Of a stretch of DNA of 64,000 bases, positions 1 to 64,000 are shown in pieces. Below the pieces are notes generated by a model. The model did not search any database. It was not told where the DNA came from and was given only the letters and a program-made list of their open reading frames with translations. The number at the start of each line of letters is the position of its first letter. The stretch's first letter is position 1. The DNA is from Fermentimonas sp. (lineage in GTDB: Bacteria > Bacteroidota > Bacteroidia > Bacteroidales > Dysgonomonadaceae): NCBI GenBank assembly GCA_015478775.1, contig JADMKP010000007.1, positions 558,001 to 622,000 on the forward strand, written 5' to 3'. A program made the translations under genes and the position numbers.

Positions 1-618
1 GTGTTATTTATTACGTTTTTAACTTCACAGGTAAATGCGCAGGATTTTTATGCCGCAAATATTAATCCAGATAAGCCAACACCAATATCCACTCTATATT
101 TAATGCCAAATGTTTACCCGGCTGTTGTAGAGGAAGGCGATACTATTGCCTGTATGTGGCTTGGTGATTTTATAAAATACTCTCCAATTACTTTTAGAAG
201 TACCAAGGATCAAATTGCATACTCGAAGTTAATACGTGATGTAAAGAAAACTTTACCGTATGCTAAAGAAATTGCAGGTATTATTACCGAAACATATGAG
301 TATATGGAAACTTTACCTAATGATAAGGTAAGACAGCAGCATCTTAATAAAATGGAGAAATACCTTACTGATAAATATACTCCTAAGATGAAAAAACTCA
401 CTAGGTCGCAGGGTCAATTATTGATGAAACTCGTGGATAGAGAAACACATTCATCATCCTATCATATTATAGATGCTTTTATGGGTAGCTTTAAAGCATG
501 GTCTGCAAACCTTTTTGCAAAACTTTTCGGAAATGATCTCAAAGCAAGATATAATCCATTTGGTGAAGATCGGGTTACCGAAAGGGTATGTGTATTAGTT
601 GAACAAGGAGTAGTTTAA
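1..618 (+). CDS. DUF4294 family exported protein (5' end outside window)
   Basis: A Bacteroidetes-specific family of unknown function (DUF4294). The first visible codons encode the end of a hydrophobic signal peptide finishing in VNAQ, so the protein is exported, and the true start most likely lies just left of the window. The mature part has the family's opening, with the GDTIACMWLGD segment near residue 46, followed by a basic helical region and a charged C-terminus. The family is about 200-240 residues, so little is missing. No catalytic motif is visible. The stop is followed after 45 bases by a SulP transporter on the same strand. Confidence 0.75.
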   Translation: MLFITFLTSQVNAQDFYAANINPDKPTPISTLYLMPNVYPAVVEEGDTIACMWLGDFIKYSPITFRSTKDQIAYSKLIRDVKKTLPYAKEIAGIITETYEYMETLPNDKVRQQHLNKMEKYLTDKYTPKMKKLTRSQGQLLMKLVDRETHSSSYHIIDAFMGSFKAWSANLFAKLFGNDLKARYNPFGEDRVTERVCVLVEQGVV

Positions 619-628
619 TTTATTTTAT

Positions 629-636
629 TACCTTTG
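629..636 (+). promoter_or_regulatory. Candidate -7 box for the SulP gene
   Basis: TACCTTTG matches the Bacteroidetes -7 consensus TAnnTTTG and ends 27 bases before the SulP start codon. No TTG at the expected -33 spacing was found, so this is tentative. Confidence 0.3.
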
Positions 637-663
637 TGATATTACACTTATTTTAATAGATTT

Positions 664-2373
664 ATGCGAATAAATTTCCTTTCTTCCTTTAAACCCACTC
701 TATTTCAAACTTTAAAAACCTACAACAAAGAGAAATTCATGGCAGATTTGATGTCTGGATTGATTGTGGGTGTTGTAGCTTTACCACTAGCAATTGCATT
801 TGGGATTGCTTCGGGTGTGACCCCTGAGAAAGGAATATACACTGCTATCATCGCTGGATTTATTATATCTTTTTTGGGAGGAAGCACTGTTCAGATTGGA
901 GGACCAACAGGAGCATTTATAGTAATTGTTTACGGTATTGTAGAACAGTATGGTGTGCAAGGGCTAGCAATTGCAACTATAATGGCTGGGCTAATGCTTG
1001 TTTTAATGGGATTTATGAAGCTAGGATCAATAATTAAATATGTTCCTTATCCAATTATTGTTGGATTTACTAGTGGTATAGCTCTAACGATATTTTCAAC
1101 ACAAATAAAAGATTTTTTTGGTCTAACTACACCAAAGTTGCCTTCTGGTTTTATTGAAAAATGGATTATTTATTTCCAAAGTTTTAATTCACTTAACTTA
1201 TGGGTGGCACTAATCGCTATTATAAGTGTGGCTATTATAATAATTACCCCAAAATTTTCAAGAAAAATACCAGGCTCCTTAATCTCTATAATTGCAGTAA
1301 CAATTGGTGTATATTTTTTGAATAAATACACTGGAATTAGTGGAATTGAAACTATTGGAGACAGGTATAATATTCAGAGTCAATTACCTGATATTAAACA
1401 AATACCACTTAGCTTAGAAAGTATACGTATACTGTTTCCATCAGCATTTACAATAGCAATATTATGTGCGATTGAATCGTTGCTTTCGGCTACTGTGGCA
1501 GATGGTGTAACTGGCGCAAAACACAACTCAAACTCAGAGCTTATAGCACAGGGGGTAGCGAATATAATTACTCCATTTTTTGGGGGAATTCCTGCAACAG
1601 GTGCAATTGCAAGAACCATGACAAATATAAACAACGGTGGTAGAACACCTGTTGCTGGTATTATCCATGCTATTGTATTATTATTAATCGTTTTGTTTTT
1701 AGGTGACCTTACTAGACACATTCCAATGGCATGTTTAGCAGGAATATTAGTAGTTGTAGCTTATAATATGAGTGAGTGGCGAACATTTGTATCTCTTGTT
1801 AAACAATCGGCTGCTACTAGAGCAATTTTATTGACAACATTTTTGCTTACTGTAATTTTCGATCTTACAATAGCTATTGCGGTAGGTCTTGTTTTAGCAA
1901 TATTTGCATTTTTTAAACGTGTTAATGAAAGCACAGAGGTTTCGCACTCTACTGGTCATTTAGATTTGAGTGACGAAAGTGAGATACAAAGTACTGTGAA
2001 AGACGATGAGTATCTGCAACTGCCCGAATCAGTTGAGGTATATGAAATTAGTGGACCATTCTTCTTTGGAGTGGCAAATAAATTTGATGAGAAAATGCGA
2101 CTTTCCAGAAAGCATCATGATATTCGAATAATTAGAATGAGAAAAGTGCCGTTCATTGACTCAACGGGATTAAATAATCTTGAAATACTTTGTCGTAATT
2201 CAAAAAAAGAAAAAATTCAGGTAATCTTATCAGGAGTAAATAGTGCGGTAAGAGAGAAAATAGAGCGATCGGAAATTACACAATTAATTGGTGAAGAAAA
2301 CATTTGTTCAAACATTCATTTAGCAGTAAAACGAGCTGAAGAAATTGAAGCTATAACTAAACGGAAATTCTAA
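664..2373 (+). CDS. SulP family inorganic anion transporter with C-terminal STAS domain
   Basis: Inner-membrane transporter of the SulP (SLC26-like) family, which carries sulfate, bicarbonate or other anions by H+ or Na+ symport or exchange. Residues 25-420 form the multi-pass membrane domain, with the family-typical LMSGLIVGVVALPLAIAFG opening, a GGSTVQIGGPTGAF segment near residue 80, and a GGIPATGAIART segment near residue 307. Residues 455-560 are a cytoplasmic STAS domain with the DSTGL signature near residue 500. The length of 569 residues is normal. The substrate cannot be decided from sequence, and no carbonic anhydrase or sulfur gene lies beside it. Confidence 0.9.
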   Translation: MRINFLSSFKPTLFQTLKTYNKEKFMADLMSGLIVGVVALPLAIAFGIASGVTPEKGIYTAIIAGFIISFLGGSTVQIGGPTGAFIVIVYGIVEQYGVQGLAIATIMAGLMLVLMGFMKLGSIIKYVPYPIIVGFTSGIALTIFSTQIKDFFGLTTPKLPSGFIEKWIIYFQSFNSLNLWVALIAIISVAIIIITPKFSRKIPGSLISIIAVTIGVYFLNKYTGISGIETIGDRYNIQSQLPDIKQIPLSLESIRILFPSAFTIAILCAIESLLSATVADGVTGAKHNSNSELIAQGVANIITPFFGGIPATGAIARTMTNINNGGRTPVAGIIHAIVLLLIVLFLGDLTRHIPMACLAGILVVVAYNMSEWRTFVSLVKQSAATRAILLTTFLLTVIFDLTIAIAVGLVLAIFAFFKRVNESTEVSHSTGHLDLSDESEIQSTVKDDEYLQLPESVEVYEISGPFFFGVANKFDEKMRLSRKHHDIRIIRMRKVPFIDSTGLNNLEILCRNSKKEKIQVILSGVNSAVREKIERSEITQLIGEENICSNIHLAVKRAEEIEAITKRKF

Positions 2374-2502
2374 AGTCACTTCATGTCTATGTAAGTTAAT
2401 TTATATTAATTAGTGATTATTATTCAAATCACATGCAACATTTTCAATGTTTTTGCATCTATCATATAATTCCAAGAAAAGGCAAAGACATTTTAAAGTA
2501 GT

Positions 2503-3261
2503 ATGTATAGAAAAATCTTGATTATATCCTTTTTATTATCAGCTATATTGTTGACAAATATTAGTTGTGATGATAATTCAAGATCTCTCGGCAACTTTGG
2601 TATTGACATCGCCACAGTAGTACCCGAGGATGATGGCAACTACTCACTCTTACTTGATAATGGAATAAGGTTATGGCCAGCAGCTACGGCAGTAGATTAT
2701 AATTCTTTGAGTAAAGAACGTGTACTACTGAATTATACAATCCTTTCTGAAGAAAGAAATGGCTTTGATCATTATATTAAAGTAAACGACATTTGGACAT
2801 TACTTACAAAGGATATTGTGGAGTTAAACACTCATAACGAGGACAGTATTGGCAATGATCCTATAAAAACAAATGCTGTTTGGGTAGGTGGTGATTATCT
2901 TAATGTTTCATTCCATTTTAACTATGGAGGTGAAAGACCTCACTTTATTAATTTGGTTGAAAATAAAACTTCCACAAAAACAACAAATGAGGTAATTGAG
3001 TTTGAGTTGAGACACAACTCTTTTGAAAGCCCAGCGGAACGTTTGTATGAAGGATTTGTTTGTTTCGATTTAAAACCACTCCGCCAAAACGATGTTGACT
3101 CGGTTATGCTATCTGTAAAGGTAAAAGAATGGAGTGAACAATATGACAATAATTCAAAAGAAAATATTTATGATGTTGTATACAGGTATAATAGATCTAT
3201 TAATGTTCAAACAACAACTATGATGCCTATCCCTGTAATTACATCAAATGAATACTATTAG
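2503..3261 (+). CDS. NigD-like lipoprotein
   Basis: A lipoprotein of 252 residues. The N-terminal hydrophobic stretch ends in a lipobox-like ...ISC with the Cys at residue 22. The body fits the NigD-like family of Bacteroidales: an N-terminal small beta domain (residues about 35-105) and a C-terminal beta-sandwich beginning at the NAVWVGGDYLNVSFHF segment near residue 123. The family takes its name from a Prevotella gene near a bacteriocin locus, but its members are widespread and their function is not established. It is followed by a strong bidirectional terminator, so it is probably transcribed alone or with sulP. Confidence 0.75.
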   Translation: MYRKILIISFLLSAILLTNISCDDNSRSLGNFGIDIATVVPEDDGNYSLLLDNGIRLWPAATAVDYNSLSKERVLLNYTILSEERNGFDHYIKVNDIWTLLTKDIVELNTHNEDSIGNDPIKTNAVWVGGDYLNVSFHFNYGGERPHFINLVENKTSTKTTNEVIEFELRHNSFESPAERLYEGFVCFDLKPLRQNDVDSVMLSVKVKEWSEQYDNNSKENIYDVVYRYNRSINVQTTTMMPIPVITSNEYY

Positions 3262-3320
3262 ATCAAGAAAAAAACCACAACGAAAATTAGTTCTATTTCT
3301 TATATGACTTTTTTGATTTT

Positions 3321-3367
3321 CCAAAAAACCGGATGACCTCTGTGAAGAGATCATCCGGAACTTTTTT
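3321..3367. terminator. Bidirectional intrinsic terminator
   Basis: CCGGATGA and TCATCCGG (3329-3336 and 3351-3358) pair perfectly. An inner CTCT/AGAG extends the stem across one mismatch and closes a GTGA loop. A T-run follows on the plus strand and an A-run precedes it, so it can end both the NigD-like gene and the converging SRPBCC gene. Confidence 0.85.
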
Positions 3368-3785
3368 ATATTTGGTCGTATGGTAAATGAGTTAGTGCAT
3401 CTGAAATTCTATCAACTGCTTCTCTCATTGGCTTTTCTACAACTCCTTTCATAATTGGGCTAAGGGCAGATTGAACAGTCATAGTCAACTCTGTCTCTTC
3501 TTCAGATTTCAACTGTAATTGTATCTCCAGAAACACGTCGAAAGGTAACTTCACGGATTTGAATCTGATTAAACTTTCGGGTTGTCTTTCAATTACAAGA
3601 AAAGTTACACTGCCAATATTATCTACACGAAATGAAACGCTGTCTTTATCAAAAACAAAGTCTTTAATCTTATCTTCGGGTATGAGATCTTTTACCAGGT
3701 CGAGATTACGAAGATCGGATAAAACCCTGAATATATCACGATCGGAATGGTAAATTGTTTTTACATCACTACTGAATTCAATCAT
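3366..3785 (-). CDS. SRPBCC-fold protein
   Basis: A 139-residue protein of the START/SRPBCC ligand-binding fold, with polyketide-cyclase-like topology. It has alternating strands (FSSDVKTIYHS, SVSFRVDNIGSVTFLVIE, ELTMTVQSAL) and a long C-terminal helix. The start was chosen at the ATG that overlaps the pyrE stop as ATGA; an upstream in-frame start would overlap pyrE by 34 bases and adds residues that do not fit the fold. Translational coupling to pyrE suggests co-expression. The ligand is unknown. Confidence 0.75.
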   Translation of the reverse strand: MIEFSSDVKTIYHSDRDIFRVLSDLRNLDLVKDLIPEDKIKDFVFDKDSVSFRVDNIGSVTFLVIERQPESLIRFKSVKLPFDVFLEIQLQLKSEEETELTMTVQSALSPIMKGVVEKPMREAVDRISDALTHLPYDQI

Positions 3786-4435
3786 ATCTTTATATTTTTT
3801 CCTGATTGTCCCCAAGTTTCAGGGTTTTTACGCCAGTCCTGCAAAGTTTTTAATTCAGATTCATCAATATAGTCAGTTGCAAGTGCCTCATCTAATATCG
3901 CGTCATAATTAGATAAAGCAGTTAGATCTACTCTGGCTTCATGCATATTCTGTATAGAATGCGTAAAGCCATAAGTAAAAATTGCCAACATACCTAATAC
4001 ATCAGAACCATTGCTTCTTATTGCTTCAACTGCCTTGAGACTACTCCCTCCAGTAGACACCAAGTCCTCAATAACAACTACTTTCTGTTTGGGTTTCAAA
4101 TCACCTTCTATCAGATTCTCTAAACCATGATCTTTTGGTGTAGACCTAATGTATACAAAGGGTAAATCTAACAGATCTGCTACCAATGCGCCTGGAGCAA
4201 TGGCTCCGGTAGCAACTCCGGCTATTGCATCAGTTTGAGGATATTTTTCGAGGATAATTCTGGCAAACTCAACTTTGATAAAATTACGTATCGAAGGATA
4301 AGACATAAGTTTACGATTATCGCAATAAATAGGTGATTTCCACCCTGAAGCCCATGTAAAAGGATTAGAGGGTTGTAGTTTTATAGCTTTTACTTTTAAA
4401 AGTTTTTCGGCTGTTAATTTTTGTACTGTTTTCAT
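3782..4435 (-). CDS. pyrE: Orotate phosphoribosyltransferase
   Basis: Transfers phosphoribose from PRPP to orotate to give OMP, the fifth step of de novo UMP synthesis. The PRPP-binding signature VVVIEDLVSTGGSS lies near residues 118-131, and the orotate-side motif FTWASGWKSPIYCDNRK lies near residues 26-42. The 217 residues are a typical length. It is followed, with a 4-base stop/start overlap, by an SRPBCC protein and preceded by a ComF-like phosphoribosyltransferase. A TATTTTTG -7 box lies just upstream, inside the 48-base gap after comF, so pyrE may have its own promoter. Confidence 0.95.
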   Translation of the reverse strand: MKTVQKLTAEKLLKVKAIKLQPSNPFTWASGWKSPIYCDNRKLMSYPSIRNFIKVEFARIILEKYPQTDAIAGVATGAIAPGALVADLLDLPFVYIRSTPKDHGLENLIEGDLKPKQKVVVIEDLVSTGGSSLKAVEAIRSNGSDVLGMLAIFTYGFTHSIQNMHEARVDLTALSNYDAILDEALATDYIDESELKTLQDWRKNPETWGQSGKNIKI

Positions 4436-4466
4436 TTTTTACTTGAATTGATCAATGGAATGAATG

Positions 4467-4474
4467 CAAAAATA
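4467..4474 (-). promoter_or_regulatory. Candidate -7 box for pyrE
   Basis: On the minus strand TATTTTTG matches TAnnTTTG and ends 31 bases before the pyrE ATG. A TTG lies 23 bases further upstream, slightly beyond the usual -33 spacing. Confidence 0.35.
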
Positions 4475-4483
4475 GTGTTTTTT

Positions 4484-5179
4484 TTAAAGAACCTCACCAA
4501 TTGTAGCAATACTTATTTTTAGTTTATCACAATTTTGCAGTGCATTGCCGCAAGCTTCTATGGTTGATCCAGTAGTTATTACATCGTCTACCAGTAGTAT
4601 ATGTTTACCCTCAAAAATGCTAGTATCCTTTATTTCAAAAATTCCGCATACATTTTTCCAACGCTCGGTTTTTGTACGTTTGGTTTGAGTTGGATTAAAT
4701 ACTACTCTAGTAAGGTTATTTGTTATGACTGGTATTTTTGCGGCTTCTGATAATCCATATGCTATGATTTCGGCTTGATTATATCCTCTTAAACGCTGCT
4801 TTTTAGGATGCAATGGTACGGGCACGATAATATCAATATTTTTTATAAAATCACTTTGTAAAAGATCTTCACCAAATATTTTACCAAGTAGAAAGCCAAT
4901 ATCCCTTCCATTGTTATACTTAAGCTTATGAATCATAGGACGTAAAACACCACCATCGGCAAAATATGAAAATGTTGCAATTCTCTCAAATGGAATTCTA
5001 CCAGCCATAAGTATTTCGGCTGAGTTGTTTTCTTTTAAAAAATTGTTAGTTCTAGGTAGCTTATACAAACATTTTAAGCATGCTCCTGACTCACTTTGAA
5101 GTAGCTCTACGCTACATGCAACGCAGACCTCTGGCAGAAAAAGTTTTATTAAATTGTTTATCAATGCTAAGTTACACAT
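4484..5179 (-). CDS. ComF family phosphoribosyltransferase-like protein
   Basis: ComF/GntX family protein of 231 residues. The N-terminus carries paired cysteines (CVAC near residue 19 and CLKC near residue 34) typical of the family's zinc finger. The C-terminus has a PRPP-loop motif, ILLVDDVITTGST, near residue 195, and the central segment VPVPLHPKKQRLRGYNQAE is the family hallmark. In competent bacteria ComF helps DNA uptake, and elsewhere it is linked to recombination or repair. It sits 15 bases after recX on the same strand, which agrees with a DNA-processing role, though the biochemical activity is unknown. Confidence 0.85.
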   Translation of the reverse strand: MCNLALINNLIKLFLPEVCVACSVELLQSESGACLKCLYKLPRTNNFLKENNSAEILMAGRIPFERIATFSYFADGGVLRPMIHKLKYNNGRDIGFLLGKIFGEDLLQSDFIKNIDIIVPVPLHPKKQRLRGYNQAEIIAYGLSEAAKIPVITNNLTRVVFNPTQTKRTKTERWKNVCGIFEIKDTSIFEGKHILLVDDVITTGSTIEACGNALQNCDKLKISIATIGEVL

Positions 5180-5194
5180 ATATCAACTCCTCAT

Positions 5195-5689
5195 TCAATC
5201 TACATCTATTTCATTAAGATTCATATTGTTAATACATTTGATAATGGCATCCATTTTAAAACCTCTACCTAAAGCGTATTTTATTAGTTTTCCTTTCTTC
5301 TCGTAATTAGATTCTCCTTTAATTTGACTCCATTTTTTTATTAGTATCGATTTGAGGGAACTATTAAGTTCTGTATTAGTATACTCGGATAATATCTCAT
5401 CAATGACATTTTGAGACAACTGTTTATATCTCAAATGCATCTCTATTTTTTTTACCCCCCACCTATTAATAAGTAGTTTATCACTCACAAAACTTCTTAC
5501 AAATCTTTCTTCATTAATATAATTTTCAGTTATCAGTTTACCAATTATTTTATCTAAAACTTCATTTGAAAATCCCAATCTGTAAAGTTTTTGCGAAATA
5601 TCAAATGGTGAATATTCCTTTCTTGAACAAATGCGTGCCATTCGAAGAAAAGCCTGATCTTCTGAAATTATAATATCTTTTTTACTCAT
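5195..5689 (-). CDS. recX: Regulatory protein RecX
   Basis: RecX binds RecA filaments and modulates recombination. The 164 residues have the three-helix tandem repeat fold: the family pattern AFLRMARICSRKEYSPFDISQKLYRLG, split over the first repeat, then YINEERFVRSFV near residue 75 and WGVKKIEMHLRYKQLS near residue 93. The start is the ATG giving MSKKD; an in-frame TTG 45 bases upstream, beside the prmC stop, adds a segment not expected in RecX. It lies in the prmC-recX-comF run. Confidence 0.85.
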   Translation of the reverse strand: MSKKDIIISEDQAFLRMARICSRKEYSPFDISQKLYRLGFSNEVLDKIIGKLITENYINEERFVRSFVSDKLLINRWGVKKIEMHLRYKQLSQNVIDEILSEYTNTELNSSLKSILIKKWSQIKGESNYEKKGKLIKYALGRGFKMDAIIKCINNMNLNEIDVD

Positions 5690-5738
5690 AATCTTAATCT
5701 TCAGAATACTATGATCCAGATTTTTATAAATCAAATAT

Positions 5739-6578
5739 TCAAAGAACGGCTTTTAACATTCTAAGTTTTCCTGTTATATCTTTTCTTAATTCAACATCCC
5801 TGAAACCTTTTTCTTTCAGCATCAAAACCAAATCGTTAGCATAAGGTGGGTTAATTTCAAAGAAAAGTCTTCCTCCTTTCTTTAGAATCCTAAGGGAGAT
5901 ATCTGCAATTTTACTGTAAAATAACAAAGAATTGTTATCGGGTACAAATAAAGCTAAATGTGGCTCGTAATTAAGCACATTAGCTTCCATACTTTTTTTT
6001 TCACTCTCAGTTATATATGGTGGGTTGCTAACAATTACATCGTACTTAATATCAGAATTGTACTGTTTTTGCAAATCATCTTCAGAAAGCACATCGACTT
6101 TTGATGTTTGAATTTTTATATCATTTACTGCTGCATTTTCAGAAGCAACACTTAGAGCTGAATCTGAAATATCCCATGCATGCATGTTTACTTCATTTAT
6201 TTTTTTTGCTAAAGAAACTGCAATACATCCACTTCCAGTACCTATATCCAGTAATGAACTGTTATTTTCATACTTTTCGGTTAAAACCCACTCTACCAGC
6301 TCCTCTGTTTCGGGTCGTGGTATTAGTACATCTGAAGTAAGATTAAAAGTTAATCCATAGAATACGCATTTTCCTAATATATACTGAATTGGCTCGTTAT
6401 TTTGTAACCGCTTTACAATATCTTCTGTCTTACGCAGCTCTGACTCGGATAATTTATTAATTTTGCAAGACACCTCTTCCAGTATGATTCTAGAAAGATA
6501 AGAAATCTCAGATTGTGTGTATAAACCGCTTAATTGCTGTTGAATATTTTGTGTAAATTGTTGTATGAAATTATGCAT
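5739..6578 (-). CDS. prmC: Peptide chain release factor N5-glutamine methyltransferase PrmC (HemK)
   Basis: Methylates the Gln of the GGQ motif in release factors RF1 and RF2 using S-adenosylmethionine. Residues 1-90 are the helical N-terminal domain with QYILGKCVFYG near residue 81. The SAM motif LLDIGTGSGCIAVSLA starts near residue 124, and the catalytic NPPY lies near residue 195. The length of 279 residues is standard. It is the first gene of the minus-strand run prmC-recX-comF-pyrE and is divergent from ribD across about 65 bases. Confidence 0.93.
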   Translation of the reverse strand: MHNFIQQFTQNIQQQLSGLYTQSEISYLSRIILEEVSCKINKLSESELRKTEDIVKRLQNNEPIQYILGKCVFYGLTFNLTSDVLIPRPETEELVEWVLTEKYENNSSLLDIGTGSGCIAVSLAKKINEVNMHAWDISDSALSVASENAAVNDIKIQTSKVDVLSEDDLQKQYNSDIKYDVIVSNPPYITESEKKSMEANVLNYEPHLALFVPDNNSLLFYSKIADISLRILKKGGRLFFEINPPYANDLVLMLKEKGFRDVELRKDITGKLRMLKAVL

Positions 6579-6643
6579 TCAATTCAAATTTATCAATAAA
6601 AGATTAGTTATTTAACATGCATGACAAAACAAAGATAAACAAA

Positions 6644-7714
6644 ATGGAGCAAAATTTGATATTAATGCGACGTTGCTTTCAGCTGGCGCGTAAAGGCGAA
6701 GGTTTTACTAAATCCAATCCCTTAGTGGGATCAGTAATAGTGTATAAAAACAGTATTATTGGGGAAGGATACCACAGACAGTACGGAGAAAACCATGCAG
6801 AGGTTAACGCTATAAATTCAGTTAAAGATAAATCTCTTTTAAAACATTCTACTCTTTATGTTTCACTTGAGCCTTGTGCTCACCACGGAAAAACACCCCC
6901 ATGTGTAGAATTAATTATTTCGAACAAAATACCTCGTGTAGTACTTGCCATTAGAGACCCCAACCCAAAGGTATCTGGCAAGGGAATTGAATTAATGAAA
7001 AAAGCGGGCATTGAAGTTACAGAAGGAATATTAGAAGAAGAAGCCCGCGAACTCAATAAATACTTTTTTGTTAATCAACTTTATTCTCGTCCTTTTATAA
7101 TTTTAAAATGGGCACAAAGCAAAGATGGCTTTATAGACATTCTTAGAGAACCATCTGAAAATAAACAACCTACTATAATTTCTAATAAACTCACTCACAT
7201 CATAGTTCATAAATTCAGGACACGTGTTCAGGGTATATTAGTAGGAACAAATACAGCTATACTCGACAATCCTCAACTTACATCACGAATGTGGTATGGT
7301 GATAATCCTACAAGAATTGTAATAGACAGGAAAAATAGACTTCCTCGCAGTTTAGCTTTATTTGATGGCAAAGTTCCAACTATTATTTTCACCGAAAACA
7401 TTCCGAAGGATATAATTTCTGGTAACTCACTGAAATTTATTGAGATTGACTTCTCTGATGTTATAGTAAGTCAAATAGTAAACCATTTGTATAAAGAAAA
7501 AATATATTCAGTTTTAATTGAAGGTGGAAGTAAACTTTTATCTTCGTTTATCCAGAATAATATGTGGGATGAGGCCTATATTGAAGTTGGGGATTTAGAA
7601 TTAAAGTCGGGTGTTAAATCCCCTGAAATTCAGGGAGAGGAAATTGAGACAAAAAAATACCTAAACTCGTCCCAGGTTCATTTAAAGAGCAAAATAACTC
7701 GAAATATTCTTTAA
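6644..7714 (+). CDS. ribD: Bifunctional riboflavin biosynthesis deaminase/reductase RibD
   Basis: Catalyses deamination and then side-chain reduction in riboflavin synthesis. The N-terminal half is the zinc deaminase, with HAEVNAI near residue 50 and PCAHHGKTPPC near residue 75. The C-terminal half (from about residue 145) is the NADPH reductase, with the IEGGSKLLSSFI segment near residue 293. The start giving MEQNL was preferred over an ATG 27 bases upstream, because homologues begin at the MRRC helix a few residues later. There is no room upstream for an FMN riboswitch, and the other rib genes are not nearby. Confidence 0.93.
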   Translation: MEQNLILMRRCFQLARKGEGFTKSNPLVGSVIVYKNSIIGEGYHRQYGENHAEVNAINSVKDKSLLKHSTLYVSLEPCAHHGKTPPCVELIISNKIPRVVLAIRDPNPKVSGKGIELMKKAGIEVTEGILEEEARELNKYFFVNQLYSRPFIILKWAQSKDGFIDILREPSENKQPTIISNKLTHIIVHKFRTRVQGILVGTNTAILDNPQLTSRMWYGDNPTRIVIDRKNRLPRSLALFDGKVPTIIFTENIPKDIISGNSLKFIEIDFSDVIVSQIVNHLYKEKIYSVLIEGGSKLLSSFIQNNMWDEAYIEVGDLELKSGVKSPEIQGEEIETKKYLNSSQVHLKSKITRNIL

Positions 7715-7751
7715 ATATTCATTTTAATATGGTTAAAGAGAAAAATCTTCA

Positions 7752-7759
7752 TACTTTTG
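7752..7759 (+). promoter_or_regulatory. Candidate -7 box for the DUF6242/DUF6089 unit
   Basis: TACTTTTG matches TAnnTTTG and ends 37 bases before the chosen ATG of the lipoprotein gene. No -33 TTG was identified. Confidence 0.4.
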
Positions 7760-7796
7760 CATAACTTAAACATTGAGTACAATATTATTGAAACAA

Positions 7797-9155
7797 ATGA
7801 ATCCTAAATATTTCCTCTGGACATTAGCAATTATCATGAATTTGTTACTACTCCCTTCTTGCCTGGACTCTAATGAAGTTGGCGAGGTAGAGTATTCGGC
7901 TGATGCACAGATTTATACATTTACAATCTCTTCAAAAGCAGATACAAACAATATACTAAATAGCACAGTATTTACAATTGACCAGGTTAACGGCAAAATT
8001 TTCAACAAAGAGTTGCTACCTTATCAATTTAATGTAGACAGTGTTACAATTAATTTAAGAGGCTCAAGTGCTTACTCTTCATTGAATAACGTAAAATTGA
8101 GTTTCAGCGGTTCAGATGATGTAGTATGGTCTCAATCAGATTCTGTAGGAATAAATACTTTATATAGAATTACCACAACTGCGCCTGATGGCGAAACAAC
8201 TAAAAGATATGACTTTCAATTGAATGTGCATGACAAGGATCCATATATCTTGTCTTGGGAAAATATATCTCATGGTTATATCACTCCAACTATTTCTGAT
8301 CAAAAAACTATATCTTACAATAACAGATTTATAACATATTTCATCTCTAATGGAGCTATTAGTGCCGTCTCTTCATCATCAAATGATGGAGCAAACTGGA
8401 CTACTGCTAATATTAGTGGATTACCACCTAATGTATTACTATCTTCATTAAGCGTTTCTGAAGATGCACTATATATTTTAGATGAGACCAATAGAGTTTT
8501 TAATTCTATAGATGGCTTTACGTGGTTTTTGACAATTACAGAATTTCCAATAATTGCAAATTACGGCATACTTCCTTCAGACATCAATGGAAAAAGTCTT
8601 GTGATTATTGATGACAACAGCACATATAAATTTGCTCAAACAGACGATTTTACGAGTTTCAGCATTATGCAAATGGGCTCAAATACAAGTATTTCCGAAT
8701 TTCCTTTAAAAGACTTCTCATCAATAAGCATAAACAGCTCAACCTCATATACAATAAAATATCTAATTATTGCAGGAGGTTTAAAAGCTGATAACACACC
8801 TAATAATGATATCTGGATTATTCAGGAAAATAACGGTAAGATATCGAATTTAAAATCGAAGAAAACCGGTGTGGCTTCATTATCCGAAAGCACATTGTTT
8901 TATTACGATAATAATATTTATCTATTAATAAACTCAATGGGAATTAATAACCTATTATTCTCAGATAATTTTGGACTTGAATGGAAGCCGACTGGCATAA
9001 ATCAATCACTTCCGACAGAAATGGATTTTAGAAAAAAAACATCGGTAATAACTGATGATAATAACAATATATGGATATTCGGAGGAGTATCTGAAACCCA
9101 AACCCAATTAGATGATGTGTGGAGAGGGAAACTTAATAAATTTGCTCAGGATTAA
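7797..9155 (+). CDS. Surface or periplasmic lipoprotein, DUF6242-like, with kelch/BNR-type repeats
   Basis: A 452-residue lipoprotein: signal sequence ending LLLLPSC, with the lipidated Cys near residue 19. An N-terminal Ig-like beta domain (residues 25-145) is followed by a C-terminal repeat region likely to be a beta-propeller. Recurrent segments of the type IIAGG...NDIWII and IWIFGG...DDVWRG resemble kelch motifs, and SSSNDGANWT and SDNFGLEWKP resemble BNR/sialidase Asp-box repeats. It matches my memory of DUF6242 proteins of Bacteroidales, but the assignment is not firm. An in-frame TTG 24 bases upstream was rejected in favour of the ATG. The next gene begins inside its 3' end. Confidence 0.65.
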   Translation: MNPKYFLWTLAIIMNLLLLPSCLDSNEVGEVEYSADAQIYTFTISSKADTNNILNSTVFTIDQVNGKIFNKELLPYQFNVDSVTINLRGSSAYSSLNNVKLSFSGSDDVVWSQSDSVGINTLYRITTTAPDGETTKRYDFQLNVHDKDPYILSWENISHGYITPTISDQKTISYNNRFITYFISNGAISAVSSSSNDGANWTTANISGLPPNVLLSSLSVSEDALYILDETNRVFNSIDGFTWFLTITEFPIIANYGILPSDINGKSLVIIDDNSTYKFAQTDDFTSFSIMQMGSNTSISEFPLKDFSSISINSSTSYTIKYLIIAGGLKADNTPNNDIWIIQENNGKISNLKSKKTGVASLSESTLFYYDNNIYLLINSMGINNLLFSDNFGLEWKPTGINQSLPTEMDFRKKTSVITDDNNNIWIFGGVSETQTQLDDVWRGKLNKFAQD

Positions 9156-9843
9156 TAAATTAATCACTCTGCTAACGATTTCATTGACGTTTTTCTTTTC
9201 TAATAAATCTTACTCACAAGAGTATAAATATGAGATTGGAGGAGCGCTAGGTACTTCGTCATACATGGGTGATATTAATAAAACAAATCTGTTTTTAAAT
9301 CCTGGATTAAGTGGAGGTGCTATATTCAGATACAATATGACATTCAACTGGTCAATTAAATTTAGCCTATTGGCAGGAAATGTATCTGGAAAAAGCATTA
9401 ATTCAGGGTATAAATTTCCTTTTGAAAAAGAGGCAATTTTCACTCGCAATTTTGCAGATTTAGGGGCACAAATAGAATTTAATTTTTTACCTTATAGCGA
9501 TAAATACACCTATATTGGAACAAGACCATATACACCATATGTTTTTGCAGGTACGGGGGTTACTTACGCTGATGGTAATAATAATTTTATAGGGCTTAAT
9601 TTACCTTTTGGCTTAGGATTTAAATATAAATTAAAAAATAGATTGAATATTGGACTTGAATTATCTCTGCGCAAACTTTTTGACGATGACTTTGATGTTA
9701 CCGACAATGAGCCTGATTGGAGTTTACATAGCCCTTTCGGAATTTATAGCAGTAAGCTAAAAAACAGAGATTGGTATTCACTCACGATGATTTTCTTGAC
9801 ATGGGAGTTTAGCCCTCGGGTAGATCCTTGTCACGGGATGTAA
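9142..9843 (+). CDS. DUF6089 family outer-membrane beta-barrel protein
   Basis: An exported protein with a signal peptide ending in SYSQ, followed by EYKYEIGGALGTSSYMGD, the opening of DUF6089 porin-like barrels. Amphipathic strands run throughout (for example FAGTGVTYADG and GLGFKYKLKNRLNIGLELSLR), and the C-terminal region is aromatic. The start is uncertain. A TTG here gives a clean signal peptide and overlaps the lipoprotein gene by 14 bases; two ATGs 27-30 bases upstream would add ten residues. It lies directly ahead of uppS-bamA, so it is probably part of an envelope-assembly operon. Its function is unknown. Confidence 0.75.
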   Translation: MLRINKLITLLTISLTFFFSNKSYSQEYKYEIGGALGTSSYMGDINKTNLFLNPGLSGGAIFRYNMTFNWSIKFSLLAGNVSGKSINSGYKFPFEKEAIFTRNFADLGAQIEFNFLPYSDKYTYIGTRPYTPYVFAGTGVTYADGNNNFIGLNLPFGLGFKYKLKNRLNIGLELSLRKLFDDDFDVTDNEPDWSLHSPFGIYSSKLKNRDWYSLTMIFLTWEFSPRVDPCHGM

Positions 9844-9862
9844 CAAATTAGCCGTATTAAAT

Positions 9863-10594
9863 ATGTCGATTTTTGACAATATAGATTACACTCGCATTCC
9901 TACACATACAGCCATTATTATGGATGGAAACGGTCGTTGGGCAACCAACAAAGGACTTGAAAGAGGTGAAGGACACAGAGAAGGCATAAGAGCTATAACT
10001 AGGGTAGTAGAGGCTGCTTCCAAAATTTCTATTAAGTATTTAACACTATATGCTTTCTCTACAGAAAATTGGAAACGACCAATTGAAGAAGTTAATGGTC
10101 TCATGGATCTTATGGTTTATGCTATTAGTCAAGAGACAGAGAACCTAAAGAAGAATGGTGTTAAAATAAACTGCATAGGAGATATGAATCGTTTACCTGA
10201 ATATGCTAGTAACGCTCTTAAAGAGTGTATCTATCAAACCAGAGAAGGCGAAAAACTAACTTTAATAATCGCTTTAAGTTACTCTTCCAAATGGGAGTTA
10301 ACCGATGCTACAAGAAAAATTGCAAATGATGTAACAAAAGGAGATTTAAAGATAGACGATATAAGTGAAGAAACCATAAGTATGTATCTTACAACCCGAA
10401 GTATTCCAGATCCGGATCTTCTAATTCGTACAGGTGGTGAACAACGTATTAGTAACTTTATGTTATGGCAATGTGCTTATGCCGAATTTTACTTTACCGA
10501 TGTTTACTGGCCAGAATTTAGAGAAAACGATTTATTTGATGCTGTTATCGAATTTCAAAGAAGAGAAAGACGATTTGGCAAAATAAGTGAATAG
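9863..10594 (+). CDS. uppS: Isoprenyl transferase (undecaprenyl diphosphate synthase)
   Basis: Condenses isopentenyl diphosphate onto farnesyl diphosphate to make the C55 lipid carrier for peptidoglycan and O-antigen. The catalytic Asp lies in IIMDGNGRWA (residues 18-27). The conserved LTLYAFSTENW is near residue 58, and RTGGEQRISNF with QCAYAEFYF is near residues 192-212. The 243 residues are normal. It stands 19 bases after the DUF6089 gene and 42 before bamA, a grouping common in Bacteroidetes. Confidence 0.96.
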   Translation: MSIFDNIDYTRIPTHTAIIMDGNGRWATNKGLERGEGHREGIRAITRVVEAASKISIKYLTLYAFSTENWKRPIEEVNGLMDLMVYAISQETENLKKNGVKINCIGDMNRLPEYASNALKECIYQTREGEKLTLIIALSYSSKWELTDATRKIANDVTKGDLKIDDISEETISMYLTTRSIPDPDLLIRTGGEQRISNFMLWQCAYAEFYFTDVYWPEFRENDLFDAVIEFQRRERRFGKISE

Positions 10595-10636
10595 GTAGAT
10601 TGCGACGAAAAGTAAGCGAAAAGAAATTAAAAAATA

Positions 10637-13324
10637 ATGTTGAAGAGAATAATAAATTTACTTCTATTACTCACACTGTTTTCACAGAATTATCTATTGG
10701 CACAAACCAATGATTCAACAAATGTTGCTGTGAGTAGTGACCTTACTGTGAATTATACTGCAGCACCAAAGAAGTATTATATAGCCGATATAGCAGTTAC
10801 CGGTGTTGAAGAAACTATGTATGCTGGTCAGGAATTTGTATTGATCAACTTTGCAGGATTATCCAAAGGACAAGAGATTCAAATCCCTGGAGAAGATATT
10901 TCAAATGCTCTTAAAAGATTTTGGCGTCAGGGATTATTTTCTGATGTTAAAATATTTCAGACTGATATCCAAGGAGACAGTGTTTGGTTAGAAATTAAAT
11001 TGACCGACCGACCTCGTGTTTTAGATATTCGGTATACAGGAATAAAGAAAAGCGAACAAGACGACATAGAAGCGAAAATTGGATTTGTAAAAGGAATTCA
11101 AATAACTCCTCCACAAATAGATAGAGCAGAGCTTTTTATAAAAGAATACTACGACGAGAAAGGGTTTGGTGATGCTGAAGTAAGACTTTTGCAGCATCCT
11201 GACACCACTGGTAAAAATCAAGTTGTTCTTGAAATTGTAGTTGACAAGAAAGAAAAGCTTAAGGTTAATAATATCAGTATTGTTGGTAATGAAGCTCTCT
11301 CTGATCGAACTTTAAAGAGAGCAATGAAAAAGACAAATGAAAAAGGTAAACTTTTGAATATTTTTCGTGCTAAAAAGTTTGTTGATGAACTCTATCAAGA
11401 AGATATTCAAAAACTATTGAGCAAATATCACGAAGAGGGATACAGAGATGCCGAAATATTAAAAGATACTGTATATAAATTTGATGATAAAACAGTTAAT
11501 ATTGAAATTGAACTTGAAGAGGGTCCTATTTATCATATTCGCTCAATCAATTGGGTAGGCAACACTCAATATCCATCTGCACAGCTCTCATTATTACTTA
11601 ATATGGAATCTGGTGATATTTATAACCAGAAAAAACTGGAAGAGAGATTAGTGGTTGATGAAGATGCAGTAGTAAACCTTTATCAAAACAATGGGTACCT
11701 GTTTTCAAATATCGATCCAATAGAAATAAATATAGAAAACGATTCTATTGATTTAGAGCTTAGAGTTGTTGAAGGTCCAAAAGCAACTATTAAAAAGGTC
11801 ATTATTCAAGGTAACGACAGACTTTATGAAGATGTAATTCGTAGAGAATTACTTACTAAACCGGGTGCAGTATTTAGTAAAGACGATTTACTACGTTCTG
11901 TAAGAGAAATTGCTCAGACGGGGCATTTCGACCCAGAGGCATTATCAGCTGATATTTCCGGAGGTATTAATCCTAATCCGGAAGATGGTACAGTTGATAT
12001 CACTTATCCGTTAACTTCTAAAGGAAACGATCAAATAGAATTTTCTGCTGGATGGGGTGTAACCGGACTTGTGGGAAAATTAAGCTTAAAATTGAATAAC
12101 TTTTCTCTTAGAAATATGCTAAATCCTGAAATGCATAGGGGTATAATTCCTCAGGGAGATGGACAAACACTAGTATTAAGTGCACAAACTAATGGAAGAT
12201 ATTATCAATCATATCAGTTTCAATTTGTTGAACCATGGTTCGGGGGTAAAAGACCTAATCATTTTTCTTTGAATGTATACTATTCGAGATATACAGGATT
12301 AAATACCGACTATTATCAACAAAACACTAATCCATATATGTATGGTTATGGAGGATATCCTGGCTACGGTGGTGGTTACGGTGGTGGATATGGTGGCTAC
12401 GGTGGATACGGTGGATACGGTGGATACGGTCAAGACTTAGCAGAATATGCCGCAGATCCGGATCAGGTATTTAATATTTTTGGTGCATCATTCGGATATG
12501 GTAAACGACTAGAATGGCCTGATGACTATTTTCAAATAATGGCACAATTTGGGTTCCAAAGGTATGGTTTAAAAAACTGGTCATATAACCGCTTCCCTTT
12601 CCAAACTGGTACAAGTAATAGTATTACATTAGGTTTAACTCTTTCCAGAACCTCTATTGATAATCCAATATATACTAGAAATGGTTCTGAATTCTCTTTG
12701 AGTGTTAACGCAACGCCTCCTTTTTCACTTTGGGATGGTAGAGATTATGCAAGTATGAGTGATAATAATTCCGACAAATATAAATGGAATGAATATCATA
12801 AGTGGAAGCTTAAAATGAGAACATATACGCCACTTACACCATTAACAGTAACACGTACACCAGTAATAGCAACTAGGGCAGAATTTGGGATACTTGGTCA
12901 TTATAACAAAAACAAACTCACTCCTTTTGAAACCTTTGATGTCGGAGGAGATGGTATGACAGGTTACACAAGCAGTTTTGCTACTGAAACTATTGCTTTG
13001 AGAGGTTATGAGAACAATTCAATTGCAATGCAGTCACGCGCATATACTAGATTGGGACTTGAGCTGCGTTATCCCTTTATTCTTGAACCTAATTCCACTA
13101 TTTATGGAGTTGCCTTCCTCGAAGCAGGTAACGCTTGGATGAATCTACGTGACATTAATCCATTCGACCTAAAACGTTCTGCTGGTGCAGGTGTAAGAAT
13201 ATTCCTTCCTATGATTGGATTAATGGGTATAGACTGGGCTTATGGATTTGACACTGTTTATGGAACCGGATTCAGAGATCGAGGAGGTAGTCAATTCCAT
13301 TTCATCATTGGTCAGGAGTTCTAA
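10637..13324 (+). CDS. bamA: Outer membrane protein assembly factor BamA
   Basis: Core of the BAM machine that inserts beta-barrels into the outer membrane. A signal peptide ends at LLAQ (about residue 22). POTRA repeats follow over about residues 45-440, each marked by segments such as NNISIVGNEALSDRTL and KKVIIQGNDRLYEDVIRREL. The C-terminal 16-stranded barrel starts near residue 465 and ends in HFIIGQEF with a terminal Phe. The 895 residues are a typical length for Bacteroidetes. Residues 568-598 form a Gly/Tyr-rich insertion encoded partly by perfect 9-base repeats. Two Skp-like chaperone genes follow. Confidence 0.95.
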   Translation: MLKRIINLLLLLTLFSQNYLLAQTNDSTNVAVSSDLTVNYTAAPKKYYIADIAVTGVEETMYAGQEFVLINFAGLSKGQEIQIPGEDISNALKRFWRQGLFSDVKIFQTDIQGDSVWLEIKLTDRPRVLDIRYTGIKKSEQDDIEAKIGFVKGIQITPPQIDRAELFIKEYYDEKGFGDAEVRLLQHPDTTGKNQVVLEIVVDKKEKLKVNNISIVGNEALSDRTLKRAMKKTNEKGKLLNIFRAKKFVDELYQEDIQKLLSKYHEEGYRDAEILKDTVYKFDDKTVNIEIELEEGPIYHIRSINWVGNTQYPSAQLSLLLNMESGDIYNQKKLEERLVVDEDAVVNLYQNNGYLFSNIDPIEINIENDSIDLELRVVEGPKATIKKVIIQGNDRLYEDVIRRELLTKPGAVFSKDDLLRSVREIAQTGHFDPEALSADISGGINPNPEDGTVDITYPLTSKGNDQIEFSAGWGVTGLVGKLSLKLNNFSLRNMLNPEMHRGIIPQGDGQTLVLSAQTNGRYYQSYQFQFVEPWFGGKRPNHFSLNVYYSRYTGLNTDYYQQNTNPYMYGYGGYPGYGGGYGGGYGGYGGYGGYGGYGQDLAEYAADPDQVFNIFGASFGYGKRLEWPDDYFQIMAQFGFQRYGLKNWSYNRFPFQTGTSNSITLGLTLSRTSIDNPIYTRNGSEFSLSVNATPPFSLWDGRDYASMSDNNSDKYKWNEYHKWKLKMRTYTPLTPLTVTRTPVIATRAEFGILGHYNKNKLTPFETFDVGGDGMTGYTSSFATETIALRGYENNSIAMQSRAYTRLGLELRYPFILEPNSTIYGVAFLEAGNAWMNLRDINPFDLKRSAGAGVRIFLPMIGLMGIDWAYGFDTVYGTGFRDRGGSQFHFIIGQEF
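12392..12427 (+). repeat. Tandem 9-bp repeats inside bamA
   Basis: Three perfect copies of GGTGGATAC (12401-12427) follow one near copy, GGTGGCTAC (12392-12400). Further degenerate GGTGG/TAC units continue upstream to about 12365. The unit is a multiple of three, so copy-number change would lengthen or shorten the Gly-Gly-Tyr tract without a frameshift. Confidence 0.9.
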
Positions 13325-13405
13325 TTATTTAACAATCTTTATCTTGATGATAATAAACATTTCACTGTAAAGCACGTCTTATATAACAACTAAAAGAGAC
13401 TAATT

Positions 13406-13918
13406 ATGAAGAAAATTGTTTTATTAATCAGCTTATTCATTTCTTTATCTATAGGTAGTGCCTGGGCGCAACAATATGCATTTATAGATATGGAATACAT
13501 TCTGAACAGAATACCGGCATTTGAAAATGCCAACGAGCAAATCGAAGACTTATCAAAACAATGGCAAGTTACAATCGACAAAGAAGTTGAAGTAGTTAAT
13601 GCTATGTATAAGAAATATCAAAGTGATTTGCCTTTGTTGAGGGGTGAAGAGAAAACAAAACGAGAGAATGAAATTGTAGCTAAAGAAAACGAAATTCAAG
13701 AGATTCGAAATAGATATTTTGGATCTCAAGGCGAACTTTTTCTACAACAAGAGAAATTAATCAAACCAATTCAAGATAATATCTATGAAGCAGTGAAAGA
13801 GTTGTCAGTTGATAAAGGTTATACAATGGTCATTGATAGGGCTTCAGCGACTTCAATTATTTTTGCATCACCCTCAGTTGATATCAGCGACGAAATACTT
13901 TCAATATTAGGCTATTAA
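13406..13918 (+). CDS. OmpH/Skp family periplasmic chaperone (first copy)
   Basis: Skp-like chaperone that escorts unfolded outer-membrane proteins to BamA. A signal peptide ends at SAWAQ (about residue 22), followed by the family strand YAFIDMEYILNRIP. A long charged coiled coil (residues about 45-125) is followed by a C-terminal strand region containing YTMVIDRAS. The 170 residues are standard. It sits 81 bases downstream of bamA and is followed by a second Skp gene, a tandem arrangement common in this phylum. Confidence 0.9.
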   Translation: MKKIVLLISLFISLSIGSAWAQQYAFIDMEYILNRIPAFENANEQIEDLSKQWQVTIDKEVEVVNAMYKKYQSDLPLLRGEEKTKRENEIVAKENEIQEIRNRYFGSQGELFLQQEKLIKPIQDNIYEAVKELSVDKGYTMVIDRASATSIIFASPSVDISDEILSILGY

Positions 13919-13980
13919 AAATAAATCGCATATATTTGTACCCAATTTTTTAAAGAATTTAAAATTATAAAATACGAATC

Positions 13981-14490
13981 ATGTTAAAGAAATTATTAAT
14001 CTTTTTTATTGCACTAGCTCCTATTGCGGCTGTTGCTCAAGATGTGAAAATTGCATACATCAACGCCCAGGAGGTTTTTGCTGCCATGCCAGAAGTGAGC
14101 AATATTGAAACGCAATTATCTCAAAAACAAGAACAAATAAACAAAAACGGACAGGCTTTAATTGATGAATTCAACAAGAAAGCCGAAGAATTTGAAGCTT
14201 CTTCTGCAACTGCTTCAGAAACTGTAATACAAGATCAACAAAAACAGTTACAATCTATTCAGGAGAGATATCAACTCTTCTTGCAAAATAGTCAGCAAGA
14301 GATGAGTCAACTTCAACAACAACTTCTAGAGCCTCTAAATCAAAAAATAGCCGAAGCTATTAAAAGCGTAGGCGATACCAACAACTACACTTTTGTATTT
14401 GATGTGTCTACAATGCAATCACCTATTGTTTATGTGAACCCTTCTGCTACAAATATAACACAGGATGTAAAAACTCAGTTAGGCTTATAA
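13981..14490 (+). CDS. OmpH/Skp family periplasmic chaperone (second copy)
   Basis: A second Skp-like protein of 169 residues: signal peptide ending AAVAQ (about residue 20), then VKIAYINAQEVFAAMP. A Gln-rich coiled coil covers about residues 40-120, and the closing segment is NYTFVFDVS. It is clearly divergent from the first copy, so the two may form different trimers or a heterotrimer. An intrinsic terminator 22 bases after the stop ends the uppS-bamA-skp-skp unit. Confidence 0.9.
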   Translation: MLKKLLIFFIALAPIAAVAQDVKIAYINAQEVFAAMPEVSNIETQLSQKQEQINKNGQALIDEFNKKAEEFEASSATASETVIQDQQKQLQSIQERYQLFLQNSQQEMSQLQQQLLEPLNQKIAEAIKSVGDTNNYTFVFDVSTMQSPIVYVNPSATNITQDVKTQLGL

Positions 14491-14510
14491 TAAAAATATA
14501 TACTATAAAT

Positions 14511-14542
14511 GGGGCTGTCATTAAAATGAACAGCCCTTTTTT
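14511..14542 (+). terminator. Intrinsic terminator of the bamA-skp operon
   Basis: GGGCTGT (14512-14518) pairs with ACAGCCC (14530-14536), with a further CAT/ATG pairing in the loop arms, and is followed by six T. Confidence 0.85.
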
Positions 14543-14598
14543 ATTGTTATTTTCATTCAATGAAAACTTCTTAACTTTTTTGTTTAAATGATCATTAA

Positions 14599-15091
14599 GA
14601 TCAAGAAGTATTTGAATTCATTGTTGACGAGTGTGATGCTATTATGGAGCATCTCCCTGTAAAGTACTCAAACCTTTCAGATGCTGCCAATAGCGAAACA
14701 GGACGTTTGAGTAGTATAGCTGTAATGCACTTAAAGCAAGAACTCAGTTATATAGAGCTAGTCCACTTTTAATGTAGATAACGATAAGCAATTATGGAAA
14801 GATGCTGCCTTATCTTCAAAAGTAGTAATTGAATTATTGCAAGTAGGTCCTGAGCATATAAAAGTGTTAATTAGTAATGATGGTAATAACTGGATTGAAA
14901 AAGCAGAGTATACATCTGGTTTACCTTCTGCATCAAAGGCAATATATAATTCACCAGTGATTATAAATTCAAACCCATTCACTAAAGTTAGTTTTTCTAT
15001 AACAAAAACATTTGGTGACAGACAATATTTCAATCTTGCTGAGTTTATGCTTTATAACGTGCAAATTGACATTTATGATCCTGAAATTTGA
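14599..15091 (+). pseudogene. Fused remnants of a SusD/RagB-like gene and a discoidin-like (F5/8 type C) domain
   Basis: Two decayed coding pieces without start codons. From 14599 to 14772, in frame 1, the translation runs DQEVFEFIVDECDAIMEHLP and later contains GRLSSIAVMHLKQEL. This is the spacing of the SusD pattern in which a helix ending in LP is followed by GR-x-x-x-x-A-x-x-x-L-K. From about 14762 to 15091, in frame 2, it reads STFNVDNDKQLWKDAALSSK and ends with KVSFSITKTFGDRQYFNLAE, typical of the last strands of an F5/8 type C domain. The frames meet near 14760, which suggests a deletion that joined two genes. The pieces probably come from a polysaccharide-utilization locus to which the following glycoside hydrolase belonged. 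Confidence 0.55.
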
Positions 15092-15110
15092 ACTTAATTA
15101 TATAAGAAAA

Positions 15111-18100
15111 ATGAAAAACTATTTTTTTAGCATTCTACTTGTAGGTTTTTATTTATTGAATATTGGTTGTGGTGCAAATTCATCTCTTAATAAAAATAAG
15201 AATGACGCAGTTATCACTTCCAGAGATGAAGCAATCGAAATCCTGCATAAAGTAAATGATGCATGGCAATTAAACAAGCCTGAACATGAAAATGCTTTCT
15301 GGCATAGAGCTGCATACCATACTGGTAATTTGGCTGCCTACGAAGTTACGAAGGAACAAAGGTATCTTGATTTTTCAACCTCATGGGCTAAACAAAATGA
15401 ATGGAAAGGTGCAAAAACAGACAATCGTAGCAATTGGAAATATTCCTATGGCGAGACAGATGACTTCGTCCTATTTGGTGATTGGCAAACCTGTTTTCAA
15501 GTTTATGCAGATTTGTACAATCTTGATCCCGCTGATTATAAAATTGCTAGGGCTATAGAGGTGATGGAGTATCAGATGAGCACTGAGCAAAACGATTATT
15601 GGTGGTGGGCAGACGGACTGTACATGGTGATGCCTGTAATGACTAAATTATACAACATTACTGAAAATGATCTTTATTTAAGTAAACTATACGAATATTT
15701 CAGTTTTGCGAAGGAACTGATGTATGATGAAGAGAGTGGACTGTTTTATAGAGATGCCAAGTACATTTACCCTGAACATAAAACTAATAATGGGAAAAAA
15801 GATTTCTGGGCAAGAGGTAACGGATGGGTATTTGCGGGACTGGCCAAAGTATTAGAAGATTTACCATTAAATGATATACATAGAGATGAGTATTTCCAGG
15901 TATATCAAACTATGGCAGAGTCACTAAAGAATTCGCAACAAGACGAAGGATACTGGAGCAGAAGTATAATTGATTTACAACATGCACCCGGTTATGAAAC
16001 CAGCGGTACTGCATTTTTTGTGTACGGATACTTGTGGGGACTGAATAATGGTTATCTGAATGAGCAGGAGTATTTACCAACTGTAGAAAAAGGGTGGGAA
16101 TATCTAACCGAAATTGCTCTTCAGGAAAATGGTCTTGTGGGTTATGTACAACCAATTGGTGAAAGAGCAGATCAACACAACAATGTAGGTCCTAAAACAA
16201 CATCAGACTTTGGAGTTGGCGCCTTCTTACTTGCTGCAAGTGAGATGGTAAAACATGCCGAATCAAAAACATCTTTTACTCCGGGTGCAATTTGGAGAGA
16301 TAATCAGGGTAATCATATCAATGCACATGGTGGTGGTATCATACATCATGAAGGAACTTACTACTGGTATGGCGAACATAGACCTAATAGTGGTTATATC
16401 ACAGAAAAGGGTGTAACGTGTTACACCTCGAAGGACCTGTATAATTGGAAAAATGAAGGAGTAGTACTCAAAGTTTCTGAAGATGAAAATAGTCCTATAG
16501 TAAAAGGTTGTATTATCGAACGTCCTAAAGTTATATTTAACAAGAAGACGGATAAATTCGTTATGTATTTCCATCTTGAGCTCAAAGGACAAGGTTACGC
16601 AGCCGCAAGATACGGTGTGGCAGTAAGTGATTCACCAACCGGACCTTTCACTTATCTTAAATCATCAAGAGTAAATGCTGGGCACTATCCTTTAAATATG
16701 TCAGAAGAAGAAAGACAATCGACCGTACAGTTAAGCGATTTCGATAGCTGGTGGACTCCTGAATGGAGGCGTGCCATAGAAGAAGGTGGTCATGCTCGTC
16801 ATGACCTAGAAGGTGGTCAGATGTCGCGTGATATGACTCTTTTTGTTGATGATGATAATAAAGCATATCATATTTATGCCGCAGAAGAAAATCTGACACT
16901 AAATGTTGCTGAACTTTCCGATGATTACCTTGAGCATACCGGACGTTACATCAGGGTTGCCCCAGGCGGCCACAACGAAGCTCCAGCGATATTTAAAAAG
17001 GATGGTCGTTATTTTATGATCACTTCCGGCTGTACAGGATGGGAACCCAATGCTGCTCGTCTGCTCGTTGCTGATGACATCATGGGCGAATGGACAGAAT
17101 TCCCTAATCCTGCAAAAGGAAAAGGAGCACATCGTACGTTTGAGTCACAAAGTACATATATCTTACAGGTTGAAGGGAAAAAAGACGCTCTTATTTTTAT
17201 GGCAGACAGATGGAGACCTGGAAATTTAGGTGACAGTCGTTACATCTGGTTGCCCATACATTTCGAAAACGGATATCCAATTCTAAAGTGGATGGACAAT
17301 TGGTCTCTAGAGACTTTTGACGAATTGCTTCCTGATAAAAGTGAACCCAAATCATATGCAGGCTACAACCTTGTATGGAATGATGAGTTTGATATAAATG
17401 GTGCTCCCGACAGCAATGTATGGTCGTTCGAAAAGGGTTTTGTTCGCAATAATGAACTACAATGGTATCAGGAAGATAATGCAGTTTGCAAAGATGGCAT
17501 CCTAACAATTACTGCTCGAAGTGAAGACAGAAACAACCCTATATATGATGCTAACAGCGACTTCTGGGCTCATAAAAGAGAAAAGATAAAATATAGTTCT
17601 TCTTCAATTAAAACTCAGGGTAATAAAGAGTTTAAATATGGTCGTTTCGAAATAAGGGCAAAAATTCCTACAGCAGGTGGTTCCTGGCCCGCAATATGGA
17701 CTTTAGGAACCGAAATGGAATGGCCTTCTAATGGTGAAATCGACATCATGGAATATTACCGAATTGAAGGTGTACCACATATCCTTGCTAATACAGCCTG
17801 GGGGACAGATACAAGATTTAATGCAAAATGGGATAGTTCTGCCACACCGTTCTCAAATTTCACAGACAAAGATCCAAAATGGGCAGATAAATTTCATATC
17901 TGGAGAATGGACTGGGATGAAGAAACTATTAGACTTTATTTGGATGGTGAGCTACTTAACGAGACGCTCCTCAGTGAAACCATTAACGGTTCACTAGGTA
18001 ATCATAAAAACCCGTTTATGCAACCACACTATATTTTGCTAAATTTAGCAATTGGTGGCCGCCATGGAGGAACATTAGATGAAGATGCATTTCCTTTAAA

Positions 18101-18140
18101 CTATGAAGTAGATTATGTAAGAGCATATCAAAAAAAATAA
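15111..18140 (+). CDS. Trimodular glycoside hydrolase lipoprotein: GH105 - GH43 - GH16
   Basis: A 1009-residue exported protein with an N-terminal signal and Cys near residue 20 (IGC, an imperfect lipobox). Module 1 (about 40-380) is GH105-like, an unsaturated uronyl hydrolase, with WWWADGLYM and the signature WARGNGWVF at residue 233. Module 2 (about 388-740) is GH43-like and resembles exo-beta-1,3-galactanases: INAHGGGI, YYWYGEH, IERPKVIF (Glu470), HNEAPAIF (Glu623), FESQSTYI (Gln680). Module 3 (about 748-1009) is GH16, with the catalytic GEIDIME (Glu876, Asp878, Glu881). The ATG giving MKNYFF was chosen because it begins a proper signal sequence. The set of activities fits type II arabinogalactan, but that is inference. 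Confidence 0.85.
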   Translation: MKNYFFSILLVGFYLLNIGCGANSSLNKNKNDAVITSRDEAIEILHKVNDAWQLNKPEHENAFWHRAAYHTGNLAAYEVTKEQRYLDFSTSWAKQNEWKGAKTDNRSNWKYSYGETDDFVLFGDWQTCFQVYADLYNLDPADYKIARAIEVMEYQMSTEQNDYWWWADGLYMVMPVMTKLYNITENDLYLSKLYEYFSFAKELMYDEESGLFYRDAKYIYPEHKTNNGKKDFWARGNGWVFAGLAKVLEDLPLNDIHRDEYFQVYQTMAESLKNSQQDEGYWSRSIIDLQHAPGYETSGTAFFVYGYLWGLNNGYLNEQEYLPTVEKGWEYLTEIALQENGLVGYVQPIGERADQHNNVGPKTTSDFGVGAFLLAASEMVKHAESKTSFTPGAIWRDNQGNHINAHGGGIIHHEGTYYWYGEHRPNSGYITEKGVTCYTSKDLYNWKNEGVVLKVSEDENSPIVKGCIIERPKVIFNKKTDKFVMYFHLELKGQGYAAARYGVAVSDSPTGPFTYLKSSRVNAGHYPLNMSEEERQSTVQLSDFDSWWTPEWRRAIEEGGHARHDLEGGQMSRDMTLFVDDDNKAYHIYAAEENLTLNVAELSDDYLEHTGRYIRVAPGGHNEAPAIFKKDGRYFMITSGCTGWEPNAARLLVADDIMGEWTEFPNPAKGKGAHRTFESQSTYILQVEGKKDALIFMADRWRPGNLGDSRYIWLPIHFENGYPILKWMDNWSLETFDELLPDKSEPKSYAGYNLVWNDEFDINGAPDSNVWSFEKGFVRNNELQWYQEDNAVCKDGILTITARSEDRNNPIYDANSDFWAHKREKIKYSSSSIKTQGNKEFKYGRFEIRAKIPTAGGSWPAIWTLGTEMEWPSNGEIDIMEYYRIEGVPHILANTAWGTDTRFNAKWDSSATPFSNFTDKDPKWADKFHIWRMDWDEETIRLYLDGELLNETLLSETINGSLGNHKNPFMQPHYILLNLAIGGRHGGTLDEDAFPLNYEVDYVRAYQKK

Positions 18141-18211
18141 ACTGATAATAAGTACTATAATATTTTTTCAAAGATCTAATTACAAATAAGTAATTGTTGG
18201 GCTTTAAAATT

Positions 18212-18251
18212 AAAAGGGGCTGTTTCTTAAGTGAAACGCCCCTTTGCATTT
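18212..18251. terminator. Terminator between the GH gene and uspA-like gene
   Basis: GGGGC (18216-18220) and GTTTC pair with GAAAC and GCCCC (18238-18242), with one bulged T, followed by T-rich sequence. It lies between two converging genes and may serve both. Confidence 0.7.
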
Positions 18252-18275
18252 TTTGATTCTGAATTAAACCTGATT

Positions 18276-19427
18276 CTACATCCCTTTAATTACTAAAATT
18301 GGAGTATCTGAATGAAATAACATTCTACGTGCAATTCCTGGATTAAACATCCTTGCAAAAATATTCCTCCTTGAATTTGACAATGAGATCATGTCAATAT
18401 TGTTTTCCGCCGCAAACTTTTCCACCGATTCTTCTAAATTCTCTGATGGATCTATTAATCGGTATTCAGTCTCAATTTGAGGATATTCCTCAGAAAGGTA
18501 ATTTTGGAGACCTGATAATTTAATTTCATTCCATACATCATCTTTTTTTGCAATATGAGCAAGAAATAATTTTATTGGATATGGTTTGAAGAACTTCATC
18601 ATAATATCAAAAGCCTTAAATTCTCGCTCTTGAAAATTTGTAAGAAAAACCAATTTATTTATCTCCGATAAATTTCTTACTTTGGCATCTTCAGGCACTG
18701 CAAATATTGGTATTTTACATCCATCCATTACTTCTGCTGTTACACTACCAATTAAATCAAGTTCTTTTGCATTTTTACCTTTCGTTCCCATTACAATAGC
18801 TACAGGCTTCATCTTTCTTGAATATGAAATTATTTCTTCCTCAGGTAAACCCTCTGCAAGTATAGTAGTATATGTCACATTTGGAAAATATCCGGTTGAA
18901 ATATATTCATCTATTTTTTTATTGAGTATTTTCATTTCCTGCTCAGTTTTTCTCCTAACATCTTGATATAAATCTTTATCAGTAGCAGGTAAGGTAAATG
19001 CATCACTAAATGGCATTGCTGCAGGATAGAAAGGAGTAAAGAAAGCGTGCATCAATTTCACACTACAATTCAAATCTTTGGCAAGCTTAAACCCGAATTC
19101 GCACGTTAGTAATGTGTAATTGGAGAAATCTACTGGTATTAATATTTCTTTGTTGACCCCATCTTCCTCTTCTTCAACTTCAACCACTTTAGAAGTAAAA
19201 TCAACCTGCTCTATTATTCTCAGAGCTCGTTGTAAATCTCTTTCCTTGATTCTGACGCGGACACTGCCCGGAATGGACGGTTCTATTAGATTTATTCCAT
19301 GAATAACAGATTCAATACCCTCAGACTCTAATATAGTTTTTAAAATCTGTGCTTTCTCATAAGTGTGAATAGCTACTGTTACTAGTCTGTTCTCGTTTTG
19401 CTGGTTTTCCTTTTTATCTCCTTGCAT
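18276..19427 (-). CDS. DUF2007-UspA fusion, universal stress protein
   Basis: A 383-residue cytoplasmic protein with two parts. Residues about 12-75 (LVTVAIHTYEKAQILKTILE and a following GSVRVRIKERD) resemble DUF2007, a small putative signal-transducing domain found alone elsewhere. The remainder carries two UspA-like Rossmann domains: the first from about residue 95, ILIPVDFSNYT, with GTKGKN near residue 220; the second from about residue 255, ending ISLSNSRRNI...TPILVIKGM. UspA proteins bind ATP or AMP and respond to starvation or oxidative stress; the second domain's nucleotide loop is degenerate. The ATG giving MQGDKKE was preferred to one 24 bases upstream. Confidence 0.85.
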   Translation of the reverse strand: MQGDKKENQQNENRLVTVAIHTYEKAQILKTILESEGIESVIHGINLIEPSIPGSVRVRIKERDLQRALRIIEQVDFTSKVVEVEEEEDGVNKEILIPVDFSNYTLLTCEFGFKLAKDLNCSVKLMHAFFTPFYPAAMPFSDAFTLPATDKDLYQDVRRKTEQEMKILNKKIDEYISTGYFPNVTYTTILAEGLPEEEIISYSRKMKPVAIVMGTKGKNAKELDLIGSVTAEVMDGCKIPIFAVPEDAKVRNLSEINKLVFLTNFQEREFKAFDIMMKFFKPYPIKLFLAHIAKKDDVWNEIKLSGLQNYLSEEYPQIETEYRLIDPSENLEESVEKFAAENNIDMISLSNSRRNIFARMFNPGIARRMLFHSDTPILVIKGM

Positions 19428-19480
19428 AATATTGAATTTTACATATCTCAAATATTATTTGATGATATAGGATTTATAGA

Positions 19481-19530
19481 AAATAAAAGAAACCAATATT
19501 TGGTATTTTAAAACAATTATTGGTTTCTTT
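19481..19530 (-). terminator. Intrinsic terminator of the small HTH gene
   Basis: AAAGAAACCAAT (19486-19497) pairs with ATTGGTTTCTTT (19519-19530) in a 12-bp stem. On the minus strand the hairpin ends in TTTTATTTT. It separates the HTH gene from the downstream uspA-like gene. Confidence 0.75.
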
Positions 19531-19539
19531 TTTCGATTG

Positions 19540-19839
19540 TTATTCTGCTTGTTCTGTTTGTTCTGCTTCAACAGGATCGGGTTCAGGATAATCATCAAGT
19601 CCCAATATTTTTAATGCCTTATCAAAAATTGTAGTATCATCCAATACAACTATCCCACCATCTGGTCCTGGTTCAATGTGAATACCTGCACTTCTGCCCT
19701 CTTTGTAATTGTATCCGCCAAAATAGTTTCTCACAGTTTCCGGCTTCATATCAAGCTGTGTTGCTATCTGACGGATACTACCATCGGGTAGCTTGTCTTT
19801 CAGTTCTCTTAAATCGTTAAATGAAATTGTTCTTGCCAT
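19540..19839 (-). CDS. Small DNA-binding protein with helix-turn-helix
   Basis: A 99-residue protein widespread in Bacteroidales and annotated there only as DNA-binding. Residues 16-45 form a helix-turn-helix (GSIRQIATQLDMKPETVRNYF). Next comes a conserved GIHIEPGPDGGIVVLDD core, and the tail is acidic (EPDPVEAEQTEQAE). The tail contrasts with the basic head and may be a partner-binding or DNA-mimic segment. It has its own terminator and no same-strand partner within 80 bases, so it is probably monocistronic. Its target is unknown. Confidence 0.75.
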   Translation of the reverse strand: MARTISFNDLRELKDKLPDGSIRQIATQLDMKPETVRNYFGGYNYKEGRSAGIHIEPGPDGGIVVLDDTTIFDKALKILGLDDYPEPDPVEAEQTEQAE

Positions 19840-19972
19840 GGCTTATCATTTTTATGTTTAAAATTCATTCTAACCTCTTATCATGCCCTAAACTTACTAA
19901 AAAATAAAGATACTCCAAACAATTATAAGATAATATTTATAAATTGATACCTTTCAAGTATTATAACAAAAT

Positions 19973-20674
19973 TCAATGAGGTAAAGTTGATAATATAGAA
20001 CTAAAGCAAATCAGCATTATTATATATATTAAAATAAATATGGAAAGAATCTTACCATTATTCGAACTGTATATAGCCATATTGTTAATATCGCATGTGC
20101 TTTTCAAAAGTGATTTTTTCAATAAAATTAAAATAGAATAAAAGATTACTGCTAAAAAAGTTCCTACAATAATTCCAGCTATTATATCCGAAATAAAATG
20201 TACTCCCAGATATATTCTAGTGTAACTGTTTAATGTTGCCCAGAAAATAGATATAATAGTAAACCATCGATATTTGAATGATAAAGAAAGAAAAGCTGCA
20301 AGTCCAAAAGAATTAGTTGCATGACCCGATATAAATCCGAATCTACCACCTTTATAACCATTTATTATATCTACCTGATTCATGAAATCGGGATGGTGAG
20401 TAGGCCTAAACCTTTCAAATAGAGGTTTAAATAAAGAAGAAGATACTTGGTCACTAGCAACGAATACAAGAATTAAAATAATGGTAACAAGAAATCCTAA
20501 TTTAAATGGTGTTTTATAAAAGAGAATAAAGATAATAAATAGGAATAATGGTATCCATACATACCTACCCGATAATGTCCACATTATATTATCCAGAATT
20601 ATAGATTCACTTCCGTTAAGTGCAAAGAAAAAATCTCTCTCTAAAGGCAAAAGACCTTCAATAGCTCTTTTCAT
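19973..20674 (-). CDS. PAP2 family membrane phosphatase
   Basis: An integral membrane acid phosphatase of the PAP2 superfamily, acting on lipid phosphates such as undecaprenyl diphosphate or phosphatidylglycerophosphate. The three catalytic motifs are present: KPLFERFRP near residue 90, SGHATNS near residue 122, and YTRIYLGVHFISD near residue 155. About six membrane helices are predicted by eye. The gene follows the batD/E fusion by 47 bases on the same strand and may be the last gene of that operon. The C-terminal 60 residues form an extra hydrophobic tail. Confidence 0.88.
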   Translation of the reverse strand: MKRAIEGLLPLERDFFFALNGSESIILDNIMWTLSGRYVWIPLFLFIIFILFYKTPFKLGFLVTIILILVFVASDQVSSSLFKPLFERFRPTHHPDFMNQVDIINGYKGGRFGFISGHATNSFGLAAFLSLSFKYRWFTIISIFWATLNSYTRIYLGVHFISDIIAGIIVGTFLAVIFYSILILLKKSLLKSTCDINNMAIYSSNNGKILSIFILIYIIMLICFSSILSTLPH

Positions 20675-20721
20675 ATATTAGATCACAATTAAGAGTAGTT
20701 ATATTTATATTATCTCATTCT

Positions 20722-23400
20722 TTATATTATCTCAATATTATCTTTATTAGTCCAACCTACACTTCCGTTATCTATTTCTATTTCGTACCAGTTTCCATCG
20801 CTGCTTTTAACTTTCACTTTAGAGCCTTCATGAAGCTCAAAAAGTTCATTACTGTTAAGATCCGGAGAAGCATGAACACCAGCTGCACCAACCATAACTA
20901 TTGCATTGTCTCCAAGTATTTGTTCTCTCTTCTGGCTAAAAGAAAATATATTGAAAATAATCACTAAAAGAAATAGAACAATAAAAGAATAAAAAGCAGT
21001 TTTCCTAATCCACAGTACATTTAAAAATAAAAAGACTGCTATTGATAAAACAGCCAAAACAAAAAAGACAATTGCAATGATTGCCCATTCGTTCGAGCTA
21101 TATAAGTTACGAATTGCCTTAAACCAATTAGAAATAAAGATATCCCCGGCAGGAGTAATACGGTCTACTTTACGATTATTAGCAAAACGTAGATTATGAC
21201 GTATATCACTGTCCCCCGGATCAAGCAGTAATGCTCTCTCAAAGTTTAGTATTGCTTTCCCTAGCTGGTTGTCTCTGTAGTAAGCATTACCTAAATTGTA
21301 ATAAAGTTGTGCCGAAACCTTATTATTAGAAATTGATTCGTTAATTACTTTCTCATATAGTTCAATACTTGTTTTAAAATCGCCACTTCTATATGCGTCG
21401 GCTGCCGACGATGCCAAATTACTATCTACGCCTCCTTTATTTAAAATTATAGAAGTGTTTACAGGCTCTTCAATTATATCAGTATCTTGAGCTGATATAA
21501 AAGGTGTCGTAAATATTACAATCGTTAATAATAACGAGAGCATTGGTAATTTATTGGCTTTTCTCTTTTTCAGTCTATCCTCCATCTGACCTATTGCATC
21601 AAGTGTATCATGATAAATTCTATCCATCTCCGCATCACTTTCCACTTGTGCATAGCGTGCAAATTCGCATGTATCAAGTATATTCATAAAGTTATTTGCC
21701 AAATCTCCACTTATCCCATTTTTTAATAACTCTGTCTCGATAATATCTTTAGAAAGTTGGGCAACAGGTATTGCTAGTTTGTCGCTAAAATAGCCCCATA
21801 TAGCCCTTAACACCTCATCGTAGAAATTCTCCTTATTGTGCTCTCTCAAATATTTTTCTGCAAGTTTTAAACGTTTAATAGCTATTTTAGTAGCTTTCTT
21901 ATTACGCATTAGAGCAACATTTGCATTTTCTTTGGCTTTTTTCCTGTTGATTATGAAGTAAATAATTAATAATAAAATTGGAAAAAAATACCATAACCAG
22001 TAATTTATTGACCCCACAAAGAAATTGCTCATAGATACAAAACTTGGTTCACTAGTCTTTAAGAATCGTATATCCTGTTCTACCTTAACATCTTGTTGAT
22101 TGACAAAATTAGTTGCAGAAGTACTTCCAGGATCCCCCTTTGCTATTTGCAAATTATATTCCGGAGTAGAGAGTGTTTGGTAAGAATTTGTGTTAAGATC
22201 AAAATAACCAAATTCAACAGAAGGAATAGTATATGACCCTTCATATCTGGGTATAGCCATATACTCAATCACCCTTATTCCAGTTAACCCGTTAGTAGTA
22301 ACATTAAGCGAATTAGTAATCACTGGATCGTATACCTCAAAATTATTAGGAAAATGCACCTCTGGGCTACGCAATAACTTCATATTACCTGTTCCCGATA
22401 TCTCAAGACGCAAAGTAATTGCTTCGTTTGCTTTAATTTCTGTGGAACTGATGCTTGGATTAAGTGTAAACGTTCCCACTGCGTTTGAATAATTTAATGG
22501 CTTATTCCCTGAAAGAGGCTTTACATTTACATTCAGAGGGTTAGTAACAATGTTCTTTCTCACATCTGCCATAAGTTCCTGAGAACCAAAAAATGTAGAA
22601 ACACTTTTCCCAGATGGAACTGAAAACACCATCTCTATAGATCCTGATGGAATAGTGATCTGACCTGATCTTTGTGGAAATAACAATGTTTTTCGTAAAT
22701 CGGCTGTATAATAATTCCTTCCATTATATCTTTCCATTTTCAATTGTTGATTTGAAGGCATTTCAACCTCTTCAACCATAAAACCCTCGAATTCCGGAAA
22801 TTGAATTCTCCCAAAATTTACAACATTCAAAGTTGTGTATAATCTGAATGTTACAGTAAATCCTTGTTGTTCAAATGGGCTGTTATTAGAAACTATAGCC
22901 CTAATAAATGCATCGCTTTCGGAAACAGTAGCAGAACTAGCTGTTGATGTACCACTGTTATTTCCTGAACTACTTGTCCCTCCTTGAGAAGAACTCTTGT
23001 CGGGAGGCAATACCTCAATAGAAAGTGAATTAGACTGGTAATTACTTCCTTTCACATTAATTGAAGCAGGTCCAATAGTGAAGCTTCCAGTCTTCTTTGG
23101 TACCAAAATATAAGTGTAAGTTACCGATCTCTCAGAAGTAGTTTTTCCATTTATCGTACTTTGACTAAAACTTGTGGAAGTACTGGGTCCGAATAGTACA
23201 TCAAAATCTGCAATATCGGGAAGTCTAAGATCCTTACCTTCTTCATTAAGAATATAACTCAATCTAAACTGTTCACCCTCAACTACAGTAGCAGGCGCAG
23301 AAGCTTTAAAAGCCACTTGAGCTTCAGCTCCAAGTATTGAAATTGAAAAAAAACCAATTAAAAAGAAAAGAAATCTATATATATAGTTTTTGTTGTTCAT
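20722..23400 (-). CDS. BatD-BatE fusion protein of the aerotolerance operon
   Basis: An 892-residue membrane-anchored protein. It has a signal peptide (ending GAEAQ) and BatD-type beta-sandwich domains to about residue 450 (opening KASAPATVVEGEQFRLSY). A membrane helix at about 463-485 precedes a cytoplasmic helical part to about 610. Then comes a second hydrophobic segment ending FISAQ (about 616-635), which looks like the former signal peptide of BatE. TPR repeats follow (YYNLGNAYYRDNQLGKA near residue 693), then two membrane helices (about 760-820) and a C-terminal SH3-like domain (GVHASPDLNSNE, WYEIEIDNGSVGW). In related genomes BatD and BatE are usually separate. No frameshift is seen. 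Confidence 0.85.
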   Translation of the reverse strand: MNNKNYIYRFLFFLIGFFSISILGAEAQVAFKASAPATVVEGEQFRLSYILNEEGKDLRLPDIADFDVLFGPSTSTSFSQSTINGKTTSERSVTYTYILVPKKTGSFTIGPASINVKGSNYQSNSLSIEVLPPDKSSSQGGTSSSGNNSGTSTASSATVSESDAFIRAIVSNNSPFEQQGFTVTFRLYTTLNVVNFGRIQFPEFEGFMVEEVEMPSNQQLKMERYNGRNYYTADLRKTLLFPQRSGQITIPSGSIEMVFSVPSGKSVSTFFGSQELMADVRKNIVTNPLNVNVKPLSGNKPLNYSNAVGTFTLNPSISSTEIKANEAITLRLEISGTGNMKLLRSPEVHFPNNFEVYDPVITNSLNVTTNGLTGIRVIEYMAIPRYEGSYTIPSVEFGYFDLNTNSYQTLSTPEYNLQIAKGDPGSTSATNFVNQQDVKVEQDIRFLKTSEPSFVSMSNFFVGSINYWLWYFFPILLLIIYFIINRKKAKENANVALMRNKKATKIAIKRLKLAEKYLREHNKENFYDEVLRAIWGYFSDKLAIPVAQLSKDIIETELLKNGISGDLANNFMNILDTCEFARYAQVESDAEMDRIYHDTLDAIGQMEDRLKKRKANKLPMLSLLLTIVIFTTPFISAQDTDIIEEPVNTSIILNKGGVDSNLASSAADAYRSGDFKTSIELYEKVINESISNNKVSAQLYYNLGNAYYRDNQLGKAILNFERALLLDPGDSDIRHNLRFANNRKVDRITPAGDIFISNWFKAIRNLYSSNEWAIIAIVFFVLAVLSIAVFLFLNVLWIRKTAFYSFIVLFLLVIIFNIFSFSQKREQILGDNAIVMVGAAGVHASPDLNSNELFELHEGSKVKVKSSDGNWYEIEIDNGSVGWTNKDNIEII

Positions 23401-23415
23401 TGTAATATAAATCGC

Positions 23416-24135
23416 TTACCAGTTTTTATTTTGTCTCCTGTTATTTTCAGCTTGCTCCTCTCTTTCTTGAGCTTTTATCTGATTTACTTTCTCTTGAGTC
23501 TCACGCTCATCCTGCTCTATAGCCTGCAGTAATGCTCTGGCGTTGTCGCGCGACATCTGCTCAGGAGCATCAGGCTGCTCAGCTCGCTTCTCTTGGTCCT
23601 GTTGATTTTGAGGAGATTGTTGCTGTTGTTGATCCTGCTCTTCCTGTTGTTGCTCTTGATCATCCTCCCCATCATCCTGTTGTTGCTCTTCATCCTGAAT
23701 CATTTTCTGAATTACAGCAAGATTATAACGTGTTTCATCATCTTGAGGATTTAATCGCAAAGCCATCTTATACGCTTCCATAGCATCTTTAAGCTCCTTT
23801 TTTCTTAGCGAAGCATTTCCAATATTATGCATCCCAGACGATACATTTAAAGGATCTTCTTGCTCAAGTGAGTTAAAGTTATTATAATACTCAATTGCTT
23901 TGTCCCACTCTTTTTGATTATATAACGTGTTTCCTAAATTATAATTTGCCTCTTGTGAAGTAGGGTTCTCTTCAATTGCCTTTTCATATAAAGCAGCAGC
24001 TTCCGCGTATTTTTGAACTTTATACTCTTTATTACCTTTACGGATATTTTTACGCACCTCTTTTTGTGCTGAAGCTGATATCGGAATCAGTCCCAACATT
24101 AAGGTAAAAAATATATATTTTAAAAACATCTGCAT
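23416..24135 (-). CDS. BatC-like TPR protein
   Basis: A 239-residue exported TPR protein of the Bat operon. The signal peptide ends SASAQ near residue 24. Three TPR units cover about residues 25-140 (ANYNLGNTLYNQKEWDKAIE, then MHNIGNASLRKKELKDAMEA). The C-terminal 90 residues are low-complexity, Gln/Glu/Asp-rich and probably disordered. It sits between batB and batD/E, with a 15-base gap to the latter, and presumably scaffolds the VWA proteins. Confidence 0.88.
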   Translation of the reverse strand: MQMFLKYIFFTLMLGLIPISASAQKEVRKNIRKGNKEYKVQKYAEAAALYEKAIEENPTSQEANYNLGNTLYNQKEWDKAIEYYNNFNSLEQEDPLNVSSGMHNIGNASLRKKELKDAMEAYKMALRLNPQDDETRYNLAVIQKMIQDEEQQQDDGEDDQEQQQEEQDQQQQQSPQNQQDQEKRAEQPDAPEQMSRDNARALLQAIEQDERETQEKVNQIKAQEREEQAENNRRQNKNW

Positions 24136-24202
24136 ATCGTCACTTTTACCGGTTGCTAATAAATACTTTCTCTCAATTATCAGCTGAGTTTAAATTTAGA
24201 AT

Positions 24203-25231
24203 TCAATCTTTACTAAAGATTCTAATGTTACTAAAAATAGGATTTTTTTTATCATAGATAAGAATCTCTATAATAAGAATAGCTAGCAAAATCCATGCAA
24301 AAACACTAAATTTCTCGTCATATTCCGAATAAGAAAGCGAAGATGTTGTTGTTGTTTCCAATTCATCAAGTTGTGCAACTAGTGCTTGAACAGCATTATT
24401 ACTATTGTCGGCTCTAATATACATTCCATGCCCACTTTGAGCTATCTCCATACCCATTTGCTCATTCAATCTCGAAACCACAACATTGCCTTCGCTGTCA
24501 GTCATAAATTGAGTTCCAAGCTCCGCTGAAGGTATTGGAGCTCCATTTGGAGAACCAATACCTATAACATTAATTTGAACACCTTCTTTGGCAGCTGATG
24601 CTGCTATCTCAATAGCGTTTCCCTCGTGATCTTCGCCATCAGTAATAACAACTATTGAACGGCTTATACTCTGATCACTTGAAAATGAAGTCATCCCCAG
24701 GTTTATTGCGTCTCCTATGACAGTACCCTGAATTGGCACTAAGCTTGGATCTATGGTATTTAAAAATATTTTAGCAGATTGAGTATCTGAAGTAAGCGGC
24801 ATCTGCACATAAGCTTCGCCAGCAAATACTATCAACCCCACCTTATCATTACTCCTCACATCAATTAATCTCGATAAAATCTGCTTTGCTCTAGCCAATC
24901 TATTTGGTGAAACATCCTCAGTAAGCATTGAATTTGAAACATCAATAGCAATAACCAGCTCTATACCTTCTTTTTCTATAGTTTGCACCTTAGTTCCAAA
25001 TTGAGGGCGGGAAATCATAAAAATTGCTACGCATAATGCACCAAATATCAGCCAAAACTTAAGATAAGAACGCTTTAGAGATAGCTCCGGCATCATTTTT
25101 TTCAATGTTGATAGCGTACCCATTTTCTGTACATCTTTCCGTTTCTTGATGTTCAGATATACGTAAAGGGCAAGCAACAAAGGCATTGCTGTAAAGAACC
25201 ATAAAAATTCAGGATTTCCGAATCTAAACAT
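24203..25231 (-). CDS. BatB VWA-domain protein
   Basis: A 342-residue inner-membrane protein with the BatA/BatB layout: two N-terminal membrane helices (about 8-28 and 58-78), a VWA domain (about 88-290) and a C-terminal membrane helix (about 305-325). The metal-ion-dependent adhesion site is intact, with DVSNSML near residue 96 and ITDGEDHEG near residue 196. VWA proteins of this operon are thought to work with the MoxR ATPase in envelope protein maturation or stress tolerance. Confidence 0.92.
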   Translation of the reverse strand: MFRFGNPEFLWFFTAMPLLLALYVYLNIKKRKDVQKMGTLSTLKKMMPELSLKRSYLKFWLIFGALCVAIFMISRPQFGTKVQTIEKEGIELVIAIDVSNSMLTEDVSPNRLARAKQILSRLIDVRSNDKVGLIVFAGEAYVQMPLTSDTQSAKIFLNTIDPSLVPIQGTVIGDAINLGMTSFSSDQSISRSIVVITDGEDHEGNAIEIAASAAKEGVQINVIGIGSPNGAPIPSAELGTQFMTDSEGNVVVSRLNEQMGMEIAQSGHGMYIRADNSNNAVQALVAQLDELETTTTSSLSYSEYDEKFSVFAWILLAILIIEILIYDKKNPIFSNIRIFSKD

Positions 25232-25297
25232 TGTATATCATTTGGTTTTTATCTTTTCTATGTAAAAGTATATACTTCATTAAACTTGCTTATAGAA

Positions 25298-26281
25298 CTA
25301 AGGAATATTTCTCAACCATGTTCTTCGTAAAAGTAATTCCATCAGTATTAATGCAAGTGCCAGCAACGCAAATGGTAAAAACACCTCCTTACGTTGTGTT
25401 ACATTTTGCACACTTATAAGATACTTTTCCATTTCATCAATCTCTTCATAAACCTGGCGTAGGCCTTCAGTATCTTGTGCTCTAAAATACTGTCCCCCCG
25501 TCATTACTGCAATATCAGTAAGTGTTTTCTCATCAATATCAACAGGCATATTTTGCATTCTTATACCAAAAGGTGTCTGTACAGGAGTTGGGGCCATACC
25601 TGTTGTTCCTACACCAACAGTATAAACACGTATACCATATGATCTTGCCAAATCAGCAGCAGTGAGAGGAGCAATTTGTCCACTATTATTTGTACCATCT
25701 GTTAGAAGAATCACCACTCTCGAATCAGACTCACTCTCTTTTAGTCTATTCACCGAAGTAGCCAACCCCAAACCTATTGCGGTACCATCTTCAATAATAC
25801 CAAACTCTATTTCGTTTAGTAAGTTTAATAACACTTTATGGTCTGTTGTAAGAGGGCACTGTGTAAAACTTTCTCCTGCAAAAACAACAAGACCAATATT
25901 ATCATTCTTTCTATCTGTAACAAATTCAGATGCCACTTTTTTGGCGGCTTGCAAACGATCGGGTTGAAGGTCTTGCGATAGCATCGAACCCGAAACATCA
26001 AGTGCCAATACAATATCAATGCCCTGTGTTTCGGTTTCTGCCCAACTATTAACAGACTGAGGACGAGCAATTACTATTATTATTGATGCAATAGATACTA
26101 CTCTCAACAAAAATGGCAAATGGCGCATATAAACCCTAAACCCCGGCTTCACTCCTTTAAATGCATTTGTAGATGCAAGTTTAAACGAAGCTTGGGTCTT
26201 CGATAATCTATATACATACCACGCTATTAGCGGGATAAGCAATAGTAACAGATAAAGATATTTTGGATTTAGAAATACCAT
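25298..26281 (-). CDS. BatA VWA-domain protein
   Basis: A 327-residue inner-membrane VWA protein paralogous to BatB. It has N-terminal membrane helices, a VWA domain from about residue 88 with MIDAS motif LDVSGSMLS, a second metal ligand region LTDGTNNSG near residue 193, and a C-terminal membrane helix followed by an Arg-rich end. The stop lies 66 bases before batB. Gene order (moxR, DUF58, BatD-like, batA, batB, batC, batD/E) matches the Bacteroides aerotolerance operon. Confidence 0.92.
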   Translation of the reverse strand: MVFLNPKYLYLLLLLIPLIAWYVYRLSKTQASFKLASTNAFKGVKPGFRVYMRHLPFLLRVVSIASIIIVIARPQSVNSWAETETQGIDIVLALDVSGSMLSQDLQPDRLQAAKKVASEFVTDRKNDNIGLVVFAGESFTQCPLTTDHKVLLNLLNEIEFGIIEDGTAIGLGLATSVNRLKESESDSRVVILLTDGTNNSGQIAPLTAADLARSYGIRVYTVGVGTTGMAPTPVQTPFGIRMQNMPVDIDEKTLTDIAVMTGGQYFRAQDTEGLRQVYEEIDEMEKYLISVQNVTQRKEVFLPFALLALALILMELLLRRTWLRNIP

Positions 26282-26286
26282 TGTTA

Positions 26287-27315
26287 TTACTCTTTATTCA
26301 ACTCTTCCTTTGTGGGTATAGGATCAGGCTCCTTTGTTTGGTTCACAAAGAAATATGCATTTACCATGCTGAGATCATTCTCATCTGGATATGGCTTATA
26401 TTTTGCGAATTTAACCAAATCTGCTGTAGATAATATCTGTTTAAGATTGTCATAAACAGAATCCACATCAGATATCTGTCGTATATTATCAAGTATTTCG
26501 CCCGATGTCATTTCCATCGCGTTAATTCCTTCTCTTTCATAAATATAACGACGTAAAATATCTGTAAGCTTACTATAAAACTCTTTTTCTCTTCCCTGCA
26601 GCCAAATCTTTTCAGATTTTAATTTATCAAGTTCGTTAGCTGCTCTTACATGTGCTGGCAATACTACAGGTGGTGTAAAGAAAAACCCTTTTTTCTTTTT
26701 ATTTACTATCAAATAAATAATAAGACCAATTAGTGCTAATAAAAGCGCAATACCAATTACCAACCACAAAATCCATAGAAAGTCAGTCCATACAAAAGGT
26801 GCTTTCTTAATGGGCTTTATCTCATTAATTTGAAGTTGCTTAAAATCGATAGAATCAGTTTCACCTCTATTAATTTTATCCAAATAACTCAGAGTAGAAT
26901 CCGAAAGTTCGGGTGAAGTAACTTTTAATCCAAAAGAATTAGAATAGATAGTATCAGTTCCATCAAATATTGGCAAAGAAGGCACATAATACAGAGTAGA
27001 ATCAAAAGATGTAACAACATATTTAAAATTAAGAGTCATTACATTATTCTCTATAACTGTATCGGGTGGGAGCATTGCTATAACTTCAATACCTGGAATG
27101 ATCTCTTTCTCATATACAGGAAAAGAAATTACTTTATCTTTAGGTGTAATTACCTTCAGATCTATTAAAGCCTGTTCTCCAATTAATATCTCTGTTGGTT
27201 GAATTGTTGCATGGGCCGATGCCCGCTGACCCACCACTGGAGTGGCTACAAATACTGAAAGAGCAATAAATATTACCCCCTTGATAAATTTTATATGTAA
27301 CCCACTTCTATTCAA
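26287..27315 (-). CDS. Bat-operon membrane protein (BatD-like)
   Basis: A 342-residue protein with a signal peptide ending VVGQ (about residue 29) and a periplasmic Ig/BatD-like beta domain (about 32-135, opening ASAHATIQPTEILIGEQA). A membrane helix at about 182-205 precedes a cytoplasmic helical domain containing FYSKLTDILRRYIYEREGI near residue 248. That helical domain resembles the one in the BatD part of the neighbour, which suggests shared ancestry. It starts with TTG overlapping the DUF58 stop as TTGA, implying translational coupling. Confidence 0.8.
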   Translation of the reverse strand: MNRSGLHIKFIKGVIFIALSVFVATPVVGQRASAHATIQPTEILIGEQALIDLKVITPKDKVISFPVYEKEIIPGIEVIAMLPPDTVIENNVMTLNFKYVVTSFDSTLYYVPSLPIFDGTDTIYSNSFGLKVTSPELSDSTLSYLDKINRGETDSIDFKQLQINEIKPIKKAPFVWTDFLWILWLVIGIALLLALIGLIIYLIVNKKKKGFFFTPPVVLPAHVRAANELDKLKSEKIWLQGREKEFYSKLTDILRRYIYEREGINAMEMTSGEILDNIRQISDVDSVYDNLKQILSTADLVKFAKYKPYPDENDLSMVNAYFFVNQTKEPDPIPTKEELNKE

Positions 27316-28187
27316 AACTTTCTCCTTTTCTGAAACAGTTGAAGTAAAGATTTAACGTAATCGCCTTCTGTAGAGATAGACACACTATCAACACCACTTT
27401 GTCTGAATGCTATATTTTTATTATTTTGAAGATTCCTCCACCATAAATCATATTGGTTTCTAACTTTTTTAGAGGATGTATCAATCCACCTTTCATAACC
27501 AGTCTCAGGATCTCTTACTTTCATTAAACCCACTGGCACCAATTTAGTACTAAGCTCATCAAAAACCTGTATAGCTACTACATCATGTTTATTATTTGCA
27601 ATCTGCAAAGCTTTACTATAGTCTTGCTGATCTATATAGTCGGAAATCAAAAATGCCGTACACCTTTTCTTTATGGCATTGGTCATGTATCTCATAACCA
27701 TATTCAGATCCGTGCCATTGCTATCGGGCTCAAAACCCAAAATCTCACGAATTATAAACAAAATATGTTTTCTTCCTTTTTTAGGAGGAATAAATTTTTC
27801 AACCTTATCGCTAAAAAAGATTACTCCAATTTTATCATTATTTTGAATAGCAGAAAAAGCCAGAGTAGCCGCTATTTCTGCCACCATATCGCGTTTTAAT
27901 ACAGATTTAGATCCAAAACCCAGACTTTCCGATACGTCAATCAATAACATAACGGTAAGCTCACGTTCTTCCTCAAAAATTTTAATGAAGGGCTTATTAT
28001 ACCGAGCAGTAACATTCCAGTCGATATCTCTCATATCATCGCCATACTGATACTCTCTAACCTCTGAAAAAGCCATACCTCTACCTTTAAATGCAGAATG
28101 ATACTCACCGGCAAATATATTCCGTGAGAGCCCTCTAGTTTTAATCTCGATATGTCGAACTTTTTTTAGTAGATCAGTAGTCTCCAT
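27312..28187 (-). CDS. DUF58 domain protein (MoxR-associated, VWA-like)
   Basis: A soluble 291-residue protein with the DUF58 core: FAGEYHSAFKGRGMAFSEVR near residue 24, YGDDMRDIDWNVTAR near residue 47, and a VWA-like fold with LLIDVSESLGFGS near residue 80. It is the usual partner of MoxR ATPases. The ATG giving METTDLL was chosen over the TTG one codon earlier. It lies 10 bases after moxR and is coupled to the next gene by a 4-base overlap. Confidence 0.92.
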   Translation of the reverse strand: METTDLLKKVRHIEIKTRGLSRNIFAGEYHSAFKGRGMAFSEVREYQYGDDMRDIDWNVTARYNKPFIKIFEEERELTVMLLIDVSESLGFGSKSVLKRDMVAEIAATLAFSAIQNNDKIGVIFFSDKVEKFIPPKKGRKHILFIIREILGFEPDSNGTDLNMVMRYMTNAIKKRCTAFLISDYIDQQDYSKALQIANNKHDVVAIQVFDELSTKLVPVGLMKVRDPETGYERWIDTSSKKVRNQYDLWWRNLQNNKNIAFRQSGVDSVSISTEGDYVKSLLQLFQKRRKF

Positions 28188-28202
28188 CAACTTCAGCCTT
28201 TT

Positions 28203-29198
28203 TTAAGGTACCTCAACCTTATTAAGAATCTCACTGATAATCTCTTCTGAAGTGAGATTGTTTGCCTCTGCCTCATAAGTCAGTCCAATACGATGACGAA
28301 GGACATCGTGGCATACGGCTCGTATATCTTCAGGAATAACATATCCTCTTCGTTTGATAAATGCGAATGCACGAGCAGCCAAAGCTAGATTTATAGAAGC
28401 ACGTGGCGATGCTCCAAACTCAATCATATCTTTTAAACCTGCCATACCGTACTGATCGGGAAAACGGGTTGCAAAGACAATATCTACTATATATCTGCTA
28501 ATCTTTTCATCAATATATACCTCACGAACAATTTTACGAGCTTCTAAAATCTCATTAATGGATATTACAGGCTTGTCAACAACAACGGGTTCAAAAATAT
28601 TTTGCTGAATAATTCTTTTCTCCTCCTCTTTCGTAGGATATGAAATTATCACCTTTAGCATAAAACGGTCCACCTGAGCTTCTGGCAAAGGATATGTACC
28701 CTCTTGTTCTATTGGGTTTTGTGTAGCCATAACAAGAAAGGGCTCAGGAAGCTTGTAAGTCTTCTCTCCAATTGTAACATTTCGCTCTTGCATTGCTTCA
28801 AGCAGAGCACTCTGCACCTTTGCCGGAGCACGGTTTATTTCATCCGCAAGCAAGAAGTTTGCAAATACCGGACCATGCTTTACCATAAACTCCTCATTTC
28901 GCTGGCTATATATCATAGTTCCCACGACATCTGCAGGCAATAAGTCGGGTGTAAACTGTATACGACTATATTTTGAATCAACTAGCTGGGCAAGTGTTTT
29001 AATAGCAAGCGTTTTTGCTAAACCGGGAACTCCTTCTAGCAGAATATGCCCATCAGATAGCAATCCAATCAGCAATGACTCAACCAGATGTTTTTGTCCT
29101 ACTATCACCTTGTTCATCCCTGCAACCAGCGTTTGAACAAAGGCACTCTTCTGTTCGATTCTCTCGTTTAACTCTTTAATATCGGCAACTTGACTCAT
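28203..29198 (-). CDS. MoxR family AAA+ ATPase
   Basis: A 331-residue ATPase of the MoxR group, thought to act as a chaperone in metal or cofactor insertion and envelope maturation together with VWA proteins. Walker A is GVPGLAKT near residue 56, Walker B is LLADEINRA near residue 117, and sensor 1 is MATQNPIEQEG near residue 158, followed by the arginine-finger segment PEAQVDRF. The ATG giving MSQVAD was preferred to a TTG two codons upstream. It leads the Bat operon. Confidence 0.95.
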   Translation of the reverse strand: MSQVADIKELNERIEQKSAFVQTLVAGMNKVIVGQKHLVESLLIGLLSDGHILLEGVPGLAKTLAIKTLAQLVDSKYSRIQFTPDLLPADVVGTMIYSQRNEEFMVKHGPVFANFLLADEINRAPAKVQSALLEAMQERNVTIGEKTYKLPEPFLVMATQNPIEQEGTYPLPEAQVDRFMLKVIISYPTKEEEKRIIQQNIFEPVVVDKPVISINEILEARKIVREVYIDEKISRYIVDIVFATRFPDQYGMAGLKDMIEFGASPRASINLALAARAFAFIKRRGYVIPEDIRAVCHDVLRHRIGLTYEAEANNLTSEEIISEILNKVEVP

Positions 29199-29236
29199 AT
29201 GCAAACTGTTAAATTGTATGGTTGTTTCTGGAGATA

Positions 29237-29244
29237 CAAATTTA
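29237..29244 (-). promoter_or_regulatory. Candidate -7 box for the moxR/Bat operon
   Basis: On the minus strand TAAATTTG matches TAnnTTTG and ends 38 bases before the moxR ATG, in the 89-base gap after lipB. No TTG lies at -33. Confidence 0.35.
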
Positions 29245-29287
29245 AGAATGTTAAATTGGTTTCATAGTGTTTTGGGGTTAAAAATAA

Positions 29288-30040
29288 TTAAGGTTCAATC
29301 CACTTTATACCAAATACATTCTCAAACGAATTCTTCATTATTTCAGAGACCTCTTTAAGGTCTACTTTCATATTTAACTCTTTCTCCATTGAGGTAACAC
29401 CACGATCAGTAAAACCACACGGATTTATATAATCGAAATAGGAAAGATCGGTATTCACATTTAAAGCAAGTCCATGCATAGTTATGTATCTGCTTGCTTT
29501 CACGCCAATAGCACAAATTTTTCTTGCTTTTATGCTATTCTCTGCATCTAGCCACACGCCCATAGCCTTTCCATCTTTTTCTCCTTTTATGCCAAATGAT
29601 TTCAAGGTTTCAATAACTACGTCCTCCAACATAGATATATAGCTTTTAATGCCAATATAAAACTCTTCCAAATCAATAATCGGATAAACAACTATTTGCC
29701 CTGGCCCGTGATAAGTGATATCACCACCTCTATCTATCTCATGCAAATCAATACCTCTGCTTTCACAAATATTCCTTGCAATTAAAAGATTCTGCTTGTT
29801 GCCACTTTTACCAAGCGTATAAACGTGGTCATGTTCACAAAAAAGGAGATACTGTTTTGCTAAAACAGTATCTCTTATTTCGTTTTCTTCCGTAGAGGAA
29901 GTTTGCAATAACTCAATTCTGCGTTTCTCAGATTTTAAAGCTTTTGCTTTAATTAATTTTTGAAAGATCTCTTCCTGATAATCCCAAGCTTTTTTGTAAC
30001 GTATCTTTCCCAGATCTTCAAGCACAACTTCCTTACTCAT
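29288..30040 (-). CDS. lipB: Lipoyl(octanoyl) transferase LipB
   Basis: Transfers octanoate from acyl carrier protein to lipoyl domains of 2-oxoacid dehydrogenases and glycine cleavage H protein. The substrate-binding segment RGGDITYHGPGQIVVYP is near residue 100. The catalytic Lys is in GVKAS near residue 178, and the catalytic Cys is in NPCGFTDRGVTS near residue 210. The 250 residues exceed the E. coli enzyme, partly through an insertion near residues 40-60. It directly follows lipA (39 bases), which finishes lipoate synthesis. Confidence 0.95.
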   Translation of the reverse strand: MSKEVVLEDLGKIRYKKAWDYQEEIFQKLIKAKALKSEKRRIELLQTSSTEENEIRDTVLAKQYLLFCEHDHVYTLGKSGNKQNLLIARNICESRGIDLHEIDRGGDITYHGPGQIVVYPIIDLEEFYIGIKSYISMLEDVVIETLKSFGIKGEKDGKAMGVWLDAENSIKARKICAIGVKASRYITMHGLALNVNTDLSYFDYINPCGFTDRGVTSMEKELNMKVDLKEVSEIMKNSFENVFGIKWIEP

Positions 30041-30079
30041 AAAATTCAGTACTCCTCTTTTTTCTCGAATTTATATTAA

Positions 30080-30943
30080 TTAAATATGTCTCTCGGCCCT
30101 GTAAGAAGAACGTACAAGTGGTCCGCTTTCAACAAACTGAAATCCTTTTTCAAGACCAACCTCCTTGTATTTCAAGAACTCCTCTGGCGTAACATATCTC
30201 TTTACGGTAAGATGCTTTTTGGTAGGCTGCAGATATTGACCAATTGTTAGTACTTTACAACCAACATTAATCAAATCATCCATCGTTTCAAACAGCTCAT
30301 CTTCAGTTTCTCCCAATCCCAACATAACACCCGACTTAGGCTTTGCCTTACCACTCTTAGCAATTGTTTCTATAGTCTTAAGGCTGATATCATACTTAGC
30401 ACGACTACGTACTTTTGGAGTTAACCTTCTCACCGTTTCCATATTGTGAGATACAATATTTGGGCCCGAGTCGATAACTATATTTATAAGTTCCTCAATG
30501 CCATTGAAGTCGGGAATTAATGTCTCCAAAGTTACCGTAGAGTTTACTTCTTTCACACGCCTAACTGTTGTAGCCCAAAACTTGGCTCCACCATCGGGCA
30601 AATCGTCTCTATCAACACTTGTAAGTACCACGTGTCTCAAATTCATGCTTTTTATACTCTCAGACAATCTATCGGGCTCGTCCCAATCAATAATACCTTG
30701 AGGGCTGCCGGTTTTTACGTTACAAAACCTGCATGCACGGGTGCAAATATCCCCTAAAATCATAAAAGTTGCTGTGCCCCTGCCCCAACATTCCGACATA
30801 TTAGGGCATCTTCCACTCACACAAATTGTATGAAGCTTCTTACGTGCAATTACATCTCTAACATTTAGGTACTCCTTCCCTTGAGGGAGTGATATTTTGA
30901 GCCATTCGGGCTTTCTTTGCGTTAAATCTGGTTTTAATTCCAT
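30080..30943 (-). CDS. lipA: Lipoyl synthase LipA
   Basis: Radical-SAM enzyme that inserts two sulfurs into protein-bound octanoyl chains. Both iron-sulfur sites are visible: the auxiliary cluster pattern CVSGRCPNMSEC (residues 41-52) and the radical-SAM CTRACRFC (residues 67-74). The C-terminal RSSYRAE carries the conserved serine motif. The 287 residues are normal. It begins the lipA-lipB pair. Confidence 0.97.
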   Translation of the reverse strand: MELKPDLTQRKPEWLKISLPQGKEYLNVRDVIARKKLHTICVSGRCPNMSECWGRGTATFMILGDICTRACRFCNVKTGSPQGIIDWDEPDRLSESIKSMNLRHVVLTSVDRDDLPDGGAKFWATTVRRVKEVNSTVTLETLIPDFNGIEELINIVIDSGPNIVSHNMETVRRLTPKVRSRAKYDISLKTIETIAKSGKAKPKSGVMLGLGETEDELFETMDDLINVGCKVLTIGQYLQPTKKHLTVKRYVTPEEFLKYKEVGLEKGFQFVESGPLVRSSYRAERHI

Positions 30944-30980
30944 AATACAAATTGATGTGATTTTTATTGTATGAACATCA

Positions 30981-30988
30981 CAAAAATA
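30981..30988 (-). promoter_or_regulatory. Candidate -7 box for lipA-lipB
   Basis: TATTTTTG on the minus strand matches TAnnTTTG and ends 37 bases before the lipA ATG. No clear -33 box was found. Confidence 0.35.
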
Positions 30989-31074
30989 CAGATTTATTCC
31001 ATTTATTGCTAATTAAAGGATAAGCATTGCATATTTTTAAAGAGCTACTATTCCGTTTGTAACTTCAAAAACTT

Positions 31075-31082
31075 TATCTTTG
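31075..31082 (+). promoter_or_regulatory. Candidate -7 box for tgt-lptF
   Basis: TATCTTTG matches TAnnTTTG and ends 29 bases before the TTG start of tgt. A TTTG lies 15 bases upstream, closer than the usual -33 spacing. Confidence 0.4.
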
Positions 31083-31111
31083 TCTTTTAAAGTGAAGATA
31101 AACAGAACAAT

Positions 31112-32242
31112 TTGGATTTTAAATTAATACATACAGACCCCAAGTCTAACGCTAGAGCGGGAGTAATCACTACCGATCACGGAGAAGTGGAGACTCCCAT
31201 ATTTATGCCTGTTGGCACAGTTGGAAGCGTTAAGGCAGTACATATGAGCGAATTAAAAGAGGATATTAAAGCTCAAATAATTCTTGGAAATACCTATCAT
31301 TTATATCTTAGACCGGGGCTGGAAGTTTTAAAAGGAGCCGGTGGCTTGCATAAGTTCAATAGCTGGAACAAACCTATGCTCACCGATAGTGGGGGATTTC
31401 AGGTGTTCTCTCTTACCGAGAACAGAAAACTAAGCGAAGAAGGAGCCGAGTTCAGATCTCATATAGATGGCTCTAAACACTTCTTCTCTCCCGAAAAAGC
31501 AATTGATATACAACGTATAATAGGGGCTGATATCATTATGGCATTTGACGAATGTACTCCTGGTGATGCCGATTATGCCTATGCTAAAAGATCACTTGAT
31601 CTTACAGAAAGATGGCTAAACCGATGTATAACCAGATTTAATGAAACCGAATGCCCCTATGGACACTCACAATCACTCTTCCCTATAGTGCAGGGCTGTG
31701 TTTACCCAGATTTACGAAAACGTGCTGCAGAAAACATAGCTTCTTTAGGTGCCGATGGAAATGCAATTGGCGGGCTTGCCGTGGGTGAGCCAACCGAAAA
31801 AATGTATGAAATGGTTGAACTGGTTAATGAAATATTGCCAAAGGACAAACCCCGCTACCTTATGGGTGTGGGCAAGCCCGAAAACATGCTTGAAGCTATT
31901 GAAAGAGGAGTTGATATGTTCGATTGTATAATGCCCACCAGAAATGGACGTAATGGACAAATCTTTACTAAGCAAGGTGTTATGAATATGAAAAACGAAC
32001 GTTGGAAGAACGATTTTTCGCCTATTGAAGAAGATGGCGCTTCCATTGTAGACACGTTATATAGCAAAGCATACTTGCGACATCTTGTTGTAAGCAACGA
32101 AATACTTGGCTTGCAAATAGCTTCTATTCACAACCTCGCCTTTTACATCTGGCTTATTGGCGAAGCAAGAAAACATATAATTGCAGGTGATTTTTCTGAG
32201 TGGAAGCCAAAAATTCTTGAAAATGTTACAAGAAGGTTATGA
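31112..32242 (+). CDS. tgt: Queuine tRNA-ribosyltransferase (tRNA-guanine transglycosylase) lacking zinc cysteines
   Basis: Exchanges guanine-34 of tRNAs with GUN anticodons for a queuosine precursor. The nucleophile region MLTDSGGFQVFSL is near residue 90, FDECTPGD near residue 145, GGLAVGEP near residue 218, and DCIMPTRNGRNG near residue 272. The C-terminal zinc site, normally C-x-C-x2-C ahead of the AYLRHL motif, is absent: the sequence there is GASIVDTLYSKAYLRHL. The IHNLAFY His is kept. The start codon is TTG. The stop overlaps the next gene's ATG by four bases. Confidence 0.93.
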   Translation: MDFKLIHTDPKSNARAGVITTDHGEVETPIFMPVGTVGSVKAVHMSELKEDIKAQIILGNTYHLYLRPGLEVLKGAGGLHKFNSWNKPMLTDSGGFQVFSLTENRKLSEEGAEFRSHIDGSKHFFSPEKAIDIQRIIGADIIMAFDECTPGDADYAYAKRSLDLTERWLNRCITRFNETECPYGHSQSLFPIVQGCVYPDLRKRAAENIASLGADGNAIGGLAVGEPTEKMYEMVELVNEILPKDKPRYLMGVGKPENMLEAIERGVDMFDCIMPTRNGRNGQIFTKQGVMNMKNERWKNDFSPIEEDGASIVDTLYSKAYLRHLVVSNEILGLQIASIHNLAFYIWLIGEARKHIIAGDFSEWKPKILENVTRRL

Positions 32243-33327
32243 ATAAATATATAAGACGATTAGACTGGTACATCATTAAGAAATTTTTGGGTACTTATGT
32301 TTTCATGATTTTACTTATTATCTCAATTGCTGTGGTATTCGACATAAATGAGAAGATAGATAAGTTCATGACCAACAACGCAACGTTTGAAGGAATTGTC
32401 TTCGACTACTATCTAAATTTCATTCCCTACTATACCAATCTTTTTAGTCCTCTTTTTGTATTTCTTGCTGTTATATATTTCACTTCAAAAATGTCAAATA
32501 ACTCAGAGATTATTGCCATTTTATCCACAGGAATAAGTTTCAGAAGATTTCTAAAACCATATATGATGTCAGCATTTATTATTGCTGTGTTTACATTTGT
32601 ATTTGGAGGATTTATTATTCCCGAAGCTAATGCTACCCGAATTGAGTTTGAGCACACTTTTGTGGACCCTAGAAAGAAAAAAACCGGCGATCGCGATATA
32701 CAATTTAAGGTGGGGACAGGAACAATTGTTTATTTCGGCAATTTTGATTTAGCTAGCAATACAGGATACAACTTTTCAATGGACCATTTCGATAGTCTTA
32801 ACCTGAATTCACGGCTAACTGCTCAGTCCATTAAATATGACTCAGCTTATAATTGGACTATAAGAAATTATCAGATCCGTGAATTTGATGGATTAATAGA
32901 GACAATTAATACCGGCAGCTCTATTGACACAGTTTTACAAATAGTACCCAATGATTTTATAATTGCTTCTTCAGATCAGCAAATGATGACTTCTCCCGAT
33001 TTGAGAAGTTATATTAAAAGTCAGAAAGAAAGGGGAATGGGTAACATTCAACCATTTCAAATTGAATATCACTCTCGCATTGCAATGGTTTTCTCTGCAT
33101 TTATTCTTACAATTATAGGAGCGTCTATTTCTGCAAGAAAGGTAAAAGGTGGAATGGGATTAAATATAGGCATAGGTCTTGCATTGAGTATGGCTTATAT
33201 ATTATTTATGACGGTGAGTTCAACTTTTGCTATAAAAGGTGGAATGAGTCCTTTCATTGCTGCTTGGATTCCTAACATCTTTTTTAGCGGTATAGCGTAT
33301 TATCTTTATAAAAGAGCACCTAATTAA
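32239..33327 (+). CDS. LptF/LptG family LPS export permease
   Basis: A 362-residue permease of the YjgP/YjgQ (LptF/G) family that moves LPS from the inner membrane to the periplasmic bridge. Three membrane helices lie near the N-terminus (about 15-125) and three near the C-terminus (about 275-355). They flank a periplasmic beta-jellyroll with segments such as DIQFKVGTGTIVYFGNF. The N-terminal LDWYIIKKFLGTYVF is typical. It is coupled to tgt by an ATGA overlap. Whether it is the F or G counterpart cannot be told, and the partner is not in the window. Confidence 0.88.
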   Translation: MNKYIRRLDWYIIKKFLGTYVFMILLIISIAVVFDINEKIDKFMTNNATFEGIVFDYYLNFIPYYTNLFSPLFVFLAVIYFTSKMSNNSEIIAILSTGISFRRFLKPYMMSAFIIAVFTFVFGGFIIPEANATRIEFEHTFVDPRKKKTGDRDIQFKVGTGTIVYFGNFDLASNTGYNFSMDHFDSLNLNSRLTAQSIKYDSAYNWTIRNYQIREFDGLIETINTGSSIDTVLQIVPNDFIIASSDQQMMTSPDLRSYIKSQKERGMGNIQPFQIEYHSRIAMVFSAFILTIIGASISARKVKGGMGLNIGIGLALSMAYILFMTVSSTFAIKGGMSPFIAAWIPNIFFSGIAYYLYKRAPN

Positions 33328-33341
33328 AAAGTAAAAAAATT

Positions 33342-34154
33342 ATGAAACGTAATATCTTATTATTTATCATACTTATAAGTGCAACATATCTTAAAGCACA
33401 AACAAACTACCCAACTATAGTAATCGAAACAAACTATGGAATGATGAAGGCTATACTGTATGATGACACACCGGTACACAGCAATCATTATTTAAAATTG
33501 ATAAAAGATGGATATTTCGATGGAACTCTATTTCATCGTGTTATAAATAACTTTATGATTCAGGGTGGTGCTCAGGATTCGCGAAATGCACCTCCGGGCT
33601 TTGAAATAGGAAGCGGAAGAAGAGATATGGATCTAATGCCTGAGTTCCGAGAAAACAGATATCACAAAAAAGGAGCTCTTGCAGCACCAAGAAGAGGTGA
33701 TGCTGAAAACCCACAGAAGAAATCTGATGCATCTCAGATATATATTGTAGATGGGCATATATATAGTGAGGGCCGACTCGACACTATGGAAATGGCCATA
33801 AATGTTCCTATCAGGAATGAGCTTATTCGTACGCATTACTCGCCAGGAAAGCCACAGCTCGATAGCCTTAAGAGTGCTAACGACAGAGAGGGTTTTAATA
33901 ATCTGCTCGACTCATTACTTGGTGTAGTTGATTCTCTTTATGCAATAGCTCCCGGCAAATTCTTTTGGCCCGATGGTTTAAAAGAAGATTACAGCACTAT
34001 TGGTGGAGTACATCATCTTGATGGTGAGTATACTGTTTTTGGTGAAGTATTTGAAGGATTGGAAGTAATTGACAAAATCACCGCACTTCCCGTCGACGGC
34101 AGAAACCGCCCCACTTCAGATGCAAAAATACTCAGGGTATATATAGAAAATTAA
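33342..34154 (+). CDS. Cyclophilin-type peptidyl-prolyl cis-trans isomerase with an internal insertion
   Basis: A periplasmic or lipid-anchored foldase of 270 residues with a signal peptide ending LKAQ (about residue 20). The cyclophilin core is recognisable: DGYFDGTLFHRVINNFMIQGG (split around residues 63-83), ASQIYIV near residue 130, and DGEYTVFGEVFEGLEVIDKI near residue 226. An insertion of about 85 residues separates the last two blocks where canonical cyclophilins have a short link. It follows the permease by 14 bases, so the unit tgt-lptF-ppi is probably one operon. Confidence 0.9.
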   Translation: MKRNILLFIILISATYLKAQTNYPTIVIETNYGMMKAILYDDTPVHSNHYLKLIKDGYFDGTLFHRVINNFMIQGGAQDSRNAPPGFEIGSGRRDMDLMPEFRENRYHKKGALAAPRRGDAENPQKKSDASQIYIVDGHIYSEGRLDTMEMAINVPIRNELIRTHYSPGKPQLDSLKSANDREGFNNLLDSLLGVVDSLYAIAPGKFFWPDGLKEDYSTIGGVHHLDGEYTVFGEVFEGLEVIDKITALPVDGRNRPTSDAKILRVYIEN

Positions 34155-34157
34155 TAG

Positions 34158-34931
34158 CTATTCAATATTTTTTCTTACATCAGTAAGGAAGTTTTTCATA
34201 CCCTCAGAATCCTTCTTGTCGATAATCTCTATTAACTCCTTTAACTTTTTACGTATCTGCTCTACCTGCTGAGTTGTATATGGGTTAAACAGAATCTCAG
34301 TCAACAGGAAGTCATCCTCCGACAAAAGTCCCTGCGCAATATTCATATGTCTTTTAAATGTTGTTCCAGGTGCATCCTGATGCTTCATAACAGAAGCAAA
34401 TACAAGAGTTGAGGCGAAAGGAATTGACAAAGAATATGCTATAGTTTCGTCATGCTCCCTGAAGGAATACTCAAAAACATTAAGCTTCAAACCATTATAT
34501 AGATCTCTAAAAAACACCTTGCCCAAATGAGAAGATTCTGAAATAATTATTGCGCTCTGTGTGCTTAAATCGCTAAGACTGGCAAATGTGGGACCAAACA
34601 TTGGGTGAGTAGACACAAATGGCTGCTTGCATTCTTTATAAAACTCTTCCAGGCCTGTTTTTACAGATGCAATATCACTTAATATACAGGTTGAAGGCAG
34701 ATATTCTAGTACATTTTTAAATGCTGCAATTGTATACTTAAGAGTTGCAGCATTGATAACCAATTCAGGGGCAAACTCTTTAACCTCAGCAGGATTGGTC
34801 ATCCTTTGCGTATTGTATATAAAACGCATTTTCTTAGGCTCTGTATCCAATACTGCCACTTCATGATCAAAGCTTAGTACATCGGCAAAGAAGGATCCCA
34901 TTTTGCCGGCTCCCAATATCAAAATCTTCAT
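34158..34931 (-). CDS. tyrA: Prephenate dehydrogenase
   Basis: Oxidatively decarboxylates prephenate to 4-hydroxyphenylpyruvate, the tyrosine branch. The NAD(P)-binding motif ILGAGKMGSFFADVL is at residues 4-18, and STHPMFGPTF, a conserved active-site segment, is near residue 96. The 257 residues lack an ACT domain, so feedback by tyrosine would have to act elsewhere. It is the last gene of the leader-controlled operon pheA-aminotransferase-DAHP synthase/chorismate mutase-tyrA and ends three bases from the converging cyclophilin gene. Confidence 0.92.
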   Translation of the reverse strand: MKILILGAGKMGSFFADVLSFDHEVAVLDTEPKKMRFIYNTQRMTNPAEVKEFAPELVINAATLKYTIAAFKNVLEYLPSTCILSDIASVKTGLEEFYKECKQPFVSTHPMFGPTFASLSDLSTQSAIIISESSHLGKVFFRDLYNGLKLNVFEYSFREHDETIAYSLSIPFASTLVFASVMKHQDAPGTTFKRHMNIAQGLLSEDDFLLTEILFNPYTTQQVEQIRKKLKELIEIIDKKDSEGMKNFLTDVRKNIE

Positions 34932-34951
34932 TCCTTAGTTATTATTATAAA

Positions 34952-36052
34952 TTAAAGTGAAGTTCCATCATTCTGAAGCGATTGTTTTTTCTCCCGATCC
35001 ATAATCACCATTTGCTGGCGAACAGACTCAGAGTGAATTGCTTCTAAAACCTGCTTTACAAAGTTACCCGACATCTCCATTCTCTCTCCCTGATAAGCCC
35101 TGTCAGTTAGAATCTCGTCATACCTTTTTGTTTGCAAGATAGGCATATCATGCTCTAGTTTATAATAACCAATCTCGCGTGATACTCGCATACGCTTTGC
35201 CAGTAGTTGCAATAGGTCGTTATCCAAATCATCAATCTGATTACGTAGTACCGATAAATCTTCGGTGGTTTGGATTGTATCTCTAATTATTAAATTATTA
35301 AGAACTTCTTTAAGTTGTGCAGGGGTAATCTGCTGATCTTTATCGCTCCATGCTTCATCAGGTGAACAGTGCGTTTCAACAATTAATCCTGTATAATTCA
35401 AATCCATGGCTTGTTGACTCAATTTATGAATCATAGTGCGGCTACCACCAATATGGCTTGGGTCGCATATAATTGGAAGATTAGGGAAACGTCGCTTCAA
35501 CTCTATAGGTATATGCCATTGGGGTAAATTTCGGTAAATTGTTTTGTCGGTTGTGCTAAACCCTCTATGTATAACCCCCAGTTTTTTTACACCTGCGTTG
35601 TAAAGTCTTTCCAAAGCCCCTATCCATAGTTCCAGGTCGGGATTAACAGGATTCTTTATTAAGATAGGAATATCAACTCCCCTAAGCGTATCTGCAATCT
35701 CCTGCACTGCAAATGGGTTGGCCGCTGTTCTGGCTCCTATCCAAAGCATGTCGATACCATATTTTAGAGCTTCATATACATGCTTTTCAGTTGCAACCTC
35801 AGTAGACATATACATACCTGTTTCTTTCTCAGCCTCCATCATCCATTTCAATGCAGGACTTCCAACACCTTCAAAACCACCCGGTTTTGTTCTTGGCTTC
35901 CATACTCCAGCTCTAAAAATTTTAACACCTGTGGCGGCTACCTCTCTTGCGGTATTCATAACCTGTTCCTCAGTCTCGGCACTGCATGGACCAGCTATTA
36001 CAAGTGGTCTTTTAGCATCTATTCCTGGTAGTAATATCGATTCGAATTCCAT
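34952..36052 (-). CDS. Bifunctional 3-deoxy-7-phosphoheptulonate synthase / chorismate mutase
   Basis: Catalyses the entry step of the shikimate pathway and the step from chorismate to prephenate. Residues 1-260 are a DAHP synthase of the short (KDO8P-synthase-like) type, with GPCSAETEEQV near residue 21, GVWKPRTKPGGFEG near residue 49, and CDPSHIGGS near residue 195. Residues 270-360 are an AroQ-type chorismate mutase with LRNQIDDLDNDLLQLLAKRM. The fusion is typical of Bacteroidetes; in such enzymes the mutase domain can mediate prephenate inhibition. It lies 20 bases ahead of tyrA. Confidence 0.95.
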   Translation of the reverse strand: MEFESILLPGIDAKRPLVIAGPCSAETEEQVMNTAREVAATGVKIFRAGVWKPRTKPGGFEGVGSPALKWMMEAEKETGMYMSTEVATEKHVYEALKYGIDMLWIGARTAANPFAVQEIADTLRGVDIPILIKNPVNPDLELWIGALERLYNAGVKKLGVIHRGFSTTDKTIYRNLPQWHIPIELKRRFPNLPIICDPSHIGGSRTMIHKLSQQAMDLNYTGLIVETHCSPDEAWSDKDQQITPAQLKEVLNNLIIRDTIQTTEDLSVLRNQIDDLDNDLLQLLAKRMRVSREIGYYKLEHDMPILQTKRYDEILTDRAYQGERMEMSGNFVKQVLEAIHSESVRQQMVIMDREKKQSLQNDGTSL

Positions 36053-36056
36053 ATTT

Positions 36057-37223
36057 TTAAATATTTGTTATATATTTCTTAATTCTTTTGTGTGCTTCTT
36101 GCAGTTTATCTGCCGATGAACCCAATGATATACGTACAAAACCCTCACCATTACTTCCAAATATAAATCCAGGCGTAATAAAAACTTTAGCATTGTACAG
36201 TATATCATTAATAAAGTCATCACTGCCCTTAGCACCTTCGGGTAGTTTACCCCAAACAAACAGTCCGGTTTGAGACTTATCATACCTACAGTTTAGCAAA
36301 TCCATAATTTTCTCTGCCCAAACCCGGCGTTCTGCATAAATAATATTCATATTGTCATGCCACTCTTCGGAGTTATTAAGAGCGGTAATTGTAGCTAATT
36401 GCATGGGTTTAAACTGACCGCTGTCTATATTACTTTTTGCTTTTAATACCCATCTTACAAACTGTGGGTTTGAAATTAAAACACCCATACGCCAGCCCGA
36501 CATATTATGTGATTTACTTAACGAGTTTAGCTCTATGCATATTTCTTTTGCTCCCGGTACAGACATAATACTCATTGGGTTATCGTTTAATATAAAGCTG
36601 TATGGGTTATCGTGACAGATTACAATATCATGCTTTTTCCCAAATGCTACCAATCTCTCAAATAACTCATAGCTTGCATTGGCTCCTGTGGGCATATTAG
36701 GATAATTAACCCACATCAGTTTCACCCCCGACAGATCAAGTTTCTCTAGGGCATCAAAATCGGGATACCAATTATTGTCTTCAACCAAATCATATTCAAT
36801 TACATTGGCCCTCAACAAATTCGAAACTGATTTGTATGTTGGATATCCAGGGTTTGGAACAAGTACCCCATCTCCAATATTCAAAAATGTCATAGAAATA
36901 TGTAGAATTCCCTCCTTTGACCCAATTAATGGCAACACCTCCGTTGAATCGAGTTCTACATTATAAAATCTTTTGTACCATTCACTATAAGCTTTTCTCA
37001 ACTCTGGAATACCTGTATAGGGTTGATACGCGTGCACATCGGGGCGTTTTGCTGTTTCGCATAGAGCTTCAATTGTTTCATCTGATGGCATACGGTCGGG
37101 TGCTCCAACTGCTAGACTGATAACATCTTTACCCTCTGCATTCATTTGTGCAACCTCTGCAAGTTTAACAGAGAAGTAATACTCAGATATTGTTTTTATA
37201 TGTTCTGCAGGCTCAATATTCAT
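36057..37223 (-). CDS. Class I/II aminotransferase of the aromatic amino acid operon
   Basis: A PLP enzyme of 388 residues. The cofactor lysine lies in LNSLSKSHNMSGWRMG near residue 235, and substrate carboxylate would be held by the C-terminal Arg in GFVRISLG near residue 368. The N-terminal ISLAVGAPDRMPS and NPGYPTYKSV are fold-type I hallmarks. The ATG giving MNIEPAEHI was chosen over a TTG seven codons upstream. Its position between pheA and DAHP synthase implies that it aminates phenylpyruvate and 4-hydroxyphenylpyruvate, though an aspartate or diaminopimelate role cannot be excluded. Confidence 0.88.
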   Translation of the reverse strand: MNIEPAEHIKTISEYYFSVKLAEVAQMNAEGKDVISLAVGAPDRMPSDETIEALCETAKRPDVHAYQPYTGIPELRKAYSEWYKRFYNVELDSTEVLPLIGSKEGILHISMTFLNIGDGVLVPNPGYPTYKSVSNLLRANVIEYDLVEDNNWYPDFDALEKLDLSGVKLMWVNYPNMPTGANASYELFERLVAFGKKHDIVICHDNPYSFILNDNPMSIMSVPGAKEICIELNSLSKSHNMSGWRMGVLISNPQFVRWVLKAKSNIDSGQFKPMQLATITALNNSEEWHDNMNIIYAERRVWAEKIMDLLNCRYDKSQTGLFVWGKLPEGAKGSDDFINDILYNAKVFITPGFIFGSNGEGFVRISLGSSADKLQEAHKRIKKYITNI

Positions 37224-37246
37224 AATGCTTATATACTTATTCAAAA

Positions 37247-38101
37247 TTATTCTTGTATATCTTTTTTGTGTTTCTCTTCTCTATATTCCCCTAATATTTT
37301 CAGATCGCTTACCAAAGGTATGATGGCATCAATAGACTGCTTATAACGATTATAATCTTCAAATATTAGATCTATGTAAAATTGATACTCCCACTCTCTT
37401 CCAATTATGGGCAGTGATTGAATTCGTGTGAGGTTAACATCATAAAAAGACAAAACAGATAGTACTTGCGACAAACTGCCTTCTTTATGTGGCAATACAA
37501 ACACAAGGCTAGATTTATTTATATGGTTATCTTTTTGTACATATTTGAGCATATTATCTTGTGCAAGTATCAGGAAACGAGTGAAATTTCTTTTATTTGT
37601 TTCAATTCCTTCTGCAAGAATCTCTAAACCATACATTTCTGCTGCAAGTGCACTGCATATTGCTGCTGAACCATGCATCTCTTTATCACTTATATCTTTA
37701 GCAGCCAATGCAGTATCCTCATGCTCCACAATCTTTACACCTGGCAAAGTATCTATAAAGTCCTCACATTGCATAAGTGCCATTGGGTGTGACATAACTT
37801 CTTTAATATCACTCAATTTACTGCCTGGTAGTGCGGCCAATGTATGTGAAATACGGAGTTTATGCTCTCCTGCGATCTGCAGATCATGCAGCTTAAGCAG
37901 ATCATGATTAGGCAAAAGTCCACCTGCAATAGTATTTTCAATAGCCATAACAGCTATTAACCTTGGATCTTTAACCGCTTCTTCAAAAATATTGCGAAAG
38001 GTATTGCATGGCACAATCTCCAACTCTTCATCTTTAAAATATTCACGTGCTGCTTGCTCGTGATATGCACCCGGACCTCCCTGAATGGCTACTCTTTTCA
38101 T
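37247..38101 (-). CDS. pheA: Prephenate dehydratase
   Basis: Converts prephenate to phenylpyruvate. The catalytic domain opens with VAIQGGPGAYHEQAA and contains AIENTIAGGLL near residue 59 and NFTRFLIL near residue 177, the TRF catalytic motif. A C-terminal ACT domain starts near residue 200 with SSLVFVLPHKEGSLSQVL. The usual phenylalanine-binding ESRP is replaced by QSLP in LTRIQSLPI, so inhibition by Phe may differ. The ATG giving MKRVAIQ is the likely start; the in-frame TTG 24 bases upstream lies in the U-tract of the attenuator. First structural gene after the leader peptide. Confidence 0.95.
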   Translation of the reverse strand: MKRVAIQGGPGAYHEQAAREYFKDEELEIVPCNTFRNIFEEAVKDPRLIAVMAIENTIAGGLLPNHDLLKLHDLQIAGEHKLRISHTLAALPGSKLSDIKEVMSHPMALMQCEDFIDTLPGVKIVEHEDTALAAKDISDKEMHGSAAICSALAAEMYGLEILAEGIETNKRNFTRFLILAQDNMLKYVQKDNHINKSSLVFVLPHKEGSLSQVLSVLSFYDVNLTRIQSLPIIGREWEYQFYIDLIFEDYNRYKQSIDAIIPLVSDLKILGEYREEKHKKDIQE

Positions 38102-38123
38102 ATTTTTATTACAATCTTTTTTC

Positions 38124-38154
38124 AAAAAAAAATCCTGTCGTTGGATCGACAGGA
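38124..38154 (-). terminator. Attenuator terminator (3:4 hairpin) in the pheA leader
   Basis: On the minus strand TCCTGTCG (38154-38147), loop ATCCAA, CGACAGGA (38140-38133), then nine T. The perfect 8-bp stem with a U9 tail lies 22 bases ahead of the pheA ATG, so it is placed to stop transcription before the operon. Confidence 0.92.
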
Positions 38155-38208
38155 CTTTATTTTATTTTGATATGTTATATCTTTTTGTTTTGCATATAAA
38201 ATCCTGTC
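38148..38208 (-). promoter_or_regulatory. Antiterminator (2:3 pairing) of the pheA leader
   Basis: GACAGGATTTTAT (38208-38196), beginning one base after the leader-peptide stop, can pair with ATAAAGTCCTGTC (38160-38148). This gives 13 bp with one G-U wobble. The second arm contains most of the 5' arm of the terminator, so the two hairpins exclude each other. A ribosome at the leader stop codon would cover the first arm. Confidence 0.88.
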
Positions 38209-38209
38209 T

Positions 38210-38266
38210 TTACCTATTAAAGTAAAAGTAAAAACCGAAATATGATGCAAAAACTGAATTGTTCAT
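38210..38266 (-). CDS. Phe/Tyr-rich leader peptide of the pheA operon
   Basis: An 18-codon reading frame, ATG to TAA, encoding MNNSVFASYFGFYFYFNR. Five Phe and three Tyr codons fall between codons 6 and 16, with FYFYF in a row at codons 12-16. It begins about 23 bases after the predicted transcription start and ends one base before the antiterminator arm. Shortage of charged tRNA-Phe or tRNA-Tyr would stall a ribosome on these codons, free the antiterminator and allow transcription into pheA. The composition, position and paired RNA structures are seen directly; the regulatory mechanism is inferred by analogy with pheL and trpL leaders. Confidence 0.88.
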   Translation of the reverse strand: MNNSVFASYFGFYFYFNR

Positions 38267-38294
38267 TTGTAAAATCTTTTTGAAATTATGAATG

Positions 38295-38324
38295 CAAATG
38301 TAATACTTTTTTTATAAAAACAAA
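38295..38324 (-). promoter_or_regulatory. Promoter of the pheA leader and operon
   Basis: TACATTTG (38302-38295 on the minus strand) matches TAnnTTTG, with TTTG (38324-38321) 18 bases upstream as the -33 element. Transcription would start near 38289, about 23 bases before the leader-peptide ATG. Confidence 0.6.
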
Positions 38325-38426
38325 CAATTTGCACGAAAAAACAGATAATTCAAAAGTTCTCAGAAAAATGTACAACCATATTCTGCTTTTATAAAATGGG
38401 ACTGTAAAAATTTATAAAATTGTTAT

Positions 38427-38434
38427 TATATTTG
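38427..38434 (+). promoter_or_regulatory. Candidate -7 box for the POT transporter gene
   Basis: TATATTTG matches TAnnTTTG and ends 50 bases before the ATG. It is divergent from the pheA leader promoter across about 120 bases. No clear -33 box was found. Confidence 0.45.
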
Positions 38435-38484
38435 CACATTAAAGTACCCGAACTAATATTACACTATAAATAAATTAATTAACA

Positions 38485-40014
38485 ATGTTCAAAAATCATC
38501 CAAAAGGTTTGCTCGCTGCTTCGCTTGCAAACATGGGAGAAAGATTTGGTTTTTATACCATGATGGCTATTCTCTCGCTGTTTATAATGACAAAATTTGG
38601 CCTAGATGAAACCCAAACCGGAATCATCTACTCAATCTTTTACGCATCAATATATTTGCTTGCACTTGTTGGTGGATTATTAGCCGACAAAACCCGTAAC
38701 TATAAAGGTGTTATTATGACTGGTTTGGTATTAATGGCAGTGGGTTATGTTATCATTGCTATTCCAACACCAACACCTATTCCTGCCGACAAGTATGGCT
38801 TAATGCTTGCATTAACTTGCTTTGGCCTGCTTGTAATAGCACTTGGCAACGGATTGTTTAAAGGTAACTTGCAAGCGTTAGTAGGACAGATGTACGATAA
38901 CCCGAAGTATAGCAAAATGCGCGACTCGGGGTTCCAGTTGTTCTACATGTTCATCAACGTAGGTGCAATTTTTGCTCCATTTCTAGCAATGGGAATCAGA
39001 AACTGGTGGGTTGAGAAAAATGGTTTTGAATATATTGCCGACTTACCCGACCTTATACACCAATTTCTTGGCAACACAATTACTGCCGATGGAACTGCCA
39101 GACTTCAGCAATTGGCTTCTGACGCTGGACAAACAGACCTGACTACTTTTGCAAATGAATACCTCAATGTATTTACAACTGGCTTCCACTATGCTTTTGG
39201 GGCTGCTATCGTAGCTATGTTGATATCATTGGTTGTCTATATGGTAAACAAAAACAAATTTCCTGATCCTGCCAATAAAAAAGTTGCTTCAGAAAATGGA
39301 GAGCCTGTAGTTGAAATGGATATTAAAGAAATTAAACAGAGACTTTATGCACTATTTGCTGTATTTGCAGTGGTTATTTTCTTCTGGTTCTCTTTCCACC
39401 AAAACGGACTAACACTTACATACTTTGCAAAAGACTACACCGATCTGAGCCAGATAAAAGTAAATCTTGGTTTCTCTACACTTCAAGGTGTTGAAATATT
39501 CCAATCGATTAATCCTTTCTTTGTAGTATTCCTAACCCCCATCATTGTTGGTTTCTTTGGCTGGTTAAGAGCTAAAGGAAAAGAACCATCCACACCCCGA
39601 AAGATAGCTATTGGTATGGGTATAGCTGCATTTGCATATGCTGTAATGGCACTTGGCTCAATGGGATTACCTTTAAAGGCTGAAGTGGACTCAATGGGCG
39701 GACTAACAAATGCTGCACGTGTAACACCATGGCTTCTTATTGTCACATACTTTATACTAACTGTTGCTGAATTATTTATCAGCCCACTCGGAATTTCATT
39801 TGTATCAAAAGTTGCCCCTCCCAAATATCAGGGAATTATGCAGGGAGCATGGCTAGGAGCAACAGCAGTTGGTAACAGTTTACTATTTATTGGTGCTATT
39901 TTCTATACCACTTTCTCAATGTCGGCAACTTGGATGGTATTCGTAGTTGCTTGTCTCATCTCCATGATTACAATGCTGGCGATGGTGAAATGGCTAGATA
40001 GAATTGCGAAATAG
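38485..40014 (+). CDS. POT/PTR family proton-coupled peptide transporter
   Basis: A major-facilitator-superfamily symporter of 509 residues that imports di- and tripeptides with protons. The N-terminal ANMGERFGFYTMMAILSLFI carries the ERF-x-x-Y-type motif of the family. There are about 12-14 membrane helices, with a central cytoplasmic region around residues 255-285. The conserved G-N-G-L-F-K segment lies near residue 129. It is flanked by its own -7 box and a strong terminator, so it is monocistronic. Being divergent from the Phe/Tyr operon may be coincidental, although peptide import is another source of aromatic amino acids. Confidence 0.92.
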   Translation: MFKNHPKGLLAASLANMGERFGFYTMMAILSLFIMTKFGLDETQTGIIYSIFYASIYLLALVGGLLADKTRNYKGVIMTGLVLMAVGYVIIAIPTPTPIPADKYGLMLALTCFGLLVIALGNGLFKGNLQALVGQMYDNPKYSKMRDSGFQLFYMFINVGAIFAPFLAMGIRNWWVEKNGFEYIADLPDLIHQFLGNTITADGTARLQQLASDAGQTDLTTFANEYLNVFTTGFHYAFGAAIVAMLISLVVYMVNKNKFPDPANKKVASENGEPVVEMDIKEIKQRLYALFAVFAVVIFFWFSFHQNGLTLTYFAKDYTDLSQIKVNLGFSTLQGVEIFQSINPFFVVFLTPIIVGFFGWLRAKGKEPSTPRKIAIGMGIAAFAYAVMALGSMGLPLKAEVDSMGGLTNAARVTPWLLIVTYFILTVAELFISPLGISFVSKVAPPKYQGIMQGAWLGATAVGNSLLFIGAIFYTTFSMSATWMVFVVACLISMITMLAMVKWLDRIAK

Positions 40015-40042
40015 ATTATTTTAAAAACTTATATTAATACAG

Positions 40043-40071
40043 GGAGCTGCTCATAAAGGGCAGCTCCTTTT
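40043..40071 (+). terminator. Intrinsic terminator after the POT gene
   Basis: GGAGCTGC (40043-40050) pairs with GCAGCTCC (40060-40067), followed by TTTT. Confidence 0.85.
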
Positions 40072-40130
40072 GTATAGCCATATTTCAATTATCTAGAGTT
40101 GTTCAGTATTCGGATAATATCTTTCTGAAT

Positions 40131-40484
40131 TCATTTTTTTATCCTAGCATTTACAAAACTTCTGATAAAAACAAACAATGCAAGGGCATTACTAACAATA
40201 CAGATTAGGAATATGTATTTTGTCTCATTCCAAATTTCTACTTTCATAAACCTGTTGAATATCATAATAAACAGCAATAAGGTTAAAACTATTGCAATAT
40301 GTGAAATAACTTTGGGTGCTTTGTTCCAAAAAAAACTCAACACAACTAATAGCACTCCAAAAATTGTTGGTATCAATGCCGTTACCGAAGCCGTGCCTGT
40401 GCTGCCTGTAATTCCAAAATATCCATAAAGGCCTGCAATTATCAATATAAGCCCATTGATTAAATTAACTGTTGATGGTTTCAT
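40131..40484 (-). CDS. Small four-helix membrane protein of unknown function
   Basis: A 117-residue membrane protein with four predicted helices (about residues 7-27, 33-53, 59-79, 88-108) and a basic C-terminus (NARIKK). The arrangement resembles small conserved Bacteroidetes membrane proteins without known role. There is no soluble domain or catalytic motif. It is isolated, between the POT terminator and the dnaE upstream region. Confidence 0.65.
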   Translation of the reverse strand: MKPSTVNLINGLILIIAGLYGYFGITGSTGTASVTALIPTIFGVLLVVLSFFWNKAPKVISHIAIVLTLLLFIMIFNRFMKVEIWNETKYIFLICIVSNALALFVFIRSFVNARIKK

Positions 40485-40931
40485 ATAATTATAATTTGTA
40501 AAAAGTTTGCCTACCCCTAAAAAAGGAACATCCAGCAGTGTAAGAACAAAAGCCCACAGGTTTTAGTTTAGTTCAATGATAATATTATTCATTACTGTAT
40601 GGTTGAGTAATGTTAAAAGAATTATCGATACTAATCCCTGACCAAATACCTGACTATTACTAACCAGCTCCTTATATATATCTCTAATAAAAGAAGTATG
40701 TAAGGAGAAGGTAAGAGCAAGTTAAGGTTGTAATACTTTCCAAAAAGAAGGATATCACCAAAGGGCTTTTTGCTACAGCGATTAAATATGTATTCGATAA
40801 AAAATATGTAAAATTGATTATCTGATAGATAGCTTCACACGTTCATAACTTCTGACAATATCACAAACATCCTTGCAATTATTTTGAGTATATTTGTAAT
40901 AGACATCATACAGAAAATATATTCAAAAAGC
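40485..40931. other. Gene-poor stretch upstream of dnaE with a possible coding relic
   Basis: No convincing gene, RNA or repeat. At 40715-40825 a frame without a start codon reads EQVKVVILSKKKDITKGLFA and continues with KYVFDKKYVKLII to a stop; it looks like the end of a decayed gene but was not identified. A TATATTTG at 40889-40896 is a possible -7 box 36 bases ahead of the dnaE ATG. Confidence 0.3.
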
Positions 40932-43900
40932 ATGCAACCATTTGTACATCTACACGTTCACTCTCAATATTCACTGCTGGATGGGCAGGCTAGTATAAAA
41001 CGACTTATAGATAAGGCTCACGGTGACGGTATGAAGGCTATAGCGCTTACCGACCATGGTGCTATGTATGGCATAAAGGAGTTTCTTAATTATGCGTCGA
41101 AGAAAAATGCTCCTGTTAACTCTGAGATTAAAAAGATTAAAGCAGAGATTGCTGAATTGGAGAAGAATAGTGGAGAAGGAGGTAGCGATACAAATAGTGA
41201 AATTTTAAGTGTTAAACTTAATAAATTGCTGGAAAAGCTTACCGAAGCTAAAAAGAAGCTTTTTAAACCTATTGTGGGTTGTGAGTGCTACCTTGCGCGC
41301 AGAGACAGATTTCAGATGAATGACAAGGTTGATGGCAGTGGTTGGCACCTGGTGGTACTGGCAAAAAACCTTACCGGATATAAGAACTTGATTAAGATTG
41401 TTTCGAAAAGTTGGACTGAGGGTTTTTATTATCGCCCGCGTATAGATAAAGAATTACTTGAGAAATATAGCGAAGGTCTTATTGTTTCTTCTGCATGCCT
41501 TGGTGGTGAGATTTCGCGCAAGATAGATAGCGGACAAATTAACGAAGCTGAAGAGGCTGTGCAGTGGTACAAAAGGGTGTTTGGCGACGATTATTATATA
41601 GAAATACAACGTCACAAGACTGATAGACCGGATGCCGATCAAACTACCTATCCTATTCAAGAGAGGGTAAATAAAGAGCTAATTAAAATTGCTAATAAGT
41701 ATGATGTTAAAGTTATAGCAACAAACGATGTTCACTTTGTAGATGAAGAGGATGCTGATGCGCATGACCGACTTATATGTTTGAGCACGGGAAAGGATTT
41801 TGATGACCCTGACAGGATGAGGTATTCTAAACAGGAGTGGCTGAAAACTACTGCTGAGATGAATAGAGTTTTTGCGGATATCCCCGAAGCTCTTTCTAAC
41901 ACTCTTGAGGTGGCAGAAAAGGTGGAGTTTTATACTATTAATAACCCTCCGCTAATGCCTTTCTATCCAATCGATCCTGAATTTGGTACCGAAGAGCAGT
42001 ACAGGCAAAAATATAGCGAGAAAGATTTAATTGCTGAGTTTGGTGAAGATACATTTCATCGTCTGGGTGATTATGACAAAGTGGTGCGCGTAAAGCTAGA
42101 ATCAGACTTCTTGGCTCACCTAACAAAAATTGGTGCGAAGAAACGATATGGCGATAATCTTACTGATGAAATTGAAGACCGGTTGAGCTTTGAGCTTGAT
42201 ACTATTAAGAACATGGGATTCCCAGGTTATTTTCTTATTGTACAAGACTTTATAAACGCAGCCAGAGAGATGGATGTGGCAGTGGGACCAGGACGTGGTT
42301 CGGCAGCCGGGTCTGCGGTTGCTTATTGCTTAAGAATTACTGATATTGATCCACTTAAATATAATCTTCTTTTTGAGCGTTTTCTTAATCCCGATCGTAT
42401 ATCGATGCCTGATATTGATATCGATTTTGATGATGAAGGACGTGGCAAAGTATTAAGATGGGTAACCGAAAAGTATGGAAGTGAAAAGGTAGCACATATT
42501 ATCACTTATGGCACCATGGCTACTAAGATGTCTATTAAAGACGTGGCAAGGGTTCATAAACTTTCTCTCTCGGAGTCTAACCGACTTACTAAACTTGTGC
42601 CTGACAGGATTCCTAACAAAAAGCTTAATATTGGAAATGCTATAGATTTTGTTCCTGAGTTGAAAGAGGCGGCAAATAGTAGCGACCCCTTGATAAAAGA
42701 TACGCTTAAGTATGCACAAATGCTTGAAGGCAACGTAAGGAGTACGGGCGTGCATGCTTGTGGTGTAATTATTGGGCAGACCGACATATCTGAGATTGTG
42801 CCAATAAGTACTGCCGAGGATAAAGAGACCAAAGAGAAGTTGCTTGTAACTCAGTTTGAGGGTTCTGTAATTGAAGAGACTGGGTTGATAAAAATGGACT
42901 TTCTAGGTCTTAAAACTCTTTCGATTATAAAAGATGCTGTTTTAAATATTGAGTTAAACAGGGGCATCAAAATTGATATCGATGATATCGATATGGAGGA
43001 TGAAAAGACTTATCAGCTCTATTGCGATGGACAAACAACAGGAACTTTTCAATTTGAGTCTGCTGGTATGCAGAAATATCTCAAAGAGCTAAAACCAAGT
43101 AAGTTTGAAGACTTAATTGCCATGAATGCTTTATACCGACCGGGACCAATGGAGTATATTCCTGAGTTTATTAAACGTAAACATGGCAGCCAGGTAGAAT
43201 ATGACCTTCCTATTATGGAGGAGTATTTGAGTGAGACATACGGCATTACGGTTTATCAAGAACAGGTGATGCTTCTGTCAAGACTACTTGCTGATTTTAC
43301 CCGTGGACAGTCTGACGAGCTTCGTAAGGCGATGGGGAAGAAGATGATTGATCAGATGATGTCATTGAAAGAGAAGTTCATCAGCGGTGGCAAGAAGAAT
43401 GGTTATGAAGAGAAGATTTTAAATAAGATTTGGGTAGACTGGGAAAAGTTTGCCTCATATGCATTTAATAAATCTCATGCTACCTGCTACTCGTGGATTG
43501 CATACCAAACAGCATGGCTAAAAGCCAATTACCCTTCTGAATATATGGCAGCCGTCCTTTCTAATAATCTCAATAATATAACTGAGATTACTAAGTTTAT
43601 GGATGAGTGTAAGGCTATGGGGATTAATGTTTTATCGCCTGATGTTAACGAGTCTCTACTGAAGTTTTCAGTAAACAATGAAGGACATATTCGTTTTGGG
43701 CTGGGTGCAATAAAGAGTGTGGGACAAGGTGCAGCAAACGATATTATTAATGAACGATTAAAGAAGGGGGATTATAAAGATATATTTGATTTTATTGAAA
43801 GGGCTAATTTATCTTCATGCAGCCGAAAGATAGTTGAAGCACTTTCATTGGCAGGGGCATTTGATTCACTGCCTAACATAAAACGTGAGCAGTTTTTTGC

Positions 43901-44699
43901 TAAAAACAGTAAGGAAGAAGAGTTTATAGAGACTTTATTACGTTATGGTAGTAAATTTCAACAAGATAAGCATGAAGCAATGAATTCACTGTTTGGCGAC
44001 GACACCTCATTTCTTATTTCTCAACCAGAGATACCACAAGCATCTAGATGGTCGGACCTGGAGCGATTGAATAAGGAACGCGACCTGATAGGTATTTATT
44101 TATCGGCTCACCCATTAGATGATTATGAATTTATACTAAGATATATATGTAGTGCCGATACACTTAAGCTTCAAGATTTGGACAGCTTGAATGGCAGGGA
44201 TATTACTTTTGGAGGTATGGTGACGGCTGTGCGGGAAGGACAAACTAAAAGGGGTTCGCCTTATACAATTTTTAAAATTGAGGATTATATGGGAAGTTTT
44301 GAAATTGCTCTTTTTAGTGAGGATAGTATTAATTTTGGCAAATATGCACGAATGGGACTTTCAATTTACGTTGAGGCAAGGGTGCAACCTAAAAGGTATC
44401 GTCAGGAAGAGATGGAAATAAAAATTTCTACAATAAATATGCTTTCTGATGTAAAAGACAAGCTAGTTTCTAAAATAACATTACAAATACCTCTTAATGT
44501 GCTAAATAACACTACAGTTACTGAATTATCTGCTTTAACTAAAAACAATATAGGAAATTCATTGTTATATTTCCACATTATTGGGGAAGAGCCTAATATG
44601 AATTTAAAGCTATTTTCGCGATCAGCGAAGATTCAGGTAAATAAGAAACTCATCGATTATCTTAAAGATGATTTACAAATCGACTTTAAAATCAATTAA
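40932..44699 (+). CDS. dnaE: DNA polymerase III subunit alpha
   Basis: The replicative polymerase subunit, 1255 residues. The N-terminal PHP domain has FVHLHVHSQYSLLDG and ALTDHGAMYG. The polymerase palm carries the GPGRGSAAGS motif near residue 455 and the catalytic acidic pair in PDIDIDFDDEGR near residue 495. The C-terminus has helix-hairpin-helix and OB-fold regions (GGMVTAVREGQTKRG near residue 1095). A charged insertion near residues 70-105 extends the PHP domain. The ATG giving MQPFVHL was chosen; a TTG 48 bases upstream adds a segment outside the family. trxA follows after 15 bases. Confidence 0.97.
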   Translation: MQPFVHLHVHSQYSLLDGQASIKRLIDKAHGDGMKAIALTDHGAMYGIKEFLNYASKKNAPVNSEIKKIKAEIAELEKNSGEGGSDTNSEILSVKLNKLLEKLTEAKKKLFKPIVGCECYLARRDRFQMNDKVDGSGWHLVVLAKNLTGYKNLIKIVSKSWTEGFYYRPRIDKELLEKYSEGLIVSSACLGGEISRKIDSGQINEAEEAVQWYKRVFGDDYYIEIQRHKTDRPDADQTTYPIQERVNKELIKIANKYDVKVIATNDVHFVDEEDADAHDRLICLSTGKDFDDPDRMRYSKQEWLKTTAEMNRVFADIPEALSNTLEVAEKVEFYTINNPPLMPFYPIDPEFGTEEQYRQKYSEKDLIAEFGEDTFHRLGDYDKVVRVKLESDFLAHLTKIGAKKRYGDNLTDEIEDRLSFELDTIKNMGFPGYFLIVQDFINAAREMDVAVGPGRGSAAGSAVAYCLRITDIDPLKYNLLFERFLNPDRISMPDIDIDFDDEGRGKVLRWVTEKYGSEKVAHIITYGTMATKMSIKDVARVHKLSLSESNRLTKLVPDRIPNKKLNIGNAIDFVPELKEAANSSDPLIKDTLKYAQMLEGNVRSTGVHACGVIIGQTDISEIVPISTAEDKETKEKLLVTQFEGSVIEETGLIKMDFLGLKTLSIIKDAVLNIELNRGIKIDIDDIDMEDEKTYQLYCDGQTTGTFQFESAGMQKYLKELKPSKFEDLIAMNALYRPGPMEYIPEFIKRKHGSQVEYDLPIMEEYLSETYGITVYQEQVMLLSRLLADFTRGQSDELRKAMGKKMIDQMMSLKEKFISGGKKNGYEEKILNKIWVDWEKFASYAFNKSHATCYSWIAYQTAWLKANYPSEYMAAVLSNNLNNITEITKFMDECKAMGINVLSPDVNESLLKFSVNNEGHIRFGLGAIKSVGQGAANDIINERLKKGDYKDIFDFIERANLSSCSRKIVEALSLAGAFDSLPNIKREQFFAKNSKEEEFIETLLRYGSKFQQDKHEAMNSLFGDDTSFLISQPEIPQASRWSDLERLNKERDLIGIYLSAHPLDDYEFILRYICSADTLKLQDLDSLNGRDITFGGMVTAVREGQTKRGSPYTIFKIEDYMGSFEIALFSEDSINFGKYARMGLSIYVEARVQPKRYRQEEMEIKISTINMLSDVKDKLVSKITLQIPLNVLNNTTVTELSALTKNNIGNSLLYFHIIGEEPNMNLKLFSRSAKIQVNKKLIDYLKDDLQIDFKIN

Positions 44700-44714
44700 A
44701 TAAATAAATAAAAT

Positions 44715-45029
44715 ATGGCATTACAAATTACAGACGCAACAGTTGATGAAGTGTTGCAATCAGACAAACTGGTTATAATAGATTTCTGGGCAGAATGGTG
44801 TGGACCATGTAAAATGGTTGGACCAATTATTGAAGAAATTAGCCAGGATTATAAAGATAACGTTGTAGTTGGCAAACTTGATGTGGACAATAACGACGAG
44901 ACAACTTCTAAATATGGTATCCGTAATATACCAACTGTGTTATTCATTAAGAACGGTGAAGTTGTAGATAAGGTAGTGGGTGCTGGCCCGAAGAAAATGT
45001 TTACTGACAAAATAGATAAACTGTTATAA
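44715..45029 (+). CDS. trxA: Thioredoxin
   Basis: A 104-residue cytoplasmic thioredoxin with the redox site WAEWCGPCK (Cys30 and Cys33) and cis-Pro in IRNIPTVLF near residue 75. It reduces disulfides in ribonucleotide reductase, peroxiredoxins and other clients. It has no signal peptide. It is probably cotranscribed with dnaE and ends at a bidirectional terminator. Confidence 0.96.
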   Translation: MALQITDATVDEVLQSDKLVIIDFWAEWCGPCKMVGPIIEEISQDYKDNVVVGKLDVDNNDETTSKYGIRNIPTVLFIKNGEVVDKVVGAGPKKMFTDKIDKLL

Positions 45030-45052
45030 AAATTTCAGTTTTTTTAAAAAAT

Positions 45053-45096
45053 ATAGGAGACTAAGTTTCATATGAAACCTAGTCTCCTATTTATTT
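45053..45096. terminator. Bidirectional terminator between trxA and the minus-strand cluster
   Basis: ATAGGAGACTA (45053-45063) pairs with TAGTCTCCTAT (45080-45090), and the inner GTTTCAT/ATGAAAC extends the stem. T-rich sequence follows, and an A-run precedes. Confidence 0.85.
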
Positions 45097-45171
45097 TATT
45101 CAATCCCTAGAGCATTAAAACTAGCCTTAAGCGAATTAAAACTAGCCAATTCGACATTAATATGTGGAAAT

Positions 45172-45393
45172 TTAATACTCGTCCTCGTTAAAGAAGAAAT
45201 CTTCTTTACTTGGGTAGTCTGGCCATATATCTTCAATAGATTCAAATACTTCTCCCTCTTCCTCAATCTCTTGGAGATTTTCGATTACCTCTAGAGGTGC
45301 ACCAGATCTTTGTGCAAAATCGATTAACTCATCTTTTGTAGCCGGCCAGGGAGCATCCTCCAACTTAGATGCCAATTCAAGTGTCCAATACAT
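45172..45393 (-). CDS. DUF2795 family small acidic protein
   Basis: A 73-residue acidic protein of the DUF2795 family, with MYWTLELASKLEDAPWPATK, the conserved opening, and FAQRSGAPLEVIENLQEIEE in the centre. The tail ends FFFNEDEY. The function is unknown. It has its own TACATTTG -7 box and sits downstream of the cobalamin adenosyltransferase gene, separated by 52 bases. Confidence 0.85.
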   Translation of the reverse strand: MYWTLELASKLEDAPWPATKDELIDFAQRSGAPLEVIENLQEIEEEGEVFESIEDIWPDYPSKEDFFFNEDEY

Positions 45394-45427
45394 TGTATTT
45401 TCTTTATATTATAGTTCTAATTTTCCG

Positions 45428-45435
45428 CAAATGTA
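45428..45435 (-). promoter_or_regulatory. Candidate -7 box for the DUF2795 gene
   Basis: On the minus strand TACATTTG matches TAnnTTTG and ends 34 bases before the ATG. No -33 TTG was found. Confidence 0.4.
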
Positions 45436-45445
45436 TAAAATCTTT

Positions 45446-46006
45446 TTATATATCACCTTGTTCCCAGAATATTTCTTGTGAAGATTTGTTACTTTCATGC
45501 CTTGCTAGTACAAAAAAGTAATCTGAGAGCCGATTTAAGAAAATAAGCACTTCTTCAGAAACAGGGTACTTTTCTGCTACTATATAAACATTTCTCTCGG
45601 CGCGTCGAGATACGGTGCGACAAATATGTGCTCTCGAAGCTGCTTCATTTCCTCCAGGTAAAACAAAGCGATTTAAACGTGGCAGAGTGCTGTCTATTAT
45701 ATCTATCTGTTTTTCAATACGCTCAATATCTTTGCCAGTAATAATACTTGCTGCTTTTGGTGTTTTAATCTCAGTTTCTGTTGCCAGATACGAGCCTACA
45801 GTGAATAGTTTGTGCTGCAAATATCTAAGGAAATCTTGGCTATCCTGCTCATCAATTTTACAATTCAACCACCCAATATAACTATTGAGTTCATCAATTG
45901 TACCATAAGCCTCTAATCGGATATGTGCTTTAGAAACCCGCATTCCGCCTACCAAAGCAGTAGTGCCCTTGTCACCGGTCTTTGTATATATAATACTTTT
46001 TTTCAT
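45446..46006 (-). CDS. PduO-type cob(I)alamin adenosyltransferase
   Basis: Transfers the adenosyl group of ATP to corrinoid to make coenzyme B12. The ATP-binding N-terminus is IYTKTGDKGTTALVGG. EAYGTIDELNSYIGW is near residue 33, and RAHICRTVSRRAERNV near residue 125 carries the catalytic Arg cluster. The 186 residues are standard. It lies in a minus-strand run after the methyltransferase-like gene and ispF. Confidence 0.94.
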   Translation of the reverse strand: MKKSIIYTKTGDKGTTALVGGMRVSKAHIRLEAYGTIDELNSYIGWLNCKIDEQDSQDFLRYLQHKLFTVGSYLATETEIKTPKAASIITGKDIERIEKQIDIIDSTLPRLNRFVLPGGNEAASRAHICRTVSRRAERNVYIVAEKYPVSEEVLIFLNRLSDYFFVLARHESNKSSQEIFWEQGDI

Positions 46007-46017
46007 ATATTTAGTCT

Positions 46018-46749
46018 TTAAACAAAATAATGGTGTTTGTGATACGATTGCCTAAAAAATACTATTAGAGTATTGTTTGTATCAAAAGTCACCGTTACTC
46101 TTTCATGATTAACGATAAGTTGACAAAAATGTTTGCTCTGATTAATATTGATTGGATTAATAACCCAAAAGGTGTTCTCGTGACTTATATCCAGGAGCCA
46201 TTCGATTGATGGGATACTATTTTCATCTTCATTTATATTGATAAATATAGCATCGTACTTTATTTTTGTTGCAAAAAGTTCTTCAACACTATCTTTAGCG
46301 ACATTTATATCTGTGGCATTTAACTTTGCTGTATCAACTCTTCCTGCATTTACTCCTTCTGCTTCTATTATTAATGAATTTACGAATGAGTCTATTCCAG
46401 AAATGGAATTATAATTAATCTTAGATGATGGAGCTTTTATATACAAGGTATTAATTCCTTTTCCTGGATTTATCTCTAATATATTTGTTGCTTTAAAATG
46501 GTTGACAAGTCGGAAGGAGATATGATTAAGCTTCTTAATTTTTTTAGATTCTTCTTTTGAATTGGGGAGGCCATTTGAAGAATAGGGAGGGCAATCTGGT
46601 GAATAGTGAAGACTATCAGGAATATCTGTAAAAGCATAGTAACTATATGGAGAATTTAAGATGTTTGTTATAATGTCGAAAGCAAACGGTGAGTGAATAC
46701 CGTGACCCTTCGATTGTTTCTTTCTAAGCAACAACCTAAAAAGCCTCAT
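46018..46749 (-). CDS. Methyltransferase-like protein (class I SAM fold)
   Basis: A 243-residue protein. The opening KKQSKGHGIHSPFAFDIITN is characteristic of a Bacteroidetes family annotated as class I SAM-dependent methyltransferase. A SAM motif I, ILEINPGKGINTLYI, lies near residue 90, and the acidic strand end YDAIFINI lies near residue 164. Later motifs are weak, so activity is uncertain. It starts four bases before the ispF stop, on the same strand. Confidence 0.7.
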   Translation of the reverse strand: MRLFRLLLRKKQSKGHGIHSPFAFDIITNILNSPYSYYAFTDIPDSLHYSPDCPPYSSNGLPNSKEESKKIKKLNHISFRLVNHFKATNILEINPGKGINTLYIKAPSSKINYNSISGIDSFVNSLIIEAEGVNAGRVDTAKLNATDINVAKDSVEELFATKIKYDAIFININEDENSIPSIEWLLDISHENTFWVINPININQSKHFCQLIVNHERVTVTFDTNNTLIVFFRQSYHKHHYFV

Positions 46750-46753
46750 TCTA

Positions 46754-47233
46754 TTATATTTTTTGAATCAATACTACTGCATATGCCGCAATGCCTTCTT
46801 CACGACCAACAAAGCCCATTTTCTCTGATGTTGTGGCTTTTATTGAGATATCATCTATATCTATACCCATAACCTCGGCAAGCCGTTGTTGCATAGTTGC
46901 GATATGAGGATTTAATTTAGGCTTCTCTGCACAAATAGTACTATCAATATTTCCAATTGAGTAATCTTTATTTTTAAGCAGTTCAACTGTTTGTCGGAGC
47001 AAAATGGCGCTATCTATATTTTTGAAATCAGCTGATGTGTCGGGAAAATTATAACCGATATCGCGAAGATTTGCAGCACCTAGCAAGGCATCACATATTG
47101 CATGTATTAAAACATCGGCATCGGAGTGGCCTTGTAAACCTTTAAGATGTTCAATTTTAACACCACCTACAATAAGGTCTCTTCCCTCTATTAGCTGGTG
47201 CATATCATAACCAAAACCTACTTTAATCTGCAT
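46754..47233 (-). CDS. ispF: 2-C-methyl-D-erythritol 2,4-cyclodiphosphate synthase
   Basis: Forms the cyclic diphosphate in the MEP isoprenoid pathway. The zinc-site GYDMHQL is at residue 8, LQGHSDADVLIHAICDAL at residue 33, and EKMGFVGREEGIAA near residue 136. The 159 residues are normal. It is located two bases after porV and four before the methyltransferase-like gene. It supplies precursors for UppS, though that gene lies far away in the window. Confidence 0.96.
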   Translation of the reverse strand: MQIKVGFGYDMHQLIEGRDLIVGGVKIEHLKGLQGHSDADVLIHAICDALLGAANLRDIGYNFPDTSADFKNIDSAILLRQTVELLKNKDYSIGNIDSTICAEKPKLNPHIATMQQRLAEVMGIDIDDISIKATTSEKMGFVGREEGIAAYAVVLIQKI

Positions 47234-47235
47234 AA

Positions 47236-48399
47236 TTAATTCATCAAATTTTTAAGTCCTTCTAAGTCGAAACCGAGTGAGAGCCGAAGTGTTTGATCTA
47301 ATGGATTGGACTGTGCAGTAGACACAAGATAAGCAGCGTCTATTTGAAAAGCTTTAGTTCTGAAGCCGGCGCCAAACGTTACGTATCGGCGATTGCCCTT
47401 ATATTGATTCTCATTAGAATAGCCTGTGCGAAGTGAGAACTGATTATTATAAACATATTCCAATCCTAGCGACCATACCATTTCCTGCATTTCTTCTTTG
47501 AAGCCTCCAGGGGCATCACCAAAAGATTTAAATATACCACCAATAGAAGAAATATTATTGTATTCATCAATCCTTTTATATAGTTCCTCGTCAGTCTCAT
47601 CAATACCTGCCAACTGGGGCGTTGGGACCAGTAATTTATTCATATCTAGGCTCACTGTGATCGTATTCTTAATATCAATAGGGTAACCCAAGGAAGCCCC
47701 CACCCTTAGATTGGCTGGCAAGAACATTGACGTTTCACCACCGTCATATGATATTTTAGTACCTATATTTGAAATATTGAAGCCTAGTCCGAGCAAAGCT
47801 TCTGAGCGACCCATATAAAAATATGACTCGTTATAACCTGCTATATCTGCTGAGAAAGCATTACCTGCAGTTGACTCATCACTACCTACTGAGTAATCTG
47901 CGCGAATGTATCTTAGTGTTACTGCTCCCGAGAATGTTTGTGTAAGTCTGCGTGAGTATGCTACATCTAAAGCAAACTCATGTGGTGTTACACTTTGCCA
48001 AAAAGCACCTGACGGGTCTGCAATATCAACATCTCCCAAAGAGAAGTATCTTAATGATGTGCTTATAGCGTTGAGTTTATCATTACCAAACTTCCAGTAT
48101 CCTGAAGCGTATAGCATATTTATATCGCTAATTAAATCACTTAGCCATGGTGTATAAGAAAATGCTAGTCCTGCATCGGTTGTGATAAAAGGGTATTTGG
48201 CTGCATTCCAGTGTTGAGAGTATACATCGGGCATTGTTGCAGCTCCAACATCACCCATGCCTCCCCCTCTGGCATCGGGCGCAATTTGCAGTGATGGCAT
48301 AGCCGTTAGAATAGGGTTAAAGTCAGGCTCCTGTGCTTTTAATTTACATGGGAGCAATAATAAAATATACATCAATATTTTTAATACATTCTTATACAT
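47236..48399 (-). CDS. porV: Type IX secretion outer-membrane protein PorV (LptO)
   Basis: An outer-membrane beta-barrel that collects cargo from the SprA channel and hands it to the PorU sortase in type IX secretion. The signal peptide ends LKAQE near residue 23. The family opening LQIAPDARGGGMGDVGAAT starts near residue 37, followed by YSQHWNAAKYPF. The protein ends in barrel strands (LGLEYVYNNQFSLRTGYSNE, TLRLSLGFDLEG). The 387 residues are typical. The sortase gene porU, often adjacent, is not present here; the upstream neighbour is a fumarylacetoacetate-hydrolase-like gene. Confidence 0.9.
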   Translation of the reverse strand: MYKNVLKILMYILLLLPCKLKAQEPDFNPILTAMPSLQIAPDARGGGMGDVGAATMPDVYSQHWNAAKYPFITTDAGLAFSYTPWLSDLISDINMLYASGYWKFGNDKLNAISTSLRYFSLGDVDIADPSGAFWQSVTPHEFALDVAYSRRLTQTFSGAVTLRYIRADYSVGSDESTAGNAFSADIAGYNESYFYMGRSEALLGLGFNISNIGTKISYDGGETSMFLPANLRVGASLGYPIDIKNTITVSLDMNKLLVPTPQLAGIDETDEELYKRIDEYNNISSIGGIFKSFGDAPGGFKEEMQEMVWSLGLEYVYNNQFSLRTGYSNENQYKGNRRYVTFGAGFRTKAFQIDAAYLVSTAQSNPLDQTLRLSLGFDLEGLKNLMN

Positions 48400-48431
48400 G
48401 ATGATTCGATATAAAGTGTACTTTCGGCAAG

Positions 48432-49046
48432 CTATTTTACTTTGAAATCCAACAGTTTTCTATCTTCGATATATCCTTGCAGATGATCATTAATGGCAAC
48501 GGGACCTATACCGGAAGGAGTGCCTGTAAATATAAGATCTCCTATCTTAAGCGTAAAGAAAATGCTAATATATGAAATAATCTTATCAACAGAGTATATC
48601 ATATCTTGAGTATTACCTTGTTGCACTGTTTTACCATTAATATCGAGATGAAAATTTAGATTTTGTATCTCTTCTATTTCACTTTTTGGAATAAACTTGC
48701 CTATAGCAGCCGAATTGTCAAAGCTCTTTGAAATCTCCCAAGGCAATCCTCGTTCTTTTAACTTTTGCTGAAGGTCGCGTGCAGTAAAATCTATTCCAAC
48801 TGTTATCTCATCATAATATCGATGAGCAAATTGCATTGCAATATTCTTACCTAATCGGTTTATCTTTATCACAATCTCAGTTTCGTAATGCATCTCCTTT
48901 GAGAAATCGGGTAACATGAAAGGTTTTCCGTCTTTAAGAAGAGCTGTATCAGGCTTCATAAAAAGTACAGGCTCATCACTTTCAAAGGTTCTTTTCATCT
49001 CTTTATTGTGAGCATCATAATTGAGCCCTATTGCAAATATTTTCAT
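48432..49046 (-). CDS. Fumarylacetoacetate hydrolase family protein
   Basis: A 204-residue FAH-fold enzyme, related to YcgM-type acylpyruvases and oxaloacetate tautomerases or decarboxylases. It has the metal ligands in MHYETEIVIKINRLG near residue 51 (Glu-x-Glu), GIDFTARDLQQKLKERGLPW near residue 85 and FTGTPSGIGPV near residue 173. The substrate is uncertain. Its ATG overlaps the rex stop by four bases, so it is translationally coupled to rex. Confidence 0.9.
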   Translation of the reverse strand: MKIFAIGLNYDAHNKEMKRTFESDEPVLFMKPDTALLKDGKPFMLPDFSKEMHYETEIVIKINRLGKNIAMQFAHRYYDEITVGIDFTARDLQQKLKERGLPWEISKSFDNSAAIGKFIPKSEIEEIQNLNFHLDINGKTVQQGNTQDMIYSVDKIISYISIFFTLKIGDLIFTGTPSGIGPVAINDHLQGYIEDRKLLDFKVK

Positions 49047-49690
49047 TGGTCTAATCTGTTAAACATTACGGCAAGATGAGCGTATAGAGAAGTATTTTGA
49101 AGAACTATACCTTCAGGTACACGAATACGGAAAGGTGTAAAGTTCCAAATACCTTCAACACCACACCTAATCATATAATCAGAAACCTCCTGTGCAACAC
49201 CCGAAGGTACTGTTAGAATTCCGATGTCGGCTTTCAATTCGTTGTTTAATTCTAAGAATTCGCTTGAATGATAAACAGGAATTTGATGTGTTTTTGTGTT
49301 TACTACAGACTTATTTACATCGAACCCTGCTATAATTTTTAAACCATACTGCTCAAGTCCAGAGTCCGACAATAAAGCCGCCCCAAGACTACCAACACCA
49401 AATACAACGGCAGTATGGAGCTTCTTAAAGCCTAAGAATATTTCTAAAACGTCTATCAACTCATTTATATCATACCCCACTCTTGTCTTACCACTGATAT
49501 TAACAAAGGATAAGTCCTTTGCGATTTGAGATGCAGAAACGTCTATTTTTTTAGCAATCTGGGTAGACGAGACAAACTTTTCTCCTTGAGTATTAAGGAG
49601 TTTCACATAAGACAGGTACCAAGGTAGTCTCCTGAGAGCAGGTTCGGGTATCTTGTTAGAATTTGTCTGTTCCGACATATCTTTTGCCAT
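49043..49690 (-). CDS. rex: Redox-sensing transcriptional repressor Rex
   Basis: A 215-residue repressor that senses the NADH/NAD+ ratio. The N-terminal winged helix (about 15-85) includes KKIDVSASQIAKDLSFV. The Rossmann domain starts at AVFGVGSLGAAL near residue 94. The C-terminal helix LAVMFNRLD is the domain-swapped dimer helix. It typically represses fermentation and respiratory genes when NADH is low. No clear Rex operator palindrome was recognised nearby. Confidence 0.95.
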   Translation of the reverse strand: MAKDMSEQTNSNKIPEPALRRLPWYLSYVKLLNTQGEKFVSSTQIAKKIDVSASQIAKDLSFVNISGKTRVGYDINELIDVLEIFLGFKKLHTAVVFGVGSLGAALLSDSGLEQYGLKIIAGFDVNKSVVNTKTHQIPVYHSSEFLELNNELKADIGILTVPSGVAQEVSDYMIRCGVEGIWNFTPFRIRVPEGIVLQNTSLYAHLAVMFNRLDQ

Positions 49691-49781
49691 TTTTATTATC
49701 CTAAATTAGTGAGCAAAGATAAGCCCTTTTCGGAGTTAATTGAGTATTTTAACCTATATTTAAAGATAAATTTCTTTAATG

Positions 49782-50582
49782 CTAATTTCTCAATCCTCTG
49801 GCATTTTTCATAACAGCCCTTATTGAGCCAATATTTAAGCTGGTATCAATGATTATTGGGACTCGGTTTTTATCATTTGTGAGAGAAGCTTTTAACGCAT
49901 CCTTCTGATTTTCGAAAGCGTCATCGTGTACAGTTAAAGTAAGGTCAATTACTTCATATCGCTTGCCATCATTGGCTCTTATGTTGGAAATACCCTGATA
50001 ATTAACGTACATATTAACAGCTTTCCTACCCGAGATAAACTGTATAAATTTTCTTTCTCCGGGTTTCATGCCCGAAAAGTCGATGTTTCGTATCATGGAC
50101 AGAACTGATAAATAATCATAGGTACATTTGTCGGATTCAAATACTTCATCGAATCTTTCTTCACCATTAAAGGTCCTGAGCGACCTTATTTTTATTTTAT
50201 TACCATCGTAAGTGTAGGACTGTCTTTCTATTGAATAATCGCCCCCTTCGTGAGCCTCCTTTGTAAATAATAAGGGACGCATATCTTTGTCGATATAAGA
50301 AGTAAGTGTATCGCTAACAGAATAAATATTGCCTGCCAATCCCGATGTGTTAAGCAGCATGACAGTTTTAAGCGAATTTACGCCTCTGTAGTTTGATTCT
50401 GTTATCGAAAGTGATCCCTTACCTGCACGAGCTCTAAATAGACCGAAATTAAAGTATAAATCATATTCAATATTTTCACCACTGGCAAAGGCAGTATTAT
50501 TTATTATGCATTGAGCATTTGATGGCTGAAAGATGAATAATAAAATAAGTAAAGAAAATATTGACGTAGCTTTTTTTATCAT
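49782..50582 (-). CDS. DUF3108 family exported protein
   Basis: A 266-residue secreted protein with a signal peptide ending SNAQ (about residue 23). DUF3108 features are visible: FASGENIEYDLYFNFGLFRA near residue 32 and YDYLSVLSMIRNIDF near residue 155. All-beta structure is expected, with a possible role in lipid or glycan export by analogy to other DUF3108 proteins. It is separated from rex by 91 bases and from the upstream Ig-like lipoprotein gene by 28. Confidence 0.85.
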   Translation of the reverse strand: MIKKATSIFSLLILLFIFQPSNAQCIINNTAFASGENIEYDLYFNFGLFRARAGKGSLSITESNYRGVNSLKTVMLLNTSGLAGNIYSVSDTLTSYIDKDMRPLLFTKEAHEGGDYSIERQSYTYDGNKIKIRSLRTFNGEERFDEVFESDKCTYDYLSVLSMIRNIDFSGMKPGERKFIQFISGRKAVNMYVNYQGISNIRANDGKRYEVIDLTLTVHDDAFENQKDALKASLTNDKNRVPIIIDTSLNIGSIRAVMKNARGLRN

Positions 50583-50610
50583 AATAAAAAAGATTTACAT
50601 TAGTGTTGCA

Positions 50611-52578
50611 CTATCGCATACCCCTCATGCCTCCTCCTAATCCTTGCATTGGTGAACTTTGTTGATTTTGTTGCTGTTGCTGTTGCTGCCTCTCTTCATT
50701 TAGATTTCTACGTTTTTTCTCTTGTGGTTTATTTATAGTTATCTCAATTGGCTTTTGTTTTATTTCAGGAACTGAATTAAGATTCCACTCTTCTAAATGA
50801 TCTGAGTATGCTCTAATTACAAATTTACCTGGATAGTAATAAACTTTTTCCGGTTGGCGTAACTCCTCATAATTTCCAGTTGTCCAAAAACCATCTCCAT
50901 TATCATCTATTATAAGTCTGGCGTACACTTCACCAGGAGGTAGATCCTGAAATCTTACAACATTCCCTTTGACGTCGCTTTTTCGAAAAGGTTTATCCGA
51001 ATTGTTAAGCAGCTGAACAAAAGCCTTCTTTCCTTCGACCAATCCGGATATGGAAATTTGCAGATTCCCATACTGATCAAGGTCCTTTACTGTAAACGAT
51101 TGTTCAAATGTATTGTTCCATAAGCCATATATGCTTGTTACAGCTGCAGAGTCAATGGAAAACTTATACTTCCCGCCAGGCTCCCAGGAAGGTCTTAATA
51201 CAAACATACGCGGATTTAAAGAATCTGTTTCAAATCTAAACGGTATGACCTCGTACAATGAATCAACCTCTTTCTCTAATTTCACAAAAGATGAATCAAA
51301 CGCAATAACAGGCTGTTCAAATTCAATTCGAATAGGATTAAATAGTTCGAATGTTGACTGCATATTACTTTGAACATTTAAAAATCTTATCTCTGGCAGT
51401 TCACTCTCTCCATCTCCCTCTTCTCTCTTTTCTCTTTTATTCTCCTCAGCTTCTTTATCTTGATTGGTTCTTCTGAAATTAAAACTCAAAGTATCATTTG
51501 TAATTACATTTCTATTTAGAGTATCAGTCTCCATATAACTAATCTGCATACGTATAGAATCGTGCTGATAAACAACAGAATCTGTAATCCACAACATTAA
51601 AGTGTCATTATTTAAATTCCGTTCTGCAACATACCAACCATCTCCTTCAATTTTAGGCTCTATTAAACTAAAACCTGGGGCATCGGTGGGGGCAGAAAAG
51701 AAAATATTTAATTTATTTTCAACTGATCGTTCATTCCTTAGGAGATACAATCTCTGAAATCCAGATAAAAAGGAGTTAAGCACGAGGTCATCTGGGAGAA
51801 AACGAGTGTATTTAATATCAAGAATTGTATCAACAGTTATACTATCCACAAAAACAGTGTCTTGTCTAACAGCAGGCATAATAGAAGGCATTACAATACT
51901 ATCTAAAAAGGCAATTGCTTCCATCGGATTGTCATACTTATAGTCTCGGTTTAGATCGCCCAAAGCAAAGACTCTATATTTTCCGGGTGCCATTCCTCTT
52001 ACAATAAAATTACCTCTTGAATCTGTTCTTGAAATTCGCTCAAAGGGGACATTTGTAAAAACTGTATCATCAAAATTTGAATGTATGCCTACATACATAC
52101 CTGTAACAGGCTCTAGATCTTCGGCATTTAACACTCTTCCGGCAATGGATAAAGTATCAAGCTGATCTCCGGTAGAAAAAGAGAACATAAAATTCTCCAA
52201 AGGATTTGCCTCATTATTATCAACAATGGCATCAGTAAAATCTATAGTGTAAGTTGTATTAGGCAAAAGCTCATCCTTAAGTTCAACAATAGCTCTTCTG
52301 CCTGCTGAACGAATAATTGGCATGTTTCTTTGAGGGGGAGTTATTATTACCTTTTCTGTTGGACTTTCGATTTTAATATTCTCATCAAATTCAATCTCCA
52401 CTCTTTGAGGAGAAACATTTAATGCATTAAAACTAGGAGTTGAGTTTCTTACTACTGGAGGATTAACATCATATTCACCTCCCATTGGTGCAGCTATATT
52501 GGCACATGAATGCACCATTATAGCCAATAGAAGTGAAACAATTATAAAAACTAAGAAAGATAGTATCCTATTCAGCAT
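50611..52578 (-). CDS. Ig-like (Big_5/SbsA) domain lipoprotein
   Basis: A 655-residue lipoprotein with a signal ending MVHSC (about residue 25). Residues 40-140 are a SbsA/Big_5 Ig-like domain, with VEIEFDENIKI and LLPNTTYTIDFTDAIVDNNE. Residues 145-210 look like a carboxypeptidase-regulatory-type beta-sandwich (SIAGRVLNAEDLEPVTGMYV). Further beta domains follow. The C-terminus is Gln-rich with a Gly/Met/Arg end and probably disordered. The family is conserved across Bacteroidetes with no established function. It sits between DUF2851 and DUF3108 genes on the same strand. Confidence 0.8.
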   Translation of the reverse strand: MLNRILSFLVFIIVSLLLAIMVHSCANIAAPMGGEYDVNPPVVRNSTPSFNALNVSPQRVEIEFDENIKIESPTEKVIITPPQRNMPIIRSAGRRAIVELKDELLPNTTYTIDFTDAIVDNNEANPLENFMFSFSTGDQLDTLSIAGRVLNAEDLEPVTGMYVGIHSNFDDTVFTNVPFERISRTDSRGNFIVRGMAPGKYRVFALGDLNRDYKYDNPMEAIAFLDSIVMPSIMPAVRQDTVFVDSITVDTILDIKYTRFLPDDLVLNSFLSGFQRLYLLRNERSVENKLNIFFSAPTDAPGFSLIEPKIEGDGWYVAERNLNNDTLMLWITDSVVYQHDSIRMQISYMETDTLNRNVITNDTLSFNFRRTNQDKEAEENKREKREEGDGESELPEIRFLNVQSNMQSTFELFNPIRIEFEQPVIAFDSSFVKLEKEVDSLYEVIPFRFETDSLNPRMFVLRPSWEPGGKYKFSIDSAAVTSIYGLWNNTFEQSFTVKDLDQYGNLQISISGLVEGKKAFVQLLNNSDKPFRKSDVKGNVVRFQDLPPGEVYARLIIDDNGDGFWTTGNYEELRQPEKVYYYPGKFVIRAYSDHLEEWNLNSVPEIKQKPIEITINKPQEKKRRNLNEERQQQQQQQNQQSSPMQGLGGGMRGMR

Positions 52579-52641
52579 AACTTATTTCGATGAATAAAAT
52601 CAATTTAACGTACAAATGTAATTCATTTTTTTTAAACCCAC

Positions 52642-53928
52642 TTATCTGATAACATTATCAACTGATAGCAAGCTATGTCCATATCTACAATATAAACATT
52701 TACGTTTTTCACAGTACTCCCTTTTTAGTTGTATAATTGCCTGACTATCTGCTGCATTAGCAGGAGTAATACCCGCTGCTATAAATTCTCTAATAATTAT
52801 ATTATTCTCTGGCTTAATAGTTTCTAAAATATCTATTGCACGTGTACAATACTCTTCATTTCCACTTTTCTTGCCATAAGCAAAAAGCATTGGGACTATT
52901 GTATTAATCACTATAACTTCTAGAGAAGCGACACCCGGCATCTTCTTGTTTTTTGCTGAACTTTTACCAAAGGAGTAATGCGACTGCCAATAATCGGACG
53001 GCTCGGTTTGTAAGTAGTTGAAAAGTTCTCTATAATCTTTCATCTTTAATATTGTTGAAAATAGTCTTCCCGATTTCTGTAAAAGTGCTGCAAGCTGAGC
53101 AATTCGAATTACTGGAAAAGACACTGGACGCACTCTCATCTTTTTGAAAACATAACCTTCTATACCCTTTAACTTATATTTTGTTTTAAGAAATTTATAT
53201 TCGTTTTTCAATCTCATATAATAGTCCTCCTCTATAACTTCTTCAAGAAGTCCCGCCTGTCCAAACATCAGTGCCTCAACCTGAAAGAGGCTATCACTGT
53301 GCTTAAGTATATATTTATATGGCAATGAGAGTGCGAGACGTTCAAATTCTTCAGAATTTAGGCCAAAACCATAATTACGAGATAGTATTACGTAAAATAC
53401 TTCATCCCACGAATTATTAAATCTATTTAGATGATTATTTATATCATTGGCTTTTCTCTCCAAGCGATCTAAAGTGAGGAATGATAACCAACCATTTATT
53501 TTCAATTTAGGTATAGACGATAAGAAGTTTTGACAAGGTAAACTATATTTACTATTAATGAGGTATTCGGCATTATTACTTAAATGTTCTGGGACTACAA
53601 CTCTGCACTGTGGCACTATTCTTCCGCCCTCATTAACTATCTCCGTATCAATACTTTCAGCTAAATGAAGTATGACAGAATTATAAGCTTTGTCTTTATG
53701 GTGACCATGCCTAACCCAATCACTTGAAGCGCGATGAATCTCAACATTACCTGCCCATACTTTACCTTTTGCACGTATTTTAGAATTAAAGAAGTCGGGT
53801 CCTGCATTTTCATTATACAAGCCGGGCTCTAATACTTCAATCATCTCCCCGTTCTCTGTTTTTAGCGAATCGGTATTATACAATCTGTTCTTCCAAATGA
53901 AATGTAGCAGTTGTTCAGAGTTTAACAT
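52642..53928 (-). CDS. DUF2851 family protein
   Basis: A 428-residue cytoplasmic protein of the DUF2851 family. Hallmarks are LLHFIWKNRLY at residue 7, GLYNENAGPDFFNSKI near residue 36, and VEIHRASSDWVRHGHHKD near residue 61. The Asp/Glu/His arrangement near the N-terminus (NAGPDFFNSKI, GNVEIH) recalls nuclease-like folds, but activity has not been shown to my knowledge. The C-terminus has a CEKRKCLYCRYG Cys cluster that could bind metal. It is preceded by the best-formed promoter in the window. Confidence 0.85.
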   Translation of the reverse strand: MLNSEQLLHFIWKNRLYNTDSLKTENGEMIEVLEPGLYNENAGPDFFNSKIRAKGKVWAGNVEIHRASSDWVRHGHHKDKAYNSVILHLAESIDTEIVNEGGRIVPQCRVVVPEHLSNNAEYLINSKYSLPCQNFLSSIPKLKINGWLSFLTLDRLERKANDINNHLNRFNNSWDEVFYVILSRNYGFGLNSEEFERLALSLPYKYILKHSDSLFQVEALMFGQAGLLEEVIEEDYYMRLKNEYKFLKTKYKLKGIEGYVFKKMRVRPVSFPVIRIAQLAALLQKSGRLFSTILKMKDYRELFNYLQTEPSDYWQSHYSFGKSSAKNKKMPGVASLEVIVINTIVPMLFAYGKKSGNEEYCTRAIDILETIKPENNIIIREFIAAGITPANAADSQAIIQLKREYCEKRKCLYCRYGHSLLSVDNVIR

Positions 53929-53947
53929 AGAAATAAGTTTTAAATCT

Positions 53948-53978
53948 CAAAAATAAGACCAATTAACTTTAACTGCAA
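53948..53978 (-). promoter_or_regulatory. Promoter of the DUF2851 gene
   Basis: On the minus strand TTG (53978-53976), a 20-base spacer, then TATTTTTG (53955-53948). Both boxes and the spacing fit the Bacteroidetes -33/-7 consensus. The ATG is 19 bases further on. Confidence 0.65.
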
Positions 53979-54029
53979 GTAGATAAGGCTAAAGAAGGTG
54001 AAAATCATCTATTCATGAAGAAAATTTCG

Positions 54030-54037
54030 TATTTTTG
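54030..54037 (+). promoter_or_regulatory. Candidate -7 box for the MATE gene
   Basis: TATTTTTG matches TAnnTTTG, ending 32 bases before the TTG start. No -33 TTG was found. Confidence 0.4.
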
Positions 54038-54069
54038 TATAATTCATAATAGGTTATTAAATATAAGTA

Positions 54070-55446
54070 TTGCAAACAAAAAAAGAAATTGATTTCCAGA
54101 CAAAGAAAATCAGTAAGATTGTCTGGGAGTATGCGTTGCCCGGTATAATAGGCACTGTTGTTACTGCGCTATACAATGTGATTGGGCGTATTTTCATTGG
54201 TCAGAGTGTAGGAGCATTAGCTATATCCGGACTTGCTATAACATTCCCTGTAATGAACCTAACAGCTTCAATTGGAATGCTGGTAGGAGCTGGTGCTGCA
54301 GCCCGTATATCAATCAGTCTTGGAAAAAGAGACAAACTTACATCTGAAAAGATTCTGGGAAACTCTTTACTGCTCACAATTATATTAAATGCTGTTTTCA
54401 TCACACTTATTTTAATTTTTCTCGAACCCATCCTTAGAGCATTCGGGGCAAGCGATCTCACTCTTCCGTATGCTTATGACTATCTTAAAATAGTATTACT
54501 TGGGAATGTATTTGTAAGTCTTACATACAATTTTAACGCTATGATGCGTTCATCTGGCTACCCAAAAAAAGCCATGGTTACAATGTTGATTGGTGCAGTA
54601 TTCAGCGTTATCCTCACTCCTATTTTTCTATATGGATTCGATCTAGGCATTCAGGGTGTAGCCTGGGCAACAGTAGTATCAATGCTTATTGGAATGATAT
54701 TTGTTATGCATCATTTCTTGCAGAAAAAAAGTCTCATCCGATTAAAATGGAAATATATAAAACTAAATAAAAAGATAATTATTGCCATTATTTCAATCGG
54801 AATGTCACCATTTAGTATGCAGGTAGCTGCATCGGGTGTTGCTGTTTTAATGAACACATCGTTAATAAGACATGGTGGAGACCTTGCAGTAGGCGCCTAC
54901 GGAATTATAAATACAGTTTTAATGATGTTCTTAATGATAATTATGGGTCTGAATCAGGGTACACAACCAATTATAGGATATAATTACGGAGCAGGCAACT
55001 ATAAAAGAGTTAGAGCTACCCTTTTATATGCAATTAAGTTAGCAACCATCATTACTGTAACAGGAGCGTTGATAGGAGTTATTTTTCCAGGTGTTTTTGC
55101 TGCAGCCTTCACAACTGACACAGAGTTAATGAGTATAACAGAAAGAGGGATAAGGATTGCGGTATCTGCAATGCCATTGGTTGGTTTTCAGATAGTTTCT
55201 TCAAGTTTCTTTCAGAGCATTGGATTTGCTACAAAGTCGCTAATTCAGAGTCTAAGCAGACAATTGATATTTCTAGTTCCTGGCATTATACTACTACCCC
55301 GATTATGGGGCCTTGATGGCTTGTGGATAGCAATGCCGGTATCAGACATCTTGGCATTTATACTCTCTGTCTTTTTACTTACATACCAACTTCGTCAATT
55401 AAAAAGAATGGAGAACGTTAAATTAGAGAGTAGTAAAAAGCAATAA
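54070..55446 (+). CDS. MATE family efflux transporter
   Basis: A 458-residue multidrug/Na+ or H+ antiporter of the MATE family. It has twelve membrane helices in two homologous halves. The first half opens with WEYALPGIIGTVVTALYNVIG near residue 17 (broken here at residue 37). The conserved loop GLNQGTQPIIGYNYGAGNYKR (about 297-317) is the standard second-half signature. The start codon is TTG. The substrate is unknown. It is divergent from the DUF2851 gene. Confidence 0.92.
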   Translation: MQTKKEIDFQTKKISKIVWEYALPGIIGTVVTALYNVIGRIFIGQSVGALAISGLAITFPVMNLTASIGMLVGAGAAARISISLGKRDKLTSEKILGNSLLLTIILNAVFITLILIFLEPILRAFGASDLTLPYAYDYLKIVLLGNVFVSLTYNFNAMMRSSGYPKKAMVTMLIGAVFSVILTPIFLYGFDLGIQGVAWATVVSMLIGMIFVMHHFLQKKSLIRLKWKYIKLNKKIIIAIISIGMSPFSMQVAASGVAVLMNTSLIRHGGDLAVGAYGIINTVLMMFLMIIMGLNQGTQPIIGYNYGAGNYKRVRATLLYAIKLATIITVTGALIGVIFPGVFAAAFTTDTELMSITERGIRIAVSAMPLVGFQIVSSSFFQSIGFATKSLIQSLSRQLIFLVPGIILLPRLWGLDGLWIAMPVSDILAFILSVFLLTYQLRQLKRMENVKLESSKKQ

Positions 55447-55460
55447 AATCATCATTAAAT

Positions 55461-55474
55461 CTCTAATATTAGAG
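55461..55474. promoter_or_regulatory. Perfect 14-bp palindrome upstream of gpmA
   Basis: CTCTAATATTAGAG is an exact inverted repeat 11 bases upstream of the gpmA -7 box and 15 bases after the MATE stop. It overlaps the -33 region, so it could be an operator. It could also be part of a weak terminator. Confidence 0.4.
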
Positions 55475-55484
55475 TGATTTTGTG

Positions 55485-55492
55485 TAGTTTTG
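55485..55492 (+). promoter_or_regulatory. Candidate -7 box for gpmA
   Basis: TAGTTTTG matches TAnnTTTG, 61 bases ahead of the gpmA ATG. The -33 region is occupied by the palindrome CTCTAATATTAGAG and lacks TTG. Confidence 0.45.
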
Positions 55493-55553
55493 CAAGTAAC
55501 AATAGACAATAAAATCAGAAAAAGATAATTTACTAATATATTAAAATTAACGT

Positions 55554-56303
55554 ATGAAAAAAGTAGTTTTAATTCGCCACGGCGAGAGCGTTTGGAATAA
55601 GGAAAACCGTTTTACGGGATGGACTGATGTAGACTTAACAGAAAAAGGTATTGAAGAAGCGCATAAAGCAGGTAAGTATCTTAAAAAAGAAGGTTTCCAG
55701 TTTGAAAAAGCTTACACTTCTTACCTTAAAAGAGCTGTTAAAACTTTAAACGTAGTTCTAGATGAGATGGATCTAGACTGGATTCCAGTTGAAAAAACAT
55801 GGCGTTTAAACGAAAAGCATTACGGAATGCTTCAAGGATTAAATAAAGCAGAAACTGCAGAAAAATATGGCAACGAGCAAGTACTAGTTTGGCGCAGAAG
55901 CTACGACGTACCACCTACTCCTCTTGAAAAAGAAGATGAACGATCTCCTTTTCAGGAAGCACGTTATAAAGGGGTAGATGCAAATGATCTTCCTCTTACC
56001 GAATCATTAAAAGAAACTGTTGATCGTATTCTACCTTACTGGAACGATGTAATTGTACCTGATATAAAAAACAATTATAATGAAATTATAGTAGCAGCTC
56101 ATGGTAACAGTTTACGTGGTATTATCAAACATCTTAAAAACATTTCTGATGAAGATATCGTAAACCTTAACTTACCCACAGCTGTTCCTTATGTATTTGA
56201 GTTTGATGACGAAATGAATCTTCAGAAAGATTATTTTCTAGGCGATCCAGAAGAAATCAAAAAGTTGATGGATGCAGTAGCTAATCAGGGAAAAGCGAAA
56301 TAA
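55554..56303 (+). CDS. gpmA: 2,3-bisphosphoglycerate-dependent phosphoglycerate mutase
   Basis: Interconverts 3- and 2-phosphoglycerate in glycolysis. The phosphohistidine motif [20 protein letters not shown] begins at residue 6, and the second active-site His is in [10 protein letters not shown] near residue 182. The 249 residues match the long, cofactor-dependent form, as do [20 protein letters not shown] (near residue 85) and the C-terminal tail. It is flanked by its own -7 box and a strong terminator. Confidence 0.96.
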
Positions 56304-56345
56304 ATAATTACAGATTTATTTCTGTCCAATTTAATAGTTTAAATA

Positions 56346-56383
56346 AAATCGTTGTAGCATATCTTTGTTACAACGATTTTTTT
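56346..56383. terminator. Bidirectional terminator after gpmA
   Basis: AAATCGTTGTA (56346-56356) pairs with TACAACGATTT (56369-56379), followed by T. Its 3' arm overlaps the last codons of the converging minus-strand gene. Confidence 0.88.
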
Positions 56384-58248
56384 AATAGTTCTACTCCATT
56401 TGCATTAAGTACACGCAAAGACATTTTGTTTCCCTCTTTCTCAAGTATAGTTACAGTAGCACTTTCAACACTATTTCCTCCTCCAATTACAACGGGAAAA
56501 TTATTGTCAACACTTCCCTTAGGATGATACTCAAATCTATGTGTATGTCCATGTAATGAGACATTAAAGTCGGCATTTTTCAGTATATAACCCCATTCAT
56601 CTAAACTTGGATTATATGCATTCTCACCTAGGCCATAAACCGGTATATGATGTATAAGAATTCTCTTTGTTGCTTGTTTAAATTCAGAGCTATTAATTTC
56701 TTTATTTAAGAAATGAGCCTGATCCTTTCTTAAACCACTAAAATCATTAAAACCATAATAAACAGGAGTATCATCAATCTTATCTTCCCCACAATCAAGA
56801 ATCACAAACCTCGTGTCTCCCCAATTAAATGAACCATATGTTTTATCACCAACATAATCCAACAAATCTCTAAGTCCTATAGAATAAGCATTTCGTATCT
56901 CGTGATTTCCACGAACATAGAATACCGGAACAGATTCTGCCCTAACTTTCTCGTTCATATAAGACAACGACGCAACAGCTTGTTTTTCATTTCTCGGATC
57001 ATCTATATTATCCCCATTAAAAACAACAAAATCATAATTATTATCCGCAATTAAATCAGAAAACAGATCTATAAGATTTCTCCTCTGATGAAGGTCGTTA
57101 AAAACAATAGCGCTAAAATCAGTTTCATTCTCTTTAGGGAGCCTAAAAGTGTAAATATCTGAAATAGCTATTTCACCAAATTCTTTTCTGTAAGCTTCAT
57201 ACACAGCAATTTCTCTTGAACACACCCTGTAATTATATGTTTCTCCCGGAATTAAATTCTCTAATCGGTATTTATGATGGAAATTATTTACAATCATTTG
57301 CCCGTCCACATAAAGTTCCATTTTCTGATCAAGATTACCATCTACCCCATACTCCACCCAACTGTGAACCGGCACATTAGTTAACCAAGAAATAGTAATT
57401 CCATTTCCTGTTGGATTTTGCAAATAAGGTTTTGTACGAAAAACACTTTCCTTATCTGAATGAATTCTTATATCAGCAAAAAGTGGTCTGTGGTCTGAAG
57501 CAACTTTTTCATTAATAACCCCTTTATCGGTTAAAAGTGACCAACTTTCTACACCATTATAACCAAATATATAGTCTATACATTTGATTGGATTATCTGC
57601 AGGAGAGGTATATTGATTATTAGGAACCAGAGATACAAACTCACTCATAAGCGATTTAACTATATCAGATTCTGGGATATCATTTATATCCCCCACAAAA
57701 AAGAAAGGCTTATTAGGATCTAACTTCTTAACTTCACTCTTGATGATATCCACAGCCTTCATCCTATCCTCTGCATTTAGAGAGAAATGTGTGTTCCCAA
57801 AATAATAATCCTCCAGTTCAACTATTAGAAGCATTCTGGGCTCATCATTACAGGGTAGAGGCACTTTTAGAACGTTGATAGGCTTCTCTTTTGACAGTAT
57901 GCCAATACCATATTTACCACCATTATAATCAATAGATGCAGCATATGTAGAATACATTAATGTTTTTCTAGATAAAAGGTCAAGCACATCAACACCATTA
58001 CTCCTACCCGTTACACTATCCAATTCTTGTATACCAATTATATCAGGAGCTGCCCACAAAATAACATTTGCAATTCTATCATAATCTGTAACATTGTCTA
58101 GGCCTTTCGCATTACGAATGTTATAAGACATCATTCTAATAGAATTTTCTTCTTTGGATGAGATTGTCTGTGAAAAAGCGCTTATACTTCCTAGTGAAAC
58201 ATTAAGTATTAACAAAAAAATAAAAGCTGAAATAATCTGTTTTTTCAT
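56368..58248 (-). CDS. Secreted fusion: endonuclease/exonuclease/phosphatase domain plus calcineurin-like phosphoesterase
   Basis: A 626-residue exported protein with a signal peptide ending SAFSQ. Domain 1 (about 32-265) is an EEP-type hydrolase with MMSYNIRN, GIQELDS near residue 72, FVGDINDIPESD near residue 186, and ASDHRPLFAD near residue 250. Residues about 270-365 form an FN3-like beta domain as in purple acid phosphatases. Domain 2 (about 370-600) is a metallophosphoesterase with FNDLHQR, FNGDNIDD, YVRGNHE, LIHHIPV and LHGHTH, so all metal ligands are present. The ATG giving MKKQII was preferred to a GTG one codon earlier. The substrate is unknown; phosphodiesters or nucleic acids are likely. 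Confidence 0.88.
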   Translation of the reverse strand: MKKQIISAFIFLLILNVSLGSISAFSQTISSKEENSIRMMSYNIRNAKGLDNVTDYDRIANVILWAAPDIIGIQELDSVTGRSNGVDVLDLLSRKTLMYSTYAASIDYNGGKYGIGILSKEKPINVLKVPLPCNDEPRMLLIVELEDYYFGNTHFSLNAEDRMKAVDIIKSEVKKLDPNKPFFFVGDINDIPESDIVKSLMSEFVSLVPNNQYTSPADNPIKCIDYIFGYNGVESWSLLTDKGVINEKVASDHRPLFADIRIHSDKESVFRTKPYLQNPTGNGITISWLTNVPVHSWVEYGVDGNLDQKMELYVDGQMIVNNFHHKYRLENLIPGETYNYRVCSREIAVYEAYRKEFGEIAISDIYTFRLPKENETDFSAIVFNDLHQRRNLIDLFSDLIADNNYDFVVFNGDNIDDPRNEKQAVASLSYMNEKVRAESVPVFYVRGNHEIRNAYSIGLRDLLDYVGDKTYGSFNWGDTRFVILDCGEDKIDDTPVYYGFNDFSGLRKDQAHFLNKEINSSEFKQATKRILIHHIPVYGLGENAYNPSLDEWGYILKNADFNVSLHGHTHRFEYHPKGSVDNNFPVVIGGGNSVESATVTILEKEGNKMSLRVLNANGVELLKKSL

Positions 58249-58260
58249 CACAATAAAATA

Positions 58261-59985
58261 TTATTTGACAATTAGGGGAGCTATTAGAGAATATCCTTTA
58301 TCGTTAGGATGTAACCCATCAGTAAATAGGGACTCGTCGATACTACCATTTTTCATAAGCTTTTCACTAACATCCATGTAGAGCCAGTTGTTATTGCGAG
58401 ACATTATAGAAATTTGCTCATTGAGACTTTTAACCTTTTCCTCCTTACCCCTTCTTGGCAATATACCAATAACCTTAATTTCTGCATTGGGCTGTCTAAT
58501 CTGAATTTGTTTACAAAGAAATTGCAATCCGTCAAAAATCTCTCCATCAGTGCTTAAACCAATATTATTAGTACCAATCATAAGTATTATCTCATCAGCA
58601 TTATATCCATCAAGCTCTCCATGATAAACCCTCCATAAAACATTCTCTATTCTGTCCCAACCACAACCTAAGTTAAAGTAACCATTAGGCCCCATATACT
58701 TTTTCCAGCTAACAGCACCGTTCTCTCTTCCTGTTTCATCATTCCAGTAATGTGTAATAGAATTACCGATAATGACTTTTTTAGGTGCACTTTTATCAAC
58801 TGCATCAAGCTTAGCACTATGCCTTTCTTTCCACTCATAAATATCAGGTTCTCTACGTTGACTAACAGGTCTAGTTGTAATAATATCACCTACAGGCATA
58901 TTTAAAATACTTCTAACTACTTTTTCATATGCATCAGCATAGACTTGCATACCCATATCGTTTGGATGAATATAATCTACAGCTCCATCAGTAGGAAAGT
59001 TTATGCTATCCTGATGTAAATAATATATGTTTGCTACACCAGCCTGCTTTAACGAATCAAAAACTTCTCGTGATGCTTTGTTTAAACGCTCAGACATTTC
59101 TTTCCTGTCGGCAATCATTTCATCATTCAAATAACCAATATGATCTGTAATTAAAATAGGGATATTACTCTTTTCTCTAATTGCCAACACACCATATGCT
59201 GTTCTTTTCTTGACTTCATCAATAGTAAGGTTTCCCATATTTGGAAGACAATCATAAATTATTAAAGAAACTTCAAGTTCATTTATCAAATCAACTTTCA
59301 CTTTTTCTAGCGGTCCATTTCCAGAATAAGCAAGATTTATAACAGGATAATCAAGCCTACGAGACAAGATGTTTGTCCAAGCCATACCAGGACGTGATGC
59401 ACAAGCCCCCTGAGCAATTGAAGTTCCATATACTACTATAGGTTTTTCTTTTAATAATGGTATAAACGAAAACTCCGATGATTCAGGAACACCAATCTCC
59501 AGCCACGTTATACTATTATAAAGGGGCAGAAACAATCGATATTCATACCCTTTTTTGTGATAGTTGCTCTCAATAATATTATTAAATGAGTACCTAACCG
59601 TATCACCAAAACTATATCTATCTGTTAATAGTCGCCAATTACCATCCGGGTCAATTGCATATAAATCAACTCCCGATTTACCTGTTGCTGACATATGATT
59701 CATTGCTAAGGGCCCACTAACACCATATCTCACTTCAATTTTATCAGCATTGGTGTAAAAGTGAATAGATAATCCAGCTGAATTTTGTGACAAGTCCCAA
59801 ACGCTACCTCTAACAATATCTTTAGCTCTATTGGGAAGTCTTTGGTAACTATTCCCAATCTCTTCACTCCAACCTCTATTCTGAATTACATGGAACTCAG
59901 CATCCATTGGGTTATACCAACTGGTCTGACCAATTAAGCTTACAGTAAACAAAAACAGCAGGATGCTAACTATATTTTTTTTCAT
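58261..59985 (-). CDS. Exported double-SGNH hydrolase (GDSL-type esterase)
   Basis: A 574-residue secreted protein with a signal peptide ending LIGQ. Residues about 22-175 form a jelly-roll domain that usually precedes SGNH hydrolases. SGNH 1 (about 180-360) has VVYGTSIAQGACAS (nucleophile Ser), INLAYSGNG, and VDYIHPNDMG. SGNH 2 (about 390-574) has IIGNSITHYW, NLGCGWDRI, MIGTNNIG and DGLHPNDKGY. Both catalytic sets appear complete, so two esterase sites are likely, perhaps removing acetyl or acyl groups from glycans. It ends 12 bases before the nuclease-phosphatase fusion gene, on the same strand, so the two probably form an operon. Confidence 0.88.
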   Translation of the reverse strand: MKKNIVSILLFLFTVSLIGQTSWYNPMDAEFHVIQNRGWSEEIGNSYQRLPNRAKDIVRGSVWDLSQNSAGLSIHFYTNADKIEVRYGVSGPLAMNHMSATGKSGVDLYAIDPDGNWRLLTDRYSFGDTVRYSFNNIIESNYHKKGYEYRLFLPLYNSITWLEIGVPESSEFSFIPLLKEKPIVVYGTSIAQGACASRPGMAWTNILSRRLDYPVINLAYSGNGPLEKVKVDLINELEVSLIIYDCLPNMGNLTIDEVKKRTAYGVLAIREKSNIPILITDHIGYLNDEMIADRKEMSERLNKASREVFDSLKQAGVANIYYLHQDSINFPTDGAVDYIHPNDMGMQVYADAYEKVVRSILNMPVGDIITTRPVSQRREPDIYEWKERHSAKLDAVDKSAPKKVIIGNSITHYWNDETGRENGAVSWKKYMGPNGYFNLGCGWDRIENVLWRVYHGELDGYNADEIILMIGTNNIGLSTDGEIFDGLQFLCKQIQIRQPNAEIKVIGILPRRGKEEKVKSLNEQISIMSRNNNWLYMDVSEKLMKNGSIDESLFTDGLHPNDKGYSLIAPLIVK

Positions 59986-60106
59986 AAGTGCTTTTTTTAT
60001 GTAACGGTATTTAATGACGTGACAACTTGTAATAAAAAGAGGAATATTTAATAATACTCCCCCTAAATTTAAGTTTTATATTACGATGATATAAAATACT
60101 AATTAA

Positions 60107-60484
60107 TCACTTTGAGCTAACTTCTTTTATTGCTTTAAATTTCAGTACACCCATAAATGTATCAACTGTACCTATAATAATGGAATCTTTTATATTACCC
60201 TTCAAGCGAACTCTTTCATTTTCGATATAAACTACCCCTTTTAAAGTGTCTTTTACTAATGATACTTCACTCATTTTAATTTTATATCCTGAGCTATCCT
60301 CTACTTCACCTATAAGGACATCTTTGTCATAAGTCAGTATCAATTTACCTTTTTCATACCCATATGGAGCTTGAGCCACTTCGTATTTCCACACATTTTT
60401 GCTGCTTTTATTATTTTGAGCATCAACAAAATGCATAAAACAATTTAATAGAATCACGATTAGTAGTACAGCTGTTTTTTTCAT
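60107..60484 (-). CDS. Small exported protein of unknown function
   Basis: A 125-residue secreted protein: signal peptide ending FVDAQ near residue 23, then short beta strands with a possible lipocalin- or barrel-like alternation (KLILTYDKDVLIGEVEDSSG, RVRLKGNIKDSIIIGTVDTF). No family was recognised. It lies between the double-SGNH gene, with a 121-base gap, and the M3 peptidase terminator. Confidence 0.6.
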   Translation of the reverse strand: MKKTAVLLIVILLNCFMHFVDAQNNKSSKNVWKYEVAQAPYGYEKGKLILTYDKDVLIGEVEDSSGYKIKMSEVSLVKDTLKGVVYIENERVRLKGNIKDSIIIGTVDTFMGVLKFKAIKEVSSK

Positions 60485-60550
60485 TTCATTTTAATTAAAA
60501 GTAAGTCAAATAATAATTCCATAAATATACAACTAAAAATTAAAATATCA

Positions 60551-60595
60551 TAAAAAAAAACGGCACTTCTCATATTCAGAGTCTGGCCGTTTTTA
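60551..60595 (-). terminator. Terminator of the M3 peptidase gene
   Basis: AAAAACGGC (60556-60564) pairs with GCCGTTTTT (60586-60594). On the minus strand the stem is followed by a long T-run, ending transcription from the peptidase gene; it may also work in the plus direction. Confidence 0.75.
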
Positions 60596-60641
60596 TGATG
60601 TTTAGAGTTATATCTTATATGTATTATTTAAAAAACATTCT

Positions 60642-62744
60642 CTATTCAACTCCACTTCTTTTAAGGAGTGCATCAATAGAAGCTTCGCGACCTCTGAACT
60701 TTTTATATAACACTTCTGGCTCATCGGTATTACCTAGCTCAAGAATATTCCTTCTAAATGAATCGGCAGTAGCCTTATCAAATATTCCATTCTCTTTAAA
60801 GAGTGAGAATGCATCGGCCTCCATCACCTCAGACCATTTATAGCTATAGTAGCCAGCGGCATAACCTCCTGAGAATATATGGCTAAATGCAGTAGACATA
60901 CAAGCTTCTGGTACTGCTGGCAGAAGCTGAACCCTAGACATTGCATCTTTCTCAAAACTTCTTATTGGTGTAACATTATCAACGGTCTCAAAAGGCTTTT
61001 CGAGTGAATGCCATGCCATATCCAAGTAACCAAAAGAAAGTTGGCGCAGAGTAGCATATCCAACATTAAAGTTTGATGCTTCAATAATGTTCTGAAGTAG
61101 ATCTTCTGGCATCTTTTCGCCTGTTTCGTAATGAAACGCAAATTTATCGAGATACTCTTTCTCGGTAAGCCAATTCTCCATAAAATGCGATGGAAGCTCA
61201 ACAAAATCGCGATAAACGCTAGTACCTGATAGAGATTGATATGTTGTTTTTGTTAACATTCCATGCAAAGCATGACCAAACTCATGAAGGAATGTTTCAA
61301 CCTCATTAAAGGTCAGCAGAGCAGGAGTTGTTTCGGTAGGGCGAGTGAAGTTCATAACAATAGTAACATGTGGTCTGCTATCAACTCCATCTTTTATATA
61401 CTGACTTTTAAATGATGACATCCAAGCACCCGAGCGCTTTCCTTCACGAGGATGAAAATCGGTGTAAAGCACCGAAAGAAACTCTCCTTTTTCATCAATA
61501 ACATCAAAAGCCTCCACTTCAGGGTGGTAAACCTGAATTTCGTTATTCTTTATAAACTGAAGTCCATACAAATCAGTAGCCAATCCAAATACGCCCTTCT
61601 TCACATTCTCGAGCTCAAAATAGGGACGCGTCATCTCATCGTTAACTCCAAAATTACTATCCTTCAATTTATCCGAATAGTATGACCAATCCCATGGCAT
61701 TATATCAACAGTCTTTCCCTCCACCTTAGTAGCTAAAGCTTCAACTTCAGTCACTTCTGCCTTAGCCACAAGGGAAAATGATTCTGCAAGCTTATCTAGA
61801 AGATTAAACACACCTTCTGCACTCTTAGCCATCCTGTTTTTTAGCACATAATCAGAATAACTATCATACCCCAAAAGATTTGCAATTTCAAGTCGTGTGT
61901 TTACAATATTCACTACATTCTCACGATTATCAAATTGTCCGCCTTGCACGTTTTTGGTATTATATGCCATATATAGCTTTTCGCGAAGATCACGACGAGA
62001 CGAATACTGCATAAATGCAATATAACTAGGACCCGTAAGATCGAATACCCAACCCTCTTTATCTTTAGATTTAGCTTTAGCTGCGGCAGCATCAATAACG
62101 CTTTGTGGCAATCCTGCCAAATCGTCCTTATGAGTCAACAACATCTCGTAAGCGTTTGTCTCACGCAGATTATTTTGCCCAAACTCCAAAGAAGCTTTAC
62201 TTAACTGCAAAGAAAGAGCCCTGTACTTCTCTTTTCCTTCAGGGGACAAAGTAGCGCCACTATTCTCAAAACCTTCGTAATACTTTTCAACAAGTCGTTT
62301 TTGTTCATTTGTTAATCCCAACTCGCCCCTTTGATTATAAACAGATTTAACACGATCAAACAACTTCTCATTCAAATTTATATAGTTTGAGTGCTCCGAC
62401 ATCACAGGGCTCAAACGTTGAGAAATCTCCATCATCTCGTCGTTACTCTCAGAACTAAGCAGATTATAGAAAACACCACTCACTCTGTTCAACATCTCGC
62501 CAGCATACTCCAATGCCTCAATTGTATTTACAAAAGTTGGCTTATCAGTATTGGCGGCTATAGCATCTATTTGAGCCTTATGCTCTGTTATACCCTTTTC
62601 GAAAGCAGGTTCAAAATGCTCAATTTTAATTTCATCAAAAGGAGCCGTTTCATGAGGTCCATTAAACGGTTTAAAAAATGGGTTACTCCCCACTGCAACA
62701 ACTGTTGTCATCATTACTAAAAAAATTAATATCTCTTTTTTCAT
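60642..62744 (-). CDS. M3 family oligopeptidase (Dcp/OpdA-like), exported
   Basis: A 700-residue zinc metallopeptidase of the M3 family, probably periplasmic because a signal peptide occupies the first 20 residues. The zinc site FLHEFGHALHGML is near residue 490 (HExxH), with the third ligand Glu in the helix around WLTEKEYLDKFA. GYAAGYYSYKWSEVMEADAF near residue 628 is the substrate-binding tail of dipeptidyl carboxypeptidases. It would degrade short peptides from extracellular protein digestion. A TATCTTTG -7 box lies upstream. Confidence 0.94.
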   Translation of the reverse strand: MKKEILIFLVMMTTVVAVGSNPFFKPFNGPHETAPFDEIKIEHFEPAFEKGITEHKAQIDAIAANTDKPTFVNTIEALEYAGEMLNRVSGVFYNLLSSESNDEMMEISQRLSPVMSEHSNYINLNEKLFDRVKSVYNQRGELGLTNEQKRLVEKYYEGFENSGATLSPEGKEKYRALSLQLSKASLEFGQNNLRETNAYEMLLTHKDDLAGLPQSVIDAAAAKAKSKDKEGWVFDLTGPSYIAFMQYSSRRDLREKLYMAYNTKNVQGGQFDNRENVVNIVNTRLEIANLLGYDSYSDYVLKNRMAKSAEGVFNLLDKLAESFSLVAKAEVTEVEALATKVEGKTVDIMPWDWSYYSDKLKDSNFGVNDEMTRPYFELENVKKGVFGLATDLYGLQFIKNNEIQVYHPEVEAFDVIDEKGEFLSVLYTDFHPREGKRSGAWMSSFKSQYIKDGVDSRPHVTIVMNFTRPTETTPALLTFNEVETFLHEFGHALHGMLTKTTYQSLSGTSVYRDFVELPSHFMENWLTEKEYLDKFAFHYETGEKMPEDLLQNIIEASNFNVGYATLRQLSFGYLDMAWHSLEKPFETVDNVTPIRSFEKDAMSRVQLLPAVPEACMSTAFSHIFSGGYAAGYYSYKWSEVMEADAFSLFKENGIFDKATADSFRRNILELGNTDEPEVLYKKFRGREASIDALLKRSGVE

Positions 62745-62796
62745 TAAGTCTCATTTAAAATTTCTGGAAACTTTAATTATACTATCTCACTTACCA

Positions 62797-62804
62797 CAAA
62801 GATA
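62797..62804 (-). promoter_or_regulatory. Candidate -7 box for the M3 peptidase gene
   Basis: On the minus strand TATCTTTG matches TAnnTTTG, ending 52 bases before the ATG. No -33 TTG at proper spacing was found. Confidence 0.35.
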
Positions 62805-62898
62805 ATATTCAATTAACGAAATAACTAACCGGATAAACATATTTCTCGCTAAAACTGTATTAACTTAGACTTAAGTTTTATACAAAAGCATTATCAAA

Positions 62899-63588
62899 TC
62901 ACCTCATAAAATGGTCCAGACTCTTTTTCCTTTCTTTCCAATCGGGCATGAATTCTGTTAGTAGTGAATAGTATTTCTTAGAATGATTCATTTGTATTAA
63001 ATGGCACAATTCGTGCGCTATTACGTACTCAATGCAGCTTTCGGTAGATTTAATTAGTTTAATATTCATTGAGATATTGGCTTTTGATGAGCAACTCCCC
63101 CACCTAGACTTCATGTTTTTCAAGCTTATCTTATTAGGCGAGATATCATACAAACTATTAAACTTATCAACAATAGACATCATTAACTGTGGCATCAGTT
63201 TATTTGCCATTTGCCTGTACCATTGTTCCATTAAATACTTCACCAAATCTTCATTTTTACACGCAACATCAATAAATTCACCATTAATGGTTACATTATT
63301 AAACGCACCAACTGTAACACGCATAATATACATTTTGCCCAAAAACAGATGCTTTTCACCATCTACAAACTCTCTTTTTGAGTAAGTTGGTCCACGCTCC
63401 TCAAACTTCTTTTTGTGCTTCAATATCCAATTGATCCTTTTATTTATTACATCATCAATCTCCTTTTTGGTGGCACGATGGGGAGCGCGCACTACCACAC
63501 TTCCATCAGTTTGAACAATGATACCAATAGATTTGCGTGAAGATTTAACAAGAGAGTAGCTTATAGAATCAGGCTTCTTAATTTCCAT
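62899..63588 (-). CDS. YgjP/WssA-like zinc metalloprotease (DUF45)
   Basis: A 229-residue cytoplasmic protein of the YgjP (DUF45) family. The zinc motif VIAHELCHLIQMNHSKKYY is near residue 190, with LKNMKSRWGSCSSKANISMN upstream near residue 158, the family's second hallmark. The N-terminal strands (IGIIVQTDGSVVVRAPHRAT) are typical. The start is the ATG giving MEIKKPD; a TTG nine bases earlier is possible. It overlaps the stop of the preceding GDPD gene by 11 bases, suggesting coupling. Its substrates are unknown. Confidence 0.9.
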   Translation of the reverse strand: MEIKKPDSISYSLVKSSRKSIGIIVQTDGSVVVRAPHRATKKEIDDVINKRINWILKHKKKFEERGPTYSKREFVDGEKHLFLGKMYIMRVTVGAFNNVTINGEFIDVACKNEDLVKYLMEQWYRQMANKLMPQLMMSIVDKFNSLYDISPNKISLKNMKSRWGSCSSKANISMNIKLIKSTESCIEYVIAHELCHLIQMNHSKKYYSLLTEFMPDWKERKKSLDHFMR

Positions 63589-64000
63589 CAAATTCAAAGA
63601 ATATACTTTTAGAGCTCTCTTCAGGAATCAGGTTCTTTAAAGCATTGTGTGCCTCAATCGGGAAATCTGTTGACAAGATATCACTTCCACTATTAATAAG
63701 TTCTCCATAAACATAATCACCCTTTACTTTTACGCTATTATCTATATTGCCCATTGTACCAAGGATAGTAAATACCCCAAGTTCGTGAAGAGCGTCATTA
63801 AACGAACTATCACGTGCAGAGGTACCAGTAAAAGCCACAATATTATCAAGATTTATATTACTTTTAAGTAATCTCTCAAGTTCATCGTGGTTTCTTACTG
63901 TTACAGATAAAAACAGCGTTGGATATTTTTTGTGGATATCCTTGGCTACATCTAAACTATATGTAATTAAAACAGCATAAGCCTCAGCACCTATATTGAT
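63578..64000 (-). CDS. Glycerophosphodiester phosphodiesterase family protein (5' part outside window)
   Basis: The C-terminal 140 residues of a GDPD TIM-barrel enzyme, open to the right edge. Visible landmarks are an opening at INIGAEAYAVLITYSLDVAK, the strand DNIVAFTGTSARDSSFN, and the terminal GELINSGSDILSTDFPIEAHN, in which LSTDFP is the usual last-strand motif. Family members hydrolyse glycerophosphodiesters to glycerol-3-phosphate and an alcohol. The catalytic His/Glu residues lie in the missing N-terminal part, so activity cannot be judged. Confidence 0.8.
   Translation of the reverse strand: MNIGAEAYAVLITYSLDVAKDIHKKYPTLFLSVTVRNHDELERLLKSNINLDNIVAFTGTSARDSSFNDALHELGVFTILGTMGNIDNSVKVKGDYVYGELINSGSDILSTDFPIEAHNALKNLIPEESSKSIFFEFDGN

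Follow-up and report, generated by a model that had tools for sequence, protein, structure and literature searches.

The described systems closest to the element studied here are leader-peptide attenuators of amino acid operons, for which the structural details of the pheL-pheA attenuator serve as general background. In E. coli and other gamma-proteobacteria, a leader peptide precedes the prephenate dehydratase gene and control is exerted through charged tRNA-Phe, as stated in the portion of PMC11802643 available to us. The same portion describes the AroR leader ahead of aroF in C. glutamicum, where ribosome stalling raises transcription of the DAHP synthase operon; likened to our case by description, it has in common a leader with Phe-Tyr-Phe and a DAHP synthase operon, and it differs in being actinobacterial and in responding to Phe only. 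The available parts of two further studies report that no conserved element was found in the Phe or Tyr operons of Actinobacteria (PMC1262725) and that a candidate uORF with Phe codons lies ahead of aroF in Acholeplasma (PMC8632094).

In Bacteroidetes, the Bacteroid-trp RNA (RF01692), listed in the accessible text of PMC2864571, is also a leader-peptide element, but it carries Trp codons, belongs to another operon, and its model has no match at the pheA leader. It has been reported that in Flavobacterium psychrophilum structured 5' elements without Rfam hits lie upstream of pheA and hisG, that they also occur in other Flavobacteriaceae, and that the amino acid operons of this species give 'strong clues' for leader-peptide attenuation (PMC9723704, partial text). 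Its pheA element coincides with ours in the phylum, the gene, the lack of an Rfam hit and the proposal of attenuation; likened here by description, the two are likely the same element. The earlier note on this DNA had regarded leader-peptide attenuation in Bacteroidetes as known mainly from Bacteroid-trp, which these pheA and hisG elements contradict, and had suggested that the element may be undescribed: it indeed has no Rfam family, but a structured pheA 5' element was already present in PMC9723704. Leader-peptide-like sORFs have been found in B. thetaiotaomicron, and the word 'phenylalanine' is absent from the main text of PMC7366714 as far as it was available.

The element lies in the window, that is, the whole stretch of 64,000 nucleotides of Fermentimonas sp. 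DNA analysed here, which comes from a genome assembly of 2.9 Mb in 13 contigs. Its pheA leader matches no family of Rfam 15 (4227 models, amino acid leaders and T-box included), either between positions 37000 and 40000 at E-values up to 1 or at the gathering score over the whole window, and the Rfam search on 12 relatives gave two matches, neither of which falls on the pheA leader by position. Lopatovskaya et al. (2010) is reportedly a comparative study of amino acid operon attenuation in bacteria, and it may already contain a prediction of the pheA element. In the literature searched, available partly in excerpt and with this 2010 survey outside it, no description of a Bacteroidales pheA leader peptide or of its structure was found. 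Compared by description with pheL-pheA, the window leader alternates Phe and Tyr codons, precedes a four-gene operon of both branches, has no Rfam match, and gives only faint signs of a hairpin between segments 1 and 2 (1:2 hairpin).

Anatomy of the pheA leader

All the parts of the leader are on the minus strand of the window, where the promoter-like boxes through the pheA ATG span positions 38324 to 38101. A TTTG at 38321..38324, which we take to be the -33-like element of a Bacteroidetes-type promoter, precedes a -7-like TAnnTTTG box (TACATTTG, 38295..38302) that ends 28 nt upstream of the leader ATG, and not 23 as the earlier note had it. The leader peptide ORF (MNNSVFASYFGFYFYFNR, 38210..38266, stop included) comprises 18 codons, of which eight are aromatic (5 Phe and 3 Tyr), and contains an aromatic control block encoding Phe-Tyr-Phe-Tyr-Phe (TTTTACTTTTACTTT, 38219..38233). 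One nucleotide separates its stop from segment 2, the 5' arm of the antiterminator (GACAGGATTTTAT, 38196..38208), which can pair with segment 3, the 3' arm (ATAAAGTCCTGTC, 38148..38160), in a duplex of 13 pairs with one G-U. Segment 3 in turn overlaps the 5' arm of the intrinsic terminator hairpin formed by segments 3 and 4 (38133..38154), a perfect stem of 8 bp that is followed by a run of nine U (38124..38132) ending 22 nt before the pheA ATG (38101). Apart from the promoter distance, the coordinates computed by script agree with the earlier reading of this region, namely the frame with eight Phe/Tyr codons (38266-38210), the 13-bp pairing one base past its stop (38208-38196 with 38160-38148), and the overlap of the pairing partner with the perfect hairpin.

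Among the 22 terminator-like sites on both strands of the window, only that of the pheA leader is preceded by a competitor duplex of -12 kcal/mol or lower. Its fold is also more stable than expected: with the 5' end assumed at 38288, the 165-nt leader reaches -35.4 kcal/mol, compared with -17.2 +/- 3.0 in 200 shuffles (z -6.0).

Downstream of the leader, on the same strand, Pfam profiles support the operon order pheA-aminotransferase-DAHPS/CM-tyrA that had been proposed, tyrA only as a prephenate dehydrogenase-like gene. The first gene (37247..38101) is a monofunctional prephenate dehydratase (PF00800, E 6.9e-57; under the NCBIfam cut-offs), and the second (36057..37244) a class I/II aminotransferase (PF00155, E 1.3e-54) whose NCBIfam matches are under the cut-off and to which no predicted substrate is assigned. 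These are followed by a DAHP synthase fused to a chorismate mutase (34952..36052, PF00793 and PF01817) and by the tyrA-like prephenate dehydrogenase (34158..34931, PF02153, E 5.3e-7, 29.7 bits with a cut-off of 26.5; under the NCBIfam cut-off). A gene for a POT-family transporter, identified by a profile match, is divergent from the pheA operon (38485-40014).

Conservation and covariation among relatives

A scan of genome contigs confirmed 182 pheA relatives, from which we used the best 80, all with Bacteroidota-type names. With the parts anchored by motif, 77 of these best 80 contribute a set of their own, comprising leader block, segments 2 and 3, and a hairpin followed by its U-run, the other three being a truncated locus (L061), a repeat of L098 (L102) and one without an attenuator (L090). 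The anchor for segment 2 was placed 4-10 nt too early in about a dozen loci, and the ranges were trimmed by hand for alignment A2. With loops limited to 10 or the distance to 160 nt, a hairpin search found none in L082, L090, L100, L106, L110, L111 and L112, and picked a wrong hairpin in L057. A detector requiring a terminator, a competing duplex and at least 5 aromatic codons in 8 is positive for 69 of the 78 loci with enough upstream sequence and for 0 of 780 dinucleotide shuffles; it reports five more sites in 743,173 bases of contigs (both strands), all with exactly 5 aromatic codons in 8, one of which (L099, minus strand) is the opposite strand of a pheA leader. Eight of the nine missed loci (L089, L091, L095, L100, L103, L107, L109 and L111) show leader and hairpin by eye; the ninth, L090, does not.

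The Phe/Tyr richness of the short frame is conserved in these relatives. The codon block ranks among the most invariant parts of alignment A2, which holds the window and all 77 loci: its last five control codons read FYFYF in 67 of the 78 sequences, and its final codon, the closest to segment 2, is Phe in 77 of them, with the blocks of L104 and L105 containing Phe and no Tyr. Many relatives that retain Tyr codons in their leaders gave no tblastn match (E 1e-8) for tyrA near pheA, and an association between the absence of tyrA and the absence of Tyr codons was looked for among the relatives and not seen. Further upstream, TAnnTTTG occurs within 110 nt ahead of the aligned leader block in 75 of 77 relatives, compared with 213 of 1540 shuffles, and 63 of the 75 box-bearing relatives have a TTG 16-21 nt upstream of the box.

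The earlier note had proposed covariation of both stems in relatives as a check, and both stems do covary. In A2, 86.0% of the 1075 antiterminator cells are paired, and 71 are double-change cells, compared with 21.9 in shuffles (0 of 500 as high) and 48 in the best slid register. The terminator is the best-paired part, with 98.7% of 702 cells paired and 99 double-change cells, compared with 23.6 in shuffles (0 of 500 as high) and 16 in the best slid register. Cells paired, double-change cells and covariation score are above all 500 shuffles for both stems, shuffles that ignore kinship. The number of pairs with a double change is not above the shuffles (108 of 500 as high for the antiterminator, 77 of 500 for the terminator), and for further pair types 36 of 500 shuffles are as high in the antiterminator and 3 of 500 in the terminator. 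The picture is the same in alignment A1, a hand-picked set of 51 rows that omitted near-duplicates and divergent rows such as L098, L104, L105, L109 and L111, all of which are restored in A2. Segments 2, 3 and 4 change jointly: the window has GACAGGA/TCCTGTC/GACAGGA, a Paludibacter (L076) has GAGCAGGA/TCCTGCTC/GAGCAGGA, and others, for example L080, have GCGGGA/TCCCGC/GCGGGA. The stretch linking segments 2 and 3 varies in length and shows poor conservation.

The trp attenuator has a 1:2 pause hairpin, described in the available part of PMC1183508. An initial view that the pheA leader lacks a segment 1 was dropped: the MFE fold of the whole leader has a 1:2-type hairpin (38202..38239, minus strand) in which the aromatic codons pair with bases around the stop, just before segment 2 and at its start. 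A TTTAC..GTRRR motif occurs in 58 of 77 loci, and the end of the leader is more stable than its synonymous recodings (mean -7.15 vs -6.15 kcal/mol; more stable in 56 of 77). Pairing of the upstream leader with the core of segment 2 is barely above shuffles over the 77 loci (mean -5.58 vs -5.28 kcal/mol), and a pair count with badly placed columns (50.5% paired; 94.9% when slid by +2) gave no covariation for this hairpin. A weak and unproven 1:2 hairpin is possible in these folding models; it may act as a pause or default-termination hairpin, and it may be one reason for the extreme codon choice of the block, where the 78 sequences have 144 TAC to 12 TAT and 226 TTT to 6 TTC. The Tyr preference is the opposite in the long ORFs of the window (195 TAC to 563 TAT; 684 TTT to 210 TTC), and those of the named loci have 2847 TAC to 4041 TAT and 5080 TTT to 3923 TTC. 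As a separate observation, made with no control, 50 of the 51 A1 sequences have a pyrimidine-G step, often in TATG, 9-13 nt past the first G of the segment-2 core. This step is reminiscent of an RNA polymerase pause signal, and the polymerase might pause past segment 2.

Codon spacing, proposed mechanism and alternatives

The control codons stand at a near-fixed distance from segment 2. In A2, the core GG of segment 2 sits 13-14 nt past the last five control codons in 64 of 78 sequences. The stop is 18-48 nt past the block, rather than 6-9, in 12 sequences, and of these, 11 have 13-17 nt and one has 18 nt between block and GG. With the segment starts of the detector, which scans for aromatic codons only 4-25 nt ahead of the duplex, so that this distance is bounded by design and the position of the stop is not, 61 of the 70 named loci have 10-13 nt (sd 1.6) between the end of the last aromatic codon and segment 2. 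In a wider set of loci, presented below, the corresponding distance is 10-11 nt in 18 of 30, and the stop precedes segment 2 in 60 of the 70 named loci but in 1 of the 30 wider ones. Past the codon being translated, a bacterial ribosome reportedly covers about 12 nt of downstream RNA (PMC4833913, partial text).

We folded the nascent RNA with 12 nt covered past the start of the A-site codon. In this model, the window leader keeps all 13 antiterminator pairs with the A site on Tyr9, Phe12, Tyr15 or Phe16, and none with the A site on Asn17, Arg18 or the stop. The relatives behave less sharply: with the ribosome on the last aromatic codon, at least 5 antiterminator pairs are present in 57 of the 70 named loci and 25 of the 30 wider ones, still in 32 of 70 and 15 of 30 one codon later, and in 3 of 70 and 6 of 30 three codons later. 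When the full-length RNA is folded, the terminator conformer is favoured at 6 of the 7 modelled ribosome positions, Phe12 being the exception; therefore, the switch must be kinetic, and readthrough depends on the antiterminator forming first.

These observations fit the attenuation reading of the earlier note, which is backed by the conserved Phe/Tyr richness, the covarying stems and the near-fixed spacing, and on sequence grounds we consider it very probable (about 0.9) that the pheA-aminotransferase-DAHPS/CM-tyrA operon is controlled by a ribosome-mediated transcription attenuator. We infer that the ORF is translated, that termination and readthrough take place in vivo, and that both respond to Phe and to Tyr. 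While RNA polymerase transcribes the leader, a ribosome would follow it along the 18-codon ORF. With ample charged tRNA-Phe and tRNA-Tyr, the ribosome would clear the Phe-Tyr-Phe-Tyr-Phe block and mask segment 2, segments 3 and 4 would pair, and transcription would stop ahead of pheA. If either tRNA is scarce, the ribosome would stall at an aromatic codon, roughly a footprint short of segment 2, leaving that segment free to pair with segment 3 before segment 4 has been synthesized; transcription would then continue into the operon. Dual sensing of Phe and Tyr would fit the geometry of the leader in the folding model.

The attenuator could also be real and sense Phe only, with the Tyr codons as tolerated passengers, as in C. 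glutamicum AroR, whose Phe-Tyr-Phe leader, according to a review, answers to Phe but not to Tyr (PMC11802643, available portion). The almost invariant final Phe codon and the Tyr-free blocks of L104 and L105 speak for such sensing, but the block is FYFYF in most of the sequences, stalling at Tyr9 or Tyr15 does not mask segment 2 in the folding model, and the operon carries genes of both branches; we regard Phe-only sensing as rather unlikely, at a level that still deserves attention.

Much lower is the probability that we give to the two explanations in which the peptide plays no part. A constitutive terminator, which would yield a small RNA or limit basal transcription with an incidental ORF, agrees with a terminator stem that is the best-paired part of the element and is favoured at equilibrium, and it is hard to reconcile with the co-changes of segments 2 and 3, with a codon block among the most invariant parts of the alignment, and with the recurrence in the class of an F/Y frame at a narrow distance from segment 2, for which reasons we hold it to be very improbable. 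A metabolite riboswitch or a T-box driving the 2:3 / 3:4 switch without translation is, in our estimation, slightly less probable still: mutually exclusive stems, taken by themselves, are compatible with it, but Rfam has no match at the pheA leader at E up to 1, and the poor conservation and variable length of the linker between segments 2 and 3 leave little room for a conserved ligand pocket.

Spread of the element and other leaders in the genome

A covariance model built from A1 matches 89 of 101 family genomes at E 0.001, many of the matched genomes being the model's own sources, where matches occur by construction. For 89 of its 94 matches, pheA follows on the same strand, and for 88 of these it lies no more than 130 nt away (median 22). 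Element and pheA occur together in 87 genomes, pheA alone in one (G042), and the element alone in two, one of which (G017) has its match 48 nt from a contig end. In the other (G085; L186, G085:C87), where pheA was not found in the genome, leader and terminator were observed directly ahead of the aminotransferase gene. Three more matches without pheA are weak (E 1.5e-5 to 7.4e-4; G053, G071 and G074). The match in G053 (L181 330-530, G053:C250; E 1.5e-5) has a leader MNNLSFTYGFYYFYPKDKSRVNL ahead of a GNAT acetyltransferase gene instead of pheA, that in G071 precedes a trpB-like gene as read by eye, and the gene context in G074 is unexplained. In L184 (G079:C1), the attenuator and pheA are 1918 nt apart, and the 464-aa ORF between them, read by eye, resembles a group II intron reverse transcriptase. 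In a Prevotellaceae contig, the immediate upstream neighbour of the pheA leader is a Bacteroid-trp RNA (52.6 bits) in opposite orientation (L108 4607-4724, minus strand).

In a sample of the phylum, pheA is present in 172 of 198 genomes. For the wider set, we used the starts of 40 of the 44 genomes with a pheA match in other families of the class, with 37 readable, and of 20 of 127 genomes outside the class, mostly best-scoring, with 11 readable. An F/Y frame (at least 5 in 8) is present in 34 of the 37 class loci and in 4 of the 11 outside, and the full detector fires at 28 of 37 and 2 of 11, respectively. At the cut of at least 5, this F/Y scan, which is looser than the detector, also scores 140 of 740 shuffled sequences and 7 of the 37 reverse strands; therefore, only the cut of at least 6 is telling, which 25 of 37 loci reach, compared with 29 of 740 shuffled sequences and 3 of the 37 reverse strands. 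The three class loci without a leader belong to one genus group (f9/g30). Segment 2 varies widely in the class (AGGATTG, GGGACTG, GAGGCTTTG, CCGGGTAGTGT), and each variant complements its own segment 3. In L118, a Flavo-1 RNA lies about 400 nt further upstream of the pheA leader, which points to Flavobacteriaceae for its group f5. As a tentative generalization, to which we give somewhat less than an even chance, the element may be an ancient Phe-OR-Tyr attenuator of Bacteroidota that follows a one-footprint rule, in which the last aromatic codon stands at a near-constant spacing (about 10-13 nt) from the antiterminator arm, with a stop free to lie before, inside or beyond the arm and no obligatory 1:2 hairpin.

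Other candidate amino acid leaders were observed in the same genome. Upstream of hisG (G000:C8; L189, reverse complement of about 1105-1230) there is a His-rich ORF (MKANRFHHHHFHTCIQAS) with a terminator and a competing duplex of -8.6 kcal/mol, and ahead of a gene that looks leuA-like when its translated start is read by eye, an Ile/Leu/Val-rich frame (DILVISILLL) with a terminator (G000:C8:441099-441232, plus strand; L175, about 1480-1640) and a weak competing duplex of -6.2 kcal/mol; neither the his nor the leu leader has an Rfam match at E up to 0.5. Upstream of trpB (L194 286-420, plus strand), a Bacteroid-trp (RF01692) match of 45.0 bits, below the cut-off of 49, accompanies a leader with Trp-Trp (MMNILTNGYWWRYLQHIKS). 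A search for a thr leader in the 2 kb that surround the start of the thrA-like gene gave no terminator. Taken together, the pheA leader and those of his, leu and trp suggest that attenuation may be a common mode of amino acid control in this genome.

The pheA leader is a defined and widely recurring regulator of aromatic amino acid synthesis without an Rfam family, in a phylum that is important in the gut and in anaerobic digestion. Bacteroidota mostly initiate translation without Shine-Dalgarno pairing, and to our knowledge it is unsettled how closely their ribosomes follow RNA polymerase. A one-footprint attenuator, if it works, would imply tight coupling of transcription and translation in Bacteroidota, and the pheA leader would be a natural reporter of whether their ribosomes track RNA polymerase closely enough for attenuation.
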